The notes below the pieces were generated by a model that was not told the DNA's origin, made no database searches, and worked only from the letters and a program-made list of their open reading frames with translations. Shown here piece by piece: positions 1-64,000 of a stretch of DNA of 64,000 nucleotides. The stretch is from Hypericibacter adhaerens (GTDB lineage: Bacteria; Pseudomonadota; Alphaproteobacteria; Dongiales; Dongiaceae). Numbering within the stretch: position 1 is the stretch's first letter; every line of letters begins with the position of its first letter. The position numbers and the translations under genes are program-made. The stretch is taken from assembly GCF_008728835.1 (NCBI RefSeq), contig NZ_CP042582.1, positions 5,563,001 to 5,627,000 on the forward strand. Reading direction: 5' to 3'.

Positions 1-292
1 ACAAGCCGCGCGCGAGCCAGGCCTCGATCGCGGCCAGATCGCGGATGCCGCCGCCGAGCTGGCAGGGGCGGTTGGCGGCTTCGAGGATCGCCTCGACCGC
101 GGCGCCGTTGACCGCGCGGCCGGCGAAGGCGCCGTCGAGATCGACGATATGGATCCATTCGGCGCCGGAAGCGGCGAAGCGGCGCGCCTGGTCCGCCGGG
201 TCGGGGTTGAACACGGTCGCCTGCGCCATGTCGCCCTGGCGCAGCCGCACGCATTGCCCGTTCTTGAGATCGATCGCGGGGTAGAGGATCAC
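1..292 (-). CDS. hisA: HisA, phosphoribosylformimino-5-aminoimidazole carboxamide ribotide isomerase (N-terminal part)
   Basis: Only the first 97 codons are inside the window; the gene continues past position 1. The protein starts with the HisA signature [16 protein letters not shown], with the expected catalytic aspartate at residue 8, followed by the substrate-binding stretch around [14 protein letters not shown]. HisA is a TIM-barrel enzyme of histidine biosynthesis that opens the ribose ring of ProFAR. The start is a GTG codon at 290-292, chosen because it sits directly before the conserved beginning and has a GAGG stretch upstream. hisB and hisH lie upstream on the same strand, separated from hisA by a GNAT gene and a repeat element. 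Confidence 0.93.
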
Positions 293-375
293 CGGCGGCC
301 TCGAACTGTTTTTCTTTCCTCTACGCTAAAGCGAGCGCGAGGCCACATCGTCAAAGGTGGGCGCGTTCTCTCTTT

Positions 376-470
376 CGTCATCCTCGCGAAGGCGGGGATC
401 CATGAACAGCCGTCGAGCAAGACGGGGCAGAATCCTGCGTTCATGGATGCCGGCCTAAAGCCGGCATGAC
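376..470. repeat. Dispersed palindromic element, long-arm version
   Basis: This intergenic element has inverted arms built around GGATCCATGAAC and GTTCATGGATGCC, and ends with a second small hairpin (GCCGGC...GCCGGC). A close copy lies at 12377-12460, downstream of hslU. It shares the TCATCC...GCGAAGGC..GGATCCA core with the short palindromic elements elsewhere in the window. It fills most of the gap between the GNAT gene and hisA and could form a transcript hairpin there. Confidence 0.75.
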
Positions 471-557
471 AAAGAGGGCCAGCCCTCACTTCGACCTTGT
501 CTCCCGCTTCGCGAACGAAGAGGGAAGAGACAGGCTTTGTGATCTCGAGGCCCGAAC

Positions 558-1076
558 TCACACCAGATCCTTGTAGAAGAACAGACCTGCCACGCTCTTG
601 CCCTGGACCTTGGCGTAGTGCGGGTGCGTGCCCCAATGCACATAGCCCAGCGACTGATAGAGCTGGATCGCGGCCTCCTGGCTTTCGCGCACGTCGAGGT
701 TCAGCACCTGCGCGCCGATCTCGCGCGCGGCCTCCTCGACCGCGACCAGGATCGCCTTGGCGAGGCCGTGGCCGCGCGCCCAGGGCGCCACGAAATGCGT
801 CGTCATGGTCGCCCAATGGGCCTGGGCCTCGTTGTTCTTGCCGGGCCGCAGGAGCTGGGCCGAGCCGACGATGGTGTTGTCGAGCCGGCCGACGAAGAGC
901 CGCCGCTCCGGCACCAGCAGCACGCCCTTCCAATAGGCCTCCATCACCTCGCGCGTCGGCGGTGTCAGCCAGCCGAAACCGCCGCCGGCGCGGATGCCGT
1001 CCTCGGCCGCGTCGCAGAGATCGGCGAGATCCGTGCCAGAATATTTCTTGAGCAGCTCGACGGCGGTCTTGGCCAT
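558..1076 (-). CDS. GNAT-family N-acetyltransferase
   Basis: A 172-residue protein with a GNAT fold. The acetyl-CoA-binding motif A is visible as RGHGLAKAILVAVEE (about residues 95-110), followed by the C-terminal pattern LNLDVRESQEAAIQLYQSLGY typical of the family. GNAT enzymes transfer an acetyl group from acetyl-CoA to an amine; the substrate cannot be read from the sequence. The start at MAKTAVELLKKY was chosen over a longer upstream reading because the upstream residues look non-coding. The gene lies between hisH (89 bp upstream) and hisA on the same strand, so it may share the histidine transcript, although a role in histidine synthesis is not implied. Confidence 0.85.
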   Translation of the reverse strand: MAKTAVELLKKYSGTDLADLCDAAEDGIRAGGGFGWLTPPTREVMEAYWKGVLLVPERRLFVGRLDNTIVGSAQLLRPGKNNEAQAHWATMTTHFVAPWARGHGLAKAILVAVEEAAREIGAQVLNLDVRESQEAAIQLYQSLGYVHWGTHPHYAKVQGKSVAGLFFYKDLV

Positions 1077-1165
1077 GGCGATGTTCCCCGAAGGGGCTCC
1101 CGAGGGATACGATTCTCGTTCAGCGATTGGGCGTTCAGGGCCGATCCTGGGTCGCCGATCGTGAC

Positions 1166-1810
1166 TCAGGGTCTCCAGGCAAGGAAGTTGGCCAGAAGCT
1201 GGAGGCCCAAGGCCTGGCTCTTCTCCGGATGAAACTGGGTTCCCACCATATTCTCCCTTGCGACGGCGGCCGTCACCGGCCCGCCATAGTCGCAAAGGGC
1301 GAGCAGGTCGGCCGGGTTCTCGGCGGCCAGGTGATAGCTATGCACGAAATAGGCGTGCGATCCGGTGACAAGGCCGGCAAAAACCGGATGCGGCCGGAGA
1401 ATCTCCAGCTCGTTCCATCCCATATGGGGAACCTTGAGCCGCGTTCCATCGCGCCCGGCTCCCGGCTCGAGCAGCCGGACCTCGCCCGCGATCCAGCCCA
1501 GGCCCGGCGTCACGCCGAACTCGCGGCCCGCCGTCGCCATGAGCTGCATGCCGACACAGATGCCGAGGAAGGGCTTGGCCTGACGGCGCACGGCGTGCTC
1601 CAGACCCTCGAGCATGCCCGGCCGCGCCGCGAGGCCCGCCTTGCAGTCGGCGAAGGCGCCCACGCCCGGCAGCACGATATGGGTCGCCCGGTCGAGCGCG
1701 TCGGCCTCGGCCGACACCTCGATGCGGGCGCCGGCCGGCGCCGCGCGCTCCAACGCCTTGGCCGCCGATCGGAGGTTGCCCGAGCCGTAATCGACGATGA
1801 CCGCCTTCAC
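1166..1810 (-). CDS. hisH: HisH, glutamine amidotransferase subunit of imidazole glycerol phosphate synthase
   Basis: A class I glutamine amidotransferase of 214 residues, the usual HisH length. The nucleophile is Cys85 in [11 protein letters not shown], and the His/Glu pair is in [10 protein letters not shown] (about 194 and 196). HisH releases ammonia from glutamine and passes it to HisF, which makes imidazole glycerol phosphate; hisF is not in this window. The GTG start overlaps the hisB stop by four bases (GTGA), which indicates translational coupling. The N-terminus [15 protein letters not shown] is typical. Confidence 0.96.
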
Positions 1811-2409
1811 GTGAGCGAGCCGCCCAGCACGCCTTTGGTCGAGGGCACCTCGCCCGCCTTGCGCGGATCGATCGCGACCGCGGCCCGGAGCGCGCGCGCC
1901 AATCCCTTGAAGCAGCTCTCGACGATATGGTGGTTGTTCTCGCCGTAGAGATTCTCGATATGGAGCGTCAGGCCCGCATGCTGGGCGAAGGCCTGGAACC
2001 ACTCCTTGAAGAGCTCGGTATCCATCTCGCCCAGCTTCGGCTTCGAGAAATTCACCTTCCAGATGAGATAGGGCCGGTTCGAGGCGTCGAGCGCCACGCG
2101 CGTGAGCGTCTCGTCCATCGGCACCGTGGCCTCGCCCCAGCGCGCGATGCCGCGCCGCTCGCCCAGCGCCTTGGCGACCGCCTCGCCCAACACGATGCCG
2201 CTGTCCTCGGTGGTGTGGTGGAAATCGATATGGAGGTCGCCCTTGGCCTTCAGCGTGATGTCGATCAGGCTGTGGCGGGCGAGCTGGTCCAGCATATGAT
2301 CGAGGAAGCCGATGCCGGTCGAAATGTCCGACCGGCCCTGGCCGTCGAGGTCGATCTCGGCCTCGATCTGGGTTTCCTTGGTCTTGCGCGAGACGCTGGC
2401 GCGGCGCAT
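1807..2409 (-). CDS. hisB: HisB, imidazoleglycerol-phosphate dehydratase
   Basis: A 200-residue single-domain dehydratase without the histidinol phosphatase part found in enterobacterial HisB. The two manganese-binding motifs are clear: FHHTTEDSG (about residues 63-71) and [10 protein letters not shown] (about 156-165). It converts imidazole glycerol phosphate to imidazole acetol phosphate. A longer start (MPSLKEVGP...) is possible, but the AAGGAGGTGG ribosome binding site lies inside that extension just before the ATG at 2407-2409, which fixes the start at MRRASVSRK. First gene of the hisB-hisH group. Confidence 0.97.
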
Positions 2410-2795
2410 GGGCCCCACCTCCTTCAAGGATGGCAACGCGGGCTTGGCCGGGACCCTGGAGGGCGACCCGGCGCGGGCCGACTTTTAGCAGCAACCTCCC
2501 CGGGGTGCCAGCCCGCGGAACCCCGCCCGACCGGTCCCGGGCCGCACCCGGGAGAATGTCTTAACAGATTGACCGGCGGACCCATTTCAGGCCCGCCGGG
2601 TGGCGGCCCGTGGCAACGATCTGTCATCCGCGACGATCGCGCGCTTCTTCATGGGCTTCGGGTTGAACCGGCGGTGCCAGCCCTCACCTCTTGAAGCTCG
2701 ATGTGACGAAACCCTCGGGCCGCTGGCTCCGACCGCCCTCCCTGCGGGTGGCAGGCCCTCCCACCAGCCAGACTCGAAGCTCACGGAGGCACATC
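2410..2795. other. Intergenic region between divergent hisB and a small hypothetical gene
   Basis: This 386-bp gap separates hisB (minus strand) from the small gene at 2796 (plus strand), so it should hold both promoters. I see short GC-rich inverted stretches (for example around 2585-2610) but no convincing -35/-10 pair, RNA gene or reading frame with coding character. Confidence 0.4.
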
Positions 2796-3113
2796 ATGAG
2801 ACTTTCACCCACCCAGGTTCAGCGCATCCAGGTCGAGATGAACGCGGAGGCGATCCCTGAGCAGCATGCGATCACGCCCGATCTGCAGCGCACCTTCGGC
2901 GATCACACCTTCTTCCTCGATGGCGAGGGCCTCGCCATCGTCGAGGCCTCGGCCGAGGACAGCCATGTCGGCAACGTCGTCAAGGTGGCGCGCTGGGCCG
3001 ATGCCGACCACACCACGCTCAAGATCCAGACGCCGCAGCCGACGCCGCTCCAGGTCGAGCTCGACCGGGAGGACGATCAGGAAACGCCGGCGGCCCGTTG
3101 CTCGCGACGATAG
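2796..3113 (+). CDS. Small conserved-looking hypothetical protein
   Basis: A 105-residue soluble protein with an acidic body and no signal peptide or membrane segment. The start ATG is preceded by an ACGGAGG ribosome binding site at the right distance, and third-position GC is as high as in neighbouring genes. No family is recognised. The pattern TFFLDGEGLAIVE and the acidic run ELDREDDQE are its most distinctive parts. The last residues (AARCSRR) look atypical and the reading frame may end in DNA altered by a nearby rearrangement, because the sequence downstream (3114-4330) changes in base composition. Confidence 0.6.
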   Translation: MRLSPTQVQRIQVEMNAEAIPEQHAITPDLQRTFGDHTFFLDGEGLAIVEASAEDSHVGNVVKVARWADADHTTLKIQTPQPTPLQVELDREDDQETPAARCSRR

Positions 3114-3272
3114 GGAGCGGATAGCTTCACGGTCCCGGCAGTTTTCAGTTCAGGCTCGGTAATCATAAGGTCCGCATCCTGTACCCCCGGACTTAACTCG
3201 GGGTACAGGGCAGGTTGATCGAGGTAGCGAGGATAGCGACTCGGACGTTTCGCGAATCGGATTCGCCTCGCC

Positions 3273-3461
3273 TTAAGTGTTTTCTTTGTCCGGACGACGC
3301 ACGGTGATGATGCCCTTGGCCAGCGCGTCTCGGATTCCTGCCTCAATCAATGTGCGTGCTACATCAGAAGGCGTTTTTCCATACGCTCCGGTATCTGCAA
3401 GGTCTTGCAGATACTTATGGGTGATTGGCGGCAACCGAGGTTCAGTTTTTTTATTCGCCAT
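3273..3461 (-). CDS. Small ribbon-helix-helix-like DNA-binding protein
   Basis: A 62-residue protein. The segment RLPPI...THKYLQDLADTGAYGKTPSDVARTLIEAGIRDALAKGII fits a short strand followed by two helices as in Arc/MetJ-type ribbon-helix-helix proteins, which bind palindromic operators as dimers. The residues after it (TVRRPDKENT) are a charged tail. The start ATG at 3459-3461 follows a region containing a perfect 28-bp palindrome at 3489-3516, as expected for an autoregulated small repressor or antitoxin. No toxin gene is adjacent. The fold is inferred from the pattern, not from a search. Confidence 0.6.
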   Translation of the reverse strand: MANKKTEPRLPPITHKYLQDLADTGAYGKTPSDVARTLIEAGIRDALAKGIITVRRPDKENT

Positions 3462-3488
3462 CCCCGAATATTAACACGCCATCGCACT

Positions 3489-3516
3489 CAATTGGCGGCC
3501 AATTGGCCGCCAATTG
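3489..3516. promoter_or_regulatory. Perfect 28-bp palindrome, candidate operator
   Basis: The 28 bases read identically on both strands: the centre is CCAATTGG, flanked on each side by GGCGG/CCGCC and a further CAATTG. The unit AATTGG therefore occurs three times at 10-base spacing, about one helical turn. It lies 28 bp upstream of the start of the small ribbon-helix-helix-like gene, in its presumed promoter. Confidence 0.65.
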
Positions 3517-3567
3517 GCTGCCACAACGCCTTGACCGTAAGCGATGATTGACACAACATATGGGTGT

Positions 3568-3602
3568 AAAAAAGCCGGCGGGCAGTTGCCGCTGCCCGCC
3601 GG
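3568..3602 (-). terminator. Rho-independent terminator downstream of the YegP-like gene
   Basis: On the minus strand an 11-bp perfect stem (CCGGCGGGCAG paired with CTGCCCGCCGG) with a six-base loop is followed by six U residues (A3568-A3573 on the plus strand). It lies 34 bp beyond the stop of the YegP-like gene and is the clearest intrinsic terminator in the window. Confidence 0.85.
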
Positions 3603-3635
3603 TCACCGAATCTTCGCCTAGCTCAGAGGGGTCGT

Positions 3636-3806
3636 TCAGCTCTCATAGATCGGAGCGTTGGACGACCCCTTGTTGAGACTGATTCCGGCCAAACAATCGG
3701 CCTTGTTCACATAGCCTTCGCCAGAATCCGAAACGATTTGGCCGTTCCCAGCCTTCAGACGCCAGCGCCAGTAGCCTTGGGAGTCACGGTATAGTTGGTA
3801 GTACAT
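3636..3806 (-). CDS. YegP-like DUF1508 domain protein
   Basis: A 56-residue protein with one copy of the DUF1508/YegP motif: YQLYRDSQGYWRWRLKAGNG, then IVSDSGEGYVNKADCLAGI. Known members have one or two such beta-alpha units and no firm function. The start at 3804-3806 is set by an AAAGGAG ribosome binding site; reading further upstream gives residues that do not look like this family. The ribosome binding site overlaps the beginning of the divergent gene at 3821. A strong terminator follows at 3568-3602, so it is probably a single-gene unit. Confidence 0.85.
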   Translation of the reverse strand: MYYQLYRDSQGYWRWRLKAGNGQIVSDSGEGYVNKADCLAGISLNKGSSNAPIYES

Positions 3807-3820
3807 GTTGGTAGGCTCCT

Positions 3821-4078
3821 TTGAGGGATAGGGAACATAGGACGTTCCTAATCCGCTACACCTACGGCGGTGCAGAGTGGGGCCTAGAGCTTCCAGCTCG
3901 GAGCCTTGAGGATGCGAAAGCCAGGCTTGAGCGCCTATCCTACGCAACCATAGACGGTGAACTGGTATTAACGCTTCCGGCCGCCATTGGTCCGCTTGCC
4001 GCGGTAATCGCCAAAATCCGGAACGCCCTTCAAGCTGCCTTGCCTCCAAAACGGCGGAGAGCACGACGCGGTTATTGA
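3821..4078 (+). CDS. Small hypothetical protein, divergent from the YegP-like gene
   Basis: An 85-residue frame beginning at a TTG codon. The core (FLIRYTYGGAEWGLELPARSLEDAKARLERLSYATIDGELVLTLPA) has alternating hydrophobic strands and an amphipathic helix and looks like a real protein; I have an unverified impression of similar short alphaproteobacterial proteins. No better start exists, since a stop lies just upstream in frame and no Shine-Dalgarno sequence is visible, so the gene may be 5'-truncated. The C-terminal tail is very basic (KRRRARRGY). Confidence 0.5.
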   Translation: MRDREHRTFLIRYTYGGAEWGLELPARSLEDAKARLERLSYATIDGELVLTLPAAIGPLAAVIAKIRNALQAALPPKRRRARRGY

Positions 4079-4177
4079 ATTGGTACAATCCGAACGTGTC
4101 AATAGCTGGGTTGTCCCCATTTTCCCCACACAATTACTAGTAGCTAGCCCGATATCTATCAGGCACAGGTTTTTCTG

Positions 4178-4194
4178 CTATACCTATGGTATAG
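4178..4194. promoter_or_regulatory. 17-bp inverted repeat, operator-like
   Basis: CTATACC-TAT-GGTATAG, seven-base perfect arms with a three-base centre, in AT-rich DNA downstream of the small gene at 3821 and upstream of the DnaA boxes. It resembles binding sites of dimeric helix-turn-helix repressors, but no matching regulator gene is next to it. Confidence 0.5.
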
Positions 4195-4206
4195 TAGAGT
4201 AATTTT

Positions 4207-4222
4207 CAGAAAAAATTTTCTG
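4207..4222. repeat. AT-rich 16-bp inverted repeat
   Basis: CAGAAAA-AA-TTTTCTG, perfect seven-base arms, 12 bp after the 17-bp inverted repeat. The AATTTTC half also occurs as a direct repeat at 4201 and 4214. It could be a protein-binding site or part of an easily melted region next to the DnaA boxes. Confidence 0.45.
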
Positions 4223-4254
4223 CCGCAGTCTAAGATTCAGCGCGCATTTAAAAG

Positions 4255-4272
4255 TTATCCACATTATTCACA
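4255..4272 (+). promoter_or_regulatory. Two abutting consensus DnaA boxes
   Basis: TTATCCACA (4255-4263) is directly followed by TTATTCACA (4264-4272); both match the DnaA box consensus TTATNCACA exactly and have the same direction. They lie in the AT-rich gap between the small gene at 3821 and the 3' end of serA. Three GANTC sites (AAGATTC, GAGTC, TGATTC) are within 60 bp. The site is about 25 kb from the putative oriC, so it may be a DnaA-binding reservoir or a remnant of an accessory replicon. Confidence 0.65.
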
Positions 4273-4348
4273 ATAACGCACTTCTAGAGTCAGGATTGAT
4301 TCTGACCCGAATAGTGATTTTGAGAGACGCAACCCTTCCGCTGCTTGC

Positions 4349-5926
4349 CTAGAACGCCAGCGCCGTCGCCTGCACCACGTCGGGGATCTCGCGGATGCGG
4401 GCGAGGAGGGCGTCGCTCAAGGGCTCGTCCACTTCGATGAGGGCGATCGCGTCCTCGCCGGGCGCGCGGCGGCCGAGATGGAAGGTCGCGATATTGACGC
4501 CTTCGGTGCCGAGCAGCGTGCCGAGGCGGCCGATGAAGCCAGGCTTGTCGCGGTTGGTCACATAGAGCATGTGCCTTCCGAGCTCGGCCTCGACGGCGAT
4601 GCCCTTGATCTGCACGAGGCGCGGCTTGTCGCCGCCGAAGAGCGTGCCGGCCACGTCGCGGCTCTGGCGGTCGGTGGTGACAGTGAGCCGGATCAGCGTC
4701 TGGTAGTCGCTGGGCCGGCTGTGCTTGACCTCGCTCACCTCGATATTGCGCTCGCGCGCGATCACGGGCGCATTGACCATGTTGACGCTGTCGAGCAGCG
4801 GCCCCAGCAGGCCCGCCAGCGCCACCGCCGTCAGCGGCCGGGTGTTGAGTTCGGCCGCCTGGCCCTCATATTCGATCGTGATCGCCTTCAGCCCTGAACG
4901 CGTGAGCTGGCCCGCGAAGGAGCCGAGCTGCTGCGCCAGCTTCATATAGGGCCTGAGCTTGGGCGCCTCCTCGGCCGTGACCGAGGGCATGTTGAGCGCG
5001 TTGGTGACGGCGCCGGTCAGAAGGAAATCGGCCATCTGCTCGGCCACCTGGAGCGCCACCTTTTCCTGCGCTTCGGCCGTCGAGGCGCCCAGATGCGGCG
5101 TCGCCACCAGCTTGTCGGAGCCGAAGAGCTGATTGCTCTTGGCGGGCTCGACCGCGAACACGTCGAGCGCGACACCGGCGATCTGGCCCGAGGCCAGGCC
5201 CGCCTTCAGATCCTCCTCCACCACCAGTTCGCCGCGCGCGCAATTGATGATACGCACGCCGGGTTTCATCCTGGCGATGGCGGCGGCGTTGATCATATGC
5301 CGCGTGCCGTCGGTCAGCGGCGTGTGCAGCGTGATGAAATCGGCACGGGCGAAGAGCTGGTCGAGCTCGACCTTCTCGACATTGAGATCCCGGGCGCGGT
5401 CGTCGGAGAGGAAGGGATCGAAGGCGATCACCTTCATCTTCAACCCGTGGGCGCGGTCGGCCACGATCGAGCCGATATTGCCGCAGCCGACGATGCCCAG
5501 CACCTTGCCCATCAGCTCGACGCCGACGAAGCGCGACTTCTCCCATTTGCCGGCCTGGGTCGACTGGTCGGCGGCCGGGATCTGGCGCGCGAGGGCGAAC
5601 ATCATGGCGATCGCATGCTCGGCCGTGGTGACCGAGTTGCCGTGCGGCGTGTTCATCACCACGATGCCGCGCTGGGTCGCGGCCGGCACGTCGATATTGT
5701 CGACGCCGATGCCGGCGCGGCCGATCACCTTGAGCGTCTTCGCCGCGGCGATGATCTTGGCGGTCGCCTTGGTGGCCGAGCGCACGGCGAGCCCGTCATA
5801 ATCGGCGATGATCGATTCGAGATCGGCGGGCGTAAGCCCCACCTTCACGTCGGCTTCGATGCCGCGCTCGCGGAAGATCTCGGCGGCGCGCGGGCTCAGA
5901 TCGTCGGCAATCAGTACGCGGGTCAT
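4349..5926 (-). CDS. serA: SerA, D-3-phosphoglycerate dehydrogenase (long, ACT-containing form)
   Basis: A 525-residue protein, the length of the type I (long) enzyme with an intervening domain and a C-terminal ACT domain. The NAD-binding motif GIVGCGNIGSIVADRA is at about 144-159. The catalytic Arg231 (NCARGE), Glu260 (FAVEPA) and His278 (TPHLGAS) are present. It oxidises 3-phosphoglycerate to 3-phosphohydroxypyruvate, the first step of serine synthesis. The ACT domain (about 450-525) usually senses serine. The ATG at 5926 follows a GAGGCAG ribosome binding site. serC ends 36 bp upstream on the same strand, so the two are likely cotranscribed. Confidence 0.97.
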   Translation of the reverse strand: MTRVLIADDLSPRAAEIFRERGIEADVKVGLTPADLESIIADYDGLAVRSATKATAKIIAAAKTLKVIGRAGIGVDNIDVPAATQRGIVVMNTPHGNSVTTAEHAIAMMFALARQIPAADQSTQAGKWEKSRFVGVELMGKVLGIVGCGNIGSIVADRAHGLKMKVIAFDPFLSDDRARDLNVEKVELDQLFARADFITLHTPLTDGTRHMINAAAIARMKPGVRIINCARGELVVEEDLKAGLASGQIAGVALDVFAVEPAKSNQLFGSDKLVATPHLGASTAEAQEKVALQVAEQMADFLLTGAVTNALNMPSVTAEEAPKLRPYMKLAQQLGSFAGQLTRSGLKAITIEYEGQAAELNTRPLTAVALAGLLGPLLDSVNMVNAPVIARERNIEVSEVKHSRPSDYQTLIRLTVTTDRQSRDVAGTLFGGDKPRLVQIKGIAVEAELGRHMLYVTNRDKPGFIGRLGTLLGTEGVNIATFHLGRRAPGEDAIALIEVDEPLSDALLARIREIPDVVQATALAF

Positions 5927-5962
5927 GATGCTGCCTCGCGGGATCGAAAAAGAGGTGGAGGC

Positions 5963-7150
5963 TCAGTGCGCTTCGGCGCGCAAGCTGGCATAGGCCCAGT
6001 CGAGCCAGGGGAAGAGCGCGTCGAGGTCGGCGGTCTCGACCGTGGCGCCGGCCCAGATGCGCAGGCCCGACGGCGCGTCGCGATAGGCGCCGATATCATA
6101 GGCGGCACCCTCGGCTTCGAGCTTGTCGGCGAGCGCCTTCGCGGTCTTGGCCTGCTGCTCGGCCTCGAGCTCCCAGAACCAGGGATCGACCAGCCGCAGG
6201 CAGACCGAGGTGGGCGAGCGCGTGGCCGGATCCTCGGCCAGGAAATCGACCCAGTCGCTGCGCTCGACCCAGCGCGCGATCGCGTTGAAGTTGGCCTGGG
6301 TGCGGACCATCAGCGCCTTGAGGCCGCCGACCTGCTCGGCCCATTTCAGGGAATCGATCGCGTCCTCGGTCGCGAGCAGCGAGGGCGTGTTGATGGTGTC
6401 GCCCTTGAAGAGCCCCTCGTTGAGCTTGCCCTTCGATGTCATCTGGAAAATCTTCGGCAGCGGCCAGGCGGGCTTGTGGCTTTCGAGCCGCGCCACGGCG
6501 CGCGGGCTCACCACCAGCATCCCGTGCGCCGCCTCGCCGCCCAGCACCTTCTGCCAGGACCAGGTCACGACATCGAGCTTCTCCCAGGGCAGCTCCATGG
6601 CGAAGACGGCCGAGGTCGCGTCGCAGATGACGAGCCCCTCATGGGTCGCCGGGATCCAGTTGCCGTCGGGCACGCGCACGCCCGAGGTGGTGCCGTTCCA
6701 GGTGAAGACGACGTCGCGCGCGAAATCGACGGTGCGCAGATCGGGCAGCCGGCCGTAGGGCGCCTCGAGCTTGCGCACATCGGTCAGCTTCAGCTGCTGC
6801 ACCACATCGGTCAGCCAGCCCTTGCCGAAGCTTTCCCAGGCCAGCATGTCGACGCCGCGCGCGCCCAGCAGCGACCAGAGCGCCATCTCGACCGCGCCCG
6901 TGTCGGAGCCCGGCACGATGGCGATCCGGTACTCCTTGGGGATGCCGAGGAGCGCGCGGCTGCGGTCGAGCACCTCGGCGAGCTTGGCCTTGCCGGCCTT
7001 GGCCCGGTGCGAGCGGCCGAGACAGGCTTGGCTCAGCGCCGCCACCGACCAGCCCGGCCGTTTGGCGCAGGGACCCGAGGAGAAATGCGGGCGCTGCGGC
7101 AGGCGGGCGGGCTTCGCAAGGGCGGATGTGGCAGCCGGGGCGGTCGTCAT
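5963..7150 (-). CDS. serC: SerC, phosphoserine aminotransferase
   Basis: A 395-residue class V aminotransferase. The PLP-binding lysine is Lys201 in [11 protein letters not shown], and the N-terminal region has the substrate-binding [12 protein letters not shown] motif typical of the alphaproteobacterial/archaeal-like SerC group. It converts 3-phosphohydroxypyruvate and glutamate to phosphoserine; the same enzyme often serves pyridoxal phosphate synthesis. It lies between serB (upstream) and serA (downstream), all on the minus strand, so the whole serine pathway is together here. Confidence 0.96.
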
Positions 7151-7269
7151 GGCCAGGCCTGTGATCCTCTCGTTCCGGGACGGCGGCGCGCGGGCGGCAT
7201 CGCCGGCGAAACCCTCGTCCGCAAAATCAGGGGGAGCGAGAGTAACGCATCCCTCCGATCTGCAAAGCG

Positions 7270-8163
7270 CTACTCGCGGAATTCATTCGCATGGTAGCCC
7301 TGCAGATAGAGCAGCCCGGTGAGGTCGGCATGATCAAGGCGGAATTTCGCCGCAGCGGCGACCGCGGGCTTGCCGCGGAAGGCGACGCCGAGGCCGGCCG
7401 CCAGCAGCATAGGAATGTCGTTGGCACCGTCTCCCACCGCCGCGGCCTCGCCGGCACCGATGCCGCGCGCATCGGCGATCTCCAGCAGTGAAGATTTTTT
7501 CGCGGCAGGATCGAGAATGGGCTCGGTGACGCGGCCGGCGAGCGTCCCGCCTTCGATCACGAGATGGTTGGCGCGATCCTCGTCCATGCCGACAAGTTCG
7601 GCGGCAAGGCGCGTGAAGCGGTCGAAGCCGCCGGAGACGAGCGCGGTATAGGCGCCATGAGCGCGCATGGTCTGCACCAGCGCCCGCGCGCCCGGCGTCG
7701 GCTCGATGAGATCGGCGACGCGATCGAGCAGCGAGGCGGACAGGCCCTTCAGCAGCGCCACGCGCTCGCGCAGCGACTGCGCGAAATCGATTTCACCGCG
7801 CATCGAGCGCTCGGTGATGGGGATGATGCGGGGACCCAGCCCCGTCATCGCCGCCAGCTCGTTCAGGAGCTCGCGCGTGATGATGGTCGATTCCATGTCG
7901 GCGACGAGCAGCTTCTTGCGCCGGTTCTGAGCCGGTTGGGCGGCGAGATCGAAGGCCGACCCCGCGAACCGCGACCGCAAGGCGCGCTCCGCGACGGCCG
8001 GATCGGCGCCCTCGAACCGCAGGTCGAAGGCCTGGCCCGGCGCCAGCCAGTCGACGGCGTCCGGCGTGGCATTGATCTCGCGCAGCCCCTCGCGCGCGGC
8101 GGCCAGCGCCTCGTCGGCGAGGCCGCCTGGCGCGGCGGCGATGAGGGTCAGGACGGAGGGCAA
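7270..8163 (-). CDS. serB: SerB, phosphoserine phosphatase
   Basis: A 297-residue HAD-superfamily phosphatase with an N-terminal ACT-like region (about 1-80). The HAD motif I is [11 protein letters not shown] (Asp89-Met-Glu91), motif II/III lie around [10 protein letters not shown], and motif IV is [11 protein letters not shown]. The second acidic residue of motif I is Glu rather than the usual Asp of DxDST. The protein is otherwise colinear with SerB, which removes phosphate from phosphoserine. The only start near the conserved beginning (PSVLTLIAA) is TTG at 8161-8163. It is followed by serC and serA. Confidence 0.93.
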
Positions 8164-8223
8164 GAGAGGCTCGCTTTCTGAATCACGGTCGTTCCGTAGT
8201 TCCCTCCGTCACCCCCGCCCATT

Positions 8224-8306
8224 CGTCACCCCCGCGAAAGCGGGGGGTCCACGTCAAAGCCCGGTGACCTGGATCAGGATGGATCCCCGCTTTCGCGGGG
8301 ATGACG
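8224..8306. repeat. Dispersed palindromic element (copy beside serB)
   Basis: The outer arms CCCCCGCGAAAGCGGGGG and GATCCCCGCTTTCGCGGGGATG flank an inner segment containing AAAGCCCGGTGACCTGGATC. An almost identical 81-bp copy in the opposite orientation is at 20503-20583. Each arm is itself a hairpin. It lies between serB and the DUF6471 gene. Confidence 0.85.
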
Positions 8307-8345
8307 GTGGGGGCGGGCAGCACGGGGAACGCAGCTTGCCGGCTC

Positions 8346-8594
8346 CTACGCATCGTCGATGCGCAGCTTCTTCGCGCCGATCGCGGCGAGGCACTGGATC
8401 AGGAACACGGCGGTGAAGCTGCCGCGGGCGATCTTGTTGGCGATGTTGCGCTCGTTCTCCTTGACGCCCAGCGGCTCCAGAAGCCGCGCCAGCTCCCGGT
8501 AGCCGATGTTCCGGCGCTTGAGCTCGGCCTTGAGCATGCCCTTCACCCGCGCCGCCCAGTCGACCGGTTTCGGTTCCTTGCCTTCTTTCGCCAT
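8346..8594 (-). CDS. DUF6471 domain protein, small helix-turn-helix-like
   Basis: An 82-residue basic protein. The stretch LKAELKRRNIGYRELARLLEPLGV...NERNIANKIARGSFTAVFLIQCLAAIGA has the helix pattern of XRE-type DNA-binding domains and matches my recollection of the DUF6471 family. The ATG at 8592-8594 is well placed. Two 14-bp palindromes (8621-8634 and 8683-8696) lie just upstream in the promoter region, and a third perfect copy lies at 8876-8889, which suggests the protein regulates its own gene. It may be a phage- or plasmid-type regulator. It stands alone, separated from serB by a repeat element. Confidence 0.8.
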   Translation of the reverse strand: MAKEGKEPKPVDWAARVKGMLKAELKRRNIGYRELARLLEPLGVKENERNIANKIARGSFTAVFLIQCLAAIGAKKLRIDDA

Positions 8595-8620
8595 GACCCG
8601 CGTCCCGTCCGATCGAATAT

Positions 8621-8634
8621 CATCAGATTCGATG
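8621..8634. promoter_or_regulatory. Palindrome copy 1, CATCAGATTCGATG
   Basis: Near-palindrome with consensus CATCRRATTCGATG, 27 bp upstream of the DUF6471 start codon. One mismatch in the centre relative to the perfect copy at 8876-8889. Confidence 0.7.
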
Positions 8635-8682
8635 TTTTCATCCCGGTGAGTTATTCATACCATCGAGGATTGGATAGGAAAA

Positions 8683-8696
8683 CATCAAATTCGATG
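8683..8696. promoter_or_regulatory. Palindrome copy 2, CATCAAATTCGATG
   Basis: Second copy of the same 14-bp motif, 62 bp upstream of copy 1 (start to start), about six helical turns, in the DUF6471 promoter region. Confidence 0.7.
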
Positions 8697-8875
8697 ATGG
8701 ATGAGAAGTAAATTGGAGCCCAATCTTCCATCCTACTGGCACGCAGCGGCCGAGCCCTCTTATCCCATTGATTTTTCTAGAGGGGAATCCACCACCGTAT
8801 GGGAGCAAATACCGCCAGATACAGTGTATTCGTCACGGTAACTTTTCTTCTCCATCACCAAACAAGACGCTAACG

Positions 8876-8889
8876 CATCGAATTCGATG
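8876..8889. promoter_or_regulatory. Palindrome copy 3, CATCGAATTCGATG (perfect)
   Basis: A perfect 14-bp palindrome, 10 bp beyond the stop of the dCTP deaminase gene. The 305-bp gap 8595-8899 that holds all three copies is poorer in GC than its surroundings. A 31-codon frame on the minus strand (8760-8855) starts 20 bp from this copy but lacks support as a gene. Confidence 0.7.
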
Positions 8890-8899
8890 ATGCCGGCAC

Positions 8900-10057
8900 C
8901 TACCGCCAGGGCTTGAAATGCTTCGCCAGCGTCAGGCCCTGGTTCTGGTAATGCGAGCCGAGCTCGCGGCCATAGAGCTTCTCGGGCTCGGCCATCAGGC
9001 GCTCATAGCGCAGCCAGCCGACGATCTGCTCGTGCTCGAGGATGAAGGGCACCTCGTGCGAGCGCACCTCGAGCACGGCCTTGGTGCCGCCGCCCTTGGC
9101 GTTGTGGAAACCGAATCCGGGGTCGAAGAAGCCGGCATAGTGGACGCGGAACTCGCCCACCATCGTGTCGTAGGGGACCATCTCGGCCGCATGGTCGGGC
9201 GGCACGGTGACGCCCTCCTTGGTGGCGAGGATGTAGAAATCGTCGGGATTGAGGATGATGCCGCGGCTGGGCTTGTCCTTGGGCTTGGCGTAGATCGGAT
9301 CCCAGAAGTCGCGGGGATCGAGCTCGCCCTTGCGGTCGATGTCGATCACGTCGGCATGGCGCTTGGCGCGGAAGCCGACAAGCCCCGTCGCGGGATCGCC
9401 CGAAAGATCGAGCGTCAGCCCGAGATTGTCCTCGCGGAGCGTGACCCGGTCGGGCGTGTCGACCAGCGGCACCTGCTCGTGCAGGCGGCGCAGCGCCGCA
9501 CCGCTCGTGGGCGGCGAGCCGCGGCGCAGCCGCAGCTGGTTGAGCCGCGAGCCCTGGCGCACCAGCACCGAGAAGGTCTTGGGCGCGATCTCGGCATAGA
9601 GCGGGCCGCGATAGCCGGGCTCGATCCTGTCGAACGCGACCGCGCCGTCGGTGATGAGGCGCGTGAAGATGTCGAGGCGGCCGGTCGAGCTTTTGGGATT
9701 GGCGAAGGCCGAAAGCCGCGAGCCCAGCGCCACATGCTCCAGGAGCGGCACCACATAGACGCAGCCGCGCTCCAGCACGGCGCCCGCGCGCAGGTCCACC
9801 GGATACATGCCGATCGCCTCGATCTTCGACATCACCGTCGTGTCGGGTCCCGGCAGGAAGGAGGCCGGCACGCGGTAGGCGGTAGGCCCCAGCCGCAGAT
9901 CGAGGCTCGCCGGCTGGAGCTGGTCCTCGTCGATCGCGACCAGCGCGTCGATCTCGCGATCGCGCACCAGCTCGCGGATCGACTGATAGGGAAGGATGCC
10001 GGTGGAGAAGGCGGGCTTGCCGCCGGTCTCGGCCGGTTCGGCCTGGAACAGGGCCAT
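8900..10057 (-). CDS. dcd: dCTP deaminase, two-domain form
   Basis: A 385-residue member of the dCTP deaminase/dUTPase superfamily, about twice the usual 190 residues. The first half has LQPASLDLRLG (about 45-57), NPKSSTGRLDIFTRLITDG and IEPGYRGPLYAEI, the family's nucleotide-binding and catalytic motifs. The second half repeats the layout in weaker form (GEFRVHYAGFFDPGFG...EVPFILEHEQIVGWLRYERL). It is expected to deaminate dCTP to dUTP for thymidylate synthesis. This long form is usual in some alphaproteobacteria. Start ATG at 10055-10057. It is divergent from hslV. Confidence 0.9.
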   Translation of the reverse strand: MALFQAEPAETGGKPAFSTGILPYQSIRELVRDREIDALVAIDEDQLQPASLDLRLGPTAYRVPASFLPGPDTTVMSKIEAIGMYPVDLRAGAVLERGCVYVVPLLEHVALGSRLSAFANPKSSTGRLDIFTRLITDGAVAFDRIEPGYRGPLYAEIAPKTFSVLVRQGSRLNQLRLRRGSPPTSGAALRRLHEQVPLVDTPDRVTLREDNLGLTLDLSGDPATGLVGFRAKRHADVIDIDRKGELDPRDFWDPIYAKPKDKPSRGIILNPDDFYILATKEGVTVPPDHAAEMVPYDTMVGEFRVHYAGFFDPGFGFHNAKGGGTKAVLEVRSHEVPFILEHEQIVGWLRYERLMAEPEKLYGRELGSHYQNQGLTLAKHFKPWR

Positions 10058-10437
10058 GGGCGGGATCCGTGCCTTTGTCTATTTAGCCGGCCGGCCTCGA
10101 TCGTCGGTCGGCGCCGGGCCGGGGAAGCCGGAAATACCAACGAAATGTTGGGTTCGGCCGGACACTAACAAGGGAACCGGGGCCGCCCAAGCGTGAAAAC
10201 CGCCCCCCGGAGCCCCGGGCTCCGCCCCCTGCTTTATCCCCAATCGAATTCCCACCTAATATATTGATCTATAGACATTTATGATCTTATCCCCGCCACC
10301 TTGGCGAGGCTCGCCGCCAATTGTCCACATGACCCCGGCAGGCTCCTCCCCGGAAGACGCTGTCCATCCGCGAGCCGGTGTCGCATAACCGGCCCCTCAT
10401 GCTTGCCAGCCTCAGGCCCACCCCCCATTTGAGCGCC
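10058..10437. other. Divergent promoter region between dcd and hslVU
   Basis: This 380-bp gap contains an AT-rich stretch (about 10240-10290, ATATATTGATCTATAGACA) within GC-rich DNA, plus a GGAGCCC-C-GGGCTCC hairpin near 10207. hslVU operons are commonly heat-shock (sigma-32) controlled, but I cannot assign a sigma-32 promoter with confidence. No RNA gene seen. Confidence 0.4.
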
Positions 10438-11016
10438 ATGTCATTCGATAACCCCGCGGGCTCTTCCCCCTCCGCTTCCTCCTCCACGCTCTGGCACGGC
10501 ACCACGATCCTCGCGGTGCGCAAGAACGGCGCTGTCGTGATCGGCGGCGACGGCCAGGTCAGCTTCGGCAACACCGTGATGAAGTCGAACGCCAAGAAGG
10601 TGCGACGGCTGGGCCAGGGCCAGGTCATCGCCGGCTTCGCCGGCGCCACCGCCGACGCCTTCACGCTGTTCGAGCGGCTCGAGGCCAAGCTCGAGCAGCA
10701 TCCGGGCCAGCTCACGCGGGCCTGCGTCGAGCTCGCCAAGGACTGGCGCACCGACCGCTATCTGCGCCGCCTCGAGGCGATGATGGCCGTCGCCGACAAG
10801 AGCGTGAGCCTGGTGCTGACCGGCAACGGCGACGTGCTCGAGCCCGAGGACGGCATCATCGGCATCGGCTCCGGCGGCACCTTCGCGCTGGCCGCGGCCC
10901 GCGCGCTCTTCGACCGGTCCGAGCTCGACGCCGAGGCGATCGTGCGCCGCTCGATGGAGATCGCGGCCGACATCTGCATCTACACCAACCGCAATCTGAC
11001 GATCGAACGGCTATGA
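10438..11016 (+). CDS. hslV: HslV, peptidase subunit of the HslVU protease
   Basis: A 192-residue threonine peptidase. Processing before Thr22 in [15 protein letters not shown] would expose the N-terminal nucleophile; the 20-residue leader before it is usual in alphaproteobacteria. [13 protein letters not shown] and [19 protein letters not shown] are also typical. HslV forms a double hexamer that is opened by the HslU ATPase to degrade misfolded and regulatory proteins. The start at MSFDNPAG was chosen; an upstream ATG would add 13 residues. Its stop overlaps the hslU start by four bases (ATGA). Confidence 0.95.
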
Positions 11017-12365
11017 ACGTGCAAAACCGGAATCCCCAGCCCGAAACCCCGACGCAGGGCGCCAGCAATTTCAGCCCGCGCGAGATCGTCTCCGAGCTCG
11101 ACCGCTATATCGTCGGTCAGCAGGAGGCCAAGCGCGCGGTCGCGATCGCGCTGCGGAACCGCTGGCGGCGCCAGCAGCTCCCGCCCGAGCTGCGCGAGGA
11201 GGTGCTGCCCAAGAACATCCTCATGATCGGGCCGACCGGCGTCGGCAAGACCGAGATCGCGCGGCGTTTAGCGAAACTCGCACAAGCTCCATTCCTGAAA
11301 GTGGAGGCGACCAAGTTCACCGAGGTGGGCTATGTCGGCCGCGATGTCGAGCAGATCGTGCGCGACCTGATCGAGATCGGCATCTCGATGACCAAGGAGC
11401 GGCTGCGCCGCGACGTCGCCGCCAAGGCCGAGGTGCTGGCGGAGGAGCGCGTGCTCGACGCGCTGGTGGGCGAGGGTGCCTCGGCCGAGACGCGCGCCAA
11501 GTTCCGCAAGATGCTGCGCCAGGGCGAGCTCAACGACCGCGAGATCGAGATCAAGGTGAAGGAAACCGGCGGCATGCCGACCTTCGAGATTCCCGGCATG
11601 CCGGGCGCCCAGGTCGGCATGGTCAATCTCGGCGAGATGCTGGGCCAGGCCTTCGGCGGCCGCGCCAAGAAGCGCAAGACGACGGTCGCGGAATCCCACG
11701 GCATCCTGATGGCCGAGGAGAGCGACAACCTGCTCGACCAGGACAAGGTCGTGCAGGAAGCGATCCAGTCGGTCGAGCAGAACGGCATCGTCTTCATCGA
11801 CGAGATCGACAAGATCTCGGCGCGCTCCGAGCGCGCCGGCGCCGATGTCAGCCGCGAGGGCGTGCAGCGCGACCTGCTGCCGCTGATCGAGGGCACGACG
11901 GTGGCGACCAAGCATGGCCCGGTGCGCACCGACCATATCCTCTTCATCGCGTCGGGCGCCTTCCACCTGGCGAAGCCCTCGGACCTGCTGCCCGAGCTGC
12001 AGGGCCGGCTCCCGATCCGCGTCGAGCTCAAGGCGCTCACCCGCGACGACATGAAGCGCATCCTGGTCGAGCCGGAAGCGAGCCTCATCAAGCAATACAA
12101 GGCGCTGCTCAAGACCGAGGAGGTCGAGCTCGATTTCACCGAGGACGGCATCGACGCGCTGGCCGACCTCGCCGCCGAGATCAACGGTTCGGTCGAGAAT
12201 ATCGGCGCGCGCCGCCTCCACACCGTGATGGAGCGCGTGCTCGAGGAGATCAGCTTCACCGCCACCGACCATCCCGGCGCCGTGCTGCAGATCAACGCCG
12301 ACTATGTCCGCGACCGCCTCGCGCCCTTGGCCAAGAACGCGGATCTGAGCAAGTTCATTCTGTAG
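11013..12365 (+). CDS. hslU: HslU, ATPase subunit of the HslVU protease
   Basis: A 450-residue AAA+ ATPase. Walker A is GPTGVGKT (about 73-80), Walker B is VFIDEIDK (about 265-272), and the C-terminal tail DLSKFIL matches the motif that docks into HslV. The I-domain is between the Walker motifs and carries the [11 protein letters not shown] stretch. It unfolds substrates for HslV. A short patch at 11266-11303 (encoding [12 protein letters not shown]) uses TTA, GCA, CAA, GCT and CCA codons that are rare in the rest of the gene. Coupled to hslV by an ATGA overlap. Confidence 0.97.
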
Positions 12366-12376
12366 CCTCGCGTCAT

Positions 12377-12460
12377 CGTCATCCTGGCGAAGGCCAGGAT
12401 CCATGAACACCCATCGAGCAGGGTTGAGTAAGGCTCGTGTTCATGGATGCCGGCGAAGGA
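12377..12460. repeat. Dispersed palindromic element, long-arm copy after hslU
   Basis: Closely similar to 376-470: TCATCCTGGCGAAGGCCAGG, then GATCCATGAACAC, a variable loop, and GTGTTCATGGATGCCGGCG. It begins 12 bp after the hslU stop and could act as its transcript end. Confidence 0.75.
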
Positions 12461-12497
12461 GCGTGTGAAGGAATCGGCGATGCCAAAGAACTCTCTC

Positions 12498-12702
12498 GCC
12501 CCCTCCCCTTGCGGGAGGGGGTAGGGGGAGGGGCGATGCCGTGCGAGATCCTGGCAAATAAGCGGAGCCTGATCTGCTCGGGCTCGCTCGCTTGGCGCCC
12601 TGTCTGGGCCTTCTGTCTCCAGAGCGGTGATTGATCGCAGGGATGCCCCCAGCTGCGTCCGTGGCACCCCTCCCCCCAACCCCCTCCCGCAAGGGGAGGG
12701 GG
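12498..12702. repeat. Pair of inverted C/G-rich repeats (family B)
   Basis: A block of CCCCTCCCC-TTGCGGGAGGGGG type (12498-12535) and its inverted counterpart (12667-12702) flank 131 bp without coding signs. Related C/G-rich blocks occur at 23508-23566 and 28487-28614. The whole 12366-12968 gap is made of such repeats and contains no gene. Confidence 0.65.
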
Positions 12703-12794
12703 CTTGAGTGTTTGCTACGCCCTTGCGTGGTGCTCTCGATTTCTTCACGCGCTCGAAGGCCGGCATGACGGAAAGCATGCAGCCCCCCTTTTCC

Positions 12795-12912
12795 CGTCAC
12801 CCCCGCGCCCGGGTCCGGCCGTAGGCCGGCCCAAGCGTAAACTCCAGCGGGGGTCAAGCTCGATCCAGCGCCGCAAGCTGAAGGGTGGATCCCCGCTTTC
12901 GCGGGGATGACG
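12795..12912. repeat. Dispersed palindromic element (copy beside the XRE gene)
   Basis: Begins with GTCACCCCCGCGCCCGGG and ends with GATCCCCGCTTTCGCGGGGA, enclosing about 75 bp including GTCCGGCCGTAGGCCGG. The right arm is identical to those at 8281-8304 and 20559-20582. Confidence 0.75.
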
Positions 12913-12968
12913 TTTGAAGGGCGCGGGTGACAGTGAGGCGGTGAGCATGTGAATGCGTCGCGAACGCC

Positions 12969-13319
12969 TCACCCCTCGAGCTTCTTCCTCAACGCTGCGA
13001 TTGTCGCTTCGTCGAGCGCGCCGATCGTCTCCGCCAACCGGTTCGCGAGCTCGGTCGCGGCGGGCGAGAGCCCCGACGTGTCGATCGTCACGCGCGGGTC
13101 GGAGATCTGCGCCAGGCGCTTCAGCTCGTCGACATCGTCCCAGGCGAGGTTGAAATAGGCCGCGATCTGCTGCACCAGGCCCGAGGAGGGCTTGCCGCGA
13201 TGGCCATGCTCGAGCGCGGAGAGATAGGCCGAGCTGACTTTCAGCGCCGCCGCCATATCTTTCAGCGTGCGCTTGCGTTCGGCGCGCAGGCTCCGCAGCC
13301 GCTGGCCGAAGGGCGTCAT
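12969..13319 (-). CDS. XRE-family transcriptional regulator
   Basis: A 116-residue protein with an N-terminal helix-turn-helix (about 5-60: FGQRLRSLRAERKRTLKDMAAALKV, SSAYLSALEHGHRG) and a C-terminal helical tail that may dimerise. It overlaps the end of the upstream smr gene by four bases (ATGA on the minus strand), so it is translated with it and lies at the end of the lutC-smr-XRE run. The target is unknown; control of its own cluster is a guess. Confidence 0.88.
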   Translation of the reverse strand: MTPFGQRLRSLRAERKRTLKDMAAALKVSSAYLSALEHGHRGKPSSGLVQQIAAYFNLAWDDVDELKRLAQISDPRVTIDTSGLSPAATELANRLAETIGALDEATIAALRKKLEG

Positions 13320-13942
13320 GGCGCGCGCTTGCGCTTGAGGAGCGCATAGAGCGCACCGGCACCGCCATGGCGGGCCTGCGCCTGCGCGAAGGCGAGGAGA
13401 TGGCGGCGCATCGCCGGCTCGTTGAGCCAGCGCGGCACGGAATCGCGCAGCACGCCCCAGCCCCCCGCCCCCTTGCCGGTCACGATCAGCACGCAGCGCT
13501 TGCCACTCTCGGCGGCCTTGGCGAGAAAGGCCTGCAGCCGGTCATGCGCCTCGGCTTGCGTGAAGCCGTGGAGATCGATCTTGGCGTCGATCGCCATCTC
13601 GCCGCGCTTGAAGCGCTCGCCGGTGCGCTTGTCGAGATCGGCGATGCGGCCGGTCTCGAGCGTCGGCGCTTTCGGCGGCGGAGGCGGTGGCAGCACCACG
13701 GGACGGCCTTTGCTCTTTGCGTCCTTGCCCCTTTCGTCATCCCCGCGAAAGCGGGGATCCATGGTGCCGTCCCCGCCTGTCGAAGCATGGGCCCCCGCTT
13801 TCGCGGGAGTGACGGCCGAAGCGGGGGTGACGGTGGGAGTGGCGGCAGGTGCCACGCGTTTCTTGCGCGCGATGGGCTTCGTGCCCTGCATCGCCTCGCG
13901 GAACAGGGCCTGCTCGTCGGCGCTAGGCTTGCGTGTCGTCAT
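13316..13942 (-). CDS. Smr-domain protein (MutS2 C-terminal-like endonuclease domain)
   Basis: A 208-residue protein. The C-terminal half is an Smr domain with the signature IDLHGFTQAEAHDRLQAFL followed by the nucleic-acid-binding GKGAGGWGVLRDSVPRWL. Smr domains act as DNA or RNA nicking nucleases. The N-terminal part is a low-complexity linker. Residues about 44-70 (VTPAKAGAHAST..., MDPRFRGDDE) are encoded by a dispersed palindromic repeat (13735-13814) that reads through in frame. Start at MTTRKPSADEQ; it overlaps lutC by 20 bp upstream and the XRE gene by 4 bp downstream. Confidence 0.9.
   Translation of the reverse strand: MTTRKPSADEQALFREAMQGTKPIARKKRVAPAATPTVTPASAVTPAKAGAHASTGGDGTMDPRFRGDDERGKDAKSKGRPVVLPPPPPPKAPTLETGRIADLDKRTGERFKRGEMAIDAKIDLHGFTQAEAHDRLQAFLAKAAESGKRCVLIVTGKGAGGWGVLRDSVPRWLNEPAMRRHLLAFAQAQARHGGAGALYALLKRKRAP
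13735..13814. repeat. Dispersed palindromic element inside the smr coding sequence
   Basis: The same arms as the intergenic copies (GTCATCCCCGCGAAAGCGGG and CCCCCGCTTTCGCGGGAGTG) lie within the smr gene. The reading frame is kept and the element encodes a linker segment between the N-terminus and the Smr domain. Confidence 0.9.
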
Positions 13943-14615
13943 CGACCAGGAGCACATGCAGCCGGCGCGGCCCGTGCGCGCCCAGCTGCGGCACGAGCCC
14001 GATATCGGCGCTGCGCGAGGGGCCCGTCACCAAGTTGACCGTGCGCGGCAGGAGGCCGCCGCCGGTCGCGGCGCGGAGCCGCGCCCAGGCCTCCTCGAAG
14101 GGTCCCACCAGCCGCGACAAAGGCAGCAGCACGATGCAATCGTCGGGCAGGAAGTTGAGCGTGGTCGGCGTCTCGGGGCCGGCGGTCAGCATCAACGTGC
14201 CGGTCTCGGCGATGCCGGCGAAGGCCGCGGTAAGCGCCACCAGATCGCTGCCGTCGCTGGGACCGGATGAGAGCTTCAGCAGCGGCTCCTTCGACCAGTC
14301 GATCTGCTGTGTGAGCATCGGCGCCGGCGCCAGCTTGAGCGCGGCCGGCAGGTTGTGGCGCGCCAGATAGCGCGCGACGGCGCCCGGCACCTGGTCCAGC
14401 GAGCCCAGCCGCTCGACCGTGCCGGCGACACCCTGGAGCTTGGTGCTGAAGAGGCCGATCAGCCCCTCGCGATCGAGCCGCGTGCGCGCGGGGACGGGGC
14501 CGGGCGCATGGGCCGCGAGGCGCGCCTCGATATCGGCCGCCGCCGCCGGCGCCAGCGCGTCGCGTTTCAGGGCGCGGCGCAACCGTCCCAGGATCTCCGC
14601 GCGCGCGTCGCTCAT
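13923..14615 (-). CDS. lutC: LutC/YkgG-family lactate utilisation protein
   Basis: A 230-residue LUD-domain protein. The conserved C-terminal region is visible (AFAGIAETGTLMLTAGPETPTTLNFLPDDCIVLLP, then VTGPSRSADIGLVPQLGAHGP), including the GPSRSADIE-like signature. With LutA and LutB it forms the iron-sulfur L-lactate oxidising system. Start set at MSDARAEILGRL. In this window lutC is separated from lutB by a DUF1036 gene and lutB from lutA by two secreted-protein genes, all on the same strand. Confidence 0.9.
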   Translation of the reverse strand: MSDARAEILGRLRRALKRDALAPAAAADIEARLAAHAPGPVPARTRLDREGLIGLFSTKLQGVAGTVERLGSLDQVPGAVARYLARHNLPAALKLAPAPMLTQQIDWSKEPLLKLSSGPSDGSDLVALTAAFAGIAETGTLMLTAGPETPTTLNFLPDDCIVLLPLSRLVGPFEEAWARLRAATGGGLLPRTVNLVTGPSRSADIGLVPQLGAHGPRRLHVLLVDDDTQA

Positions 14616-14798
14616 GCCACTTCCGTCTTCACGCTCGAACGTCATCCTGAAAAAAACACGCCGGCGTCGGGGGCCCCAGCGCCGGCGATGATACGACTCC
14701 GCTCCGTTCCTGCCGATCCTCTGTCATCGGCAGCCTTCATCCCGGGATCCGGGATCGGTCCGCCGACAGGCGGGCGCGATCCCGGTCGCCGACAAGGA

Positions 14799-15218
14799 TT
14801 AGTCGGTCAGGTCGGTCGTCCAGTCGCGGTTGTCGCCCACATCGACCTCGAAGAAATTGATCGAGTAGTAGCCGCGCGACTTGCAGTCCGAATCGCCCGT
14901 GATCGTGAACTCGTTGTCCGTGGCGCAGAACGGGAAATTGCCGTCCCAGAAATAATCGCGATCCACCGACTCCGCATAGACGTAGTATTTCTTCTGATCC
15001 AGGTTGGCCTTGTAGACGGTGGCGCAGCTGCCCTTCTCGAGCGTCCACCAGCCTTCCGAGGTCCAGGCCTTCTGGCCGGCGTCCCAATAGCCGAACGCGG
15101 CATAGACCTTGTAGGAGCTCTTGTTGCAGATCAGATAGTCGGCATGTGCCGGCGTGGTCGCGAACGTCATCCAGGCTGCGGCAACCGCCAGCCCCAGCCA
15201 TTTCACCCAACGCATCAT
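14799..15218 (-). CDS. Secreted DUF1036 domain protein
   Basis: A 139-residue exported protein. The Sec signal peptide is MMRWVKWLGLAVAAAWMTF...ATTPAHA, with cleavage expected after AHA (about residue 26). The mature part matches the DUF1036 pattern: LICNKSSYKVYAAFGYWD, SEGWWTLEKGSCATVY, and a C-terminal half rich in aromatic and acidic residues. DUF1036 proteins are periplasmic and of unknown function. A GGGGAG ribosome binding site fixes the start. It lies between lutB and lutC on their strand. Confidence 0.85.
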   Translation of the reverse strand: MMRWVKWLGLAVAAAWMTFATTPAHADYLICNKSSYKVYAAFGYWDAGQKAWTSEGWWTLEKGSCATVYKANLDQKKYYVYAESVDRDYFWDGNFPFCATDNEFTITGDSDCKSRGYYSINFFEVDVGDNRDWTTDLTD

Positions 15219-15386
15219 TGTCACTGTCTCCCCACTCGCTTCGCCCACGAAGCGTCCGCCTCTAATTTTCAACGACCGGCGGCCGAAAAACAATCGCCTC
15301 GCGGAGGATTTGGGGACCGGGCGGCGAGGCGGTGTCCCCGGGGAAACCGCCCGGTGGGCGGGACTTCCTGGGAACCCGGTCCGGGG

Positions 15387-16868
15387 TCAGGCCCGGCGGC
15401 GGCGCCATTGCTCCAGGAAGGTCCGGCCGCTGGCGGCCGGGAAATCCCGGGTGCCGGTCCAGGCCTTGCCTAAGGGGAGATGCCGGATCCGGCCGGTGGC
15501 CGGGCGGCGCAGCAGCCGCGCCGCGGCCGCCATGACCCAGCGGTAGGTCCGGGGATGCCGGGCCAGCCAGGCCCAGGCCTTGATCCCCCAGCGTTCCCGG
15601 GCCGGCGCCAGGTGGCGCTCGAAGCTGCGCTCGCGCCAGAGCCGCAGCATCTTGGGCAGGGGAATCTGCATCGGGCAGACGCTCTCGCAGCGCCCGCAGA
15701 GGGTGGAGGCGTTGGGCAGGTCCTTGGACTGGTCCAATCCGAACAGGGCCGGGGTCAGGACCGAGCCGATCGGGCCGGGATAGACCGAGCCGTAAGCGTG
15801 GCCGCCGATGGCGTGATAGACCGGGCAATGGTCCATGCAGGCGCCGCAGCGGATGCAGCGCAGCATGTCCTCGAACTCGGTGCCCAGCACCCCGCTGCGG
15901 CCGTTATCGAGCAGGATGACGTGATACTGGCCGGGCCCGTCCAGGTCCGTCGCCCGCCTCGGGCCGGTCGAGACCGTGGTATAGACCGACATCTCCTGGC
16001 CCGTGGCCGAGCGCGCCAGCACCCGGAAGATCGTGGTCGCGTCCTCGAGCGTCGGCACCACCTTCTCGATCCCGGCCAGCACGATATGGATCTTGGGCAG
16101 GGTCTGGGTCAGGTCGCCATTGCCCTCGTTGGTGACGATGACGCTGGAGCCGGTCTCGGCGATCAGGAAATTGGCGCCGGTGATGCCGACGTCGGCCGCG
16201 AGGAAGCGGGCACGCAGCTTGCCGCGCGCCTCGGCCAGCATCGAGGTGATCTCGGTCAGCGGGCGCTGCGGGTCGAGATCCTTGTGATGGGCGCGGAAGG
16301 TGTCGGCGACCCCCTCCTTGCTGACATGGATGGCGGGCGCGATGATGTGGCTCGGCGTCTCGCCCCGGAGCTGGATGATGTATTCGCCGAGGTCGGTCTC
16401 CACGGGCAGGATACCGTTGGCCTCGAGATGATGGTTGATGGCGATCTCCTCGCCCACCATCGTCTTGCCCTTGGTGACGCTGCGCGCGCCGACGCTGCGG
16501 CAGATCGCCAGCACCGTGTCGCGCGCCTCGGCCGCGTCGTTGCACCAATGGACCTGGCCGCCGGCCGCCTTGACCCGGGTCTCGAAACGTTCGAGGTAAT
16601 AGTCGAGGTTGGCGAGCACATGCTGCTTGATCGCCTTGGCGCGATCGCTGATCGCCATGAACTCGGGCAGCCCCTGGCGCGCCCGGTCGTTGCGGCCCTT
16701 GAAGGCGCCGCGCATCTCCTCCAGCGCCACCTGCAGCTGCGCGTCATGCAGCGCCAGATCGGCATTGTGCTTGAACTGGCGGCTGGCGCCGTGCCCGACC
16801 GCCGAGGGGCTGCGCGGCCCTTGGGTCGGATCGGAGAGGGTGACGATGGGGGGCACGGATGCTTCCAT
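15387..16868 (-). CDS. lutB: LutB, iron-sulfur subunit of the lactate utilisation system
   Basis: A 493-residue protein with an N-terminal LUD domain (about 60-300; EIAINHHLEANGILPVETDLGEYIIQL, DVGITGANFLIAETGS) and two C-terminal [4Fe-4S] clusters: CIRCGACMDHCPVYH (about 338-352) and CGRCESVCPMQIPLP. The C-terminal tail is long and basic. LutB links lactate oxidation to electron transfer with LutA and LutC. Start at MEASVPPIVTL, because the upstream extension is not protein-like. The upstream neighbour is a large lipoprotein gene rather than the usual lutA. Confidence 0.95.
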   Translation of the reverse strand: MEASVPPIVTLSDPTQGPRSPSAVGHGASRQFKHNADLALHDAQLQVALEEMRGAFKGRNDRARQGLPEFMAISDRAKAIKQHVLANLDYYLERFETRVKAAGGQVHWCNDAAEARDTVLAICRSVGARSVTKGKTMVGEEIAINHHLEANGILPVETDLGEYIIQLRGETPSHIIAPAIHVSKEGVADTFRAHHKDLDPQRPLTEITSMLAEARGKLRARFLAADVGITGANFLIAETGSSVIVTNEGNGDLTQTLPKIHIVLAGIEKVVPTLEDATTIFRVLARSATGQEMSVYTTVSTGPRRATDLDGPGQYHVILLDNGRSGVLGTEFEDMLRCIRCGACMDHCPVYHAIGGHAYGSVYPGPIGSVLTPALFGLDQSKDLPNASTLCGRCESVCPMQIPLPKMLRLWRERSFERHLAPARERWGIKAWAWLARHPRTYRWVMAAAARLLRRPATGRIRHLPLGKAWTGTRDFPAASGRTFLEQWRRRRA

Positions 16869-17033
16869 AGCGAGCGATCCTAGCCCGTGTGGGCTTTTGG
16901 AAGATACTCTGGATTGCAGGGTGAGACGTGAGAGGCGCCGGGGATCAAGCGCGGCAGGGTACAAATATTGGTCGGAGAGGCTCGCTGATTGCGGTCGATT
17001 CCCGCACAGGAAGTGATAGGGGGCACTTCACGC

Positions 17034-18470
17034 TTAATCCAGCCGCACATCCATGCTCAACGGATCGCTCCTTGTCGACGATGCCGCGCTTTCGTTGATG
17101 AAGGAGGCTTTGCGCATGCAGAATTGGCGATCGACCTCGACGGAGAGCCGAAATCTGACGAGGGCCTTGGGCGGCGTCGAGGAAAAGTCCATGACGACGT
17201 TCCACCGCTGCGGCGCTGATCCATTGTCGGCCGGGGTTACCTGAAAGGAGAGCGCAGCCCCGCAATAGTAGGTTTGCGGTGTTGTCTCGCAGATCCTCCT
17301 AGTCGCCTCACCGATCTGCGCCTCGGCCAGTCCCGCAAGATAGGTCTGCCGGTCCGTGCGTTTGTCCGAAGGCACCGCCAGTGCGTTCCGCCTTTCGTCG
17401 ATCACGAACCCCTGAGCGATGTCCCGCGCCGGCACTTTATAGACCTTGCCGATCTCCACGCCCTTCGGATCGAGGAGATCGAGCACCATGCGTCCGTCTC
17501 CTCCCACCGGTTGGAACCCCGCCTCGAAACCCTTCTCCATCGTCTCCTTCATCCCGTCCGTCATGAAGGCGAGTTGCTTGTCCGTCATCGGCTTGCCATC
17601 CAGCGTACCGGAGGTGTATTCGGGGTCTCTGACGAATACGAACTTGCTGCTCTTCGTCCAGCCTTTGGAATCGCTCAGCTGTTCCATCTGCACGACGACG
17701 TCCATCGTTGTCCGATAGTCGCCGCCGTCCGAGGGTTTCCCCTCGAACACAACCTTCTCGATCCTGAAGACCTCGCTGAACGCGTCCGACGCCGAATGGT
17801 CGCGCCATGTTCTGATGTCCCAGGTTTGTGTCGACGTCGGGAAATGCAGAACCAGCGTGCCCGTTCGCTCAGGACAAGGGCCGAGATCGAAGATGACACG
17901 ATCACGGGCTTCGGCTGGCGCCGTGATGGTCGCCGGGCTGCTCTGGCCCGTCCCATTCGGATCGAGCGGGTTATACCCTTCTGTCACCGTCGCCGAGGTA
18001 TCGGCATGCGCGACCAGATTGTCTCCATAAAGACCCATCTCCGGCCCATACTTGTCGACAGTTTCAGGGCAGTATTCGCGCAGCGTGGCTCGCTGCACAT
18101 CCTTCGGTTGTTGGCTGAGCTGCTGCAGCGCACCCGTTCCCTCGAGGATGATGCTCTTGCTTGTGGCTTTTTCGCCCCGAGCCGCGGCGTCCAAAAGCTT
18201 GAGATCTTGCGGCTTGGTGTGCGCGACCACAAAGTCCGCGAAGCAATCACCGATCGCGTCGCCGTGTCCCGAATTGATCCGGCCCAGGACGATTCTCTGC
18301 CGCAGTTCCTCTGCAAACAGGCTTGCCAGGAACTCGTGATAGCTCTGGTATTTGCCCCTGGGCTCGATCCACGGATCTGCCGGGGATGCTGGCCCGTTCG
18401 TGACACATCCGTTGATACCGAGGACGCACGCAAGCGCCGACAGTGCCGCCAATCTCAACCAGGCCCGCAT
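17034..18470 (-). CDS. Putative lipoprotein of unknown family, paralogue of the gene at 24389
   Basis: A 478-residue exported protein. The signal MRAWLRLAALSALACVLGINGC ends in a lipobox-like Cys22. No known domain is recognised. From about residue 200 onward it aligns by eye with the secreted protein at 24389-25336: FDLGPCPERTGTLVL versus FGLGACPQVTGNLVI, EIGKVYKVPARD versus EEGKLYRATQLD, and a similar end (FCMRKASFINESAA versus LCVYKMHAENLSEG). The start at 18470 follows GGGGGTAAGG; a TTG seven codons earlier is less likely. It interrupts the lutA-lutB order. Base composition is somewhat lower in GC than lutB. Confidence 0.75.
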   Translation of the reverse strand: MRAWLRLAALSALACVLGINGCVTNGPASPADPWIEPRGKYQSYHEFLASLFAEELRQRIVLGRINSGHGDAIGDCFADFVVAHTKPQDLKLLDAAARGEKATSKSIILEGTGALQQLSQQPKDVQRATLREYCPETVDKYGPEMGLYGDNLVAHADTSATVTEGYNPLDPNGTGQSSPATITAPAEARDRVIFDLGPCPERTGTLVLHFPTSTQTWDIRTWRDHSASDAFSEVFRIEKVVFEGKPSDGGDYRTTMDVVVQMEQLSDSKGWTKSSKFVFVRDPEYTSGTLDGKPMTDKQLAFMTDGMKETMEKGFEAGFQPVGGDGRMVLDLLDPKGVEIGKVYKVPARDIAQGFVIDERRNALAVPSDKRTDRQTYLAGLAEAQIGEATRRICETTPQTYYCGAALSFQVTPADNGSAPQRWNVVMDFSSTPPKALVRFRLSVEVDRQFCMRKASFINESAASSTRSDPLSMDVRLD

Positions 18471-18677
18471 CCTTACCCCCACAAGCTTCAATATCTTGGT
18501 CCCGGCCTAGTCGTGATGGCTAGTGCATCGCCCTTTTTCTCCGACGAACCCTGGGCAATCGCACAGCCAGCGAAGGCCAGACCCAGAAAAGGGCGCAAAT
18601 CGCAGAAGCCGCATGCGCCCTTCTCTACTCCTCAAGCTGGAGATTGAGTTCTTTCAGCATCGCCAGACTGCCCTCCG

Positions 18678-19268
18678 TTAACATGAGCGGCGAGCCCGCA
18701 CGACTTCGATGACAGTAGCGACCAATGATCTGCACCCAATGATCTGCACCACGGGATCGGTGTCGCGCCAAATGAACATCACGCATTCATTCCAATTGGG
18801 CCCGCGCGTCGCCCGATTGGAAACGTTGCCATTTGCATCGGGGATAAAGTCTTCAAATACGGGCATGTTTTCCTCAAGCTCGCGAGCAGGGGCATATGAG
18901 ACAGTCCCACCCCAGAGCTTGCCCTGGCCTGAATCGCCCAAGGATGCCTGCGCTTGGTCGGCGTCAGTGGTAAGAGCCTCTTTGAAAAGGATCGGAAACA
19001 GGAGCTGGGCATCGGCGGGAGCATCAAACTCGGCGTCGCTTGAGTTCGCCGTTTGCACGACCGCATAGAAGCTGTGGCCGTTGTCGCCCCTGCGGTATTG
19101 GACCTGCCATTCGCGAACGTGCGCACTGCGCTGAACGAATTTTATCCGAGGCGGCTTATTGAACAGGGAGCCGTCCACCGTCATCGGAACCTGCGGATCG
19201 GCTGCGCTCGCTAACGACCCGCAGGTAACCAGCAGGGCCACCAGCGTCACGGCAAAAGACCCCCGCAT
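18678..19268 (-). CDS. Secreted hypothetical protein
   Basis: A 196-residue protein with a Sec signal peptide (MRGSFAVTLVALLVTCGSLASA, cleavage after ASA). The mature part has no recognised family; it has two cysteines near the end (NECVMFIW and IIGCRSL) that could pair. The ribosome binding site AAGGGGCGAGG precedes the ATG. It follows lutA and precedes the large lipoprotein gene on the same strand, and may have entered the locus together with it. Confidence 0.65.
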   Translation of the reverse strand: MRGSFAVTLVALLVTCGSLASAADPQVPMTVDGSLFNKPPRIKFVQRSAHVREWQVQYRRGDNGHSFYAVVQTANSSDAEFDAPADAQLLFPILFKEALTTDADQAQASLGDSGQGKLWGGTVSYAPARELEENMPVFEDFIPDANGNVSNRATRGPNWNECVMFIWRDTDPVVQIIGCRSLVATVIEVVRARRSC

Positions 19269-19635
19269 CCTCGCCCCTTGTGTCTGCGCCCCTTGTGTCT
19301 GCCCCTTTTTCAGGCTTCGACCCATTACGCTACCGAGGGTCGCGTCCCAGAGCCAGGTGGCCGGCACAGGAGCGCCGATCCACCTCCGAGATCTTCTACT
19401 TCGATAGATATCCCGTCTGGCCGAGCGATCGCCTGACAAGCCAGACGGCTTCTGCGCTCGAATTCGGTGGAAAGACTAAATCCCTATGCCTCTCAGTGAG
19501 ACATGGGGGGCCCGCCCAGTCAAGTGTGCGTAGGTGGAGATATTCAATCGGGTGGCGTCGGCCAGCGCGGCTCGCGCGGTTGGCCTTCGGCTCCGCCACT
19601 TGCGGCGGCATTGAGGAGCGTCGCTCAGAGATGCC
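19269..19635. other. Gap between lutA and the secreted-protein gene
   Basis: No gene is supported here. A short direct repeat CCCTTGTGTCTGCGCC occurs twice next to the 18678 gene (19275-19300). The stretch 19380-19500 is lower in GC. It may contain the promoter of the inserted pair of genes. Confidence 0.35.
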
Positions 19636-20424
19636 TCAAAGCGGTTCCACGGGCCCGCGCCCGATCGCGGGCCCGTCGGCCATGTCGGCCAGCACCTCGG
19701 CCACATGGCGGCATTCGATCCGGGAGCCCTGGCGCGAGAGCTTGCCCGCCATGTTCATGAGGCAGCCGAGATCGCCCGCCAGCAGCAGGTCGGCGCCGGT
19801 CGCGGCGATGTCGGCGGTCTTGTCGGCGACGATACGGTCGGAGATGGCGCCATATTTGACGCAGAAAGTGCCGCCGAAGCCGCAGCAGACATTGCTGCCC
19901 TCGAGCTCCCTGAGCGTCAGGCCGGCGACGCTGCGCAGGAGCCGGCGCGGCTGCTCGCGGATGCCGAGCTCGCGCAGGCCCGAGCAGGAATCGTGATAGG
20001 TCGCGACCGCGTCGAGATGCGCCGGCACGCCGGTGATCCCGCGCTGGTCGGTGAGGAAGGAGACGAGCTCGTGGGTCTTGGCGGCCAGCGCCTGCGCGCG
20101 CTTCTCCCATGCGGCATCGCCGGCGAAGAGGGCCGGGTAATGCGCATGGAGCATGCCGGCGCAGGAGCCCGAGGGCACCACCACGAAGTCGTAGGGCTCG
20201 AAGGCGGCAATGACCTGGCGCGCGATCGCCTGCGCGTCGGCGCGGTCGCCGGAATTATAGGCCGGCTGGCCGCAGCAGGTCTGCGCCTCCGGCACCGAGA
20301 CGCGGCAGCCCGCCTGCTCCAGGAGCTTCACCGCCGCGAACCCGATCTCGGGGCGCATCAGATCCACGAGGCAGGTGACGAGCAGCGCGACGTGGGGGTT
20401 GGGCTTTGTGTTCGCGTCAGCCAT
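19636..20424 (-). CDS. lutA: LutA, (Fe-S)-binding subunit of the lactate utilisation system
   Basis: A 262-residue protein with two CCG domains: TCCGQPAYNSGD (about residues 50-61) and SNVCCGFGGTFCVKYG (about 182-197), which bind an iron-sulfur cluster as in GlpC/HdrB-like proteins. It acts with LutB and LutC in oxidation of L-lactate. The start was placed at MADANTKPNPHVALLVTC since family members begin just before HVALLVTCLVD. In most genomes lutA is directly followed by lutB; here about 2.8 kb with two exported-protein genes separates them. Confidence 0.93.
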   Translation of the reverse strand: MADANTKPNPHVALLVTCLVDLMRPEIGFAAVKLLEQAGCRVSVPEAQTCCGQPAYNSGDRADAQAIARQVIAAFEPYDFVVVPSGSCAGMLHAHYPALFAGDAAWEKRAQALAAKTHELVSFLTDQRGITGVPAHLDAVATYHDSCSGLRELGIREQPRRLLRSVAGLTLRELEGSNVCCGFGGTFCVKYGAISDRIVADKTADIAATGADLLLAGDLGCLMNMAGKLSRQGSRIECRHVAEVLADMADGPAIGRGPVEPL

Positions 20425-20502
20425 GGGTGATATCGGGCAATTCAGGCACCTTCCGTGAGCGGGAGGCCAAGCATACGCACATCTTTGCCGCCCCTGCCCC
20501 CA

Positions 20503-20583
20503 CGTCATCCCCGCGAAAGCGAGGATCCATCCTGATCCAGGTCACCGGGCTTTGACATGGATCCCCGCTTTCGCGGGGATGAC
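20503..20583. repeat. Dispersed palindromic element (copy beside mltA)
   Basis: Nearly identical to 8224-8306 but inverted. Outer arms GTCATCCCCGCGAAAGCGAGG and GATCCCCGCTTTCGCGGGGATG; inner sequence contains GATCCAGGTCACCGGGCTTT. It lies downstream of mltA and upstream of lutA. Confidence 0.85.
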
Positions 20584-20621
20584 TTGGGGTGGCGGGAGGG
20601 ATGGGTCTGGGCTCACGTCCA

Positions 20622-21842
20622 TCAATTCTCCGCCACGGCCTTCACCTCGACGGCGCGCGGCAGGAGGAGATAATAGCGCCCCGGCTGCTTCATGCGACCG
20701 GCATAGTCGAGCGCCTTGTCGCCGGCGCCGAAGAAGATATCGCCGCGCACGGCGCCTCTGATGGCGCCGCCCGTGTCCTGCGACACGAGAAGGCGCTGCA
20801 GCGGCTGGTTCGCCTCGGGCGTGTCGGCGGGCCAGGTGGTGTCGAGCCAGATGGGAGCGCCCAGCGGCATCAGCTTGGTGTCGACCGCGAGGCTGCGGCC
20901 CGCCGTCAGCGCCACGCCCTGGGCGCCGATCGGCCCGTCGCCCTGGATCTCGCGATAGAAGATATAGGAGCGGTTCATATACATGATCGAGGCAGCGCGG
21001 TCGGGATGGTCCCGGAGCCAGGCCTTGATCGACTGGGTCGTGGCCTGGCCCTTCTGCAGCTCGCCCTGATCCAGCAGCGTCTTGCCGATGGCGAGATAGG
21101 GCTGGCCGTTCTTGGCGGCATAGCCGACCTGCATCGTGCTGCCGTCGGCGAAGCGGATCACGCCCGAGCCCTGGATATGGAGGAAGAAGGCCTCGATCGG
21201 ATCGGCGACCCAGACCAGCTCGAGATTGCGGCCCTTGAGCGCGCCCTCGTCGATCTCCTGATAGGTGAAATAGGGCTTGAGCTTGTTCTCGACGACGCGT
21301 CCGGCGATGGACTCGCCTTTCCAGTCGGCGCGGAAATCGCCGAGATCGACCGTGACGAGATCCTCCGGCCGGCGATAGAGCGGCACCGGATGCGCCGCGT
21401 CCGGCGCCCGCGCCCCCTCCAGCTCGGGCTCGTAATAACCGGTGAAGAGGCCGTCGGGCTCCTTCCGGTCGGCCACCAGGAAGGGCTGGAACTCGCCCTC
21501 GAAGAACCGGCGCGCGGCGCCGCCGTCGCCCGCCGGCAGCGACTTCGCGGCCTGGCAGAGCGGTAGCCAGTCCGAGACCTTGCCCGCCAGGCCGTCCGGC
21601 CCGACCGGCTTGTCGGCCGGCTGCTTCTCGAGACGCCCGCAGCTTCGCAGCAGCGCCGGCAACGCCTGGCTTTGATCGTCGCCGTCCCAGCCGGGCAGCT
21701 TCGCGAACGTCACCGGCGCCAGGGTCAGGAGCGGGGTGGGTTTCTCCGGCTTTTCCGCGCAGGCCGCGAGCAGGAGCAGAAACAGGCCGGCGGATGCTTT
21801 CATCCAGCCGAGGCGCGGATTCGTCGCGAGCGTCGGACGCAT
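20622..21842 (-). CDS. mltA: MltA, membrane-bound lytic murein transglycosylase A
   Basis: A 406-residue lipoprotein. The signal MKASAGLFLLLLAAC has an LAAC lipobox; it starts either at the ATG at 21842 or 13 codons later at 21803, which gives a more typical short leader. The MltA domain is recognisable by FTGYYEPELEG, the central HIQGSGVIRF and the C-terminal 3D domain with SQDTGGAIRGAVRGDIF, which carries the catalytic Asp. It cleaves peptidoglycan glycan strands at the outer membrane. It follows the Tim44-like gene on the same strand with a 20-bp gap. Confidence 0.95.
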   Translation of the reverse strand: MRPTLATNPRLGWMKASAGLFLLLLAACAEKPEKPTPLLTLAPVTFAKLPGWDGDDQSQALPALLRSCGRLEKQPADKPVGPDGLAGKVSDWLPLCQAAKSLPAGDGGAARRFFEGEFQPFLVADRKEPDGLFTGYYEPELEGARAPDAAHPVPLYRRPEDLVTVDLGDFRADWKGESIAGRVVENKLKPYFTYQEIDEGALKGRNLELVWVADPIEAFFLHIQGSGVIRFADGSTMQVGYAAKNGQPYLAIGKTLLDQGELQKGQATTQSIKAWLRDHPDRAASIMYMNRSYIFYREIQGDGPIGAQGVALTAGRSLAVDTKLMPLGAPIWLDTTWPADTPEANQPLQRLLVSQDTGGAIRGAVRGDIFFGAGDKALDYAGRMKQPGRYYLLLPRAVEVKAVAEN

Positions 21843-21862
21843 GCCGGACGGCGCTCGGGGCT

Positions 21863-22603
21863 TCAGTTCGGGCTGCGGGTGGCGACCAGCGACCAGTTCG
21901 GGTCGCGCGCGCGGGTATTGCGGGCAAAGCTCCAGATGTCGGTCACCGTGGTGACCTGCGAGCCGTCGCCATCGACCACCTTGCCGGCGGCGTTGGTGGT
22001 GACGTTGACCTGCTCGGACACGAATTTCACCGTCACGGTGGCGATGCGGTCCTGCAGACCAGCCTCGAGGATCTCGGCGGACTTGATGCCGACGAGCGTG
22101 GTGGCCAGCGTCTCGCCGGCCTTCTTGCGCTGATCGATCGCCCCCTTGAAGCGGTCGAACACCTCGTTGGAGAGCAACGGCCGCAAGGCGCCGACATCGC
22201 CCGCCGCATAGGCCTGGACGATCATCTCGAACGCCGCCTTGGCACCGCCGAGGAAGGACTCCTTCGAGAATTCCGGATCGGCCGTCCTGATCTGCGCCAG
22301 CCCCGCATCGAGCGGGCCCGCCGGCGTCGCCTCGATCGTCTCCGGCTCGCCGGCCGGCGCATTGCGATCGCCATTGGCGGTGCGTTCCGGCGTCGAGCGG
22401 TCGGGAAGAGCCACGACCTTGTCGTCGTCGCGTTTGCTGTCGTTGGCGGCCTTGTCGGGATTCAGGCGGTAGTCGGCATAGCGGCGCGCATCCTTCTGCT
22501 CATGGCCGATGCGCTTGCCCAGCACGCTGCGCAGGCGGAACACCAGGAAGACGGCGATCGCCCCGAAGAACAGGATGTCGAGAAACTGAAAACCGCCGCC
22601 CAT
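21863..22603 (-). CDS. Tim44/TimA-like membrane-associated protein
   Basis: A 246-residue protein with one N-terminal membrane segment (FQFLDILFFGAIAVFLVFRL, about 4-23), a charged linker and a C-terminal Tim44-like (NTF2-fold) domain from about 110 (FLGGAKAAFEMIVQAYAAGDVGALRPLL) to the end. Bacterial Tim44-like proteins of alphaproteobacteria are relatives of the mitochondrial import-motor subunit; the role is probably in envelope protein handling. Start MGGGFQFLD with a GGCGGAG site. Cotranscription with mltA is likely and the same order is seen in related genomes. Confidence 0.9.
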   Translation of the reverse strand: MGGGFQFLDILFFGAIAVFLVFRLRSVLGKRIGHEQKDARRYADYRLNPDKAANDSKRDDDKVVALPDRSTPERTANGDRNAPAGEPETIEATPAGPLDAGLAQIRTADPEFSKESFLGGAKAAFEMIVQAYAAGDVGALRPLLSNEVFDRFKGAIDQRKKAGETLATTLVGIKSAEILEAGLQDRIATVTVKFVSEQVNVTTNAAGKVVDGDGSQVTTVTDIWSFARNTRARDPNWSLVATRSPN

Positions 22604-22945
22604 GGACTCCGCCTTGCCCGACACGTTCGAGGGCCGATCTTCAAAGACCGGCCAAAACACTGCCATTCGATCAAACAGAGGGGTGCCGCTGGACGGCGGC
22701 CCTGGCCTCGGGGCTGGATCGCGCGCTCTTCTCGCCCTCCGGGAACCCGCGCCGGAGCTGCCCATCGGCGTTATGCTATCCGGTCCTTCCCTGTTAGATA
22801 GGAAAATCGCCGGGGCAGGGCAAGGCATGTTCCATGTCAATGGCTTGACAGCTTGCCGCCGCCAAAACTGCCCCCAATTGAGGCAGCAACGGCGATCCGG
22901 TTCAATTTTTCGCTCTTTTGGGTCCCGGACGGTCCGGCGGGAGGC
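22604..22945. other. Divergent promoter region, Tim44-like gene / histidine phosphatase
   Basis: A 342-bp gap between divergent genes. It is moderately AT-rich around 22775-22915 (for example TTAGATAGGAAAA). No defined promoter, RNA or coding frame can be supported. Confidence 0.35.
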
Positions 22946-23503
22946 ATGGCGATGATCCTGGTGCGGCACGGCCAGTCCGAATTCAACGTCGTCTATTCCA
23001 AGACCCGGGTCGATCCGGGCATCCACGACCCGCGGCTGACGGAGGAGGGGCGCCAGCAGGCCCGACTCGCGGCCGACCGCCTGGCCGAGCATGACCTGGC
23101 CCTGATCCTGTCGAGCCCCTACACCCGGGCGCTGCAGACCGCGGAAATCATCGCCGAGACGCTCGATCTGCCGGTCGCGATCGAGCCCATGGTGCGCGAG
23201 CATTGCCGGTTCCATTGCGATGTCGGCACGCTGCGCAGCGAGCTGGCCCTGAGCTGGCCGGCGCTGGATTTCGGCACGCTCCCCGAGCGCTGGTGGCATG
23301 GCGGGCTCGACGAGACCGAGGAAGAGGTGGTGCGCCGCGGCCACCGGTTCCGCGAGCAGATGGCCGGCCATGAGGCGTGGAGCCGGATTGCGGTGGTGAC
23401 CCATTGGGGCTTCATCCGCTGCTTGACCGGAACCCAGCTCGGCAATGGCGAGCTCTTGAAGTTCGACCCGGTCCAGGGCCAAGCCTCGCTTTTGAAAGCT
23501 TAG
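22946..23503 (+). CDS. Histidine phosphatase superfamily protein
   Basis: A 185-residue phosphoglycerate-mutase-like phosphatase. The phosphate-binding LVRHGQSEFN motif (catalytic His8) opens the protein, YTRALQTAEIIAE supplies the second Arg, and AVVTHWGFIRCLTG carries the second His. The substrate is unknown. The start ATG has a GGGAGG ribosome binding site. It is encoded divergently from the Tim44-like gene and upstream of secB. Confidence 0.92.
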   Translation: MAMILVRHGQSEFNVVYSKTRVDPGIHDPRLTEEGRQQARLAADRLAEHDLALILSSPYTRALQTAEIIAETLDLPVAIEPMVREHCRFHCDVGTLRSELALSWPALDFGTLPERWWHGGLDETEEEVVRRGHRFREQMAGHEAWSRIAVVTHWGFIRCLTGTQLGNGELLKFDPVQGQASLLKA

Positions 23504-23507
23504 CGCG

Positions 23508-23566
23508 AATCCCCTCCCTTCTTGCGGGGGGCGGGTCAGGGAGGGGGCCGACTCGGTCGACGATCC
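23508..23566. repeat. C/G-rich repeat, family B
   Basis: Starts CCCCTCCC...TTGCGGGGGG and continues CAGGGAGGGGG..GACTCGGTC..CGATC, a combination also found at 28487-28540. It follows the phosphatase stop codon. Confidence 0.65.
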
Positions 23567-23733
23567 AGGGGAGCTGCGGGATTTTCGCCCATTGAGCCGC
23601 GTGGCGCTTCCATGCTACCCCGCGCCCGCATGAGCCGGACGGGACGGGCTCCTTCCCATCCCTCCGGCCCGTCTCAACCCCCAAGGTGCGCCTTCTCCCG
23701 GTGCGCCAGACCCTTGCCGGAGAGCTTCAAGCG

Positions 23734-24237
23734 ATGGCCGACGCGCCCTTCCAGCCCGTTTCCGATCCCTTTTCCGCGGGCCAGCCGCCGGCGGGGACGC
23801 CCTTGACCGTGGTCGCCCAGTTCCTCAAGGACATGTCCTTCGAGAGCCCGAACATGCCCGCGCTCCTGGAGCATGCCGGCCGGATCCCGCAGGGCCTGAT
23901 CAAGGTCGACGTCAATGCCCGCAAGATGCCCGAGGAACGGCGCTATGAGGTGGTGCTCTCCCTCCGGGCCGAAGCGCGCCACCAGGATCAGGTCGCCTAT
24001 ATCGTCGAGCTTCAGTATGGCGGCCTCTTCCAGCTCGGCCCGGTCGCCGCGAACATAACGGAACCGCTGCTGCTGATCGAGGCGCCGCGCCTGCTTTTCC
24101 CCTTCGCGCGCGAGATCGTCGCCAACACCATCCAGCAGGCGGGCTTCCGCGCCATGCTGATCCATCCGATCGATTTCGCCCTGCATTACCGCGAGCAGCG
24201 CGCCGCCGGGGCGGGCGCGGGGCCGGTGGCGAACTGA
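23734..24237 (+). CDS. secB: SecB, protein-export chaperone
   Basis: A 167-residue acidic protein with the SecB pattern: VVAQFLKDMSFESPNMP, INVDVNARKMP-like VDVNARKMPEERRYEVVLSL, ELQYGGLFQL and LLFPFAREIVANTIQQAGF. SecB tetramers keep precursors unfolded and deliver them to SecA. The start at MADAPFQPV was chosen because of a GGAGAG site and family length. In related genomes secB lies next to dnaQ; here a diverged dnaQ 3' copy and a secreted-protein gene separate them. Confidence 0.96.
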   Translation: MADAPFQPVSDPFSAGQPPAGTPLTVVAQFLKDMSFESPNMPALLEHAGRIPQGLIKVDVNARKMPEERRYEVVLSLRAEARHQDQVAYIVELQYGGLFQLGPVAANITEPLLLIEAPRLLFPFAREIVANTIQQAGFRAMLIHPIDFALHYREQRAAGAGAGPVAN

Positions 24238-24310
24238 CGGTCGGCCAATAACCAGGCGCCTGCCCAGGCCTTTCTCATTAGAAGCATGGGAAGAGGCAGC
24301 AAGACCGCGT

Positions 24311-24373
24311 TCACTTCATCCAGATCAGGTTCGCCGGCTTCTTCGGAAGCTCGGCATGGGCTGCGCTGAGCTG
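24311..24373 (-). pseudogene. Diverged copy of the dnaQ 3' end
   Basis: Reading the minus strand gives QLSAAHAELPKKPANLIWMK-stop, which matches the last residues of the intact dnaQ (ELAAHAELLKKLADPIWMK-stop at 25644-25700). About 60 bases align at roughly 80% identity, with the first 16 bases from the stop codon (TCACTTCATCCAGATC on the plus strand) identical. There is no upstream part of the gene. It lies between secB and the secreted-protein gene, on the same strand as dnaQ, and marks a duplication boundary. Confidence 0.8.
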
Positions 24374-24388
24374 TGAGGCGCCCTTCCG

Positions 24389-25336
24389 TCAGTCGGGCTC
24401 GAACAGGATGGCCCTGAAGACGGCTTTCGCCGCATCGCCCTCGCTCAGGTTTTCTGCATGCATCTTGTAGACGCAAAGCCGCTGGTCGATCTCCACCTCG
24501 GTCCTGACCCTGAGGGGAGTAGCGCCCGTTGGTAAGATCGTCGAATTCGTGACGATGTCCCACCGGCCAGCGCGTTCTGATTTCGTCACCTGATAGCGCG
24601 ATTGCATGAGGCAAGGATATTCCAGCGGACTACTTCTGCAGAAGGATATCGCCAGTCTTCGCAGCTCGGCTGGATCCGCAGCAGCGGCTGCAGCGGCCTC
24701 TTCATCCGTCCTTTGAGAGGGCGGCTTGCTCAGCGCCCCTGCTCTCAATCCGTTCAGATAGATCAACACCAGATCGAGCTGCGTCGCCCGATACAGCTTC
24801 CCTTCCTCGATACCGTCCTTGAGCAGGTGCGGCCACAAGCCCGTGCCGGACGCTTGGCTCATGTCGCCCGTCTCATTCGTCATGACCTTGCTCAGCGCGC
24901 TGCGAAGGTCTTCCGTCTGTGACGGTGTCAGGGGTTTCCCGCCGGAAGACGCTCGAACGACTTCGACATCCTTGAGCATGTGGATGCTGGATTGGACGGG
25001 GTATCCTTGCATGTCGGCCAACAATGTCTGCTCGAACAGCATCCGGGCTTCGGTGCGATAGCCGCCGTTCCTGTCGCTCACGATCTCGACCCAATCGCTG
25101 CGTGCGACCAGCTGAATATGGCTGGAGTCCGCTCGATCGGTCCAGGTCGTCAGATGCATCGTGATCGTCTGGTCTGGCCGGTCGATGACCAAGTTGCCGG
25201 TTACCTGGGGACAGGCGCCGAGTCCGAAATCGACGGACTCGCCGGCGCATGCGTCACCTGCCGCCACCGACAGCGCGAGGATGACGGCAAGGCCCTTGGC
25301 GCCGGACCTTGCGGCCGTTCTCTTCCCGATCCCCAT
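24389..25336 (-). CDS. Secreted hypothetical protein, paralogue of the lipoprotein at 17034
   Basis: A 315-residue exported protein with a Sec signal peptide (MGIGKRTAARSGAKG, then LAVILALSVAAGDACA). No known domain. It shares with the 17034 gene a CP-containing N-terminal segment (FGLGACPQVTGNLVID), a central TWTDRADSSH-like region, an EEGKLYRATQLD motif and a C-terminal CVYKMHAENLSEG segment, so the two form a small family of envelope proteins. Four to six cysteines suggest disulfides. RBS AGGGGAG precedes the start. The gene sits between dnaQ and a diverged copy of the dnaQ 3' end. Confidence 0.75.
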   Translation of the reverse strand: MGIGKRTAARSGAKGLAVILALSVAAGDACAGESVDFGLGACPQVTGNLVIDRPDQTITMHLTTWTDRADSSHIQLVARSDWVEIVSDRNGGYRTEARMLFEQTLLADMQGYPVQSSIHMLKDVEVVRASSGGKPLTPSQTEDLRSALSKVMTNETGDMSQASGTGLWPHLLKDGIEEGKLYRATQLDLVLIYLNGLRAGALSKPPSQRTDEEAAAAAAADPAELRRLAISFCRSSPLEYPCLMQSRYQVTKSERAGRWDIVTNSTILPTGATPLRVRTEVEIDQRLCVYKMHAENLSEGDAAKAVFRAILFEPD

Positions 25337-25643
25337 CTCGCTCCCCTATGACACTCGCCCTGCGATTGCGGGAGAGGCCTATACTGCCACCGAGCCGCGA
25401 ATGAGGCCACTGCTGCAGGAGCGGGGGAAGGCTGGTTCGCGACCCCTCTCTACTCTTCCCGATTCCTTCCCCATCGATAGGGCACGGTCGGGAAGGGGAT
25501 AATCGAAGATTTCGTTGGCTGTTCCATCCCCTCCCTTATCCTCCCCCATCATCCTCCTTCGCCCTTTGGGCTTCGGGGGACAGAAGGGGGAGAAGATTGG
25601 AAACAGGCGAGGGGTATCAGCTACCGAACGCTCTTCCGCCGCC
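25337..25643. other. Gap between dnaQ and the secreted-protein gene
   Basis: A 307-bp non-coding stretch. The part near 25530-25600 is a pyrimidine-rich run followed by a purine-rich run (CCTTCGCCCTTTGGGC, GGGGGACAGAAGGGGGAG) that can form a hairpin and may end dnaQ transcription. The promoter of the secreted-protein gene should also lie here. Confidence 0.35.
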
Positions 25644-26336
25644 TCACTTCATCCAGATCGGGTCTGCCAGCTTCTTGAGCAGCTCGGCGTGGGCCGCGAG
25701 CTCTTCCGCTGTCGGCGCGAAGTGGCGCGGCGGGCGGGCGGCGGTGGCGCGGATGGCGACGTCGCCGTGGGGGCCGGCGATCGTCGTGACCGGCGCGGGC
25801 TCGGCCAGCAGCGCCAGGCCGGCCTGGCGGCCGCCGACCAGCTCCAGATAGACCTCGGCCAGGAGCTCCACGTCGAGCAGCGCGCCGTGCTTGGTGCGCG
25901 CCGAGTTGTCGACGCCGAAACGCTTGCAGAGCGCGTCGAGGCTCGCCGGCGCGCCCGGGAACTTGCGGCGCGCGATCTGGACCGTGTCGACCGCGCGGGT
26001 CGGATCGAGCGGCCTGCGCTCGAGACGCGCCAGCTCGGCATTGATGAAGCCCATGTCGAACTCGGCATTGTGAATGACGAGCGGGCTGTCCTGGATGAAT
26101 TCCTCGAGCTCGGCCACGATCTCCGCGAAGCGCGGCTTGTCGGCGAGGAAGGCGTCGGAAAGGCCGTGGATGGCGAAGGCATCCGCGGAGACCAGGCGCT
26201 CGGGATTGAGGTAGCGCTGGAAGCTGCGCCCGGTCGGGATGTGATTGACCAGCTCGACGCAGGCGATCTCGATGATCCGGTCGCCGTTCGCATGGCTGAG
26301 GCCGGTGGTCTCGGTGTCGAGCACGATCTCGCGCAT
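25644..26336 (-). CDS. dnaQ: DnaQ, DNA polymerase III epsilon subunit (proofreading exonuclease)
   Basis: A 230-residue 3'-5' exonuclease. ExoI is EIVLDTETTGL (about 3-13), ExoII is VIHNAEFDMGFINAEL, and ExoIII is HGALLDVELLAEVY. The C-terminal tail (AELLKKLADPIWMK) would contact the alpha subunit. Start at MREIVLDTETTG, 8 bp after the coaE stop. It ends the aroE-coaE-dnaQ run. A diverged second copy of the last 20 codons lies 1.3 kb downstream (24311-24373). Confidence 0.97.
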   Translation of the reverse strand: MREIVLDTETTGLSHANGDRIIEIACVELVNHIPTGRSFQRYLNPERLVSADAFAIHGLSDAFLADKPRFAEIVAELEEFIQDSPLVIHNAEFDMGFINAELARLERRPLDPTRAVDTVQIARRKFPGAPASLDALCKRFGVDNSARTKHGALLDVELLAEVYLELVGGRQAGLALLAEPAPVTTIAGPHGDVAIRATAARPPRHFAPTAEELAAHAELLKKLADPIWMK

Positions 26337-26344
26337 GATGTCTG

Positions 26345-26971
26345 TCAGTCCTCGCAAGCCGTTTTGCCGCAGCAGACGACGCGGCGCTGGCGCAGGAGTC
26401 TGACGGTTTGGCGGATCGCCCGCAAGCTGTGGCGCCGACCGAGCCCGGTCTCGATGACGGTGTCGGCGCGCGCCCGCTTGAGGCGATCGGGGAGCTGGCG
26501 CGCCTCGATGCCGGCGAGCCGCTCGCGCGTCATGCCGCGACGGCGCAGCACGCGGGCAAGCTGCACGCGCCGCGGCGCCGAGACCACCATCACATGGTCG
26601 CAGCGCTCCTCGCCATGGGTCTCGAACAGGAGCGGGATGTCGAGCGCCACCAGCGGGCAGCGTCGCGCGCGGGCCTGGGCCAGGAATTTCTGTTCCTCGC
26701 GCCGCACCAGCGGATGAAGGATCGCCTCGAGCTTTTTCAGCTTGGCCTGATCGGCGAAGACGACGCGGCCCAGCGCCTGGCGGTCGACCCGGCCCTCCTT
26801 CACGGTATCGGGAAAGGCCGCCGCGATCGCCTTGACCGCGGCCCCGCCCCTGGCCTGGAGCCGATGGACCGCGGCATCGGCGTCATGCACGGGAACGCCC
26901 AGCCGGCGCAGCAGCGCCGCGGCCGTGCTCTTGCCCATGCCGATCGAGCCGGTGAGGCCCAGCACGATCAC
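26345..26971 (-). CDS. coaE: CoaE, dephospho-CoA kinase
   Basis: A 208-residue kinase with Walker A GLTGSIGMGKST (about 5-16), the DxD-type VHDADAAVHRL segment and the CoA-binding region VALDIPLLFETHGEERCDHVMVVSA. It phosphorylates dephospho-CoA in the last step of coenzyme A synthesis. The GTG start at 26969-26971 overlaps the aroE stop by four bases (GTGA). The C-terminal tail is basic with a CCGKTACED end. Confidence 0.95.
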   Translation of the reverse strand: MIVLGLTGSIGMGKSTAAALLRRLGVPVHDADAAVHRLQARGGAAVKAIAAAFPDTVKEGRVDRQALGRVVFADQAKLKKLEAILHPLVRREEQKFLAQARARRCPLVALDIPLLFETHGEERCDHVMVVSAPRRVQLARVLRRRGMTRERLAGIEARQLPDRLKRARADTVIETGLGRRHSLRAIRQTVRLLRQRRVVCCGKTACED

Positions 26972-27831
26972 GGCTGCGCCAGCACGTAGGCCCGCAGCGC
27001 CGCCGTCACCTTGGGCTCGACGCCGAACCAGGCCGCGAAGCCCAGCCGCGCCTGATGCAGCAGCATGCCGAGCCCCTCCACCACCGGGTTGCCGCGCCGG
27101 CGCGCGGCCGCCAGCAGCGGCGTCTCGAGCGGCACATAGACGATGTCGTGGACCACCGCATCGGGCGGCAGGCGGTCGAGCGCCAGATCGAGCGGCGGAT
27201 GGCCCGCCATGCCCTGCGTCGTGGCGTTCACCAGCAGGCCCGCTTCGGCCAGCGCCCGGCCGCGATCCGCCCAGCCCATCACCTTGACCGGACCGCCGAG
27301 GTCGGCCGCGATCGTTTCCGCGCGGGCCGCGGTGCGGTTGATGAGCCGGATCTCCGGCACGCCGGCATCGGCGAGCGCCACCAGGATGGCCCGCGAGGCG
27401 CCGCCGGCGCCGATCACCACCGCCGGCCGCTCCTTCGCCCGCCAGGCGGGGGCGCCCTCCCTCAGGCTCTCGATGAAGCCGAAGGCATCGGCATTGCGGG
27501 CCTCGATCCGGCCCTGCCCGTCGATGACGAGGGTGTTGGCGGCACCGATCCGCCGGGCCTCGGGCGTGGCGGAATCCGCCAGGGCCAGGGCCTTCTCCTT
27601 GTGCGGCAGGGTGACGTTGGCGCCGCGGAAGCCCAGGGCCGGCAAGGCCCTGAAGGCGCGCTCGAACTGGTCGGGCGGCACCGGCAGGGGCACATAGGCG
27701 CCGTCGATCCCATGCTCCGCCAGCCAATAGCCATGGAGCCGCGGCGACAGGGAATGGCCGACCGGCCAGCCCATCACGCCGGCCAGACGAGCCCTTCCGG
27801 TCAAGGCGGGATTGGGGGCGGCGCTGGTCAT
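26968..27831 (-). CDS. aroE: AroE, shikimate dehydrogenase
   Basis: A 287-residue NADP-dependent enzyme. Shikimate binding is seen in GWPVGHSLSPRLHGYWL (SxS), the catalytic Lys in NVTLPHKEKALA and Asp in RNADAFGF. The nucleotide-binding loop is VVIGAGGASRAI and NRTAARAETIA follows. It reduces 3-dehydroshikimate to shikimate. The ATG at 27829-27831 overlaps the maf stop by four bases, so maf-aroE-coaE form a tightly coupled set. Confidence 0.96.
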   Translation of the reverse strand: MTSAAPNPALTGRARLAGVMGWPVGHSLSPRLHGYWLAEHGIDGAYVPLPVPPDQFERAFRALPALGFRGANVTLPHKEKALALADSATPEARRIGAANTLVIDGQGRIEARNADAFGFIESLREGAPAWRAKERPAVVIGAGGASRAILVALADAGVPEIRLINRTAARAETIAADLGGPVKVMGWADRGRALAEAGLLVNATTQGMAGHPPLDLALDRLPPDAVVHDIVYVPLETPLLAAARRRGNPVVEGLGMLLHQARLGFAAWFGVEPKVTAALRAYVLAQP

Positions 27832-28442
27832 GCCGGCACCAGACCATGCGGCCGCAGGAAATCCAAGAGGGGCAGCAGGGGCAGCCCCAGGATGGTGAAA
27901 TAGTCGCCCTCGATCCGGCTGAAGAGCTGCGCCCCCAGCCCTTCGAGCCGATAGGCGCCGACCGAGCCCAGGATGTCCGGCAGGCCGCGGGCGAGATACT
28001 CGTCGAGGAAAGCCGGGCTGAACGGGCGCATGGTCAACCGGGCGCGGGCCGTGTGGTGCCAGAGCCGCTCGCCGTCGCGCACCACCACGGCGGCGCTGAT
28101 GAGCTCGTGCGTCTTGCCGCGCAACGCCATGAGCTGGGCACGGGCCGCCGCCGCATCGGGCGGCTTGTCGAAGCGGCGCCCTTCGCAATCGAGCACCTGG
28201 TCGGTGCCGATCACGAAGCGGCCGGGATGGCGGCGCGAGACCGCGCGCGCCTTGAGCTCGGCCAGGGCCTCCGCCAGCGCCGCCGCATCGGCACCCTCGC
28301 TCTCGAGCGAGCGCTTGGCTTCCTCCTCGTCGACGGGTGCCGCCTCGGCGGCGAAGACGAGACCCGCCTGCTCCAGCATCCGCCGACGGGTCGGGCTGGC
28401 CGAAGCGAGCAGCAGGCGCGGGCTCGGCTCGTCAGTCGGCAT
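27828..28442 (-). CDS. maf: Maf-family nucleoside triphosphate pyrophosphatase
   Basis: A 204-residue Maf/HAM1-like protein with the start motif LLLASASPTRRRMLEQAGL, the catalytic region VIGTDQVLDCEGR and KPPDAAAARAQLMALRGKTHELISA. The C-terminal GDYFTILGLPLLPLL is typical. Maf proteins hydrolyse modified or non-canonical NTPs; the exact substrate is not assigned. It is the first gene of the maf-aroE-coaE-dnaQ run beside the putative replication origin, in the same order as in Caulobacter. Confidence 0.93.
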   Translation of the reverse strand: MPTDEPSPRLLLASASPTRRRMLEQAGLVFAAEAAPVDEEEAKRSLESEGADAAALAEALAELKARAVSRRHPGRFVIGTDQVLDCEGRRFDKPPDAAAARAQLMALRGKTHELISAAVVVRDGERLWHHTARARLTMRPFSPAFLDEYLARGLPDILGSVGAYRLEGLGAQLFSRIEGDYFTILGLPLLPLLDFLRPHGLVPA

Positions 28443-28486
28443 GATGAACCGATCGAATGCAGCGTCGAGAGTGCCCTACAGCAAAT

Positions 28487-28614
28487 CCCCTCCCCCCTTG
28501 AGGGGGAGGGCAGGGAGGGGGATGACTCGGTCTGCGATCTCGTCGGAGTACGAAGCAGCCGACACCGAGCAGCCCCCTCCCCAACCCTTCCCCAAAAGTT
28601 GGGGGAGGGGATAA
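28487..28614. repeat. C/G-rich repeat pair, family B
   Basis: CCCCTCCCCCCTTGAGGGGGAGGG (28487-28511) and CCCCTCCCC..CCAAAAGTTGGGGGAGGGG (28576-28614) flank a GACTCGGTCTGCGATC segment shared with the copy at 23508. It fills the gap between maf and ppsR. Confidence 0.65.
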
Positions 28615-28639
28615 GCGAGCCGGAGACGAACGTCGGTAT

Positions 28640-29482
28640 CTAATCGGCGGTGCCGACATTGTCGCCGTTCCGGTGCTGCGACAGGAGCTGCAGGATCGTC
28701 GCCGCCGTTTCCTCGATCGAGCGGCGGGTCACGTCGATGATGGGCCATTTATGCTCGGAGCAGAGCCGGCGGGCCTGGATCACCTCGCGGCGCACCATGT
28801 CGGGATCGACATAGTCGGTCTCCTCGTCCTGAGACAGGAGCCGCAGGCGGTTGCGCCGGACCTGGACCAGCGAGGTCGGGTCCTTGGTGAGGCCGATGAT
28901 GAGCGGCTTGCGCGCGGCCAGGAGCTCGGGCGAGAGCGGGAAATCCGGCACGATCGGCACGTTCGCCGCCTTGATGCTGCGATTGGCGAGATAGATGCAG
29001 GTGGGCGTCTTCGAGGTGCGCGAGACGCCGACCAGGATCACGTCGGCATCCTCGTAGTCCCAGCTCGATTGCCCGTCGTCATGGGCGAGCGCGAAGTTCA
29101 TGGCGTCGATGCGGCCGAAATATTCGGCGTCGAGCTCATGCTGGCGTCCGGGCAGGTTGCGGGCCTGCCGCCCGAAGAAGGAGCCGAGCGCGCCGATCAC
29201 GGGATCGAGCACCGGGATGCAGGTGATCTGCAGCTTGCGGCAGCCCTCGGTCAGGGCGGCGCGCAGCTCCTCGTTCACCAGCGTATAGAGCACCAGGCCC
29301 GGGTGTTCCTTGATGCCGTCGAGCACCTTCTCCATCTGCCGGGATGTCCGGATCAGGGTCCAGTTATGCTCGACCGGATCGGCATCCTCGAACTGCGCGA
29401 GGCAGGCCCGCGCGACCGAGGAGATCGTCTCGCCGGTCGCGTCCGAAACCAGATGGAGATGATGGGTCAGGCCGTTCGCCAT
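28640..29482 (-). CDS. ppsR: PpsR-type kinase/pyrophosphorylase (pyruvate phosphate dikinase regulator)
   Basis: A 280-residue DUF299 protein. HLVSDATGETISSVARACL opens it, and the nucleotide-binding loop is VGVSRTSKTPTCIYLANRS (about 151-169), a P-loop-like motif of this family. These enzymes switch pyruvate phosphate dikinase or PEP synthase on and off by phosphorylation of a Thr. Its homologue (RP001/CC_0001) flanks the replication origin in Rickettsia and Caulobacter, and hemE is the divergent neighbour there too. Start ATG at 29482. Confidence 0.95.
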   Translation of the reverse strand: MANGLTHHLHLVSDATGETISSVARACLAQFEDADPVEHNWTLIRTSRQMEKVLDGIKEHPGLVLYTLVNEELRAALTEGCRKLQITCIPVLDPVIGALGSFFGRQARNLPGRQHELDAEYFGRIDAMNFALAHDDGQSSWDYEDADVILVGVSRTSKTPTCIYLANRSIKAANVPIVPDFPLSPELLAARKPLIIGLTKDPTSLVQVRRNRLRLLSQDEETDYVDPDMVRREVIQARRLCSEHKWPIIDVTRRSIEETAATILQLLSQHRNGDNVGTAD

Positions 29483-29981
29483 GATCGAGTGTCGCCAGGA
29501 TCCCGAGGGTTAAGATGCGCCGGAAATGAGCGGGTTCCCTAGGTTTTAGGCCCGCCCTTCGAGCGGAGCAATGGGGCGGATCGAGGGTCGTGAAACCGTC
29601 GGAAGAAGTCCGGGATTGAATCCGAAAGAACGGGGACAAGTCGGCATTGTGGAGCGGTGCCTCGGATTCGATCCGCCAACCGCCGAATCCGCTGCGCAGA
29701 GTCCGACCGGGCAAGCGATGCCGGGAATGGATCGGCTCATGACGCGATTCCAACAACCGGACGCCGCCGCCATTCCCGTGATTCACAGGGCGGCATTCCG
29801 TCACTGAATCCGGGATGGCGGGAGCCGTTAGGATGGAGCTGTCCCCCGACGCCCGTCGGAATCGTCCCCGGCTGTTGGAATCGAGGATGGGATGGGGACA
29901 AACGCCAATCCCCGTCTTGCACAGCCATCCACTACATCCACTCCTTTCTTATCTATAAGACTAGAATAGAAGAAGGAGGCC
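29483..29981. other. oriC: Putative chromosome replication origin (oriC) between ppsR and hemE
   Basis: A 499-bp gap between divergent ppsR and hemE, the site of the Caulobacter origin. It contains nine GANTC sites in 265 bp (29618, 29665, 29685, 29699, 29746, 29780, 29806, 29859, 29878), about ten times the expected number at this GC content. An AT-rich segment with CTTAT-CT-ATAAG lies just before hemE (29949-29960). No perfect DnaA box is present; weak ones such as TGATTCACA (29779) are. GANTC is the CcrM methylation site that marks alphaproteobacterial origins. No protein-coding frame is supported. Confidence 0.8.
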
Positions 29982-31061
29982 ATGAGCCTGACCCCCTCCG
30001 TTCCGTCCTCGACCCGCGAGAAGCCGCTGCTGCGCGTGCTGGCAGGCGAACGCCGGCGCTGCCCGCCCTTCTGGCTGATGCGCCAGGCGGGGCGGTACCT
30101 GCCGGAATACCGGGCCACACGGGCCCAAGCCGGCAGCTTTCTCGATCTCTGCTTCACGCCCGATCTGGCGACCGAGGTCACGCTGCAGCCGATCCGCCGC
30201 TACGGCATGGATGCGGCGATCCTCTTCTCCGACATCCTGGTGGTGCCGCTGGGGCTGGGTCAGACCGTGAGCTTCGAGGAAGGCCGCGGGCCCGTGCTCG
30301 AGCCGCTGCGCGGCGCCAGCGATCTGTCGCGCCTCGAGCTCGGCGGGCAGCGGGAGCGGCTGGCGCCGGTCTATCAGACCGTGCGGCAGGTGAAGGCGGC
30401 CCTGCCGCCAGCGGTCGCCATGATCGGCTTTGCCGGCGCGCCCTGGACCGTAGCGAGCTACATGGTCGAGGGCGGATCGAGCCGTGACTTCGCGATTGCG
30501 AAACGCTGGGCCGGCGAAGAGACCGAAAGCTTCCAGCGCCTGATCGATCTCCTGGTCGAGGCGACGGTGGATCATCTTTCCGCACAGGTCGAGGCAGGCG
30601 CCGAGGTGCTGCAGATCTTCGACAGCTGGGCCAATGCCTGGGTCCGGGAGAAGAGCTCGACGGCCTTGCGCCGTTGGTGCCTCGAGCCCTGCCGACAGAT
30701 CATCGCAAAGCTCAAAGCGCGCCATCCAACCGTGCCGGTCATCCTGTTCCCGCGGGCGGTCGGCCCGCATATCGCGCTCTTCGCGAAGGAAAGCGGTGCG
30801 GCAGCCTTGTCGCTCGACGAAGGTGTGCCGCTGGCCTGGGCGCGCGCGACCTTGCAGCCGATGCTGCCCTTGCAGGGCAATCTGCCGCCCAGGCTGCTGG
30901 TGGAAGGCGGTCCCGCCTTGGAGGCGCAGACCAAGCTGATCCTGAGCGAGCTGGGCCAGGGCCCGTTCATCTTCAATCTGGGCCACGGGATCCTGCCGGA
31001 GACGCCGCCCGAGCATGTCGCGGCGCTGGCGGCGATGATCCGCGAAGGTTCGCCGGCGTGA
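29982..31061 (+). CDS. hemE: HemE, uroporphyrinogen decarboxylase
   Basis: A 359-residue enzyme with the start signature PPFWLMRQAGRYLPEYRATR and the catalytic Asp in ILFSDILVVPLGLG. The middle has GFAGAPWTVASYMVEGGSS, and the end has NLGHGILPETPPEHV. It removes four acetate carboxyls to give coproporphyrinogen III. The ATG follows AGAAGGAGGCC, a very strong ribosome binding site. It is the first gene of hemE-hemH-hemJ-rho and lies beside the putative origin. Confidence 0.97.
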   Translation: MSLTPSVPSSTREKPLLRVLAGERRRCPPFWLMRQAGRYLPEYRATRAQAGSFLDLCFTPDLATEVTLQPIRRYGMDAAILFSDILVVPLGLGQTVSFEEGRGPVLEPLRGASDLSRLELGGQRERLAPVYQTVRQVKAALPPAVAMIGFAGAPWTVASYMVEGGSSRDFAIAKRWAGEETESFQRLIDLLVEATVDHLSAQVEAGAEVLQIFDSWANAWVREKSSTALRRWCLEPCRQIIAKLKARHPTVPVILFPRAVGPHIALFAKESGAAALSLDEGVPLAWARATLQPMLPLQGNLPPRLLVEGGPALEAQTKLILSELGQGPFIFNLGHGILPETPPEHVAALAAMIREGSPA

Positions 31062-31089
31062 GCGCCAAAGCCCCGGCAAGAGCCGCCCT

Positions 31090-32085
31090 ATGAGAACCGC
31101 CATCGTGCTGTTCAATCTGGGCGGCCCGGATCGGCCCGAGGCAGTCGAGCCTTTCCTGCGCAATCTCTTCTCCGACCCGGCGATCCTGCGCGTGCCGGGC
31201 TTCCTCCGCAGCTTCCTGGCGCGAACGATCGCCCGACGGCGCGCGCCCATCGCCAGGGCCGTCTATGACAAGCTCGGCGGCGGCTCGCCGCTCCTGCCCA
31301 ACACGCAAGCCCAGGCCCGGGCCTTGGAAGCGGCCTTGTCGGATCGGGGCCTCGATCTCGGCGAGGTCCGCTGCTTCGTCGCGATGCGCTACTGGAATCC
31401 GTTCGCGGAGGAAACGGTGCGCGAGGTGCAGCGCTTCGCGCCGGACCGGATCGTGATGCTGCCGCTCTATCCGCAGTTCTCGACCACGACAACGGCCTCC
31501 TCCTTCGATGACTGGGCCCGCGCCGCGGCAAAGGCGGGGCTGACGGTGCCGATGCTCACGATTCGCGATTATCCGACCGAGCCGGGCTTCATCGCGGCCG
31601 TGTCACGGCTCACCGCCGAGCGGTTGCCCGAAGCCAGGGCTGCGGGTTCCGTGAAGATTCTGTTCTCGGCTCACGGTCTGCCGAAGAAGATCGTGCAGGC
31701 GGGCGATCCCTATGCCGAGCAGGTCGGATCGAGCGTGCGCGCCATCGCGGAGCGGCTCGGCCTTTCGCTCGACGATTACGAAGTGTGCTTCCAGAGCCGT
31801 GTCGGGCCGCTCGAATGGATCGGGCCCTATACCGACGAGGAGATCGTTCGCGCAGCCGAGGCCCGCCAGTCGATCCTGCTGGTGCCGGTCGCTTTCGTCT
31901 CGGAACATTCGGAGACGCTGGTCGAGCTCGATATCGAATATCGCCATCTGGCCGAGAAGCACGGCGCGCCGGGCTATGTCCGGGTGCCGACCGTCGGCAC
32001 CGCACCCGAATTCATCGCCGGCCTGGCCGACCTGGTGCGCCGGGCGATCGGAACCGAACGACCCGCTGTCCTGCCCTCCCGCTGA
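31090..32085 (+). CDS. hemH: HemH, ferrochelatase
   Basis: A 331-residue ferrochelatase. TAIVLFNLGGPDRPEAVEPFL opens it, and the active-site region is ILFSAHGLPKKIVQAGDPY with the metal-binding His. FQSRVGPLEWIGPYTDE and VPVAFVSEHSETLVELDIEY complete the signature. It inserts Fe(II) into protoporphyrin IX. It begins 28 bp after hemE and ends 19 bp before hemJ, so the three haem genes are one unit. Confidence 0.97.
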   Translation: MRTAIVLFNLGGPDRPEAVEPFLRNLFSDPAILRVPGFLRSFLARTIARRRAPIARAVYDKLGGGSPLLPNTQAQARALEAALSDRGLDLGEVRCFVAMRYWNPFAEETVREVQRFAPDRIVMLPLYPQFSTTTTASSFDDWARAAAKAGLTVPMLTIRDYPTEPGFIAAVSRLTAERLPEARAAGSVKILFSAHGLPKKIVQAGDPYAEQVGSSVRAIAERLGLSLDDYEVCFQSRVGPLEWIGPYTDEEIVRAAEARQSILLVPVAFVSEHSETLVELDIEYRHLAEKHGAPGYVRVPTVGTAPEFIAGLADLVRRAIGTERPAVLPSR

Positions 32086-32104
32086 TCCTCATGGAGAAGC
32101 TTTC

Positions 32105-32545
32105 ATGACCGGCTATGCCGACTGGCAACCTTGGCTGCTCTCGCTGCATATCATCGCGGTCATCGCCTGGATGGCCGGCATGCTCTATCTGCCGCGCCTC
32201 TTCGTCTATCACGCCGGCGCCAAGCCCGGCTCCGAGCTCTCCGAGACCTTCAAGGTGATGGAGCGCCGCCTGCTGCGGATGATCATCAATCCTGCCATGA
32301 TCCTGGCCTGGATCGTCGGCCTGACCATGGCGACCTGGGGCCATTACTGGGGCGAGGGCTGGTTCCACGCCAAGCTGGCGCTCCTGATCGCCCTGTCGAT
32401 CCTGCATGCGGCCTTCGCGCGCTGGCGCCGGCATTTCGCCCAGGACCGCAATCTCCATCCGGCCAAGTTTTACCGGATGATGAACGAGGTCCCGACCCTG
32501 TTCATGATCCTGATCGTGATCCTGGCGATCGTGCGACCGTTTTGA
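32105..32545 (+). CDS. hemJ: HemJ, protoporphyrinogen IX oxidase
   Basis: A 146-residue membrane protein with about four membrane segments. It shows the HemJ pattern LLSLHIIAVIAWMAGMLYLPRLFVYH (two conserved His), MERRLLRMIINPAMILAWIVGL and the C-terminal FYRMMNEVPTLFMILIVILAIVRPF. HemJ oxidises protoporphyrinogen IX with respiratory electron carriers. RBS GGAGAAGC. It follows hemH directly and precedes rho, an order shared with Caulobacter-type genomes. Confidence 0.93.
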   Translation: MTGYADWQPWLLSLHIIAVIAWMAGMLYLPRLFVYHAGAKPGSELSETFKVMERRLLRMIINPAMILAWIVGLTMATWGHYWGEGWFHAKLALLIALSILHAAFARWRRHFAQDRNLHPAKFYRMMNEVPTLFMILIVILAIVRPF

Positions 32546-32574
32546 GCGAGGAGGAAAAACCCCTACCTGCGCCA

Positions 32575-32603
32575 TTGACTTCGAGGGGGGCCTTCATTAA
32601 ATA
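32575..32603 (+). promoter_or_regulatory. Sigma-70-type promoter of rho
   Basis: TTGACT (-35, 32575-32580), a 17-bp spacer and TAAATA (-10, 32598-32603). It lies between hemJ and rho and would start transcription near 32610, giving a leader of about 165 nt before the rho ATG. Confidence 0.65.
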
Positions 32604-32609
32604 TCGCCC

Positions 32610-32775
32610 CGTTCAATAGCGGTGGCTTCACCTCCCCCGAGCCCACCAACTCTCCGCACCAAAACCGAACCTCAGGGCCTTTCCAGGCCGGCATCCGCCC
32701 GGCTTTCCGGACCCTCACTTCCGGCCCCTCCGCCCTTCGGTTTTCCCCATCCGTCGTTGCTTTCTCGGTTACATC
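32610..32775 (+). promoter_or_regulatory. C-rich, G-poor leader of rho
   Basis: The expected mRNA leader has long runs of C with few G (for example CACCTCCCCCGAGCCC and CGGACCCTCACTTCCGGC) and little strong secondary structure. This composition is that of a Rho utilisation (rut) site, and rho genes are often autoregulated in their leader. Confidence 0.5.
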
Positions 32776-34032
32776 ATGAATCTACAGGAACTTAAGAAGA
32801 AGAGCCCACCGGAACTCCTGGCCTATGCCGAGGAGCTGCAGATCGAAAACGCGAGCAACCTGCGCCGGCAGGACATGATGTTCGCGATCCTCAAGCAGCT
32901 CGCCGAGAACGACACGGCGATCTTCGGCGACGGCGTGCTGGAGATCCTGCAGGACGGGTTCGGCTTCCTGCGCAGCCCCGAGGCGAACTATCTCCCGGGC
33001 CCCGACGACATCTACGTGTCGCCCAGCCAGGTCCGCCGTTTCGGCCTCAGGACCGGCGACACGGTCGAAGGCCAGATCCGCTCGCCCAAGGAAGGCGAGC
33101 GCTATTTCGCGCTGCTCAAGGTCAATACGATCAACTTCGACCATCCGGACAAGGTTCGCCACCGGATCAATTTCGACAACCTGACGCCGCTCTATCCGGA
33201 CGAGCGTCTCAAGCTCGAGCTACAGGATCCGACCAAGAAGGACCTGACCACGCGCGTGATCGACCTGATCGCGCCGCTGGGCAAAGGCCAGCGCGCGCTG
33301 ATCGTGGCGCCGCCGCGCACCGGCAAGACCGTGATGCTGCAGAACATCGCGCATTCGATCTCGGCCAATCATCCGGAATGCTATCTGATCGTGCTGCTGA
33401 TCGACGAGCGGCCGGAGGAAGTCACCGACATGGCGCGCTCGGTCAAGGGCGAGGTCGTGAGCTCGACCTTCGACGAGCCGGCGCAGCGTCATGTGCAGGT
33501 CGCCGAGATGGTGATCGAGAAGGCCAAGCGTCTGGTCGAGCACAAGCGCGACGTGGTGATCCTGCTCGATTCGATCACGCGCCTCGCGCGCGCCTACAAC
33601 ACCGTCGTGCCGTCATCCGGCAAGGTGCTGACGGGCGGTGTCGATGCCAACGCGCTGCAGCGTCCCAAGCGCTTCTTCGGCGCCGCGCGCAACATCGAGG
33701 AGGGCGGCTCGCTCACCATCGTGGCGACGGCGCTGATCGATACCGGCAGCCGCATGGACGAGGTGATCTTCGAAGAGTTCAAGGGCACCGGTAACTCCGA
33801 AATCATCCTCGACCGCAAGCTCTCCGACAAGCGCACCTTCCCCTCGATCGACATCACCAAGTCGGGCACCCGCAAGGAAGAGCTCCTGGTCGACAAGGGC
33901 ACGCTGTCGAAGATGTGGGTGCTGCGCCGCATCCTCATGCCGATGGGCGTGGTCGACGCGATGGAGTTCCTGGTCGACAAGCTCAAGCAGGCCAAGACCA
34001 ACCACGATTTCTTCAGCTCGATGAATCAGTAG
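32776..34032 (+). CDS. rho: Rho, transcription termination factor
   Basis: A 418-residue hexameric RNA helicase of standard length. The N-terminal RNA-binding (CSD-like) domain includes [21 protein letters not shown], Walker A is [11 protein letters not shown] (about 177-187) and Walker B is [17 protein letters not shown]. The Q-loop/R-loop region [20 protein letters not shown] is intact. Start ATG at 32776, 230 bp after hemJ, with its own probable promoter. Confidence 0.98.
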
Positions 34033-34073
34033 CGGGTCGCCGCCTTGCTGATCCTCGTCGCCGGCCCCTAGCG

Positions 34074-34106
34074 CTTGATCGTATCAAGCCGACTTGGCTT
34101 GATACG
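34074..34106 (+). promoter_or_regulatory. Overlapping alternative hairpins after rho
   Basis: CTTGAT-CGT-ATCAAG (34074-34088) overlaps CGTATCAAGCC-GACTT-GGCTTGATACG (34080-34106), which has 11-bp perfect arms. The middle ATCAAG half can pair with either neighbour, so the two hairpins exclude each other. No T-run follows. The second arm ends on the GTG at 34106 that begins the next gene's reading frame. Confidence 0.65.
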
Positions 34107-34486
34107 TGAATCAACCGCTTTTATTGAGTGAGAGCAAGATTCACGGGCCCGCTCGAAAGAGCGGACCCGACCTTGCTCTGGCGCCGACCGAGGAAGAGCG
34201 GGCCGCCAATCTCGTGCGCATGAACATGGCCGCCGCAGCTTTGGCTGCGCGCGGCCATTTTCCTGTGATCGGCGTGAATGTCGCGCTGCCGGTGCTGCAA
34301 GCGGCCGGCCTCGACGACAAGCACCCGCTGATGATGGCGATCTCGCTCGCCGTGACCGGGCGCTGCGACGCCGGGCTCCAGATCGGCCGCTCGCCCGGCG
34401 CCGATCGCGAGATCGCCCGGCTGCGCGAGCTCGGCCGGCCGATCTATGTCCGCCTCGAGGATGTGCCCGATCCGGATGCGGGCTGA
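34106..34486 (+). CDS. Hypothetical protein resembling DUF4406-like nucleotide/deoxyribosyltransferase-fold proteins
   Basis: A 126-residue frame with a GTG start inside a hairpin. The core (ANLVRMNMAAAALAARGHFPVIGVNVALPVL, SLAVTGRCDAGLQIGRSPGADREIARLRELGRPIYVRLEDVP) has the pattern of small alpha/beta proteins of the nucleoside 2-deoxyribosyltransferase-like fold: a 'GH.P' segment, a CDA segment, GAD and 'G.P.Y'. No database check could be made. The first ~30 residues are weakly constrained, so the true start may be later. The initiation codon is embedded in a strong stem-loop. Confidence 0.55.
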   Translation: MNQPLLLSESKIHGPARKSGPDLALAPTEEERAANLVRMNMAAAALAARGHFPVIGVNVALPVLQAAGLDDKHPLMMAISLAVTGRCDAGLQIGRSPGADREIARLRELGRPIYVRLEDVPDPDAG

Positions 34487-34628
34487 TTGCGGCTTTTTTT
34501 CCTGAATGTGAACGTCCGTGAGCGGTCCCGGCCTTGTGGCCGGGCTCGGGCAGGCCTTAGCATCGCGGAATAGGCAGGCCGCCCGGACCGCGGGCGGCAT
34601 CCGTCGATCCGGAAGGCCTGGCCCTGGC

Positions 34629-37600
34629 ATGGAATGCCCGCGCTGCCGCACCGAGAACCCCGTCGGCCACCGCTTCTGCAGCGCCTGCGGCCAGAAGCTG
34701 GCGCGCCCTTGCACCGGTTGCGGCTTCGAGAATGCCCCGGACGCGCGGTTTTGCGGGTCCTGCGGGCGGTCCCTCGAGCCTAAGGACCCCGCCCCCTCTC
34801 CCGAAACCGCAGCGAAACCCGCGCCGGCGCCCGAAGGCGAGAAGCGGCCGGTCTGCGTGCTCTTCGCCGATCTGGTGGGTTTCACCGAGCTTTCGGCACG
34901 CCTCGATGCCGAGGACTTGAAGGCGCTGGTCGAAAGCTTCTATGCCCGTGCCGACCGGGCGATCGCCGACTATGGCGGCACCGTCGACAAGCATATCGGC
35001 GATGCCGTGATGGCGCTCTTCGGCGCGCCCGTCGCCCATGGCGATGACGACGAGCGGGCGATCCGCGCCGCGCTCGACATCCATGCCGCCATGGCAGCGC
35101 CCGACGCTGCGGGCCGGACGCTCGCGGTCCATATCGGCATCGCCGCGGGCGAGGTCGTCGCCGGCGGCTTCGCGCGCGGCTATACGGTGCTGGGCGAGAG
35201 CGTCAACCTGGCCTCGCGCCTGGTGGGGCTGGCCGGCGCCGGCGAAACCGTCATCTCGGATGCGCTGCGCCAAAACCTGGGTTCCCGCGTCCTGGCCGCG
35301 ACCCTGCCGCCGCAGCCCGTCAAAGGCATCGACGGCCTGGTGCGCGCCTGGCGCGTCTCGGGCCTGGCGCCCGCCGCCCGTCCTTCGACACCCTTCGTCG
35401 GACGGCGGCATGACCGCCAGCTCCTGGCCGGCATGATCGCGGCGACGAAATCGGGCGGGCGGGGCCGCATGGCCGTGCTGCGGGGCGATGCCGGCATCGG
35501 CAAGAGCCGCCTCGCGGAGGAAATCGCGCAGGAGGCGGCGCGCGAGGGTTTCGTCGTTCACAGCGCCTTCGTCCTCGATTTCGGCGCCGGCCGGGGGCAG
35601 GACGCGGTTCCCGCCCTGGCGCGAAGCCTGCTGGGGCTCGGGCCCGACAGCAGCGAGCCGGCCCGCACCGCCGCAGTCGAGCAGGCGGTCGCGGAACGGC
35701 TGATCGAGCCCGGCGAGCAGGCCATGCTCGAGGACATGCTCGATCTGCCGAGCGGGGGCGAGCGCTGGCTGATCTATGCCGCCATGGACAATGCCACGCG
35801 CCTCGCGCGCAAGCAGGCGCTGCTGGTGACGCTCGCCCGACAGGCCGCGACGCGCGGGCCGCTCCTGATCGTGATCGAGGACCTGCACTGGGCCGAACCT
35901 TCGATGTTGGGTTTCGTCGCGGCACTGGCCGAAGCGACGGCCCATCAGCCGATCCTGCTCCTCGTCACCACGCGTCCCGAAGGCGATCCGCTCGATCGCG
36001 CCTGGCGCGCGCAGCTCAGCGAGGCCGCGATCAACACGCTCGATCTGGCGCCGCTGCGGGCGGCCGACGCGACCGCGCTGGCGGCGGCGATCATCGCGCC
36101 CGGCGACGAGCGGATCGCCGCCTGCATCGCGCGGGCCCAGGGGAACCCGCTGTTCCTCGAGCAGCTTCTCCGCCATACGGCCAGCGCCGCCGCCGACAGC
36201 GTGCCGGCCTCGGTGCAAAGCGTGGTTCTGGGCCGGCTCGATCGGTTGCCGCCGGACGAGAAGGCGCTGCTGCAGGCGGCCTCCGTCCTGGGACAGCGCT
36301 TCCATCCCGAGGCGCTGGCGCATCTGCTCGATCGCCACCGGGTCGACGTCTCGTCCCTGATCGACGCCCATCTCCTGAAGCCGGATGCGGCGGGTCTCGC
36401 CTTCGCCCATGCGCTGATCCGCGACGGCGTCTATGGCTCGCTGCTGAAGGCCCGACGCAAAGCGTTGCATCGCAAGGCCGCGGACTGGTTCCGGGGCCGT
36501 GATCGCGGGCTCGAGGCGGAGCATCTCGATCGCGCCGAGGATCCAGGCGCCGCCGCGGCTTATCTGGCGGCGGCCCAGGCGGCGATGGCGCAGTTCCAGC
36601 TCGACCGCGTGAACACGCTCACGGCGCGCGGCCTGGCGCTCGCGACCGATGACACGCTCAAGGGCACCCTGGCGGTGCTCCTGGGCGAGACCCGGCAGGG
36701 GCTGGGCGACAGCCGCGGCGCGCTCGACGCCTTCCAGCAGGCGGCCGCATCGCTACCGCCAGGGGCCGAACGTCTTCAGGCCGAGCTGGGTCTTGCCAAT
36801 ACGCTCTCGGTGCTCGAGCGGCTCGACGAGGCGCTGGCCCTGCTGGCGGAGGCACAGGCCGACGCGGAACGGCTGAAGCTGCCGGTCCTGCTCGCCCGAA
36901 TCCATGGGCTGCGTGGCAACATCCTGTTCCCGCGCGGCGAGGTAGAGCGTTGCGTCGCCGAGCATGGCCGGGCGCTGGCGCTGGCTGTCGAGGCGGGTGC
37001 GCCGGAGGAGGAAGCGCGCGCCCATGGCGGACTCGGCGACGGCTATTACGTCTATGGCGATTTCATCCGTTCGATGCAGCATTTCGAGCGCTGTGTCGCG
37101 CTGGCGGCGGCCCAGGGCTTCCGCCGCATCGAGGTCGCGAACCGGGCGATGTACTCGCTGTCCGGCATGCTCGATGTCGATTTCCCGCGCGCTCTCGGCG
37201 AGGCCGATGCGGCGGTGACGCTCGCCAAGCAGGTCGGCCACCGGCGGGCGGAAATGATCGCCGAGCATATGCGCTTCTGGAATCGGTTCGAGATGGGCGA
37301 TCTGGCCGGCGCGCGGGAGGCCATCGTCGAGGCGCTCGCGATCAGCCGGCAATTGAGCGCACGGCGATTCGAGGCCGAGGGGCTCATGTTCCTGGGCCAG
37401 GTCCAGCATGAGCTGGGCGATCCGCAGAGCCTCTCCCTGCTGCGCGAAGGCGTCGCGATCGCCCGCGAGACGCCGCGCTACCTCCTGCCCACGGGTCTCG
37501 GGCTGCTGGCGATGCTGACCTCGGACAGATCGGAGCGGGAGCGGGCGCTCGACGAAGGCGAGGCGCTGCTCGAGGCCGGCTCGATCTGGCACAACCACCT

Positions 37601-37865
37601 GTTCTTCAACCGCTACGGCATGGAGGCGGCGCTGGAGGCGGGCGATGCGCAGCGCGTGGAGCGCTACGCGACCGCCTTCGAGAAGGTAACGACGCGGCCC
37701 TTGCCCTATGTCAGCTTCCTGGTCCGCCGGGGACGGGCGCTGGCCGCCGGCCTGCGCCGGCAGATCGATCCCGTCGAGCTCGGCCGGCTGCGCGAGGAAG
37801 CACTGGCCGCAAAATGGCAGAAGGTGCTGCCGGGAATCGACGCGGCCTTGGCCGCGAGCCGCTGA
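34629..37865 (+). CDS. Class III adenylate/guanylate cyclase with zinc ribbons, ATPase and TPR domains
   Basis: A 1078-residue multidomain protein. Residues 1-50 form two zinc ribbons (CPRC..FCSACG, CTGCG..FCGSCG). About 75-235 is a class III cyclase domain: FADLVGFTELSARL with the metal-binding Asp and VDKHIGDAVMALFG with the second Asp, and NLASRLVGLAG near its end. A P-loop ATPase domain (GDAGIGKSRLAEE, about 285-297) and a long TPR-like C-terminal half follow. Such proteins couple cyclic-nucleotide synthesis to ligand or partner sensing, though the signal is unknown. The ATG at 34629 starts the first zinc ribbon. Confidence 0.93.
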   Translation: MECPRCRTENPVGHRFCSACGQKLARPCTGCGFENAPDARFCGSCGRSLEPKDPAPSPETAAKPAPAPEGEKRPVCVLFADLVGFTELSARLDAEDLKALVESFYARADRAIADYGGTVDKHIGDAVMALFGAPVAHGDDDERAIRAALDIHAAMAAPDAAGRTLAVHIGIAAGEVVAGGFARGYTVLGESVNLASRLVGLAGAGETVISDALRQNLGSRVLAATLPPQPVKGIDGLVRAWRVSGLAPAARPSTPFVGRRHDRQLLAGMIAATKSGGRGRMAVLRGDAGIGKSRLAEEIAQEAAREGFVVHSAFVLDFGAGRGQDAVPALARSLLGLGPDSSEPARTAAVEQAVAERLIEPGEQAMLEDMLDLPSGGERWLIYAAMDNATRLARKQALLVTLARQAATRGPLLIVIEDLHWAEPSMLGFVAALAEATAHQPILLLVTTRPEGDPLDRAWRAQLSEAAINTLDLAPLRAADATALAAAIIAPGDERIAACIARAQGNPLFLEQLLRHTASAAADSVPASVQSVVLGRLDRLPPDEKALLQAASVLGQRFHPEALAHLLDRHRVDVSSLIDAHLLKPDAAGLAFAHALIRDGVYGSLLKARRKALHRKAADWFRGRDRGLEAEHLDRAEDPGAAAAYLAAAQAAMAQFQLDRVNTLTARGLALATDDTLKGTLAVLLGETRQGLGDSRGALDAFQQAAASLPPGAERLQAELGLANTLSVLERLDEALALLAEAQADAERLKLPVLLARIHGLRGNILFPRGEVERCVAEHGRALALAVEAGAPEEEARAHGGLGDGYYVYGDFIRSMQHFERCVALAAAQGFRRIEVANRAMYSLSGMLDVDFPRALGEADAAVTLAKQVGHRRAEMIAEHMRFWNRFEMGDLAGAREAIVEALAISRQLSARRFEAEGLMFLGQVQHELGDPQSLSLLREGVAIARETPRYLLPTGLGLLAMLTSDRSERERALDEGEALLEAGSIWHNHLFFNRYGMEAALEAGDAQRVERYATAFEKVTTRPLPYVSFLVRRGRALAAGLRRQIDPVELGRLREEALAAKWQKVLPGIDAALAASR

Positions 37866-37869
37866 AGCC

Positions 37870-38472
37870 TCAGCGCGGCGCCACGCGGCGGAAGAGATCG
37901 GGATAGTCGATCACGAGCCCGTCCCGGTCGAGCTCGAGGTCGGCGCTGAAGCCCGCGGGATAGCCTTCATACGTGACCTTATGGCGGCCATTGGCCTGCT
38001 CGCGGCAGGTGTAACGCTGCGTCACCGGCTTCACCGCGAGGCCCGGGACCGACACATAGAGCACGCGGATCTCCTGAGACTGCCCCGGAGCAAGTTCCAG
38101 GCGCCGCACCGGGAAGCTGTTGGTGAAGGGCGTCACCGCGATATCGACATCGATGCAGCCATCGAGCTCCGGTTGCGGTTCTCCCTGGTCGTCGCGCCAA
38201 TGGCCGCGCCCGTCGCCCTTGAAGATCCGTTCGCGCATCCCGTCGGTGGTGTGCGATTCCAGCGCCAGCTTGCGGATGCGCCAGTCCGAGCCCCACTTGA
38301 TCTTGTAGTGCAGCCGATAGGGCAGCCCGTCCTCGATGCCCATGACCAAGCTGTGCGCCACGTTCTCGACGGGGTCGAGGCGGATGCGCAGCTGTTCCAT
38401 GCCGGGACCCTGCAGCGAGGCCCAGAAATAGGAACGTTCCGGCGGGAGCAGGCCTTGAGAGACGGGGTTCAT
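37870..38472 (-). CDS. Putative glycolipid-binding protein (DUF1089-like)
   Basis: A 200-residue soluble protein with a beta-rich pattern: YRLHYKIKWGSDWRIRKL, GHWRDDQGEPQPELDGCIDVDI and TPFTNSFPVRRLELAPGQS, which match the putative glycolipid-binding (DUF1089) family. No signal peptide. The start ATG overlaps the stop of the upstream quinone oxidoreductase by four bases, so the pair is coupled. The exact ligand and role are unknown. Confidence 0.85.
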   Translation of the reverse strand: MNPVSQGLLPPERSYFWASLQGPGMEQLRIRLDPVENVAHSLVMGIEDGLPYRLHYKIKWGSDWRIRKLALESHTTDGMRERIFKGDGRGHWRDDQGEPQPELDGCIDVDIAVTPFTNSFPVRRLELAPGQSQEIRVLYVSVPGLAVKPVTQRYTCREQANGRHKVTYEGYPAGFSADLELDRDGLVIDYPDLFRRVAPR

Positions 38473-39449
38473 GGCAGCAGCACCGTGGCGCCGGTGGTGC
38501 GCCGCGCCTCGAGGTCGCGATGGGCCTGGGCCGTGTCCTTGAGCGGATAGGTCTGGTTGACGGGGACCTTGACCGCGCCCGAGAGCACGATGTCGAACAG
38601 AGCCTGGGCGCTTTCTAGCAGCTCTTCCCGCGTCGAGGTGTAATGGCCGAGGCTGGGTCGGGTCAGGAACAGCGAACCCTTCTGCGACAGGATCAGCGGC
38701 TCGATCGTCGGCACCGGACCCGAGGCGTTGCCGAAGGTCACCATCATGCCGCGCAGGCTGAGGCAGTCGAGCGACGCCATGAACACGTCCTTGCCGACGC
38801 CGTCATAGACCACCGGCACGCCCTTGCCGCCGGTGATCTCCTTGACGCGCGCCACGAAGTTCTCGGTGCGATAATTGATGACATGATGATAGCCATGCTC
38901 GCGCGCGATCCTGGCCTTCTCGTCCGAGCCGACCGTGCCGATGACGGTAACGCCCAAATGTGACAACCATTGACCGGCGATCAGGCCGAGACCGCCCGCG
39001 GCCGCATGGAACAGCACCGTCTGGCCCTTCTTCACCGGGAAGGTCCGGCGGATGAGATATTCGACCGTCATGCCGCGCAGCAGCATCGCGGCGGCGGTCT
39101 TGTCGTCGATCCCGTCCGGCAGCTTGACGGCCTTCGCGGCCGGATAGACGCGCCGCTCCGCATAGGCGCCGGCGGGTGCCGCGTTGTAGCCGACGCGGTC
39201 GCCGGGCTTGAACCCGGTCACGCCGGGGCCGACCGCCTCCACCACGGCCGCCGCCTCGAGGCCGAGCCCCGAGGGCAGCGTCAGGGGATAGAGGCCGCTG
39301 CGCTGATAGGTGTCGACATAGTTGAGGCCGCAGGCGGTCTGGCGCAGCAGCAGCTCGCCGGCGCCGGGTGCCGGCAGATCGACCTCTTCCCATTTCAGTT
39401 TCTCGGGACCGCCGAACTCGGTGATCCGGATCGCGTGCGTCTTGGCCAT
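38469..39449 (-). CDS. qor: Zinc-free quinone oxidoreductase (NADPH:quinone reductase)
   Basis: A 326-residue medium-chain dehydrogenase of the QOR type. The N-terminal substrate domain has ACGLNYVDTYQRSGLYP, and the nucleotide-binding region is VLFHAAAGGLGLIAGQWL. Zinc ligands of alcohol dehydrogenases are absent. It is expected to reduce quinones with NADPH. The ATG at 39447-39449 has an AAGGA ribosome binding site. It is coupled to the downstream DUF1089 gene (ATGA overlap). Confidence 0.95.
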   Translation of the reverse strand: MAKTHAIRITEFGGPEKLKWEEVDLPAPGAGELLLRQTACGLNYVDTYQRSGLYPLTLPSGLGLEAAAVVEAVGPGVTGFKPGDRVGYNAAPAGAYAERRVYPAAKAVKLPDGIDDKTAAAMLLRGMTVEYLIRRTFPVKKGQTVLFHAAAGGLGLIAGQWLSHLGVTVIGTVGSDEKARIAREHGYHHVINYRTENFVARVKEITGGKGVPVVYDGVGKDVFMASLDCLSLRGMMVTFGNASGPVPTIEPLILSQKGSLFLTRPSLGHYTSTREELLESAQALFDIVLSGAVKVPVNQTYPLKDTAQAHRDLEARRTTGATVLLP

Positions 39450-39485
39450 GGGATCGAATCCTTCAGAAATGAGATCGGTCGTGGA

Positions 39486-39982
39486 TCAAAGGAGCCGCAA
39501 GGGCAGCGCCCCTTCGAGCTCGAGCAGGAACGATTTCGATTCCGTGCCGCCCGCGCCGGAGAAACCGCCGAGACCGCCATTCTCGGCGAGAACGCGATGG
39601 CAGGGAATGATGATCGGGATCGGGTTGGCGCCGCAAGCCTGGCCGACGGCGCGCGCGACGCTGCCGACATCCCGCGCCAGCTCGGCATAGCTCCAGGTGG
39701 CGCCATAAGGGATCCGGCGCATCCGCTCCCAGACCTTCCGCTGGAAGCCGGTGCCGCGCGGTGCCAGGGGCAGGTCGAAACCGTCGCGGCGGCCCGCGAA
39801 ATAAGCCTCGAGCTGCGCCCGCGCCCGGTCCAGCAGCGGCGAGCCGGCCGGGGGCGGGTCGGCCGGGCGGTCGTTCCCCCAATCCCAGCTCAACTCCGTC
39901 AAGAAACCCTCTTCTTCCGTCAAGGTCAGGAGGCCGAGCGGCGAGGCCATGACGGCCTGCCGGGAAAGGAGCGCGCTGTCGG

Positions 39983-39986
<4 letters not shown>
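39486..39986 (-). CDS. ogt: Methylated-DNA--[protein]-cysteine S-methyltransferase
   Basis: A 166-residue O6-alkylguanine-DNA alkyltransferase. The active-site motif is IPIIIPCHRVL with the acceptor Cys, preceded by the HTH-like YGATWSYAELARDVG and followed by LGGFSGAGGTESKSFLLELE. It repairs O6-methylguanine in a suicide reaction. The start at MTDSALLSRQAV overlaps the stop of the large thioredoxin-domain gene by four bases (ATGA). Confidence 0.95.
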
Positions 39987-42085
<2,099 letters not shown>

Positions 42086-42289
42086 AACGGATTCGAAGCC
42101 TTTCGACCGGCAAGCTTGCGGCATTGACCTGGAGGCGTCGATCTCGCCAGATGCGGGATCGACCCGCGGCCCTGGGAAAGAACGGGCGCGCTCCTGATAT
42201 ATAGTCGGATCGGTGGGACGGCCGCTCAACCCCAATCTCAGTCCGGGCAATGAAGCGGACGGGCGGCCAAGGCGGCGATCGGAGGGCTC

Positions 42290-42532
42290 ATGAAGATCAC
42301 GATCAATATCGACTGCTCGCCTGCCGAAGCCCGTGCCTTCCTGGGGTTGCCCGATGTGGCGCCGCTTCAGGATGCGGTGATGAAGGAGGCCGAGCAGCGC
42401 ATGATGGCCGCGCTCAAGAGCATGGATGCCGAGGCGATGTTCAAGGCCTGGCTCCCGGGCGGCCTGGGCAGCATCGAGAAGATGCAGCGGGCGTTCTGGG
42501 AAGGATTGGCAGGAAAGAAGACCAGCGAATGA
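42290..42532 (+). CDS. DUF6489-like small protein
   Basis: An 80-residue protein: MKITINIDCSPAEARAFLGLPDV, then PLQDAVMKEAEQRMMAAL and a C-terminal KAWLPGGLGSIEKMQRAFWEGL. The pattern matches a small conserved alphaproteobacterial family (DUF6489 in my recollection; related to polyhydroxyalkanoate-associated proteins in motif, but unproven). Its stop overlaps the start of the ferredoxin gene by four bases (ATGA), so the two are coexpressed. Confidence 0.8.
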   Translation: MKITINIDCSPAEARAFLGLPDVAPLQDAVMKEAEQRMMAALKSMDAEAMFKAWLPGGLGSIEKMQRAFWEGLAGKKTSE

Positions 42533-42924
42533 CCAAGGTTGAGCCGGACCGGGCGGCCTCCGATCAGGGGCAGATCTCGGGCGATCCGCCCCTGTTCTAT
42601 CGGGCCCATGTGTTTTGCTGCACCAACGAGCGGCCGGCCGGCCACCCCCGGGGTTGCTGCAAGGAGAAGGGGGCGGAGAAGCTGCGCGACTATATGAAGG
42701 CGCGGGCCAAGGAGCTGGGGATCGCCGGCGTGCGCATCAACACGGCCGGCTGCCTGGATCGCTGCGAGCTGGGGCCGACCCTGGTGATCTACCCCGAAGG
42801 GGTGTGGTATCGCTGCCGGACCCGCGAGGAGATCGACGAGGTGCTGCAAAAGCACCTGGTCGAAGGCGGGCGGGCGGAGCATCTGATGCTGAAGCCGGGG
42901 GACGACCCGCCCAAGAAGAAGTGA
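42529..42924 (+). CDS. Thioredoxin-like [2Fe-2S] ferredoxin
   Basis: A 131-residue protein of the (2Fe-2S) ferredoxin/NuoE-like thioredoxin-fold family. Cysteines at VFCCTNERP, GCCKEKG and the pair in NTAGCLDRCELGPTLVIYPEG fit this family. It should carry electrons in the cytoplasm; partners are unknown. It follows the DUF6489-like gene with an ATGA overlap and precedes mnmE. Confidence 0.9.
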   Translation: MTKVEPDRAASDQGQISGDPPLFYRAHVFCCTNERPAGHPRGCCKEKGAEKLRDYMKARAKELGIAGVRINTAGCLDRCELGPTLVIYPEGVWYRCRTREEIDEVLQKHLVEGGRAEHLMLKPGDDPPKKK

Positions 42925-42969
42925 GCGGGCGGACCGCGCCGGTCGGTTCCCTGGAGTAACCGGACCGAA

Positions 42970-44304
42970 ATGCGCGAGGAATCCACCATCTATGCGCCCG
43001 CCACCGCACCCGGCCGGTCGGGTTTGGCAGTCGTGCGGCTTTCGGGCCCTGACGCGGGCCACGCGCTTCGGCTGCTGACCGGCCGTGAAGCGCCCCCGCC
43101 GCGAAAAATTGTGCGGCGCAGCATAAACGATCCGATCACCGGCGAGTCCCTCGATCAAGGAATGGTCGCCTGGTTTCCCGCGCCAGGGAGCTTCACCGGG
43201 GAAGCGGTGGCAGAGCTCTATCTTCACGGCGGAAGGGCCGTGCTGGCCGCCGTCTTGGCTGCTCTCGCCAAGCTTCCGAATTTGAAGTTGGCGGAACCAG
43301 GGGAGTTTACGCGCCGGGCGTTCCTCAATGGTCGGCTGGATCTGACCGAGGTGGAGGGGCTGGCCGATCTGGTCGCGGCCGAGACCGAGGCCCAGCGGCG
43401 CCAGGCCATCCGCCAGCTGGAAGGAGCGCTCGGCGCCCTCTATGGCGGCTGGAGCGAGAGCCTGACGGCAGCCCTGGCCAGACTCGAGGCAGCGATCGAT
43501 TTCCCCGACGAGGATCTGCCGGCCGATTTGATTGTTTCGGTAGCGGAACAAGTGGCGCCGGTGGCCAGCGCCATCGCCCAGCACCTTGCCGACGGCCATC
43601 GCGGCGAGCGGCTGCGCGAGGGGCTGTCGGTCGCCATCCTGGGTCCTCCGAACGCGGGTAAATCGAGCTTGTTCAATGCCTTGTCGCAGCGGGAAGCGGC
43701 CATCGTCTCGCCGCACGAGGGCACCACGCGGGATGTGCTCGAAGTCGCTCTCGATCTGCGCGGCTATCCCGTGCTTCTGGCCGACACCGCTGGATTGCGC
43801 CGGACCCGGAATGAAATCGAGGCTGAAGGCGTTCGCCGCGCCGAGCGCCGGGCCGAAGGTGCGGACCTCCGAGTTTTCGTTCTGGATGCGGAACGAGCTT
43901 GGGAGCAACTGCCCAGCCTCTTGAATCTCAAGAAGGATCGGGATCTGGTCCTGGTCAACAAGATCGATCTGCTCGCCGGCCGGCCCCTGCCGGACCTCGG
44001 CCTGCCGTTCCTGCCCGTTTCCGTTCGTTCCGGTACCGGATTGAATGATCTGGTTGAACGGATCGCGGAAATCGCTGCCCAAACCATGGATTCGCTTGGC
44101 TCGCCTGCCTTGACGCGGGCTCGCCATCGGGCGGCCCTCGAGGAAGCGGCCGCCGCCTTGGGGCGCAGCGTCACCGCCCGCGATCCGGAACTCCTGGCCG
44201 AAGATTTGCGGCTGGCCGTCCGGGCTTTGGGGCGGATCACCGGGCGGGTCGATGTCGAGGATCTTCTCGAACGGATCTTCCTGGAATTCTGTATCGGCAA
44301 ATAA
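42970..44304 (+). CDS. mnmE: MnmE, tRNA modification GTPase
   Basis: A 444-residue GTPase: an N-terminal tetrahydrofolate-binding domain (STIYAPATAPGRSGLAVVRLSGP), a helical domain, and an inserted G domain. G1 is LGPPNAGKSS (about 225-234), G2 EGTTRD, G3 DTAGL and G4 NKIDL, and the protein ends in the family's FCIGK with the catalytic Cys. With MnmG it adds the 5-carboxymethylaminomethyl group to U34 of certain tRNAs. A parS site follows its stop codon. Codon use includes some A/T-ending codons relative to neighbours. Confidence 0.97.
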   Translation: MREESTIYAPATAPGRSGLAVVRLSGPDAGHALRLLTGREAPPPRKIVRRSINDPITGESLDQGMVAWFPAPGSFTGEAVAELYLHGGRAVLAAVLAALAKLPNLKLAEPGEFTRRAFLNGRLDLTEVEGLADLVAAETEAQRRQAIRQLEGALGALYGGWSESLTAALARLEAAIDFPDEDLPADLIVSVAEQVAPVASAIAQHLADGHRGERLREGLSVAILGPPNAGKSSLFNALSQREAAIVSPHEGTTRDVLEVALDLRGYPVLLADTAGLRRTRNEIEAEGVRRAERRAEGADLRVFVLDAERAWEQLPSLLNLKKDRDLVLVNKIDLLAGRPLPDLGLPFLPVSVRSGTGLNDLVERIAEIAAQTMDSLGSPALTRARHRAALEEAAAALGRSVTARDPELLAEDLRLAVRALGRITGRVDVEDLLERIFLEFCIGK

Positions 44305-44331
44305 CCTGCTCCGGGACGGTCTCGAGGCGGA

Positions 44332-44355
44332 CCGATGTTTCACGTGAAACATCGG
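44332..44355. promoter_or_regulatory. parS: parS centromere-like site 1
   Basis: A 24-bp perfect palindrome whose core TGTTTCACGTGAAACA (44336-44351) is the universal ParB-binding sequence. It lies in the gap between mnmE and mnmG, about 14 kb from the putative oriC and 2.6 kb upstream of parA. Confidence 0.95.
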
Positions 44356-44428
44356 GGCTGCGTCAGACGATCCCAACCGGCGCTGAGCTTTTGACTCAAG
44401 CGAGGGTCGAGGACTAAAGTCCCGCGCC

Positions 44429-46318
44429 ATGGGCGATTTCTACGATGTCGTTGTCGTCGGTGGAGGACATGCCGGCTGCGAAGCCGCGGCTGCGTCGGCG
44501 CGCCTGGGTGCCCGCACGCTCCTCCTGACCCATCGGCGCGACACGATCGGCGAGATGTCCTGCAACCCGGCGATCGGCGGCCTGGCCAAGGGCCACCTGG
44601 TCCGGGAGATCGACGCCCTCGACGGCCTCATGGCCCGGGCCATCGACCGCGGCGGGATCCAGTTCAGGATCCTCAACCGCAGCAAAGGTCCCGCGGTCCA
44701 GGGCCCCCGGGCCCAGGCCGACCGCCGCCTCTATAAGTCGGCGGTCCAGGATCTCCTGGCGAACCAGCCCCATCTCGAGATTCTCGAGGAGGCCGCCGAG
44801 GACATCGAGCTCGACGCGGCCGGCCGCCTGGTGGCCCTGGTCACGGCGACCGGACGCCGGCTCGGTCTGGCGGCGGCGGTCCTGACCACCGGCACCTTTC
44901 TCCGCGGCCTGATCCATATCGGCACCGAGACCCGGCCGGCCGGCCGGGTCGGGGAGGGGCCGGCGGTCGGCTTGGCCGAGGCGCTGGAGCGGATCGGCTT
45001 TGCGATGGGTCGGCTCAAGACTGGCACCCCGCCGCGCCTCGACGGCACCACCATCGACTGGGCCGGGCTCGAGCGGCAACCGGGGGACCGGCCGCCCCAG
45101 CCCATGTCTTTCCTCACCACCCGGATCGAGACGCCGCAGATCGACTGCCATATCACCGCGACGGGTGCTGCCGGCCATGAGGTGATCCGGCGCAATCTGC
45201 ACCGCTCGGCGATCTATTCCGGCCAAATCAAGAGCACCGGCCCCCGCTATTGCCCCTCGATCGAGGACAAGGTAGTGCGGTTCGCCGACCGCGACCGGCA
45301 CCAGATCTTCCTTGAGCCGGAAGGGCTCGAGGATTCAACGGTTTATCCGAACGGCATCTCCACCTCGCTGCCGGCCGAGGTGCAGGCGGAATTCCTGGCC
45401 ACGATCCCGGGCCTGGAGCAGGCCCGAATCCTGCGGCCGGGCTACGCGATCGAATATGACTTCATCGATCCCCGCGAGCTGAGCGCCACCCTGGAGACCC
45501 GCCGGGTGCCGGGCCTGTTTCTCGCCGGCCAGATCAATGGCACCACGGGCTACGAGGAGGCGGCGGCCCAGGGGTTGATGGCCGGCATCAATGCCGCCCT
45601 CAAGGCCGGGGGCGGGGACGGCTTCGTCCTCGACCGGGCGGACGCCTATATCGGCGTCCTGATCGACGACCTCATCACCAAGGGCACCCGCGAGCCCTAT
45701 CGCATGTTCACCTCGCGCGCCGAGTACCGTCTCATGCTCCGGGCCGACAATGCCGATCTTCGGCTGACGGAGAAGGGGATCGCGGCCGGCGCCGTCGGTG
45801 CCGATCGCGCCCGTCACTTCGACCGCAAGAAGGCGGCCCTGACCGCGGCGAGAAACCTGGTCGCGACGCTGCGGGAGACGCCGAACCGGCTGCGGGCGCA
45901 GGGCTTCGCCGTTAACCAGGACGGCATCTGGCGCAGCGCCGCCGAGATGCTGGGCTATCCGGGGATCACCCTGGCGGCGCTCACCCGGGTCTGGCCGGCC
46001 TTGGCCGAGATCCCGGCGGCGATCGGTGAGCAGCTCGAGATCGAGGGCCGCTATGCCGGCTATCTGGAGCGCCAGGAGGCCGATATCCGGGCCTTCCGCC
46101 GCGAGGAGTCGTTGGCGCTGCCGGCCGACCTCGATTTTGCGGCGATCGGCAGCCTCTCGACCGAGATCCGGGACAAGCTGAGCCGCGTCCGACCCGCGAC
46201 CCTGGGCCAGGCGGGCCGAATCTCGGGCGTGACCCCGGCGGCCCTCACGGCTCTGCTTCGCCATGTCCGCAGCGCCGACCGCCGGCCGACGGAAAGAACG
46301 GCCGCCGCCTCGACCTGA
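44429..46318 (+). CDS. mnmG: MnmG (GidA), tRNA uridine-5-carboxymethylaminomethyl modification enzyme
   Basis: A 629-residue FAD protein. [20 protein letters not shown] is the FAD motif, [22 protein letters not shown] and [21 protein letters not shown] follow, and the active-site region [20 protein letters not shown] is present. It forms the MnmE-MnmG complex that modifies wobble uridine. Start ATG at 44429, 124 bp after mnmE with the parS site in between. Confidence 0.97.
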
Positions 46319-46322
46319 GGCG

Positions 46323-46964
46323 ATGATGACGATGCCCCTGACCCCCGAAGCCTTCGCCGCCGAGACGGGTGTTTCACGTGAAACATTGGCCCGGCTGGAG
46401 CGGCTCACCGAACTGCTGGTGAAATGGCAGCGGGCGATCAACCTGGTCGCTGCGAACACGCTGCAGGATGTCTGGCGCCGGCATATCCTGGACTCGGCCC
46501 AGCTCTATCCCTTGCTGCCACCTGGCACGAGGAGCCTGATCGATATCGGCAGCGGCGCCGGGTTCCCCGGCCTCGTGCTCGCGGCGATGGGGGTGGGCGA
46601 GGTCCATTCGGTCGAGTCGGACCAGCGAAAATGCGCTTTTCAGCGCGAGGCCGCCCGAGTCGCGGGCCTCTCCGTCACGATTCACGCCCAGCGGGTCGAG
46701 ACGCTGCCCAAAATGCAGGTCGACGCAATTGTTAGTAGGGCCTGCGCCGATCTCCCCCAATTACTTGAATACTCTTTCCCTTTTATGGCACTCTCCAGCC
46801 ACTGCCTGTTCCTTAAAGGCCAGCAGGTCGAGCGCGAATTGACCGAGGCTGGTAAAGGCTGGAAGATGCAGACGGAGCGCTTTCCCAGCCGCACCGATCC
46901 CACCGGAACCGTCCTGCGATTGAGCCATGTCGAACCTCTCCGACCTCACCGCGACGAACGATAA
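46323..46964 (+). CDS. rsmG: RsmG (GidB), 16S rRNA (guanine527-N7)-methyltransferase
   Basis: A 213-residue SAM methyltransferase with DIGSGAGFPGLVLAAMG as the SAM loop and ESDQRKCAFQREAARVAGL as the next strand/helix. It methylates G527 in the 530 loop. Its first codons (GVSRETL) are encoded by a second parS site. The 3' third (46720-46820) uses TTA, TCT, TTT and CAA codons, unlike the rest of the gene, and may carry a promoter for parAB. It overlaps parA by 38 bp. Start at MMTMPLTPEAF, after a TGAGG site. Confidence 0.95.
   Translation: MMTMPLTPEAFAAETGVSRETLARLERLTELLVKWQRAINLVAANTLQDVWRRHILDSAQLYPLLPPGTRSLIDIGSGAGFPGLVLAAMGVGEVHSVESDQRKCAFQREAARVAGLSVTIHAQRVETLPKMQVDAIVSRACADLPQLLEYSFPFMALSSHCLFLKGQQVERELTEAGKGWKMQTERFPSRTDPTGTVLRLSHVEPLRPHRDER
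46370..46385. promoter_or_regulatory. parS: parS site 2, inside the start of rsmG
   Basis: A second TGTTTCACGTGAAACA, identical in core to the first, located within codons 16-21 of rsmG, 2 kb from parS site 1 and 540 bp upstream of parA. Confidence 0.95.
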
Positions 46965-47757
46965 CCCACTGAGAAAAGCCAAAGTTTTGGCGATGGCGAA
47001 CCAGAAGGGCGGGGTCGGCAAGACCACGACCGCGATCAATCTGGCGACCGCGCTGGCGGCTTGTGGGAAGCAAGTCCTGATCGTCGATCTGGACCCCCAG
47101 GGCAACGCTTCGACCGGGCTCGGCATCGAGCGGGCCCGGCGATCCGTGACCTCCTACGATCTGCTCGAAGGCAGCGCCACGGCGCGCGAAGCCCTGCTCC
47201 CCACCTTGGTCCCGGGCATGGCCATCATCCCGGCCTCGGTCGATCTGTCGGGGGCGGAGATCGAGCTGGTCTCGGCCAGCCGCCGCGAGTTCCTGCTGCG
47301 CGACGCGCTGAAGCCGGTCGTCGCCAGCTATGACTATATTCTCATCGACTGCCCACCCTCGCTGGGTCTGCTCACCCTCAACGCGCTGGTCGCCGCCGAT
47401 GCGGTGCTGGTGCCGCTGCAATGCGAGTTCCTGGCGCTCGAAGGGCTGAGCCATCTGATGATGACGGTCCAGCGCATCAAGGAAGCGCTCAATCCCACGC
47501 TCGAGATTCAAGGCGTGGTGTTGACCATGTTCGACAAACGCAACAGCTTGAGCGATCTCGTGGCGGCCGATGTGCGCGGGCATCTGGGCCACAAGGTCTA
47601 TGACACCGTCATCCCGCGCAATGTGCGGATCTCCGAAGCGCCCTCTCACGGCAAGCCGGTCCTGCTCTATGATCTGAAATGCCCCGGCGCCCAAGCCTAT
47701 ATCCATCTCGCCAGTGAGATGCTGCGCCGGGAGCGGCTGGAGCCTGAGGCGGCTTGA
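46927..47757 (+). CDS. parA: ParA, chromosome partitioning ATPase
   Basis: A 276-residue deviant-Walker ATPase. NQKGGVGKTTTAINLATALA is the P-loop with the signature lysine, DLDPQGNASTGLG follows, and ILIDCPPSLGLLTLNAL is Walker B. It binds DNA non-specifically with ATP and drives segregation of ParB-parS complexes. It overlaps rsmG upstream and shares TTGA with the parB start downstream. The neighbourhood mnmG-rsmG-parA-parB is typical of proteobacterial origins. Confidence 0.98.
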   Translation: MSNLSDLTATNDNPLRKAKVLAMANQKGGVGKTTTAINLATALAACGKQVLIVDLDPQGNASTGLGIERARRSVTSYDLLEGSATAREALLPTLVPGMAIIPASVDLSGAEIELVSASRREFLLRDALKPVVASYDYILIDCPPSLGLLTLNALVAADAVLVPLQCEFLALEGLSHLMMTVQRIKEALNPTLEIQGVVLTMFDKRNSLSDLVAADVRGHLGHKVYDTVIPRNVRISEAPSHGKPVLLYDLKCPGAQAYIHLASEMLRRERLEPEAA

Positions 47758-48659
47758 TCGACGACGGCAGCAAGAAACTCGGCCGCGGACTGTCGGCTTT
47801 ACTGGGGGCGGAAAGCGCCGACTACGCTTCGCTCGATCGGGTCCGGCTGTCCAAGATGGTGCCGATCGAGCAGCTCCAGCCGGGGCCGTTCCAGCCGCGC
47901 CGCATCTTCGGCGATGACGAGCTGGCCTCGCTCGCGGAATCGATCAAGGCCAACGGCATCCTGCAGCCGATCCTGGTCCGGCGCCGCCCGCAGCAGCCCA
48001 ACGCCTACGAGATCGTCGCCGGCGAGCGGCGCTGGCGCGCGGCCCAGCGGGCGCAGTTGCATGAGGTCCCGGTCATCATCCGCGATCTCGGCGACCGCGA
48101 GGCGCTCGAGCTGGCGCTGGTCGAGAACCTGCAGCGCGAGAACCTTTCGCCCCTGGAAGAGGCCGAGGGCTATCGCCGCCTGCTCGAGGAATTCAAGAAC
48201 ACGCAAGAGGACCTGGCACAACATGTAGGGAAGAGCCGGTCCCACATCGCCAATATGTTGCGGTTGCTCGGGCTGCCTATCGAGATCAAGGCGCTGCTCG
48301 ACAAGGGCGAGCTGACCGCCGGCCATGCCCGCGTGCTGGTCACGGCCAAGGACCCCGTGGGACTCGCCCGCCAGATCGTGAGCCAGGGCCTCAATGTGCG
48401 CCAGGCGGAGCGGATGGCGAGCGCCGCCAAGCCCGCCACCCTGCGCAAGCCCAGCCGGTCCAAGCCCGGGGCGGCCCATGACGCCGACACGCTGGCGCTG
48501 GAGCGCGACCTCTCCAACCTGCTGGGGCTCAAGGTTTCGATCCATTTCGACGGGCAGGGCGGGGCGCTGACCGTCCATTACAAGAGCCTCGACCAGCTCG
48601 ACGACCTGCTGCAGCGGCTGACCCGGGCCGCCCATTCCCCCAAAGCCACCGAAGAATAG
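47754..48659 (+). CDS. parB: ParB, chromosome partitioning CTPase/DNA-binding protein
   Basis: A 301-residue ParB. The CTP-binding domain has [17 protein letters not shown] and [12 protein letters not shown] (arginine patch), the helix-turn-helix is [25 protein letters not shown], and the C-terminal dimerisation domain ends in [16 protein letters not shown]. The N-terminal [12 protein letters not shown] is the ParA-contacting motif. The start is a TTG overlapping the parA stop; no ATG is available before the conserved KLGRGL. It binds the parS sites 1.4-3.4 kb upstream. Confidence 0.97.
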
Positions 48660-48677
48660 CCGTCCGACGAAGCCTTT

Positions 48678-48776
48678 ATGCTGCGGAATGCTGCAGGGCC
48701 GCCGGACTTATGCTGCGCCCGGGATGTTTCATGCTGCAGCCATGCTGCACCCCGACAATCTTATTCTGCGCAGCAT
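48678..48776. repeat. Cluster of ATGCTGC repeats between parB and holA
   Basis: Five direct copies of ATGCTGC (48678, 48688, 48710, 48731, 48742) and one inverted GCAGCAT (48770-48776) lie in 99 bp of the gap between convergent parB and holA. Spacings are 10, 22, 21, 11 and 28 bp, close to whole helical turns. Confidence 0.7.
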
Positions 48777-48796
48777 AAACGGCGACCGGGCCAGCC

Positions 48797-49831
48797 TCAC
48801 CGCCCGGGTTTCAGGCTCGCGATCTCCAGGAACACCCGCCGGCAGAGGGTCTCGGCCGGCGACCCGCTGCGCTTGCAGAGCTGCTCGGTGGCGAGCAGCC
48901 GCTCGAGGGCGGTGGCGATCCCGGCCGGTGACCAGCGCCGGGCGGCGCCCTTGAAGCGATCCTCGTATTTGAAGAAGACCGGGGGCCGGAGGCTGCGCAT
49001 CGCGCCCTCAATGCCACCCTGGTCGGCTTTGCCGAGGGCCCATTGCAGCCGCAGGAAATGCCGGGCGGCCGCCCGCAGCAGCGAGATGGGGGCCGTGCCC
49101 TCGCCCAGGCTGCGGGCCAGGCCGCGCTCCACACCCGCCGTGTCGCGGTCGCTCAGCGCATAGACCAGGTCGTCCAGCGCATGGGCGGCGCTGTCGCCGA
49201 CCGCGGCTTCCACATCCGCCAGCGCCACGGTCTTGCCGGTGCCCCCCATATAGAGCGCCAGCTTCTCCAGCTCGGAGACGGTCACGGCGCGGTCGCCGCC
49301 GAGCCGGGCCGCCAGGTAGGAGAGGGCCTCGGGCGCGATCGCGAGCCCCTCCTGCTGCAGCTTCTCCCGGATCAGCCCCGAAAGCCCGGCCCCCTCGTCG
49401 CGGTAGCAAGGCAGGGCCGCCGCCTGGTCGGCGCCTTCGCAGAGCTTGCGCAGCGCGGAACGGGCCGGGAGCTCCTCGGCTTCGAGCACGATCAGGCTGT
49501 CGGTCGCCGGACCCGAGGCGGCGCCCGCCAGATAGGATTTGAGGATCGGCGCCACGTCGTCATCCGCATCCTCGATGCGGACTGCGCGTCTACCGCCGGT
49601 GAGCGACATGGCCATGGCCTCGTCGGCGAGCCGGGCCGGGTCCTCCCTGAGGATCTTGCCGCTCAAGGCCGCCACCCGGAACGGATCGTCGAGGCTGCCC
49701 GCGGCCTGGCGCACGAGTTGGTTGGCACGCTCGCGCACCAGCCCGGCATCGACGCCATAGACCAGCACCGCCATGACCTGCGGATCGGGTTTGGCGAGAA
49801 ACCGGTCGATCGTCTTGCCGGTCAGTTTCAT
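48797..49831 (-). CDS. holA: HolA, DNA polymerase III delta subunit
   Basis: A 344-residue clamp-loader subunit. LVYGVDAGLVRERANQL, SLTGGRRAVRIEDAD, LIVLEAEELPARSALRKL and AARLGGDRAVTVSELEKLALYMG match DnaX-interacting delta. The clamp loader opens the sliding clamp at replication primers. It begins at 49831 and is followed upstream by lptE and leuS on the same strand, a common order leuS-lptE-holA. Confidence 0.93.
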   Translation of the reverse strand: MKLTGKTIDRFLAKPDPQVMAVLVYGVDAGLVRERANQLVRQAAGSLDDPFRVAALSGKILREDPARLADEAMAMSLTGGRRAVRIEDADDDVAPILKSYLAGAASGPATDSLIVLEAEELPARSALRKLCEGADQAAALPCYRDEGAGLSGLIREKLQQEGLAIAPEALSYLAARLGGDRAVTVSELEKLALYMGGTGKTVALADVEAAVGDSAAHALDDLVYALSDRDTAGVERGLARSLGEGTAPISLLRAAARHFLRLQWALGKADQGGIEGAMRSLRPPVFFKYEDRFKGAARRWSPAGIATALERLLATEQLCKRSGSPAETLCRRVFLEIASLKPGR

Positions 49832-49855
49832 CGAGGCCGCTCGAGGATGGCCCGA

Positions 49856-50482
49856 TCAGGGCGAGGCGGGCGGAGGGGAGGTGGACGGCAGGGAAGAAGG
49901 CGGCCCGGAGGAGAAGGGGCTCGTCGGCGACTCTAGCACGGGCTGCGTGGCGGCGGAGGCCGGCTTGCCGCTCGAGAAATAGAGGGCGACGCGCGTGCTG
50001 ATATCGTCGCTCAGGATCTTGGTGGCGCGGTCGCGCACATCCTGCTCCGAGACGATCGTCGCATATTGCGAATCCAGCACATCGTAGCTGATGCTCGCCT
50101 GGCTGCGGCCCTGGAGCGCGGTGACGCCGCTCTGGATCTCGCGCAGCTGGAAACTCGCGGTCAGCTCGAGATTGTTGCGCGAGGAGGTGTCGCTCGGATC
50201 CAGCAGCAGGCTGTCGCTGCGTTCCTTGACGGTGACCTCGAGCACATAACGCGGCTCGGCCGGCTTGCCGCGCGGATTGAAGCGGTCGCGCAGCTTGTTG
50301 TAGAGCAGCTGGCCGGTCCGGTCGGGGATGGGCTGCACCCGCACCTGGGCGAGCTCGGCGTTGGTGTCGCCGCCGGCGCCGTGATCGCCATAGAGCGGAT
50401 GGAAGCCGCAGCCCGCGAGCGCCATCGCGAGGCCGAGCGCCAAAACCCCCAGCAGCCTGCGCCTCTCTTCAGCGCGCGACAT
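49856..50482 (-). CDS. lptE: LptE, LPS-assembly lipoprotein
   Basis: A 208-residue lipoprotein (LGVLALGLAMALAGCGFHPLYG: lipobox LAGC, then the CGFxPLYG start seen in LptE family proteins). The rest is an alpha/beta sandwich-like region (VLEVTVKERSDSLLLDPSDTSSRNNLELTASFQL) and a Ser/Pro-rich tail. LptE sits in the LptD barrel and helps insert lipopolysaccharide in the outer membrane. It starts 2 bp from the leuS stop and is followed by holA. Confidence 0.9.
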   Translation of the reverse strand: MSRAEERRRLLGVLALGLAMALAGCGFHPLYGDHGAGGDTNAELAQVRVQPIPDRTGQLLYNKLRDRFNPRGKPAEPRYVLEVTVKERSDSLLLDPSDTSSRNNLELTASFQLREIQSGVTALQGRSQASISYDVLDSQYATIVSEQDVRDRATKILSDDISTRVALYFSSGKPASAATQPVLESPTSPFSSGPPSSLPSTSPPPASP

Positions 50483-50484
50483 CT

Positions 50485-53052
50485 TCACAGCACGACATTG
50501 ACGATCCGGTTGGGCACGACGATCACTTTGCGCGGTGGCTTGCCGTCGAGCAAGCGGCGAATGCGCTCGTCGCCCAGAGCCTGGGATTCGGCCAGCGCCT
50601 GGTCGCAATCGCGCGGCAGCTCGATCGTGGCGCGCAGCTTGCCGTTGACCTGCACCGCGACCGTCACGTTGTCGTCGCGCGTCAGCGCCGCGTCGGCCTT
50701 GGGCCAGGGCGCGTCGCAGAGCATCGCCTTGCCGCCCAGGAGCTGCCAGATCTCCTCGGCCAGATGCGGCATCATCGGTCCCGCCAGCCGCGCCAGCGCG
50801 TCATAAGCCTCGCGCAACGCCCAGGGGCGTCCGCCCTGGCTGCCGGTCTCGTAATCGTCCAGCGTGTTGGCGAACTCGTAGAGCCGCGCCACCGCCTTGT
50901 TGAAGCGGAAGGCCTCGATGTCCTCGGTCACGCCGGCGATGGTCTTGTGCGTGGCGCGGCGCAGCGCCGTTGCCGTCTCGTCGAACGATCCGGCGCTGGC
51001 ACCGGCCGGCGCCATGTCGGGCAACGCCCCGCTCGCCATGCGCCAGAGCCGCTGCGCGAAACGCCAGGCGCCCTGCACGCCGGCCTCGGTCCATTCGAGA
51101 TCGCGCTCGGGCGGGCTGTCGGAGAGCATGAACCAGCGCGCGGTGTCGGCGCCGTAGGCGTCGATGATGTGGGTCGGATCGACCACGTTCTTCTTCGACT
51201 TGCTCATCTTCTCCGAGCGGCCGACGGCGACGGTGCGGCCGTCGCCGATCGCGACCGCCTTGCCGCCTTCCTTGCGCACCTCGCCCGGAAGCAGCCACTC
51301 GCCGTCGGCATCTCGATAGGTCTCGTGGCAGACCATGCCTTGCGTGAAGAGCCCGTCGAACGGCTCATCGATGCCGAGATAGCCGCAGCGCTTCAGCGCG
51401 CGGGTGAAGAAGCGCGAATAGAGCAGATGCAGCACCGCATGCTCGACGCCGCCGACATACTGATCGACCGGCAGCCAGTAATCGACATCCGGCCGCTCCA
51501 TCGCCTCGTTCGAGCGCGGGCTGCAATAGCGCGCGAAATACCAGGAGGATTCGACGAAGGTGTCGAAGGTATCGGTCTCGCGCCGCGCGGGGCTGCCGCA
51601 GGTCGGGCAGGCGACATGCTTCCAGGTCGGATGATGGTCGAGCGGGTTGCCCGGCTTGTCGAAGGTGACGTCGTCCGGCAGACGCACCGGGAGCTGGTCC
51701 TTCGGCACCGGCACGATGCCGCAGCCCTCGCAATGGATCACCGGGATCGGGCAGCCCCAATAGCGCTGGCGCGAGACGCCCCAGTCGCGCAGCCGATAAG
51801 CGACGGTGCCTTCACCCTGGCCGATCTCCTTCAGCTTGGCGATCGCGGCCTTGAGCGCGCTCGGCACATCGAGCCCGTCGAGGAACTTCGAGTTGAACAA
51901 GGTGCCGTCGCCGACATAGGCCTCGTTGCCGACGCCGAAGCTCTTCGGATCCTCGCCCTTCGGCAGCACCACCGGCAGGACCGGCAGCTTGTATTTGCGC
52001 GCGAAGTCGAGGTCGCGCTGGTCGTGCGCCGGGCAGCCGAAGATGGCGCCCGAGCCATATTCCATCAGCACGAAGTTCGCGACATAGACCGGCAGCGTCC
52101 AGCCCGCATCGAAGGGATGGATCGCCTTGAGGCCGGTGTCGTAGCCCTGCTTCTCGGCGGTCTCGAGCGTCGCCTCGCTGGTGCCCATGCGGTTGCATTC
52201 GGCGATGAAGGCGGCGAGCCCCTCGTCCTTCTTCGCGAGCTCGCCCGCCAGCGGATGATTGGGCGACAGCGCCACGAAGGAGGCACCGTAAAGCGTGTCG
52301 GGCCGCGTCGAGAACACCTCGATGCGCTCGTTCGCATTCTTGAGCTTGAAGAAGAAGCGCGCGCCCTCGGAGCGGCCGATCCAGTTCTCCTGCATCAGCC
52401 TGACCTTGGCGGGCCAGCGCTCGAGCTCGCCCAGCGCCTGCAGCAGCTCGTCGGAATAGGCGGTGATGCGGAAGAACCATTGCGAGAGCGTGCGCTTCTC
52501 GACCACCGCACCGGAACGCCAGCCGCGTCCATCGATCACCTGCTCGTTGGCGAGCACGGTCTGATCGACCGGATCCCAGTTGACCATCGCCTCCTTGCGA
52601 TAGACCAGACCCGCCTCGAGCATCTCGAGGAACATGCGCTGCTCGTGGCGATAGTACTCGGGATGGCAGGTCGCGATCTCGCGATCCCAGTCGAGCGACA
52701 GCCCCATCGATTTGAGCTGGTCGCGCATGGTCGCGATGTTCTCGTAGGTCCATTTGGCGGGATGCACGCCCTGCGCGATGGCGGCGTTCTCCGCCGGCAG
52801 GCCGAAGGCGTCCCAGCCCATCGGATGCAGCACGTTGAAGCCTTGCGCGCGCTTGTAGCGGGCGACCACGTCGCCCAGCGTGTAGTTGCGCACATGGCCC
52901 ATATGGATGCGGCCCGAGGGATAGGGAAACATCTCGAGCACGTAGTATTTCGGGCGGCCGGGATCGCGCCGCGCGGCGAAGGATTTATGCTCGGTCCAGC
53001 GCTGCTGCCATTTGCGCTCGGATTCCTTGAAGTTGTAGCGGGTGCTCGTCAT
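50485..53052 (-). CDS. leuS: LeuS, leucyl-tRNA synthetase
   Basis: An 855-residue class I synthetase. The HIGH motif is [21 protein letters not shown] (HMGH, about 48-51), and KMSKS is in [16 protein letters not shown] (about 620). The editing domain (connective peptide 1) is present. It attaches leucine to tRNA-Leu and edits mischarged amino acids. The [25 protein letters not shown] zinc-binding segment is typical. It heads a leuS-lptE-holA unit. Confidence 0.98.
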
Positions 53053-53169
53053 GCCGATGGAAATGGGAAAGAGGGGAACAACAGGGGCCTAGGATTAGCG
53101 GAGGCCCTTCGGAATGACAAGCAAGGGCGCCGGCGCGGATTGCCGCGAAGCCCAGGAAATCCGGCCCTT

Positions 53170-54282
53170 TCAGGATCGTCCGCCCGGCTTGGAATCCCCG
53201 CCGGGTCGGGAATCCCCGCTTGGCCTGGAATCCAACGTCAGGAAGAAGGTGAGGAGCGCGAAGCGCCGTCCGGAGAGGACCGGCAGCGCCTCATGGACGA
53301 GCGCGCAGGAGAAGACCACGGCCCCGCCGCCCGGCGGCTTGAAGCGCTGCTGGCCGTATTCCGGGAAGATCAGCTCGCCGCCCTCGTACTCCTCGCTGTT
53401 GAGGTTGAGGGTCATGGCGAACATGCGGCTGCCGGTGCCGGGCCCCTGGCTGTCGCGATGGCGGCGGAAGTAGTCGCCGCGGCCCGCGTCGTAGCAGACG
53501 ATCTTGAAGTTCTCGAAGCGGAAGCCCGCCGTGAACAGGAAGGCCTTGGCCATCTCCGGCGCCACCCGCCGGCCGATGGTCTGGGCCAGGACCTGGGTCA
53601 GGTCATGATCGCGGATGACATGGTCGAGCCGCTTTTTCAGCGCGGCGTTGATCTCGTGCGTCTGCTCGCCCTGCACCCGGCCGGCGACCCGGCCTTCGTC
53701 ATGTCCCTGATCGTGCCAGCGCCGGATCAGCGCCCGGCAGGTCGGCCGGTCGAGAACGTCGGGCACCAGCAGGGCCGGTGCCGCGGAGCGAACGATGTCG
53801 GGCGAGGTGGCGGGGATCGAAGCGAGCAGGCGCGGCAGCGCGGCCTCGGCCGGGGTCGCGCCGCTTTCGGCCGCGATCAGGCGTTGGTTGGGGTCGAGCA
53901 GCAGGAGGGCCTCGCCCGGACCCCGTCCCAGCGCGCGGTGGAGACCGTTCAGGATCCGGCCCTGGGTATCGCCCAGCACCAGGTAAGGCAGGGCCGCGGC
54001 ATCGGCGAGGAGGGCGCTGTCGCCCGGCACCAGGGCCAGGATGTCGACGCCGGCGGCCGCGTAATCGGCCTGGGCGGTCGCATAGGCGGCCAGGGTCTGC
54101 GGTCCGGGCGAGAGCAGGAGGGCGAGCGGCCGGCCCAGCGTGCGCTCATAGAAGGGCCGCATCGCGCCCTGCTGATCGGCGGCCATGAAATTGGGGACGC
54201 GATCACCCGGCGCGATCGCCGCCGCCGGCAACCGGATCGGCTGCGCTTCTTCTGTTTGCGTCGATCCCAGCGGCTGGGTCAT
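53170..54282 (-). CDS. Thioredoxin-like / prolyl 4-hydroxylase-like fusion protein, copy 1
   Basis: A 370-residue protein with two parts. About 15-170 is an AhpC/TSA-like thioredoxin fold (LPAAAIAPGDRVPNFMAADQQG, LALLLSPGPQTL) that lacks the peroxidatic Cys. About 190-350 is a 2-oxoglutarate/Fe(II) oxygenase domain like the prolyl 4-hydroxylase catalytic subunit: YFRRHRDSQG supplies His275 and Asp277, the distal His is in LVHEALPV (His330), and the 2-oxoglutarate-binding Arg follows in GRRFALL. The C-terminus has a short GGDSKPGG-like repeat. It is a tandem copy of the gene at 54311. Confidence 0.88.
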   Translation of the reverse strand: MTQPLGSTQTEEAQPIRLPAAAIAPGDRVPNFMAADQQGAMRPFYERTLGRPLALLLSPGPQTLAAYATAQADYAAAGVDILALVPGDSALLADAAALPYLVLGDTQGRILNGLHRALGRGPGEALLLLDPNQRLIAAESGATPAEAALPRLLASIPATSPDIVRSAAPALLVPDVLDRPTCRALIRRWHDQGHDEGRVAGRVQGEQTHEINAALKKRLDHVIRDHDLTQVLAQTIGRRVAPEMAKAFLFTAGFRFENFKIVCYDAGRGDYFRRHRDSQGPGTGSRMFAMTLNLNSEEYEGGELIFPEYGQQRFKPPGGGAVVFSCALVHEALPVLSGRRFALLTFFLTLDSRPSGDSRPGGDSKPGGRS

Positions 54283-54310
54283 GCCAGGGGCCGGTGTTCC
54301 GTTGCCGGGC

Positions 54311-55432
54311 TTACCGCGCCGGGCCGCCGGCCGCGCCGGCCGGATCGGGATTGCGCAGGAAGGAGAGGAGGGTGAAGCGCCGGCCGCGCGTGACGGGTAG
54401 GGCTTCGTGCAGCAACGAGCAGGAGAACAGCACCGCGCCGCCGGTGCCCGGCCGGTAACGGTGCGGGCCATATTCGGGGAAGGTCAGCTCGCCGCCCTCG
54501 TACTCCTCGCTGTTGAGGTTGAGGGTGAGCGCGAAGCGGCGGTCGGCGGTCTGGGGACTGGCATTGTCCCGGTGCCGGCGGAAATAGTCGCCGCGTTCGG
54601 CGTCATAGCAGGTGATGATGAAGCGATCGAAGCGGAAGCGGTTGAAGCCGAACGCCTTGTCGAGCTCCGGCGCAACCCGCCGGCCGATCACCGCCACCAG
54701 GGTCTTCAGCAGCGTTTCGTCCTGGATCGCATGATCGCGCCGCTTCTTCATGTTGTGATAGATGCGGTTCACTTCCTCGCCATCCACGATCGAGCTGACG
54801 GATCCTTCCTCGTGGCCGAGCCGGTGCCAGCGCGCGATGAGCGCGCGGCAGGTCGCGGGGTCGAGCACATGGGGCACCAGCAGCACCGGCGCCGCCTGGT
54901 CCAGGATCTGGCCCCGGGTCGCCGGCGCCAGCTCTTGCAGCCGGCCCATCGCCCAGGCCGCCAGGCCGCCACCCGCCCTCGCCTCGAGCAGGCGCTGGTT
55001 GGCGTCGAGGAGAAGGCACAGACCGGGCGCCGGCGACAACCCGCTGGCTCTGCTCAACCCATTGATGATGCTGCCTTTTATATCCGAGAGCAGGAATTTG
55101 GCGAGCGGTGTTCCCGCCGCCAGCGCCTTCAGGCTTTCAGGCTCGTCGGGGGCGATGACCAGGAGATCGAGCGCCGGATCGGAGGCCGGGCGGGACAGGC
55201 TCGCGAGGACGGAGGCGACCTCGCCGTCGATAGCGCCCTTGCTCAGGACCAGGAGCGCCATGGGATTGCCCCGGGCCCGCTCATAGAAGCCGCGGAAGGC
55301 GCCCTCCTGGTCCGCCAGCACGAAATTGGGCAGCCGGTCGCCCGGCGCCAGGGCCGCCGTGGGCGGGATCACCTCGATCGGCGCTGATTCAGCCAGCGGC
55401 GCGACCTCGGGTTCAGCGGCACCGGGAAGCAT
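54311..55432 (-). CDS. Thioredoxin-like / prolyl 4-hydroxylase-like fusion protein, copy 2
   Basis: A 373-residue tandem paralogue of the previous gene, with the same two-part architecture: GDRLPNFVLADQEG and ALLVLSKGAI in a Cys-less thioredoxin-like domain, then RHRDNAS (His287, Asp289), YEGGELTFPEYG and LLHEALPV (His342) in the oxygenase domain. The two differ most in the N-terminal half. Substrates are unknown, possibly proteins. A GAGGTG site precedes the ATG at 55432. The genes are 28 bp apart and likely cotranscribed. Confidence 0.88.
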   Translation of the reverse strand: MLPGAAEPEVAPLAESAPIEVIPPTAALAPGDRLPNFVLADQEGAFRGFYERARGNPMALLVLSKGAIDGEVASVLASLSRPASDPALDLLVIAPDEPESLKALAAGTPLAKFLLSDIKGSIINGLSRASGLSPAPGLCLLLDANQRLLEARAGGGLAAWAMGRLQELAPATRGQILDQAAPVLLVPHVLDPATCRALIARWHRLGHEEGSVSSIVDGEEVNRIYHNMKKRRDHAIQDETLLKTLVAVIGRRVAPELDKAFGFNRFRFDRFIITCYDAERGDYFRRHRDNASPQTADRRFALTLNLNSEEYEGGELTFPEYGPHRYRPGTGGAVLFSCSLLHEALPVTRGRRFTLLSFLRNPDPAGAAGGPAR

Positions 55433-55549
55433 GCAGGGACACCTCGCCGCAAAGCGGGTCCGACAAACTCAGGCAGGTGCCGCCCGCACCGGTCTCAGGA
55501 ACGTCAGCTCCCATGCCACCGCGTCCGTTCCGGCCGCGGCGCAACGGGC

Positions 55550-56137
55550 CTATTCGCCGGTCTGCGCGACGCGAAGCTGGCGCGCCCGCGTGAGAATGGC
55601 GTTCTCGAGGTCGGTCGCGGTCGAGGGCGCGACAGGCGCATCGACCCAGTTGGCGCCCTGCATCTCCTGGCGGAACACGGCGGCGCGCACACCGTCGGCG
55701 CGCAGCGTGCGGCCGAGGATATAGACGTTCACCTTGAACCGCTCGCTGGGCGTCTGGGGCGGCGTGTACCAGTCGGTGATGATGACGCCACCGAACGGAT
55801 CGGCCGAGACCAGCGGCATGAAGGACATGGTGTCGAGCGATGCGCGCCAGAGGAAGCTGTTGACGCCGACACCGGCACCGCCGCCACCGCCGCCCTGCTC
55901 GTCCGTGGGCGATTGAGCGTTGCCGATATTGAGGCCGCCGGGCCCGAACACCGATTCCGGCTCGTTATAGGCCGGGGTGGTCTGGCCTTTGCGACGCAGA
56001 TCCGGGTATTTCGAATCAGGATCGCCCCAGGCACAGCCGTAAAGAAGCGCCGGCAGCAGCATCAGAGCGATCGCTGCCAGGATCCCGCTGCGCCACCCGC
56101 GCTTCGCCTCCGCGGAGTTGCGCCGACCACTCGCCAT
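55550..56137 (-). CDS. DUF3576 lipoprotein
   Basis: A 195-residue lipoprotein. The signal (GILAAIALMLLPALLYGCAWG) ends in a LLYGC lipobox. The mature part matches DUF3576: GVNSFLWRASLDTMSFMPLVSADPFGGVIITDWYTPP and ADGVRAAVFRQEMQGANWVDA, with a Gly-rich loop. These are small envelope proteins of alphaproteobacteria with unknown role. The start at MASGRRNSA has GGAAGGA upstream; an earlier ATG lacks one. Lies upstream of the oxygenase pair with a 117-bp gap. Confidence 0.9.
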   Translation of the reverse strand: MASGRRNSAEAKRGWRSGILAAIALMLLPALLYGCAWGDPDSKYPDLRRKGQTTPAYNEPESVFGPGGLNIGNAQSPTDEQGGGGGGAGVGVNSFLWRASLDTMSFMPLVSADPFGGVIITDWYTPPQTPSERFKVNVYILGRTLRADGVRAAVFRQEMQGANWVDAPVAPSTATDLENAILTRARQLRVAQTGE

Positions 56138-56440
56138 GACCGCATTCCTTCCGATAAGCATCTGTAACGGCGAGGAAGCTTAAAGCAGAGCCCCTGTGAC
56201 GGGTCAAGGCTGCCGGCGCCGCGGGAACGGACGGCCCCGCCCGGTCGCAAAGCTGACCTGGCCGACCGGTCGCCGGGGACCGCAAAAAGCCGCCATTTCG
56301 GCCAGCCGCGGCTGAAAACCGCAGCGGCGGGTGCAGAACCCGAGGGCGGGCGGGATTTCCCTGGCAGGACCCGCGGGTTTCCCCTATCTAGCCTGTCGCA
56401 CCCTCATCCGCGCTGACCCGGAATCCCGACCCGCCGCATC
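56138..56440. other. Divergent gap between DUF3576 and the first sulfotransferase
   Basis: A 303-bp GC-rich non-coding gap. Besides short inverted GC stretches (for example GCCGGCGCCGCGGG near 56212) nothing with clear function is seen. It should hold both promoters. Confidence 0.35.
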
Positions 56441-57283
56441 ATGGGCAAGATCGTCTGGCTCGCCTCCTATCCCAAATCGGGCAACACCTGGCTGCGGGTC
56501 TTCCTGCACAACCTGTTCCGCGACCCCGCGGAGCCCTACGACATCAACCAGATCGACAAGTTCTCGGTCAGCGATTCCGCGGCCGGCTGGTATCAGCAGC
56601 TGGACCCGCGGCCGGTCACCGAGATGACGGACGAAGAGATCGCGCAGCTGCGTCCCCGGGTGCACAAAGCCATCACCGGGATCTTCCCCGACAATGTGTT
56701 CGTGAAGACGCACAGCGCCCTGGTGATGTCGCACGGCACGCCGGCGATCACGATGGAGCAGACGGCGGGCGCCATCTACATCGTGCGCAACCCGCTCGAT
56801 GTCGTGATCTCCTACGCGCATCACTATGGGCGCACGCTCGACGAGGCGATCCTCGAGGTGAACCGCCCGGGATTGCAGACACAGACCGGTGAGCGTCACG
56901 TCTATGAGCTGCTGGGCTCCTGGACCGAGCATGTCGCGAGCTGGACGTCGCGGCCCAATCCCGCCCTCCATGTCATGCGCTACGAGGACATGCTGGCCGA
57001 GCCGGAGCGCGCGTTCGGTGCGGTGACGAACTTTCTCGGCCTCACGGTCCGGCGCGAGCGCCTGTTGAAGGCGATCGAGCAGAGCTCCTTCCGCAACATG
57101 CGCGAGCAGGAATCCCAGAAGGGCTTCGCCGAGCGCAGCGACAAGTCGGACCGCTTCTTCCGCGAGGGCCGCGCGGAGCAATGGCGCGAGGTGATGACGC
57201 AGGAACAAGTGGACGCGATCGTCGCCGCCCATCGCCAGCAGATGAGCCGCTTCGGCTATTTCCCGCTGCCGAAGCGGAACTGA
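56441..57283 (+). CDS. Sulfotransferase, cluster copy 1
   Basis: A 280-residue PAPS-dependent sulfotransferase. The 5'-phosphosulfate loop is LASYPKSGNTWLRVFL (about 7-22), and the 3'-phosphate-binding segment is YIVRNPLDVVISYAHHYG (about 111-128). It should transfer a sulfate from PAPS to an OH or amine; the acceptor is unknown. It converges with a second sulfotransferase 12 bp away, and an O-GlcNAc-transferase-like gene lies next to that. The ATG at 56441 begins the conserved GKIVWLASYP. Confidence 0.93.
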   Translation: MGKIVWLASYPKSGNTWLRVFLHNLFRDPAEPYDINQIDKFSVSDSAAGWYQQLDPRPVTEMTDEEIAQLRPRVHKAITGIFPDNVFVKTHSALVMSHGTPAITMEQTAGAIYIVRNPLDVVISYAHHYGRTLDEAILEVNRPGLQTQTGERHVYELLGSWTEHVASWTSRPNPALHVMRYEDMLAEPERAFGAVTNFLGLTVRRERLLKAIEQSSFRNMREQESQKGFAERSDKSDRFFREGRAEQWREVMTQEQVDAIVAAHRQQMSRFGYFPLPKRN

Positions 57284-57295
57284 GCGGTTCCGGCT

Positions 57296-58096
57296 CTAGG
57301 ATTCCGCCTGGGGCCGATAGCCCAGCTTTTCCATCATTGGCCCGAAGCGCTGCAAGGCCGCCTCGCGTTGCGCGGCGCTCATCGGATCCCGGGCGGAACC
57401 GCTCACGAAGCGCCTGTCCCCGCCCGCGGCCTGCGCCGGATCGAAGAAGATGCCGGCGCGACGCTCCCGGATCTCGGCTTCCTCGAGCGCCTGCATCGCG
57501 GCGAAGGAAGAGCGGTCGATCGCCGCCTGCAGCTTCGCCTCGCCGGCCTCGATTCCGAGAAACCGGGAGACCGTCGCCATCGTGCCCGCGATGTCCGAGC
57601 GCAGCGCCTCATAGCGCACGACGAGGCGCGTGTAGGGCAACGGATCCTCGGTCCAGCTCCGCAGATTCTCCTCCCACGTGCCGAAGCCCATCTCGCGCCA
57701 TCGCTGATAGCCGCCCTGGGCGATGTAGCTGTCGATCCAGCGCCGCTCGAACTCGCGCTTGACGCTTTCGTTCTGCGGCCCGCTGGCCTGCTCGCCCCGC
57801 AGGATCACGTAGTTGAGGTTGGAGACCAGCACCTCGATCGGATCGCGGATGATGTAGATCGCCCCGATGGTGTCCTCGCGCAGCGGCAGGTCGGGCAGGA
57901 AGCGCCAGTGAGTCTTGATCAAGGTCTTGCGCGACCCATGGATCTGGTGGCCGACCAGGCCGCGATGGATGTCGGGCACCATCTCCTGCAGCGCCGCCGT
58001 GCTCGCGATCTGCCCATAGAGCAGGTTGGCGAGCAGGAACCTCATCCAGGTATTGCCCGAGCGGGGATAAGAGGCGATCCAGACGAATTTCGCGAT
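57296..58096 (-). CDS. Sulfotransferase, cluster copy 2, with no normal start codon
   Basis: A 266-residue sulfotransferase with FVWIASYPRSGNTWMRFLLANLL (loop) and IYIIRDPIEVLVSNLNYVIL (3'-phosphate site). Homologues start 'MxKFVWIASYP'; here the codon at the matching place is ATC (58094-58096). No ATG, GTG or TTG exists in frame until 58285, across the start of the divergent gene. The frame before it (HRRHRHRRAWAAGRN) is not protein-like. I list the ATC as the likely old start; the gene may be defective or use ATC. The rest is intact. Confidence 0.75.
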   Translation of the reverse strand: MAKFVWIASYPRSGNTWMRFLLANLLYGQIASTAALQEMVPDIHRGLVGHQIHGSRKTLIKTHWRFLPDLPLREDTIGAIYIIRDPIEVLVSNLNYVILRGEQASGPQNESVKREFERRWIDSYIAQGGYQRWREMGFGTWEENLRSWTEDPLPYTRLVVRYEALRSDIAGTMATVSRFLGIEAGEAKLQAAIDRSSFAAMQALEEAEIRERRAGIFFDPAQAAGGDRRFVSGSARDPMSAAQREAALQRFGPMMEKLGYRPQAES

Positions 58097-58283
58097 GGTA
58101 CGGAACTCCCCGTTTCGCCCGGCAGCCCAAGCCCGCCGATGACGATGTCGGCGATGCGGTTCGGCGACCGGGCGGTCGCAACGGCCTTCTGTCGAGGATA
58201 GAGCCGGGCGCGGCTGTCGCTCAACCGGCCGAGGCCTGGCCCGGGGTTGTTCCCGGCCGATTGATGCTATAAACGCGGGCGCC

Positions 58284-60434
58284 ATGTCCCGCCACCCCCT
58301 TCCCCCCTGGCCGCCCGGCCCGGCCCGTCCGGCCGGGGCCGTGACGGGGCCGCCGCCTGAATTCCGCGCCGCCATCGAGCATCACCGGGCCGGGCGGCTG
58401 CGCGAGGCCGAGGCGCTCTATCTCGAGGTCCTCAAGCGCTTCCCGCGTGCCGCCGATGCCCAAGGCCTCCTGGGCTTTCTCCTGCACCAGGACGGGCAGC
58501 AGGAAGCGGCGCTGGTCCAGCTCGCGAAGGCGCTCGAGCTCAACCCGAACTTTCTCGACGCCTATCTCTGGCGCGGCATGGCGCTGCAGGCGCTCGGCCG
58601 GCTGGCGGAAGCGGAGGCCAGCTATCGCCGGGTCCTCATGGCCAACCCCCGGCATTTCGACGCGCTCTGCAATCTCGGCGGCGTGCTGGTGCTGCTGCAC
58701 CGCGCGAACGAAGCGATCTCCCCGCTGGAGCAGGCGATCGCCCTTCATGGCAACCGTCCCGAGGCCCATTTCAATCTGGGCCGCGCCTTCATGGATGTCG
58801 GCCGGCCCGACGCGGCTCTCGCGGGTTTCCGCAAGGCGATCCAGCTGCGGCCGGACTATGTCGAGGCGCAGACGAATCTCGGTGCCTGCCTGATCGAGCT
58901 CGGCCGCCGGGACGAGGCCGAAGCCTGCCTCGAGCGCGCGCTGGCGCTCGATCCGACACGGCCTGAAAGCCATTACAACCTCGCGCGGGCCCGCAGCGAA
59001 CGGGCCGATGCCGGCGACAGCGAAGCTCTCCTCCGCCAGGCCCTGGAGCTGCGGCCGGAATATCCCGAGGCGCGCGTCGAGCTCGCCAATCTGCTGATGA
59101 ATCTCGGCCGGCGCGACGAAGCGATCGAGCATCTGCGCTACACGGTCGAGACATCGCCGGAATCGATCGTGGCGATCTCGAGCCTGCTGATGGCGCTCAA
59201 CTACGATGCCGGCCTCGATGCCGACGCGGTGGCACGCGAGCATCTCGATCTCGGTAAGTCGATCGCGGACCGGGCGGCTTCGATGGCGCCGCTGTCCGGC
59301 CGATCCGGGCTTCGCGATCCCGGCCGCCGGTTGCGGCTCGGCTATCTGTCGGGCGATTTCCGCGCCCATTCCTGCGCCTTCTTCATCGAGCCGCTCTGGA
59401 GCGCCCAGGATCGCGCGCGCTTCGAGCTCTTCGCCTACTCGACCACGCCCGGCGAGGATGCGGTCACGGCCCGCTTGCGCGCGCTGGTCGATCACTGGCG
59501 TCCCGTGCGCTTTCTCGATGACGCGGCGTTGGCACAGCAGATCGCGGATGACGGCATCGACATCCTGATCGATCTCGCCGGCCATACCAGCGGCGGCCGG
59601 CCGCTGACGCTGGCCTTGCGTCCCGCGCCGGTCTCGGCGACCTGGCTGGGCTATCCGAACACGACGGGCCTCGCCGCGGTGGACGGAAGGATCACCGATG
59701 CGATCGCCGACCCGCCGGGCGCGAGCGACAGGCGACACAGCGAGCGCCTGCTGCGGCTGCCGGGCGGGTTTCTCTGCTACCGCCCGCCGGCCGACGCGCC
59801 GGCGCCGTCGGATCGTCCGGCTTCGGCGCCGCCGGTCTTCGGCTGCTTCAACACCGCGCTCAAGATCAATCGCCCGGTGGCGGCGTGCTGGACGCGCATC
59901 CTCGACCGGGTGCCGGGATCGGTGCTGCAATTGCGCGCCGCCCAGTTCCGCTACCCGGCCGCGGTCGGGGCGATGCGGGCCCTCTTCCAGGAGGCCGGCC
60001 TCGATCCCGCGCGGCTGCATTGCTCGCCCTGGCGGCCGACGATCGCCGAGGGGCTCGCCGACTATGGCGGCATCGACCTGGCGCTGGATCCCTTTCCCTA
60101 TAACGGCACGACCACGAGCTGCGAGGCTCTGTGGATGGGCGTGCCGGTCCTGACGCTCGCGGGCGAAGCCCATGCGGGCCGCGTCGGCGCCAGCCTCCTG
60201 TCGGCGGTCGGGCTCGAGAAGGAGCTGGTCGCCGCGTCGCCCGACGACTATGTCGAGCGCGCGGTCGCGCTGATGCAAGACCGCGATCGGCTGCGGCGCC
60301 ATCGCGCCGAGCTCCGCCCGCGCCTGGCGGCCTCGCGACTGACCGATCCGGCGGCGTTCGCCGCCGCGTTCGAGGCAGCGCTGCTGACGCTGTGGCAGGA
60401 GCGGCCAGCCTCTTCGGGTGAAGCCGGGGCATGA
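58284..60434 (+). CDS. TPR / SPINDLY-type O-linked N-acetylglucosamine transferase-like protein
   Basis: A 716-residue protein: about nine tetratricopeptide repeats (about 25-310, starting FRAAIEHHRAGRLREAEALYLEVL) and a C-terminal glycosyltransferase family 41 domain (about 340-700) with RLRLGYLSGDFRAHSCAFF, IDLAGHTSGGRPLTL, PVFGCFNTALKINRPV and DPFPYNGTTTSCEALWMGVPVLTL. It probably glycosylates protein Ser/Thr with a sugar nucleotide. It overlaps the next gene (ATGA at 60431) and has the second sulfotransferase divergent upstream. Confidence 0.93.
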   Translation: MSRHPLPPWPPGPARPAGAVTGPPPEFRAAIEHHRAGRLREAEALYLEVLKRFPRAADAQGLLGFLLHQDGQQEAALVQLAKALELNPNFLDAYLWRGMALQALGRLAEAEASYRRVLMANPRHFDALCNLGGVLVLLHRANEAISPLEQAIALHGNRPEAHFNLGRAFMDVGRPDAALAGFRKAIQLRPDYVEAQTNLGACLIELGRRDEAEACLERALALDPTRPESHYNLARARSERADAGDSEALLRQALELRPEYPEARVELANLLMNLGRRDEAIEHLRYTVETSPESIVAISSLLMALNYDAGLDADAVAREHLDLGKSIADRAASMAPLSGRSGLRDPGRRLRLGYLSGDFRAHSCAFFIEPLWSAQDRARFELFAYSTTPGEDAVTARLRALVDHWRPVRFLDDAALAQQIADDGIDILIDLAGHTSGGRPLTLALRPAPVSATWLGYPNTTGLAAVDGRITDAIADPPGASDRRHSERLLRLPGGFLCYRPPADAPAPSDRPASAPPVFGCFNTALKINRPVAACWTRILDRVPGSVLQLRAAQFRYPAAVGAMRALFQEAGLDPARLHCSPWRPTIAEGLADYGGIDLALDPFPYNGTTTSCEALWMGVPVLTLAGEAHAGRVGASLLSAVGLEKELVAASPDDYVERAVALMQDRDRLRRHRAELRPRLAASRLTDPAAFAAAFEAALLTLWQERPASSGEAGA

Positions 60435-61231
60435 CCGGGAACGAACCCGCTTCCGATGCCCGCCCGGTCCTGAGGCTGGTCCACCATCTGGCCCGGACCG
60501 GCGGCACGACTATCAGCAAATGCCTGGCGGTCATGCCGGGCGTGGCGCTCCTGAGCGAGATCCACCCGCTGGGCATCGAGAAGATCAGCGCGCTTCGTCA
60601 GGCCAGGGACTGGTTCAACCTGGTCGGCGAGGACGAGATCGACCGTCTCGGCGCCCATCCCGACTTCGCCGCCTCGATCCGCCTGATCGCGGCGCGGGCC
60701 TCGACACGGGGCCTGTCGCTGGTGATCCGCGACTGGAACCATCTGGACTTCACCGGCCCGCCGCTGGTGGAGACGCCCGGCTTTCGCATGGCGACGGCGG
60801 ACGCGCTCTCGGCCCATTTCCGCTTGCGCCGGATCGCCACGGTCCGTCATCCGATCGACCAGTGGCAGAGCCTGCGCCGGGTTCCGCTGATGCGGGGAAA
60901 GATCGATCTCGATCGTTTTCTCGTCGGCTATCGGCGTTTCGCCGAGCTTGCGGCTCCTTTGGGCATGGTGCGGTTCGAGGATTTCTGCGCCGAGCCCGAG
61001 GCCTGGCTGCAGCGCCTCTGCGCGGCGCTCGATCTGCGCTACGACGCCGGCTGGCGGGAGCGCTGGGCAAGCTATGATCGCATCACCGGCGACGATGCGG
61101 CGCGGCGCGGCGGCGCTGCCTTGAGCCTGCCGCGGCGCCGGCCGCTCGAGCCCGGCCTCGCCGACGCCTTCCTGCGGCATCCCGACTACCGGCCGGCGCT
61201 GGCCCTGCTCGGCTATCGCCACCCGATCTGA
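60431..61231 (+). CDS. Sulfotransferase-like P-loop protein
   Basis: A 266-residue protein. LVHHLARTGGTTISKCLA (about 17-34) resembles a 5'-phosphosulfate loop of the sulfotransferase fold, and IATVRHPIDQWQSLRR (about 137-152) resembles the 3'-phosphate site. The family as a whole is unrecognised. It overlaps the OGT-like gene by four bases, so it is cotranscribed and probably acts on the same glycan or protein. The N-terminus MTGNEPASDA is not conserved-looking. Confidence 0.75.
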   Translation: MTGNEPASDARPVLRLVHHLARTGGTTISKCLAVMPGVALLSEIHPLGIEKISALRQARDWFNLVGEDEIDRLGAHPDFAASIRLIAARASTRGLSLVIRDWNHLDFTGPPLVETPGFRMATADALSAHFRLRRIATVRHPIDQWQSLRRVPLMRGKIDLDRFLVGYRRFAELAAPLGMVRFEDFCAEPEAWLQRLCAALDLRYDAGWRERWASYDRITGDDAARRGGAALSLPRRRPLEPGLADAFLRHPDYRPALALLGYRHPI

Positions 61232-61245
61232 GATCGAGCCCGTCC

Positions 61246-62220
61246 ATGGCCATGACGTCGCCGAACCAGGAACCGACCGCGCCGATCGTGCTCTGCACCA
61301 CCGTCGTCCGGTCGGCCCATCACGGCTCGAGCCATGGCGGCGCCTATCTCGTCGACCTCGTCACGGGCCGCCATCGCCAGGTGCTGGACTGGAACGACGG
61401 CTCGATCGATTGGAGCGGCCGCGGCGGCGGCCGGGGCCTGCGCGGGATCGCGTTCCACGGCGAAGAGATCTATATCGCCGCGTCCGACGAGATCTTCGTC
61501 TATGACCGGGAGTTCCGGGTGCTTCGTTCCTTCCGGCATCCCTGTCTCGATCTCTGCCACGAGATCTTCATTGCCGGGGATCGTCTCTATCTGACCGCCA
61601 CCGGCTTCGATTCGATCCTCGTTCACGACCTCGCCGCCGGGCGCTTCATCGAGGGCCACTGCCTGCGGCGCGATGCGGCCTCCGGCCGGCTGCTCTATCG
61701 GCGCTTCGATCCCGCCGGTCCGGAGCTGCCGGAAGCGGGCGACAGCACGCATATCAACAATGTCTTCGTCGCCGGCGATCGCCTCTATGTCGGCGGCGTC
61801 AATCTCGACCGGCTGATCGAGCTCCATGAAGGCCGGGCCACCGCTTTCGCCCGGCTGCCCACCTGGACCCACAACGCCCGCCCCTTCGCCGGCGGCATCA
61901 TCGCCAACAGCACGCAGAACGATTGCATCCTGATCGCGACGCGCGACGGCCGGCCGCGCCTCACCCTGCCGGTGCCGCGCTATCCGGTGGAGCAGCTCCA
62001 GAATGCCGATCTGCCCGTCGATTTCGCCCGCCAGGCCTTCGGGCGCGGTCTTGCGATCATCGACGAGAACCACATCGTCGCGGGATCCTCGCCGGCCACG
62101 TTAACCCTGTGGCGCCTGGCGCCCACGGCTCTCCTCGCCCGTGTCAATCTCAGTCTCGACATCCGCAACGCCGTGCACGGGCTTGCCATCTGGCCGTTCG
62201 GACGCACCTTCAATGAATAG
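61246..62220 (+). CDS. Beta-propeller-like hypothetical protein (DUF4915/TIGR03032-like)
   Basis: A 324-residue protein with repeated strand-turn patterns such as GIAFHGEEIYIAASDEIFVYDREF, EIFIAGDRLYLTATGFDSILVHDL and VFVAGDRLYVGGVNLDRLIEL, typical of a beta-propeller. A WTHNARPFAGGIIANSTQND motif resembles the DUF4915 (TIGR03032) family, found beside O-GlcNAc-transferase-like and sulfotransferase genes. No signal peptide. It starts 15 bp after the preceding gene. Function unknown. Confidence 0.7.
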   Translation: MAMTSPNQEPTAPIVLCTTVVRSAHHGSSHGGAYLVDLVTGRHRQVLDWNDGSIDWSGRGGGRGLRGIAFHGEEIYIAASDEIFVYDREFRVLRSFRHPCLDLCHEIFIAGDRLYLTATGFDSILVHDLAAGRFIEGHCLRRDAASGRLLYRRFDPAGPELPEAGDSTHINNVFVAGDRLYVGGVNLDRLIELHEGRATAFARLPTWTHNARPFAGGIIANSTQNDCILIATRDGRPRLTLPVPRYPVEQLQNADLPVDFARQAFGRGLAIIDENHIVAGSSPATLTLWRLAPTALLARVNLSLDIRNAVHGLAIWPFGRTFNE

Positions 62221-62322
62221 GCCTTCATGCTCCCGGTGAGGGGGCGGGAGGCGAAGGATGTGACCGGCCGCCGGTAAGCCCTGGGGACATCCCGGGGCAA
62301 AGCCGACGGAGGGGATGGATGG

Positions 62323-63465
62323 ATGAAGTTCGCCTTGCTGGGCACGACGGCGTTGGTCTCGGCAGGGCTCGTCAACGTTGCAGGCCCGCCGCGCGCGCTG
62401 GCCGACAGCGGCGTCGAGCTCGGTCTCGGCGGCTATTACGGGGCGGCCGCAGGTCTCCTCTTCCATCAGGACGACGGCAGCGGCGAGCCCGGGCAGCATA
62501 CCCGCGACCTCGCGTTCCGCCAGGATGTCGAGGTCTATATCCAAGGCAGCACGACGCTCGATAACGGCCTGACAGTGGGCGTGCAGCTGCAGCTCGAAGG
62601 CCAGCAATCCGACGACCAGATCGACGAGGTCTATGCCTATTTCAAAGGCGGCTGGGGCCAGCTCCGCTTCGGCTCCGACGACGACGCCACCGAGCAGCTC
62701 GGCTACCTGATCCCCAACGCCTCGTACAATTTCGGCGTGGATTCACCCAACTTCGACTTCGCCAACGATCACGCCGGATTCACCAACGGCAACTTCCAGA
62801 CCAACGACACGCTGCTCGACATCTCCGGCGACGCCACGAAGATCATCTATTTCAGCCCGACCTTCGGCGGCTTCAGCTTCGCGGTCTCCTTCGCGCCCGA
62901 CCGCCGCGGCGAGGACACCTACTCCTACTGGTCGGGCCCCGGCGGCACGACCAGTAGCAACAACACGGGCCAGGTGCAGAACGTGCTCTCGGCGGCCATC
63001 GAGTTCGATCAGGATCTCAACGGGTTGGGCCTCGCCTCCGGCATCGGCGTCAGCGAGGGCCAGTGGGAGAATCCGATCCCCAACCAGAACCGGACGACCT
63101 GGGGTCTGAACGGCCATCTCGATCTGAGCTTCTCCGGCTTCACCCTGGGCGGCTCCATGGCCTATCAGAGCAACTACACCACGATCGGCGCCGGGTCGGA
63201 CTTCCTCATCTATGGCGTGGGCGCGACCTACAACTGGGATGCCTGGACCGTCGGCCTGTCCTGGTCGCATGGCGACTACGAATATGCCAGCAGCACCGAC
63301 GACGACGATCTCGACATCGTCCAGTTCACCGGCCGCTACGATCTGGGCCCCGGCATCTCGCTGGATGCCATGGTGGGCGTGAACAGCCTCGACAGCGCCA
63401 ACGGCTCCACCCGTACCGACTACACGGCCTGGGAGGCCGGTATGGGCTTCTATATCGGCTTCTGA
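62323..63465 (+). CDS. Porin, outer-membrane beta-barrel
   Basis: A 380-residue exported barrel protein. The signal peptide is MKFALLGTTALVSAGLV...PPRALA, and the mature part is built from alternating strands with Asp/Gly-rich loops (YAYFKGGWGQLRFGSDDDA), ending in GMGFYIGF with a terminal Phe as required for insertion by the BAM machinery. It is expected to form a general diffusion pore. A GGAGGGG site precedes the ATG. A second porin begins at 63954 with a near-identical signal. Confidence 0.92.
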   Translation: MKFALLGTTALVSAGLVNVAGPPRALADSGVELGLGGYYGAAAGLLFHQDDGSGEPGQHTRDLAFRQDVEVYIQGSTTLDNGLTVGVQLQLEGQQSDDQIDEVYAYFKGGWGQLRFGSDDDATEQLGYLIPNASYNFGVDSPNFDFANDHAGFTNGNFQTNDTLLDISGDATKIIYFSPTFGGFSFAVSFAPDRRGEDTYSYWSGPGGTTSSNNTGQVQNVLSAAIEFDQDLNGLGLASGIGVSEGQWENPIPNQNRTTWGLNGHLDLSFSGFTLGGSMAYQSNYTTIGAGSDFLIYGVGATYNWDAWTVGLSWSHGDYEYASSTDDDDLDIVQFTGRYDLGPGISLDAMVGVNSLDSANGSTRTDYTAWEAGMGFYIGF

Positions 63466-63953
63466 TCGAAAGGCCGCCGGTCCGCCCGCCCCGGCTGGCG
63501 CTGCGGTTGGCGACCGCCCTCCTTTGCCCCTCGCTTTGCGCACCGTCCGCTTCTCATCCCCATCGCGGCGCGCCGACCCTGAGCCGACCTCCATCATTGC
63601 CCCTGCCCTTTTGGTAAGTTTCGTCCGCCGGCGCCGCCCGGCGGCGGTCCCGTCGCGGCAATAGTTCCTGCTGGGATTTTCTAACTATCTGTTCATCTTC
63701 TTTGTGTCATTTCCGCAACAGTATGACAGAAAGGACATATTTCGACGGCCGTTTGCTTGACCGTTAATGATGTCAGCGGGATAAGGTTATTCGCCGGAAT
63801 TCAGCGTCGATGCCGAATTCCTGTCTCGGGGGCCTTGTCTAGGGGGCTGGCGTGGCAGGAAACACGGTCCCTGGGGCTCGAGACCGGCAGCAATGGGGAG
63901 CCGAGGGTAGCTAGCGCCTTCGGCTAAAACTCTAAGAATAGGAACCGACTGTC
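63466..63953. other. Intergenic region between the two porin genes
   Basis: 488 bp. The 3' part is AT-rich (63670-63790). A possible promoter is TTGACC (63757-63762) with TAAGGT (63782-63787), but the spacing of 19 bp is long. An inverted repeat GGAATTC (63796-63802) and GAATTCC (63815-63821) follows. No gene is supported. Confidence 0.45.
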
Positions 63954-64000
63954 ATGAAACATGTTCTTCTCGGTACGACCGCTCTGGTCGCCGCCGGGCT
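63954..64000 (+). CDS. Second porin, start only
   Basis: Only the first 15 codons are in the window: MKHVLLGTTALVAAG. They closely match the start of the preceding porin (MKFALLGTTALVSAG), so this is very likely the signal peptide of a tandem porin paralogue that continues past the window. Confidence 0.85.
   Translation, partial: MKHVLLGTTALVAAG

Follow-up and report, generated by a model that had tools for sequence, protein, structure and literature searches.

A putative hemE-type chromosome origin with degenerate DnaA boxes and a GANTC cluster in Hypericibacter adhaerens

It is proposed that the gap between the divergent genes ppsR and hemE of Hypericibacter adhaerens (Dongiaceae) is probably the chromosome origin (oriC), kept where the alphaproteobacterial ancestor had it, and that it is probably a hemE-type origin with weakened DnaA boxes, in which an ordinary location is combined with an unusual box set. 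The gap lies in the 64,000-nucleotide window analysed here (bases 5,563,001-5,627,000 of a single 5,865,246-bp contig), and positions below are those of the window unless given in Mb. The proposal is supported by synteny, conservation of the GANTC sites, clusters of DnaA boxes in relatives, a switch of gene strand, the parS sites and the trough of the GC skew; against it stand the lack of any box within one mismatch, the lack of a CtrA pair or an IHF consensus, and a stronger site with DnaA boxes and a melting element in the dcd-hslV gap.

The 499-bp gap (29483-29981) is flanked on the left by ppsR (28640-29482, minus strand), a COG1806/DUF299 kinase-PPPase gene (PF03618, E=5e-93), and on the right by hemE (29982-31061, plus strand), the uroporphyrinogen decarboxylase gene (PF01208, E=1.4e-110). 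The gap between hemE and COG1806 is the experimentally mapped origin in Caulobacter and the proposed origin in Rickettsia (PMC1914354), and the Pfam assignments on either side agree with the initial annotation, which had recognized this location. Genes on both sides point mostly away from the gap, leftward on its left and rightward on its right. The AT-rich segment that had been noticed before hemE (29933-29972) is a candidate unwinding element by computed stability, its 40-mer at 29933 being the third least stable in the window and its counterpart the second in 60 kb of the sister genome. Within the gap, an Rfam scan returned no match, a promoter scan found no sigma-70-like site, and inspection by eye revealed no clear DnaA-trio between box and AT segment; two overlapping terminator-like sites lie on the minus strand at the start of hemE (mean of shuffles, 0.6). 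A consensus scan for the IHF site WATCAANNNNTTR was negative on both strands of the gap. There is also no CtrA pair (TTAA-N7-TTAA) but a single lone TTAA, so the gap is not classed as a CtrA-controlled Caulobacter Cori. On the far side of ppsR, the interval between maf and ppsR (28480-28640) holds an inverted CCCCTCCC-rich sequence that is unaligned in the sister and resembles a small mobile repeat.

The comparison with relatives extends the argument to the whole class. Almost all alphaproteobacterial loci compared have ppsR and hemE side by side in divergent orientation, and when words were counted without bias in 48 non-redundant ppsR-hemE gaps against their flanks, DnaA-box words ranked top: TTATCCCC occurs in 32 of the 48 gaps (143-fold over flanks) and TTATCCAC in 23 (84-fold), while TTATCCMC is missing from seven gaps besides that of H. 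adhaerens. GANTC sites are likewise denser in the gap than in the flanks for most relatives; members of the family have about 7-20 per kb inside the gap, compared with about 0.3-3 per kb in the flanks. This joint enrichment of the same gap in DnaA boxes and GANTC provides strong sequence evidence that it is the origin in the class generally. The two signals meet in GATTCAC, which resembles a DnaA box and encloses a GANTC site. It is found in 22 of the 48 gaps (L103-L171) with 21 occurrences oriented toward hemE versus 2 oriented away; given its recurrence across the class, whether CcrM methylation is linked to DnaA binding can be tested directly.

In H. adhaerens itself the initial annotation had reported perfect DnaA boxes to be absent from the gap, and the search goes further: nothing within one mismatch of TTATCCACA is present there, although the relatives have clusters of boxes. 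What the gap does carry is three degenerate sites conserved in the sister species, one TGATTCACA and two TTGTCCCC. The TGATTCACA site (29779-29787, plus strand), which is the Caulobacter G-box TGATCCACA with one change and contains a GANTC site, lies within a 14-bp block identical in the sister. In relatives TGATTCAC and TTATCCAC swap at one aligned position, and before hemE one related genus has TGATTCACC and TTATCCACC at a single position of the alignment; for this reason TGATTCACA is read as a degenerate DnaA box. A degenerate or W-box-like site, TTGTCCCCG (29631-29639, minus strand), is part of a 17-bp conserved block and aligns with GGGGATAA, a TTATCCCC box, in two other genomes (G002 and G003). 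The remaining site, TTGTCCCCA (29893-29901, minus strand), is conserved in the sister alignment, and its 3' end equals the Caulobacter W-box TCCCCA (PMC4285127). The longest conserved block, TTGCACAGCCATCCACTACA (29917-29936, plus strand), adjoins the AT-rich segment at about the place where several relatives carry a DnaA box.

The genome encodes an intact DnaA in which the DHTTV motif of the DNA-binding domain is conserved. This motif reads the DnaA box, and its conservation makes an altered recognition sequence unlikely, judging from the protein sequence.

Conservation within the genus can be followed in two species only, H. adhaerens and its sister (G001). About 380 bp before hemE remain in the sister at 66% identity, with six exact blocks of 10-20 bp, among them GAACGGGGACAAGTCGG (which in the nearest genera reads GGGGATAA) and TGATTCACAGGGCG; with 17.6 per 100 bases, the gap does not belong to the intergenic regions of the window that have a high density of conserved blocks. 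A transporter-like (MFS) gene has been inserted in the sister between ppsR and the origin core (L104; G001:C1:5646900-5648200, approximate). Elsewhere in the window, a stretch of ~2.7 kb with lower GC (16964-19636) is missing from the sister.

The GANTC cluster spans 265 bp (29618-29882), with nine sites at 29618, 29665, 29685, 29699, 29746, 29780, 29806, 29859 and 29878. The count and the expectation of about one from base composition alone, both given in the initial annotation, hold on recounting. When the whole 499-bp gap is modelled as a first-order Markov chain, 3.9 sites are expected and nine or more have P = 0.015; this model is conservative, since it is trained on the gap and the sites themselves inflate its expectation. 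GANTC is avoided across the window (123 observed versus 327 expected), so that the cluster stands out as the densest 265-bp stretch in the window and the second densest in the 2.06 Mb of the genome sampled for this ranking. At least five of the nine sites are kept in the sister, where 31% of all 5-mers in the alignment retain their outer four bases; a sixth, 29685, is seemingly shifted by one base in the alignment. This conservation, which the initial annotation had asked of relatives, supports an origin here. The use of the cluster as an origin mark stands less firmly: gcrA is preceded by a 7-site cluster, and the only denser 265-bp stretch sampled (12 sites, at 2.480 Mb) lies before a lipoprotein-like gene. 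Since a promoter elsewhere exceeds it, the number of GANTC sites was rejected as proof of an origin when taken alone, and the cluster is by itself not diagnostic. Taken over a slightly wider interval, the region just 5' of that small glycine-rich lipoprotein-like gene (G000:C1:2480423-2480690, L045) contains 13 GANTC in about 270 bp.

These promoter clusters invite the reading that the GANTC cluster is promoter DNA through which CcrM and GcrA control hemE and ppsR, and that the origin is elsewhere in the skew trough, and the general over-representation of GANTC in alphaproteobacterial intergenic DNA (PMC3973325) is in line with it. We give this reading little credence, as it leaves the class-wide enrichment of the gap in DnaA boxes, the skew trough and the parS sites unexplained, and promoter and origin roles may in any case coexist in one gap. 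The preferred reading, a CcrM-marked origin, is consistent with the gene content of the genome, in which a CcrM ortholog lies at 0.902 Mb (E=2e-155 to PDB 6pbd) and a GcrA gene is present. A second methylase, at 5.5518 Mb, was also considered as CcrM, but the gene at 0.902 Mb was preferred. The GANTC sites that remain hemimethylated longest in Caulobacter are those near the origin (PMC3973325), yet CcrM is reportedly not required for initiation there (PMC6090056), so a timing role of the cluster is something that we infer.

On the scale of the chromosome, the skew agrees with an origin in this region. A two-arm fit to the whole chromosome (100 stretches, ~20 kb taken per 59 kb) is best with the origin at 5.48-5.64 Mb, peaking at 5.58 Mb, and the gap is at 5.593 Mb; the position of dnaA, at the first bases of the record, gives a poorer fit than the gap region. 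Cumulative skew peaks at 2.585 Mb, and its minimum is wide and flat. In a finer contiguous tiling of 627 kb, from 5.317 Mb through the end of the record to 78 kb past its start, the trough extends over about 5.44-5.67 Mb and includes the gap. The initial annotation had proposed that the skew minimum be sought at this gap; the gap does fall inside the trough and the best two-arm range, but the minima themselves are at 5.636 Mb in the contiguous stretch and 5.115 Mb in the sampled genome. The skew thus places the origin only to a broad trough of roughly 200 kb or more, too coarse to tell apart sites tens of kilobases from each other, and local skew in the 627-kb tiling does not separate the hemE gap from the dcd-hslV gap. 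The parS sites, reported earlier at 14-16 kb, are perfect copies of TGTTTCACGTGAAACA at 44336-44351 and 46370-46385, 14.4 and 16.4 kb from the end of the gap; they are the only two in the genome, and the second precedes parA-parB (46927-48659). An annotation that relied on consensus DnaA boxes to place the origin, or on the position of dnaA 272 kb from the gap, would miss it.

A different location within the window has to be weighed. The divergent dcd-hslV gap (10058-10377), 19 kb from the hemE gap, carries three tandem DnaA boxes in one orientation, TTATCCCCA at 10234, TTATCCCCG at 10287 and TTGTCCACA at 10321, and initiation in this genus may have moved to, or be shared with, this gap, where DnaA would melt the AT core between the boxes; the hemE gap would then be left with regulatory GANTC sites alone. 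The core is the least stable 60-mer of the window, and likewise in 60 kb of the sister; the box spacings of 53 and 34 bp are identical in the sister, though the sequence of the core has diverged; and the hemE gap lacks the box words found here. When the whole genome was surveyed with a tandem-pair pattern, this was the only three-box tandem run (convergent pairs were surveyed in the sampled 41%), and TTRTCCMC has at least 100 places in the genome. The boxes belong to the genus: none of 20 other relatives has them upstream of hslV, and this includes the nearest genus, in which dcd and hslV are paired as well but only a TTTTCCACA is present.

The dcd-hslV gap, for its part, contains no GANTC site, its conservation is judged from two species of the genus, and the core of the hemE gap is still conserved and well placed. 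It may also be an ordinary DnaA-regulated promoter, because the gcrA promoter too has TTATCCCCA together with the 14-mer CTAATATATTGATC. In the 2.4 Mb sampled, the exact 14-mer is common only to the dcd-hslV gap (10256-10269, approximate) and the gcrA promoter (G000:C1:3527777, L063), which favours the promoter reading; its proximity to a TTATCCCCA box at both places makes a common regulator possible. The dcd-hslV site could serve as a new place of initiation, or else as a promoter through which DnaA controls dcd, a gene of nucleotide synthesis. Relocation or sharing of initiation is considered unlikely, and we would put no higher the version in which the origin of the genus has been split or moved, with boxes and melting element at dcd-hslV and the methylation cluster and segregation context retained at the ancestral hemE gap. 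If true, it would offer a rare view of a bacterial origin in the course of relocation, and a genus-specific DnaA site near the hemE gap offers a chance to test how bacterial origins move. The earlier idea of a variant origin with degenerate boxes is upheld in part: TGATTCACA and TTGTCCCC are conserved, but with a second DnaA-box site in this genus it is not proved which of the two is active.

The only perfect DnaA box of the window, TTATCCACA, occurs with an adjacent TTATTCACA at 4255, in an AT-rich stretch of low stability (about 3114-4348). That this stretch is the origin is scarcely credible, for the sister carries unrelated sequence at the equivalent place, with an identity of 0.37, not one block of 10 or more in common and no boxes of this kind; the candidate was rejected as not conserved. 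The stretch, apparently gene-poor, is probably acquired DNA.

For the hemE gap, a route similar to that of Caulobacter may be envisaged. By analogy with Caulobacter, where the G-boxes are moderate and the W-boxes very weak, DnaA would use TGATTCACA and the two TTGTCCCC as weak sites for its assembly and would open the AT-rich segment adjoining hemE. Passage of the fork should leave the nine GANTC sites, one of them inside the G-box-like sequence, hemimethylated until CcrM is made again, flagging an origin that has recently fired, and ParB bound to the two parS sites would segregate the region. That DnaA binds the gap, that the DNA unwinds there and that methylation has any effect are steps that we infer.

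Among known systems, the gaps of other Dongiaceae (e.g. Dongia deserti, L138) share the GANTC enrichment, the AT-rich segment before hemE and, in most, GATTCAC; most relatives keep TTATCCAC/TTATCCCC boxes, whereas this genus is without them here. Unlike Caulobacter crescentus Cori, the gap has neither CtrA TTAA-N7-TTAA pairs nor an IHF consensus, and its G-box-like site is TGATTCACA, with a GANTC site, in place of the Caulobacter G-box (PMC4285127). It resembles Cori in its flanking genes, its AT-rich segment, its GANTC sites and its weak DnaA sites replacing consensus boxes (PMC4285127, PMC4468827, PMC3973325), and the DnaA sites of Caulobacter appear tuned to low affinity (PMC4468827). The hemE-COG1806 origin region of Rickettsia has the same gene pair and the same gap position (PMC1914354), whereas H. 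adhaerens combines these with a high-GC genome, a dense GANTC cluster and degenerate DnaA boxes.
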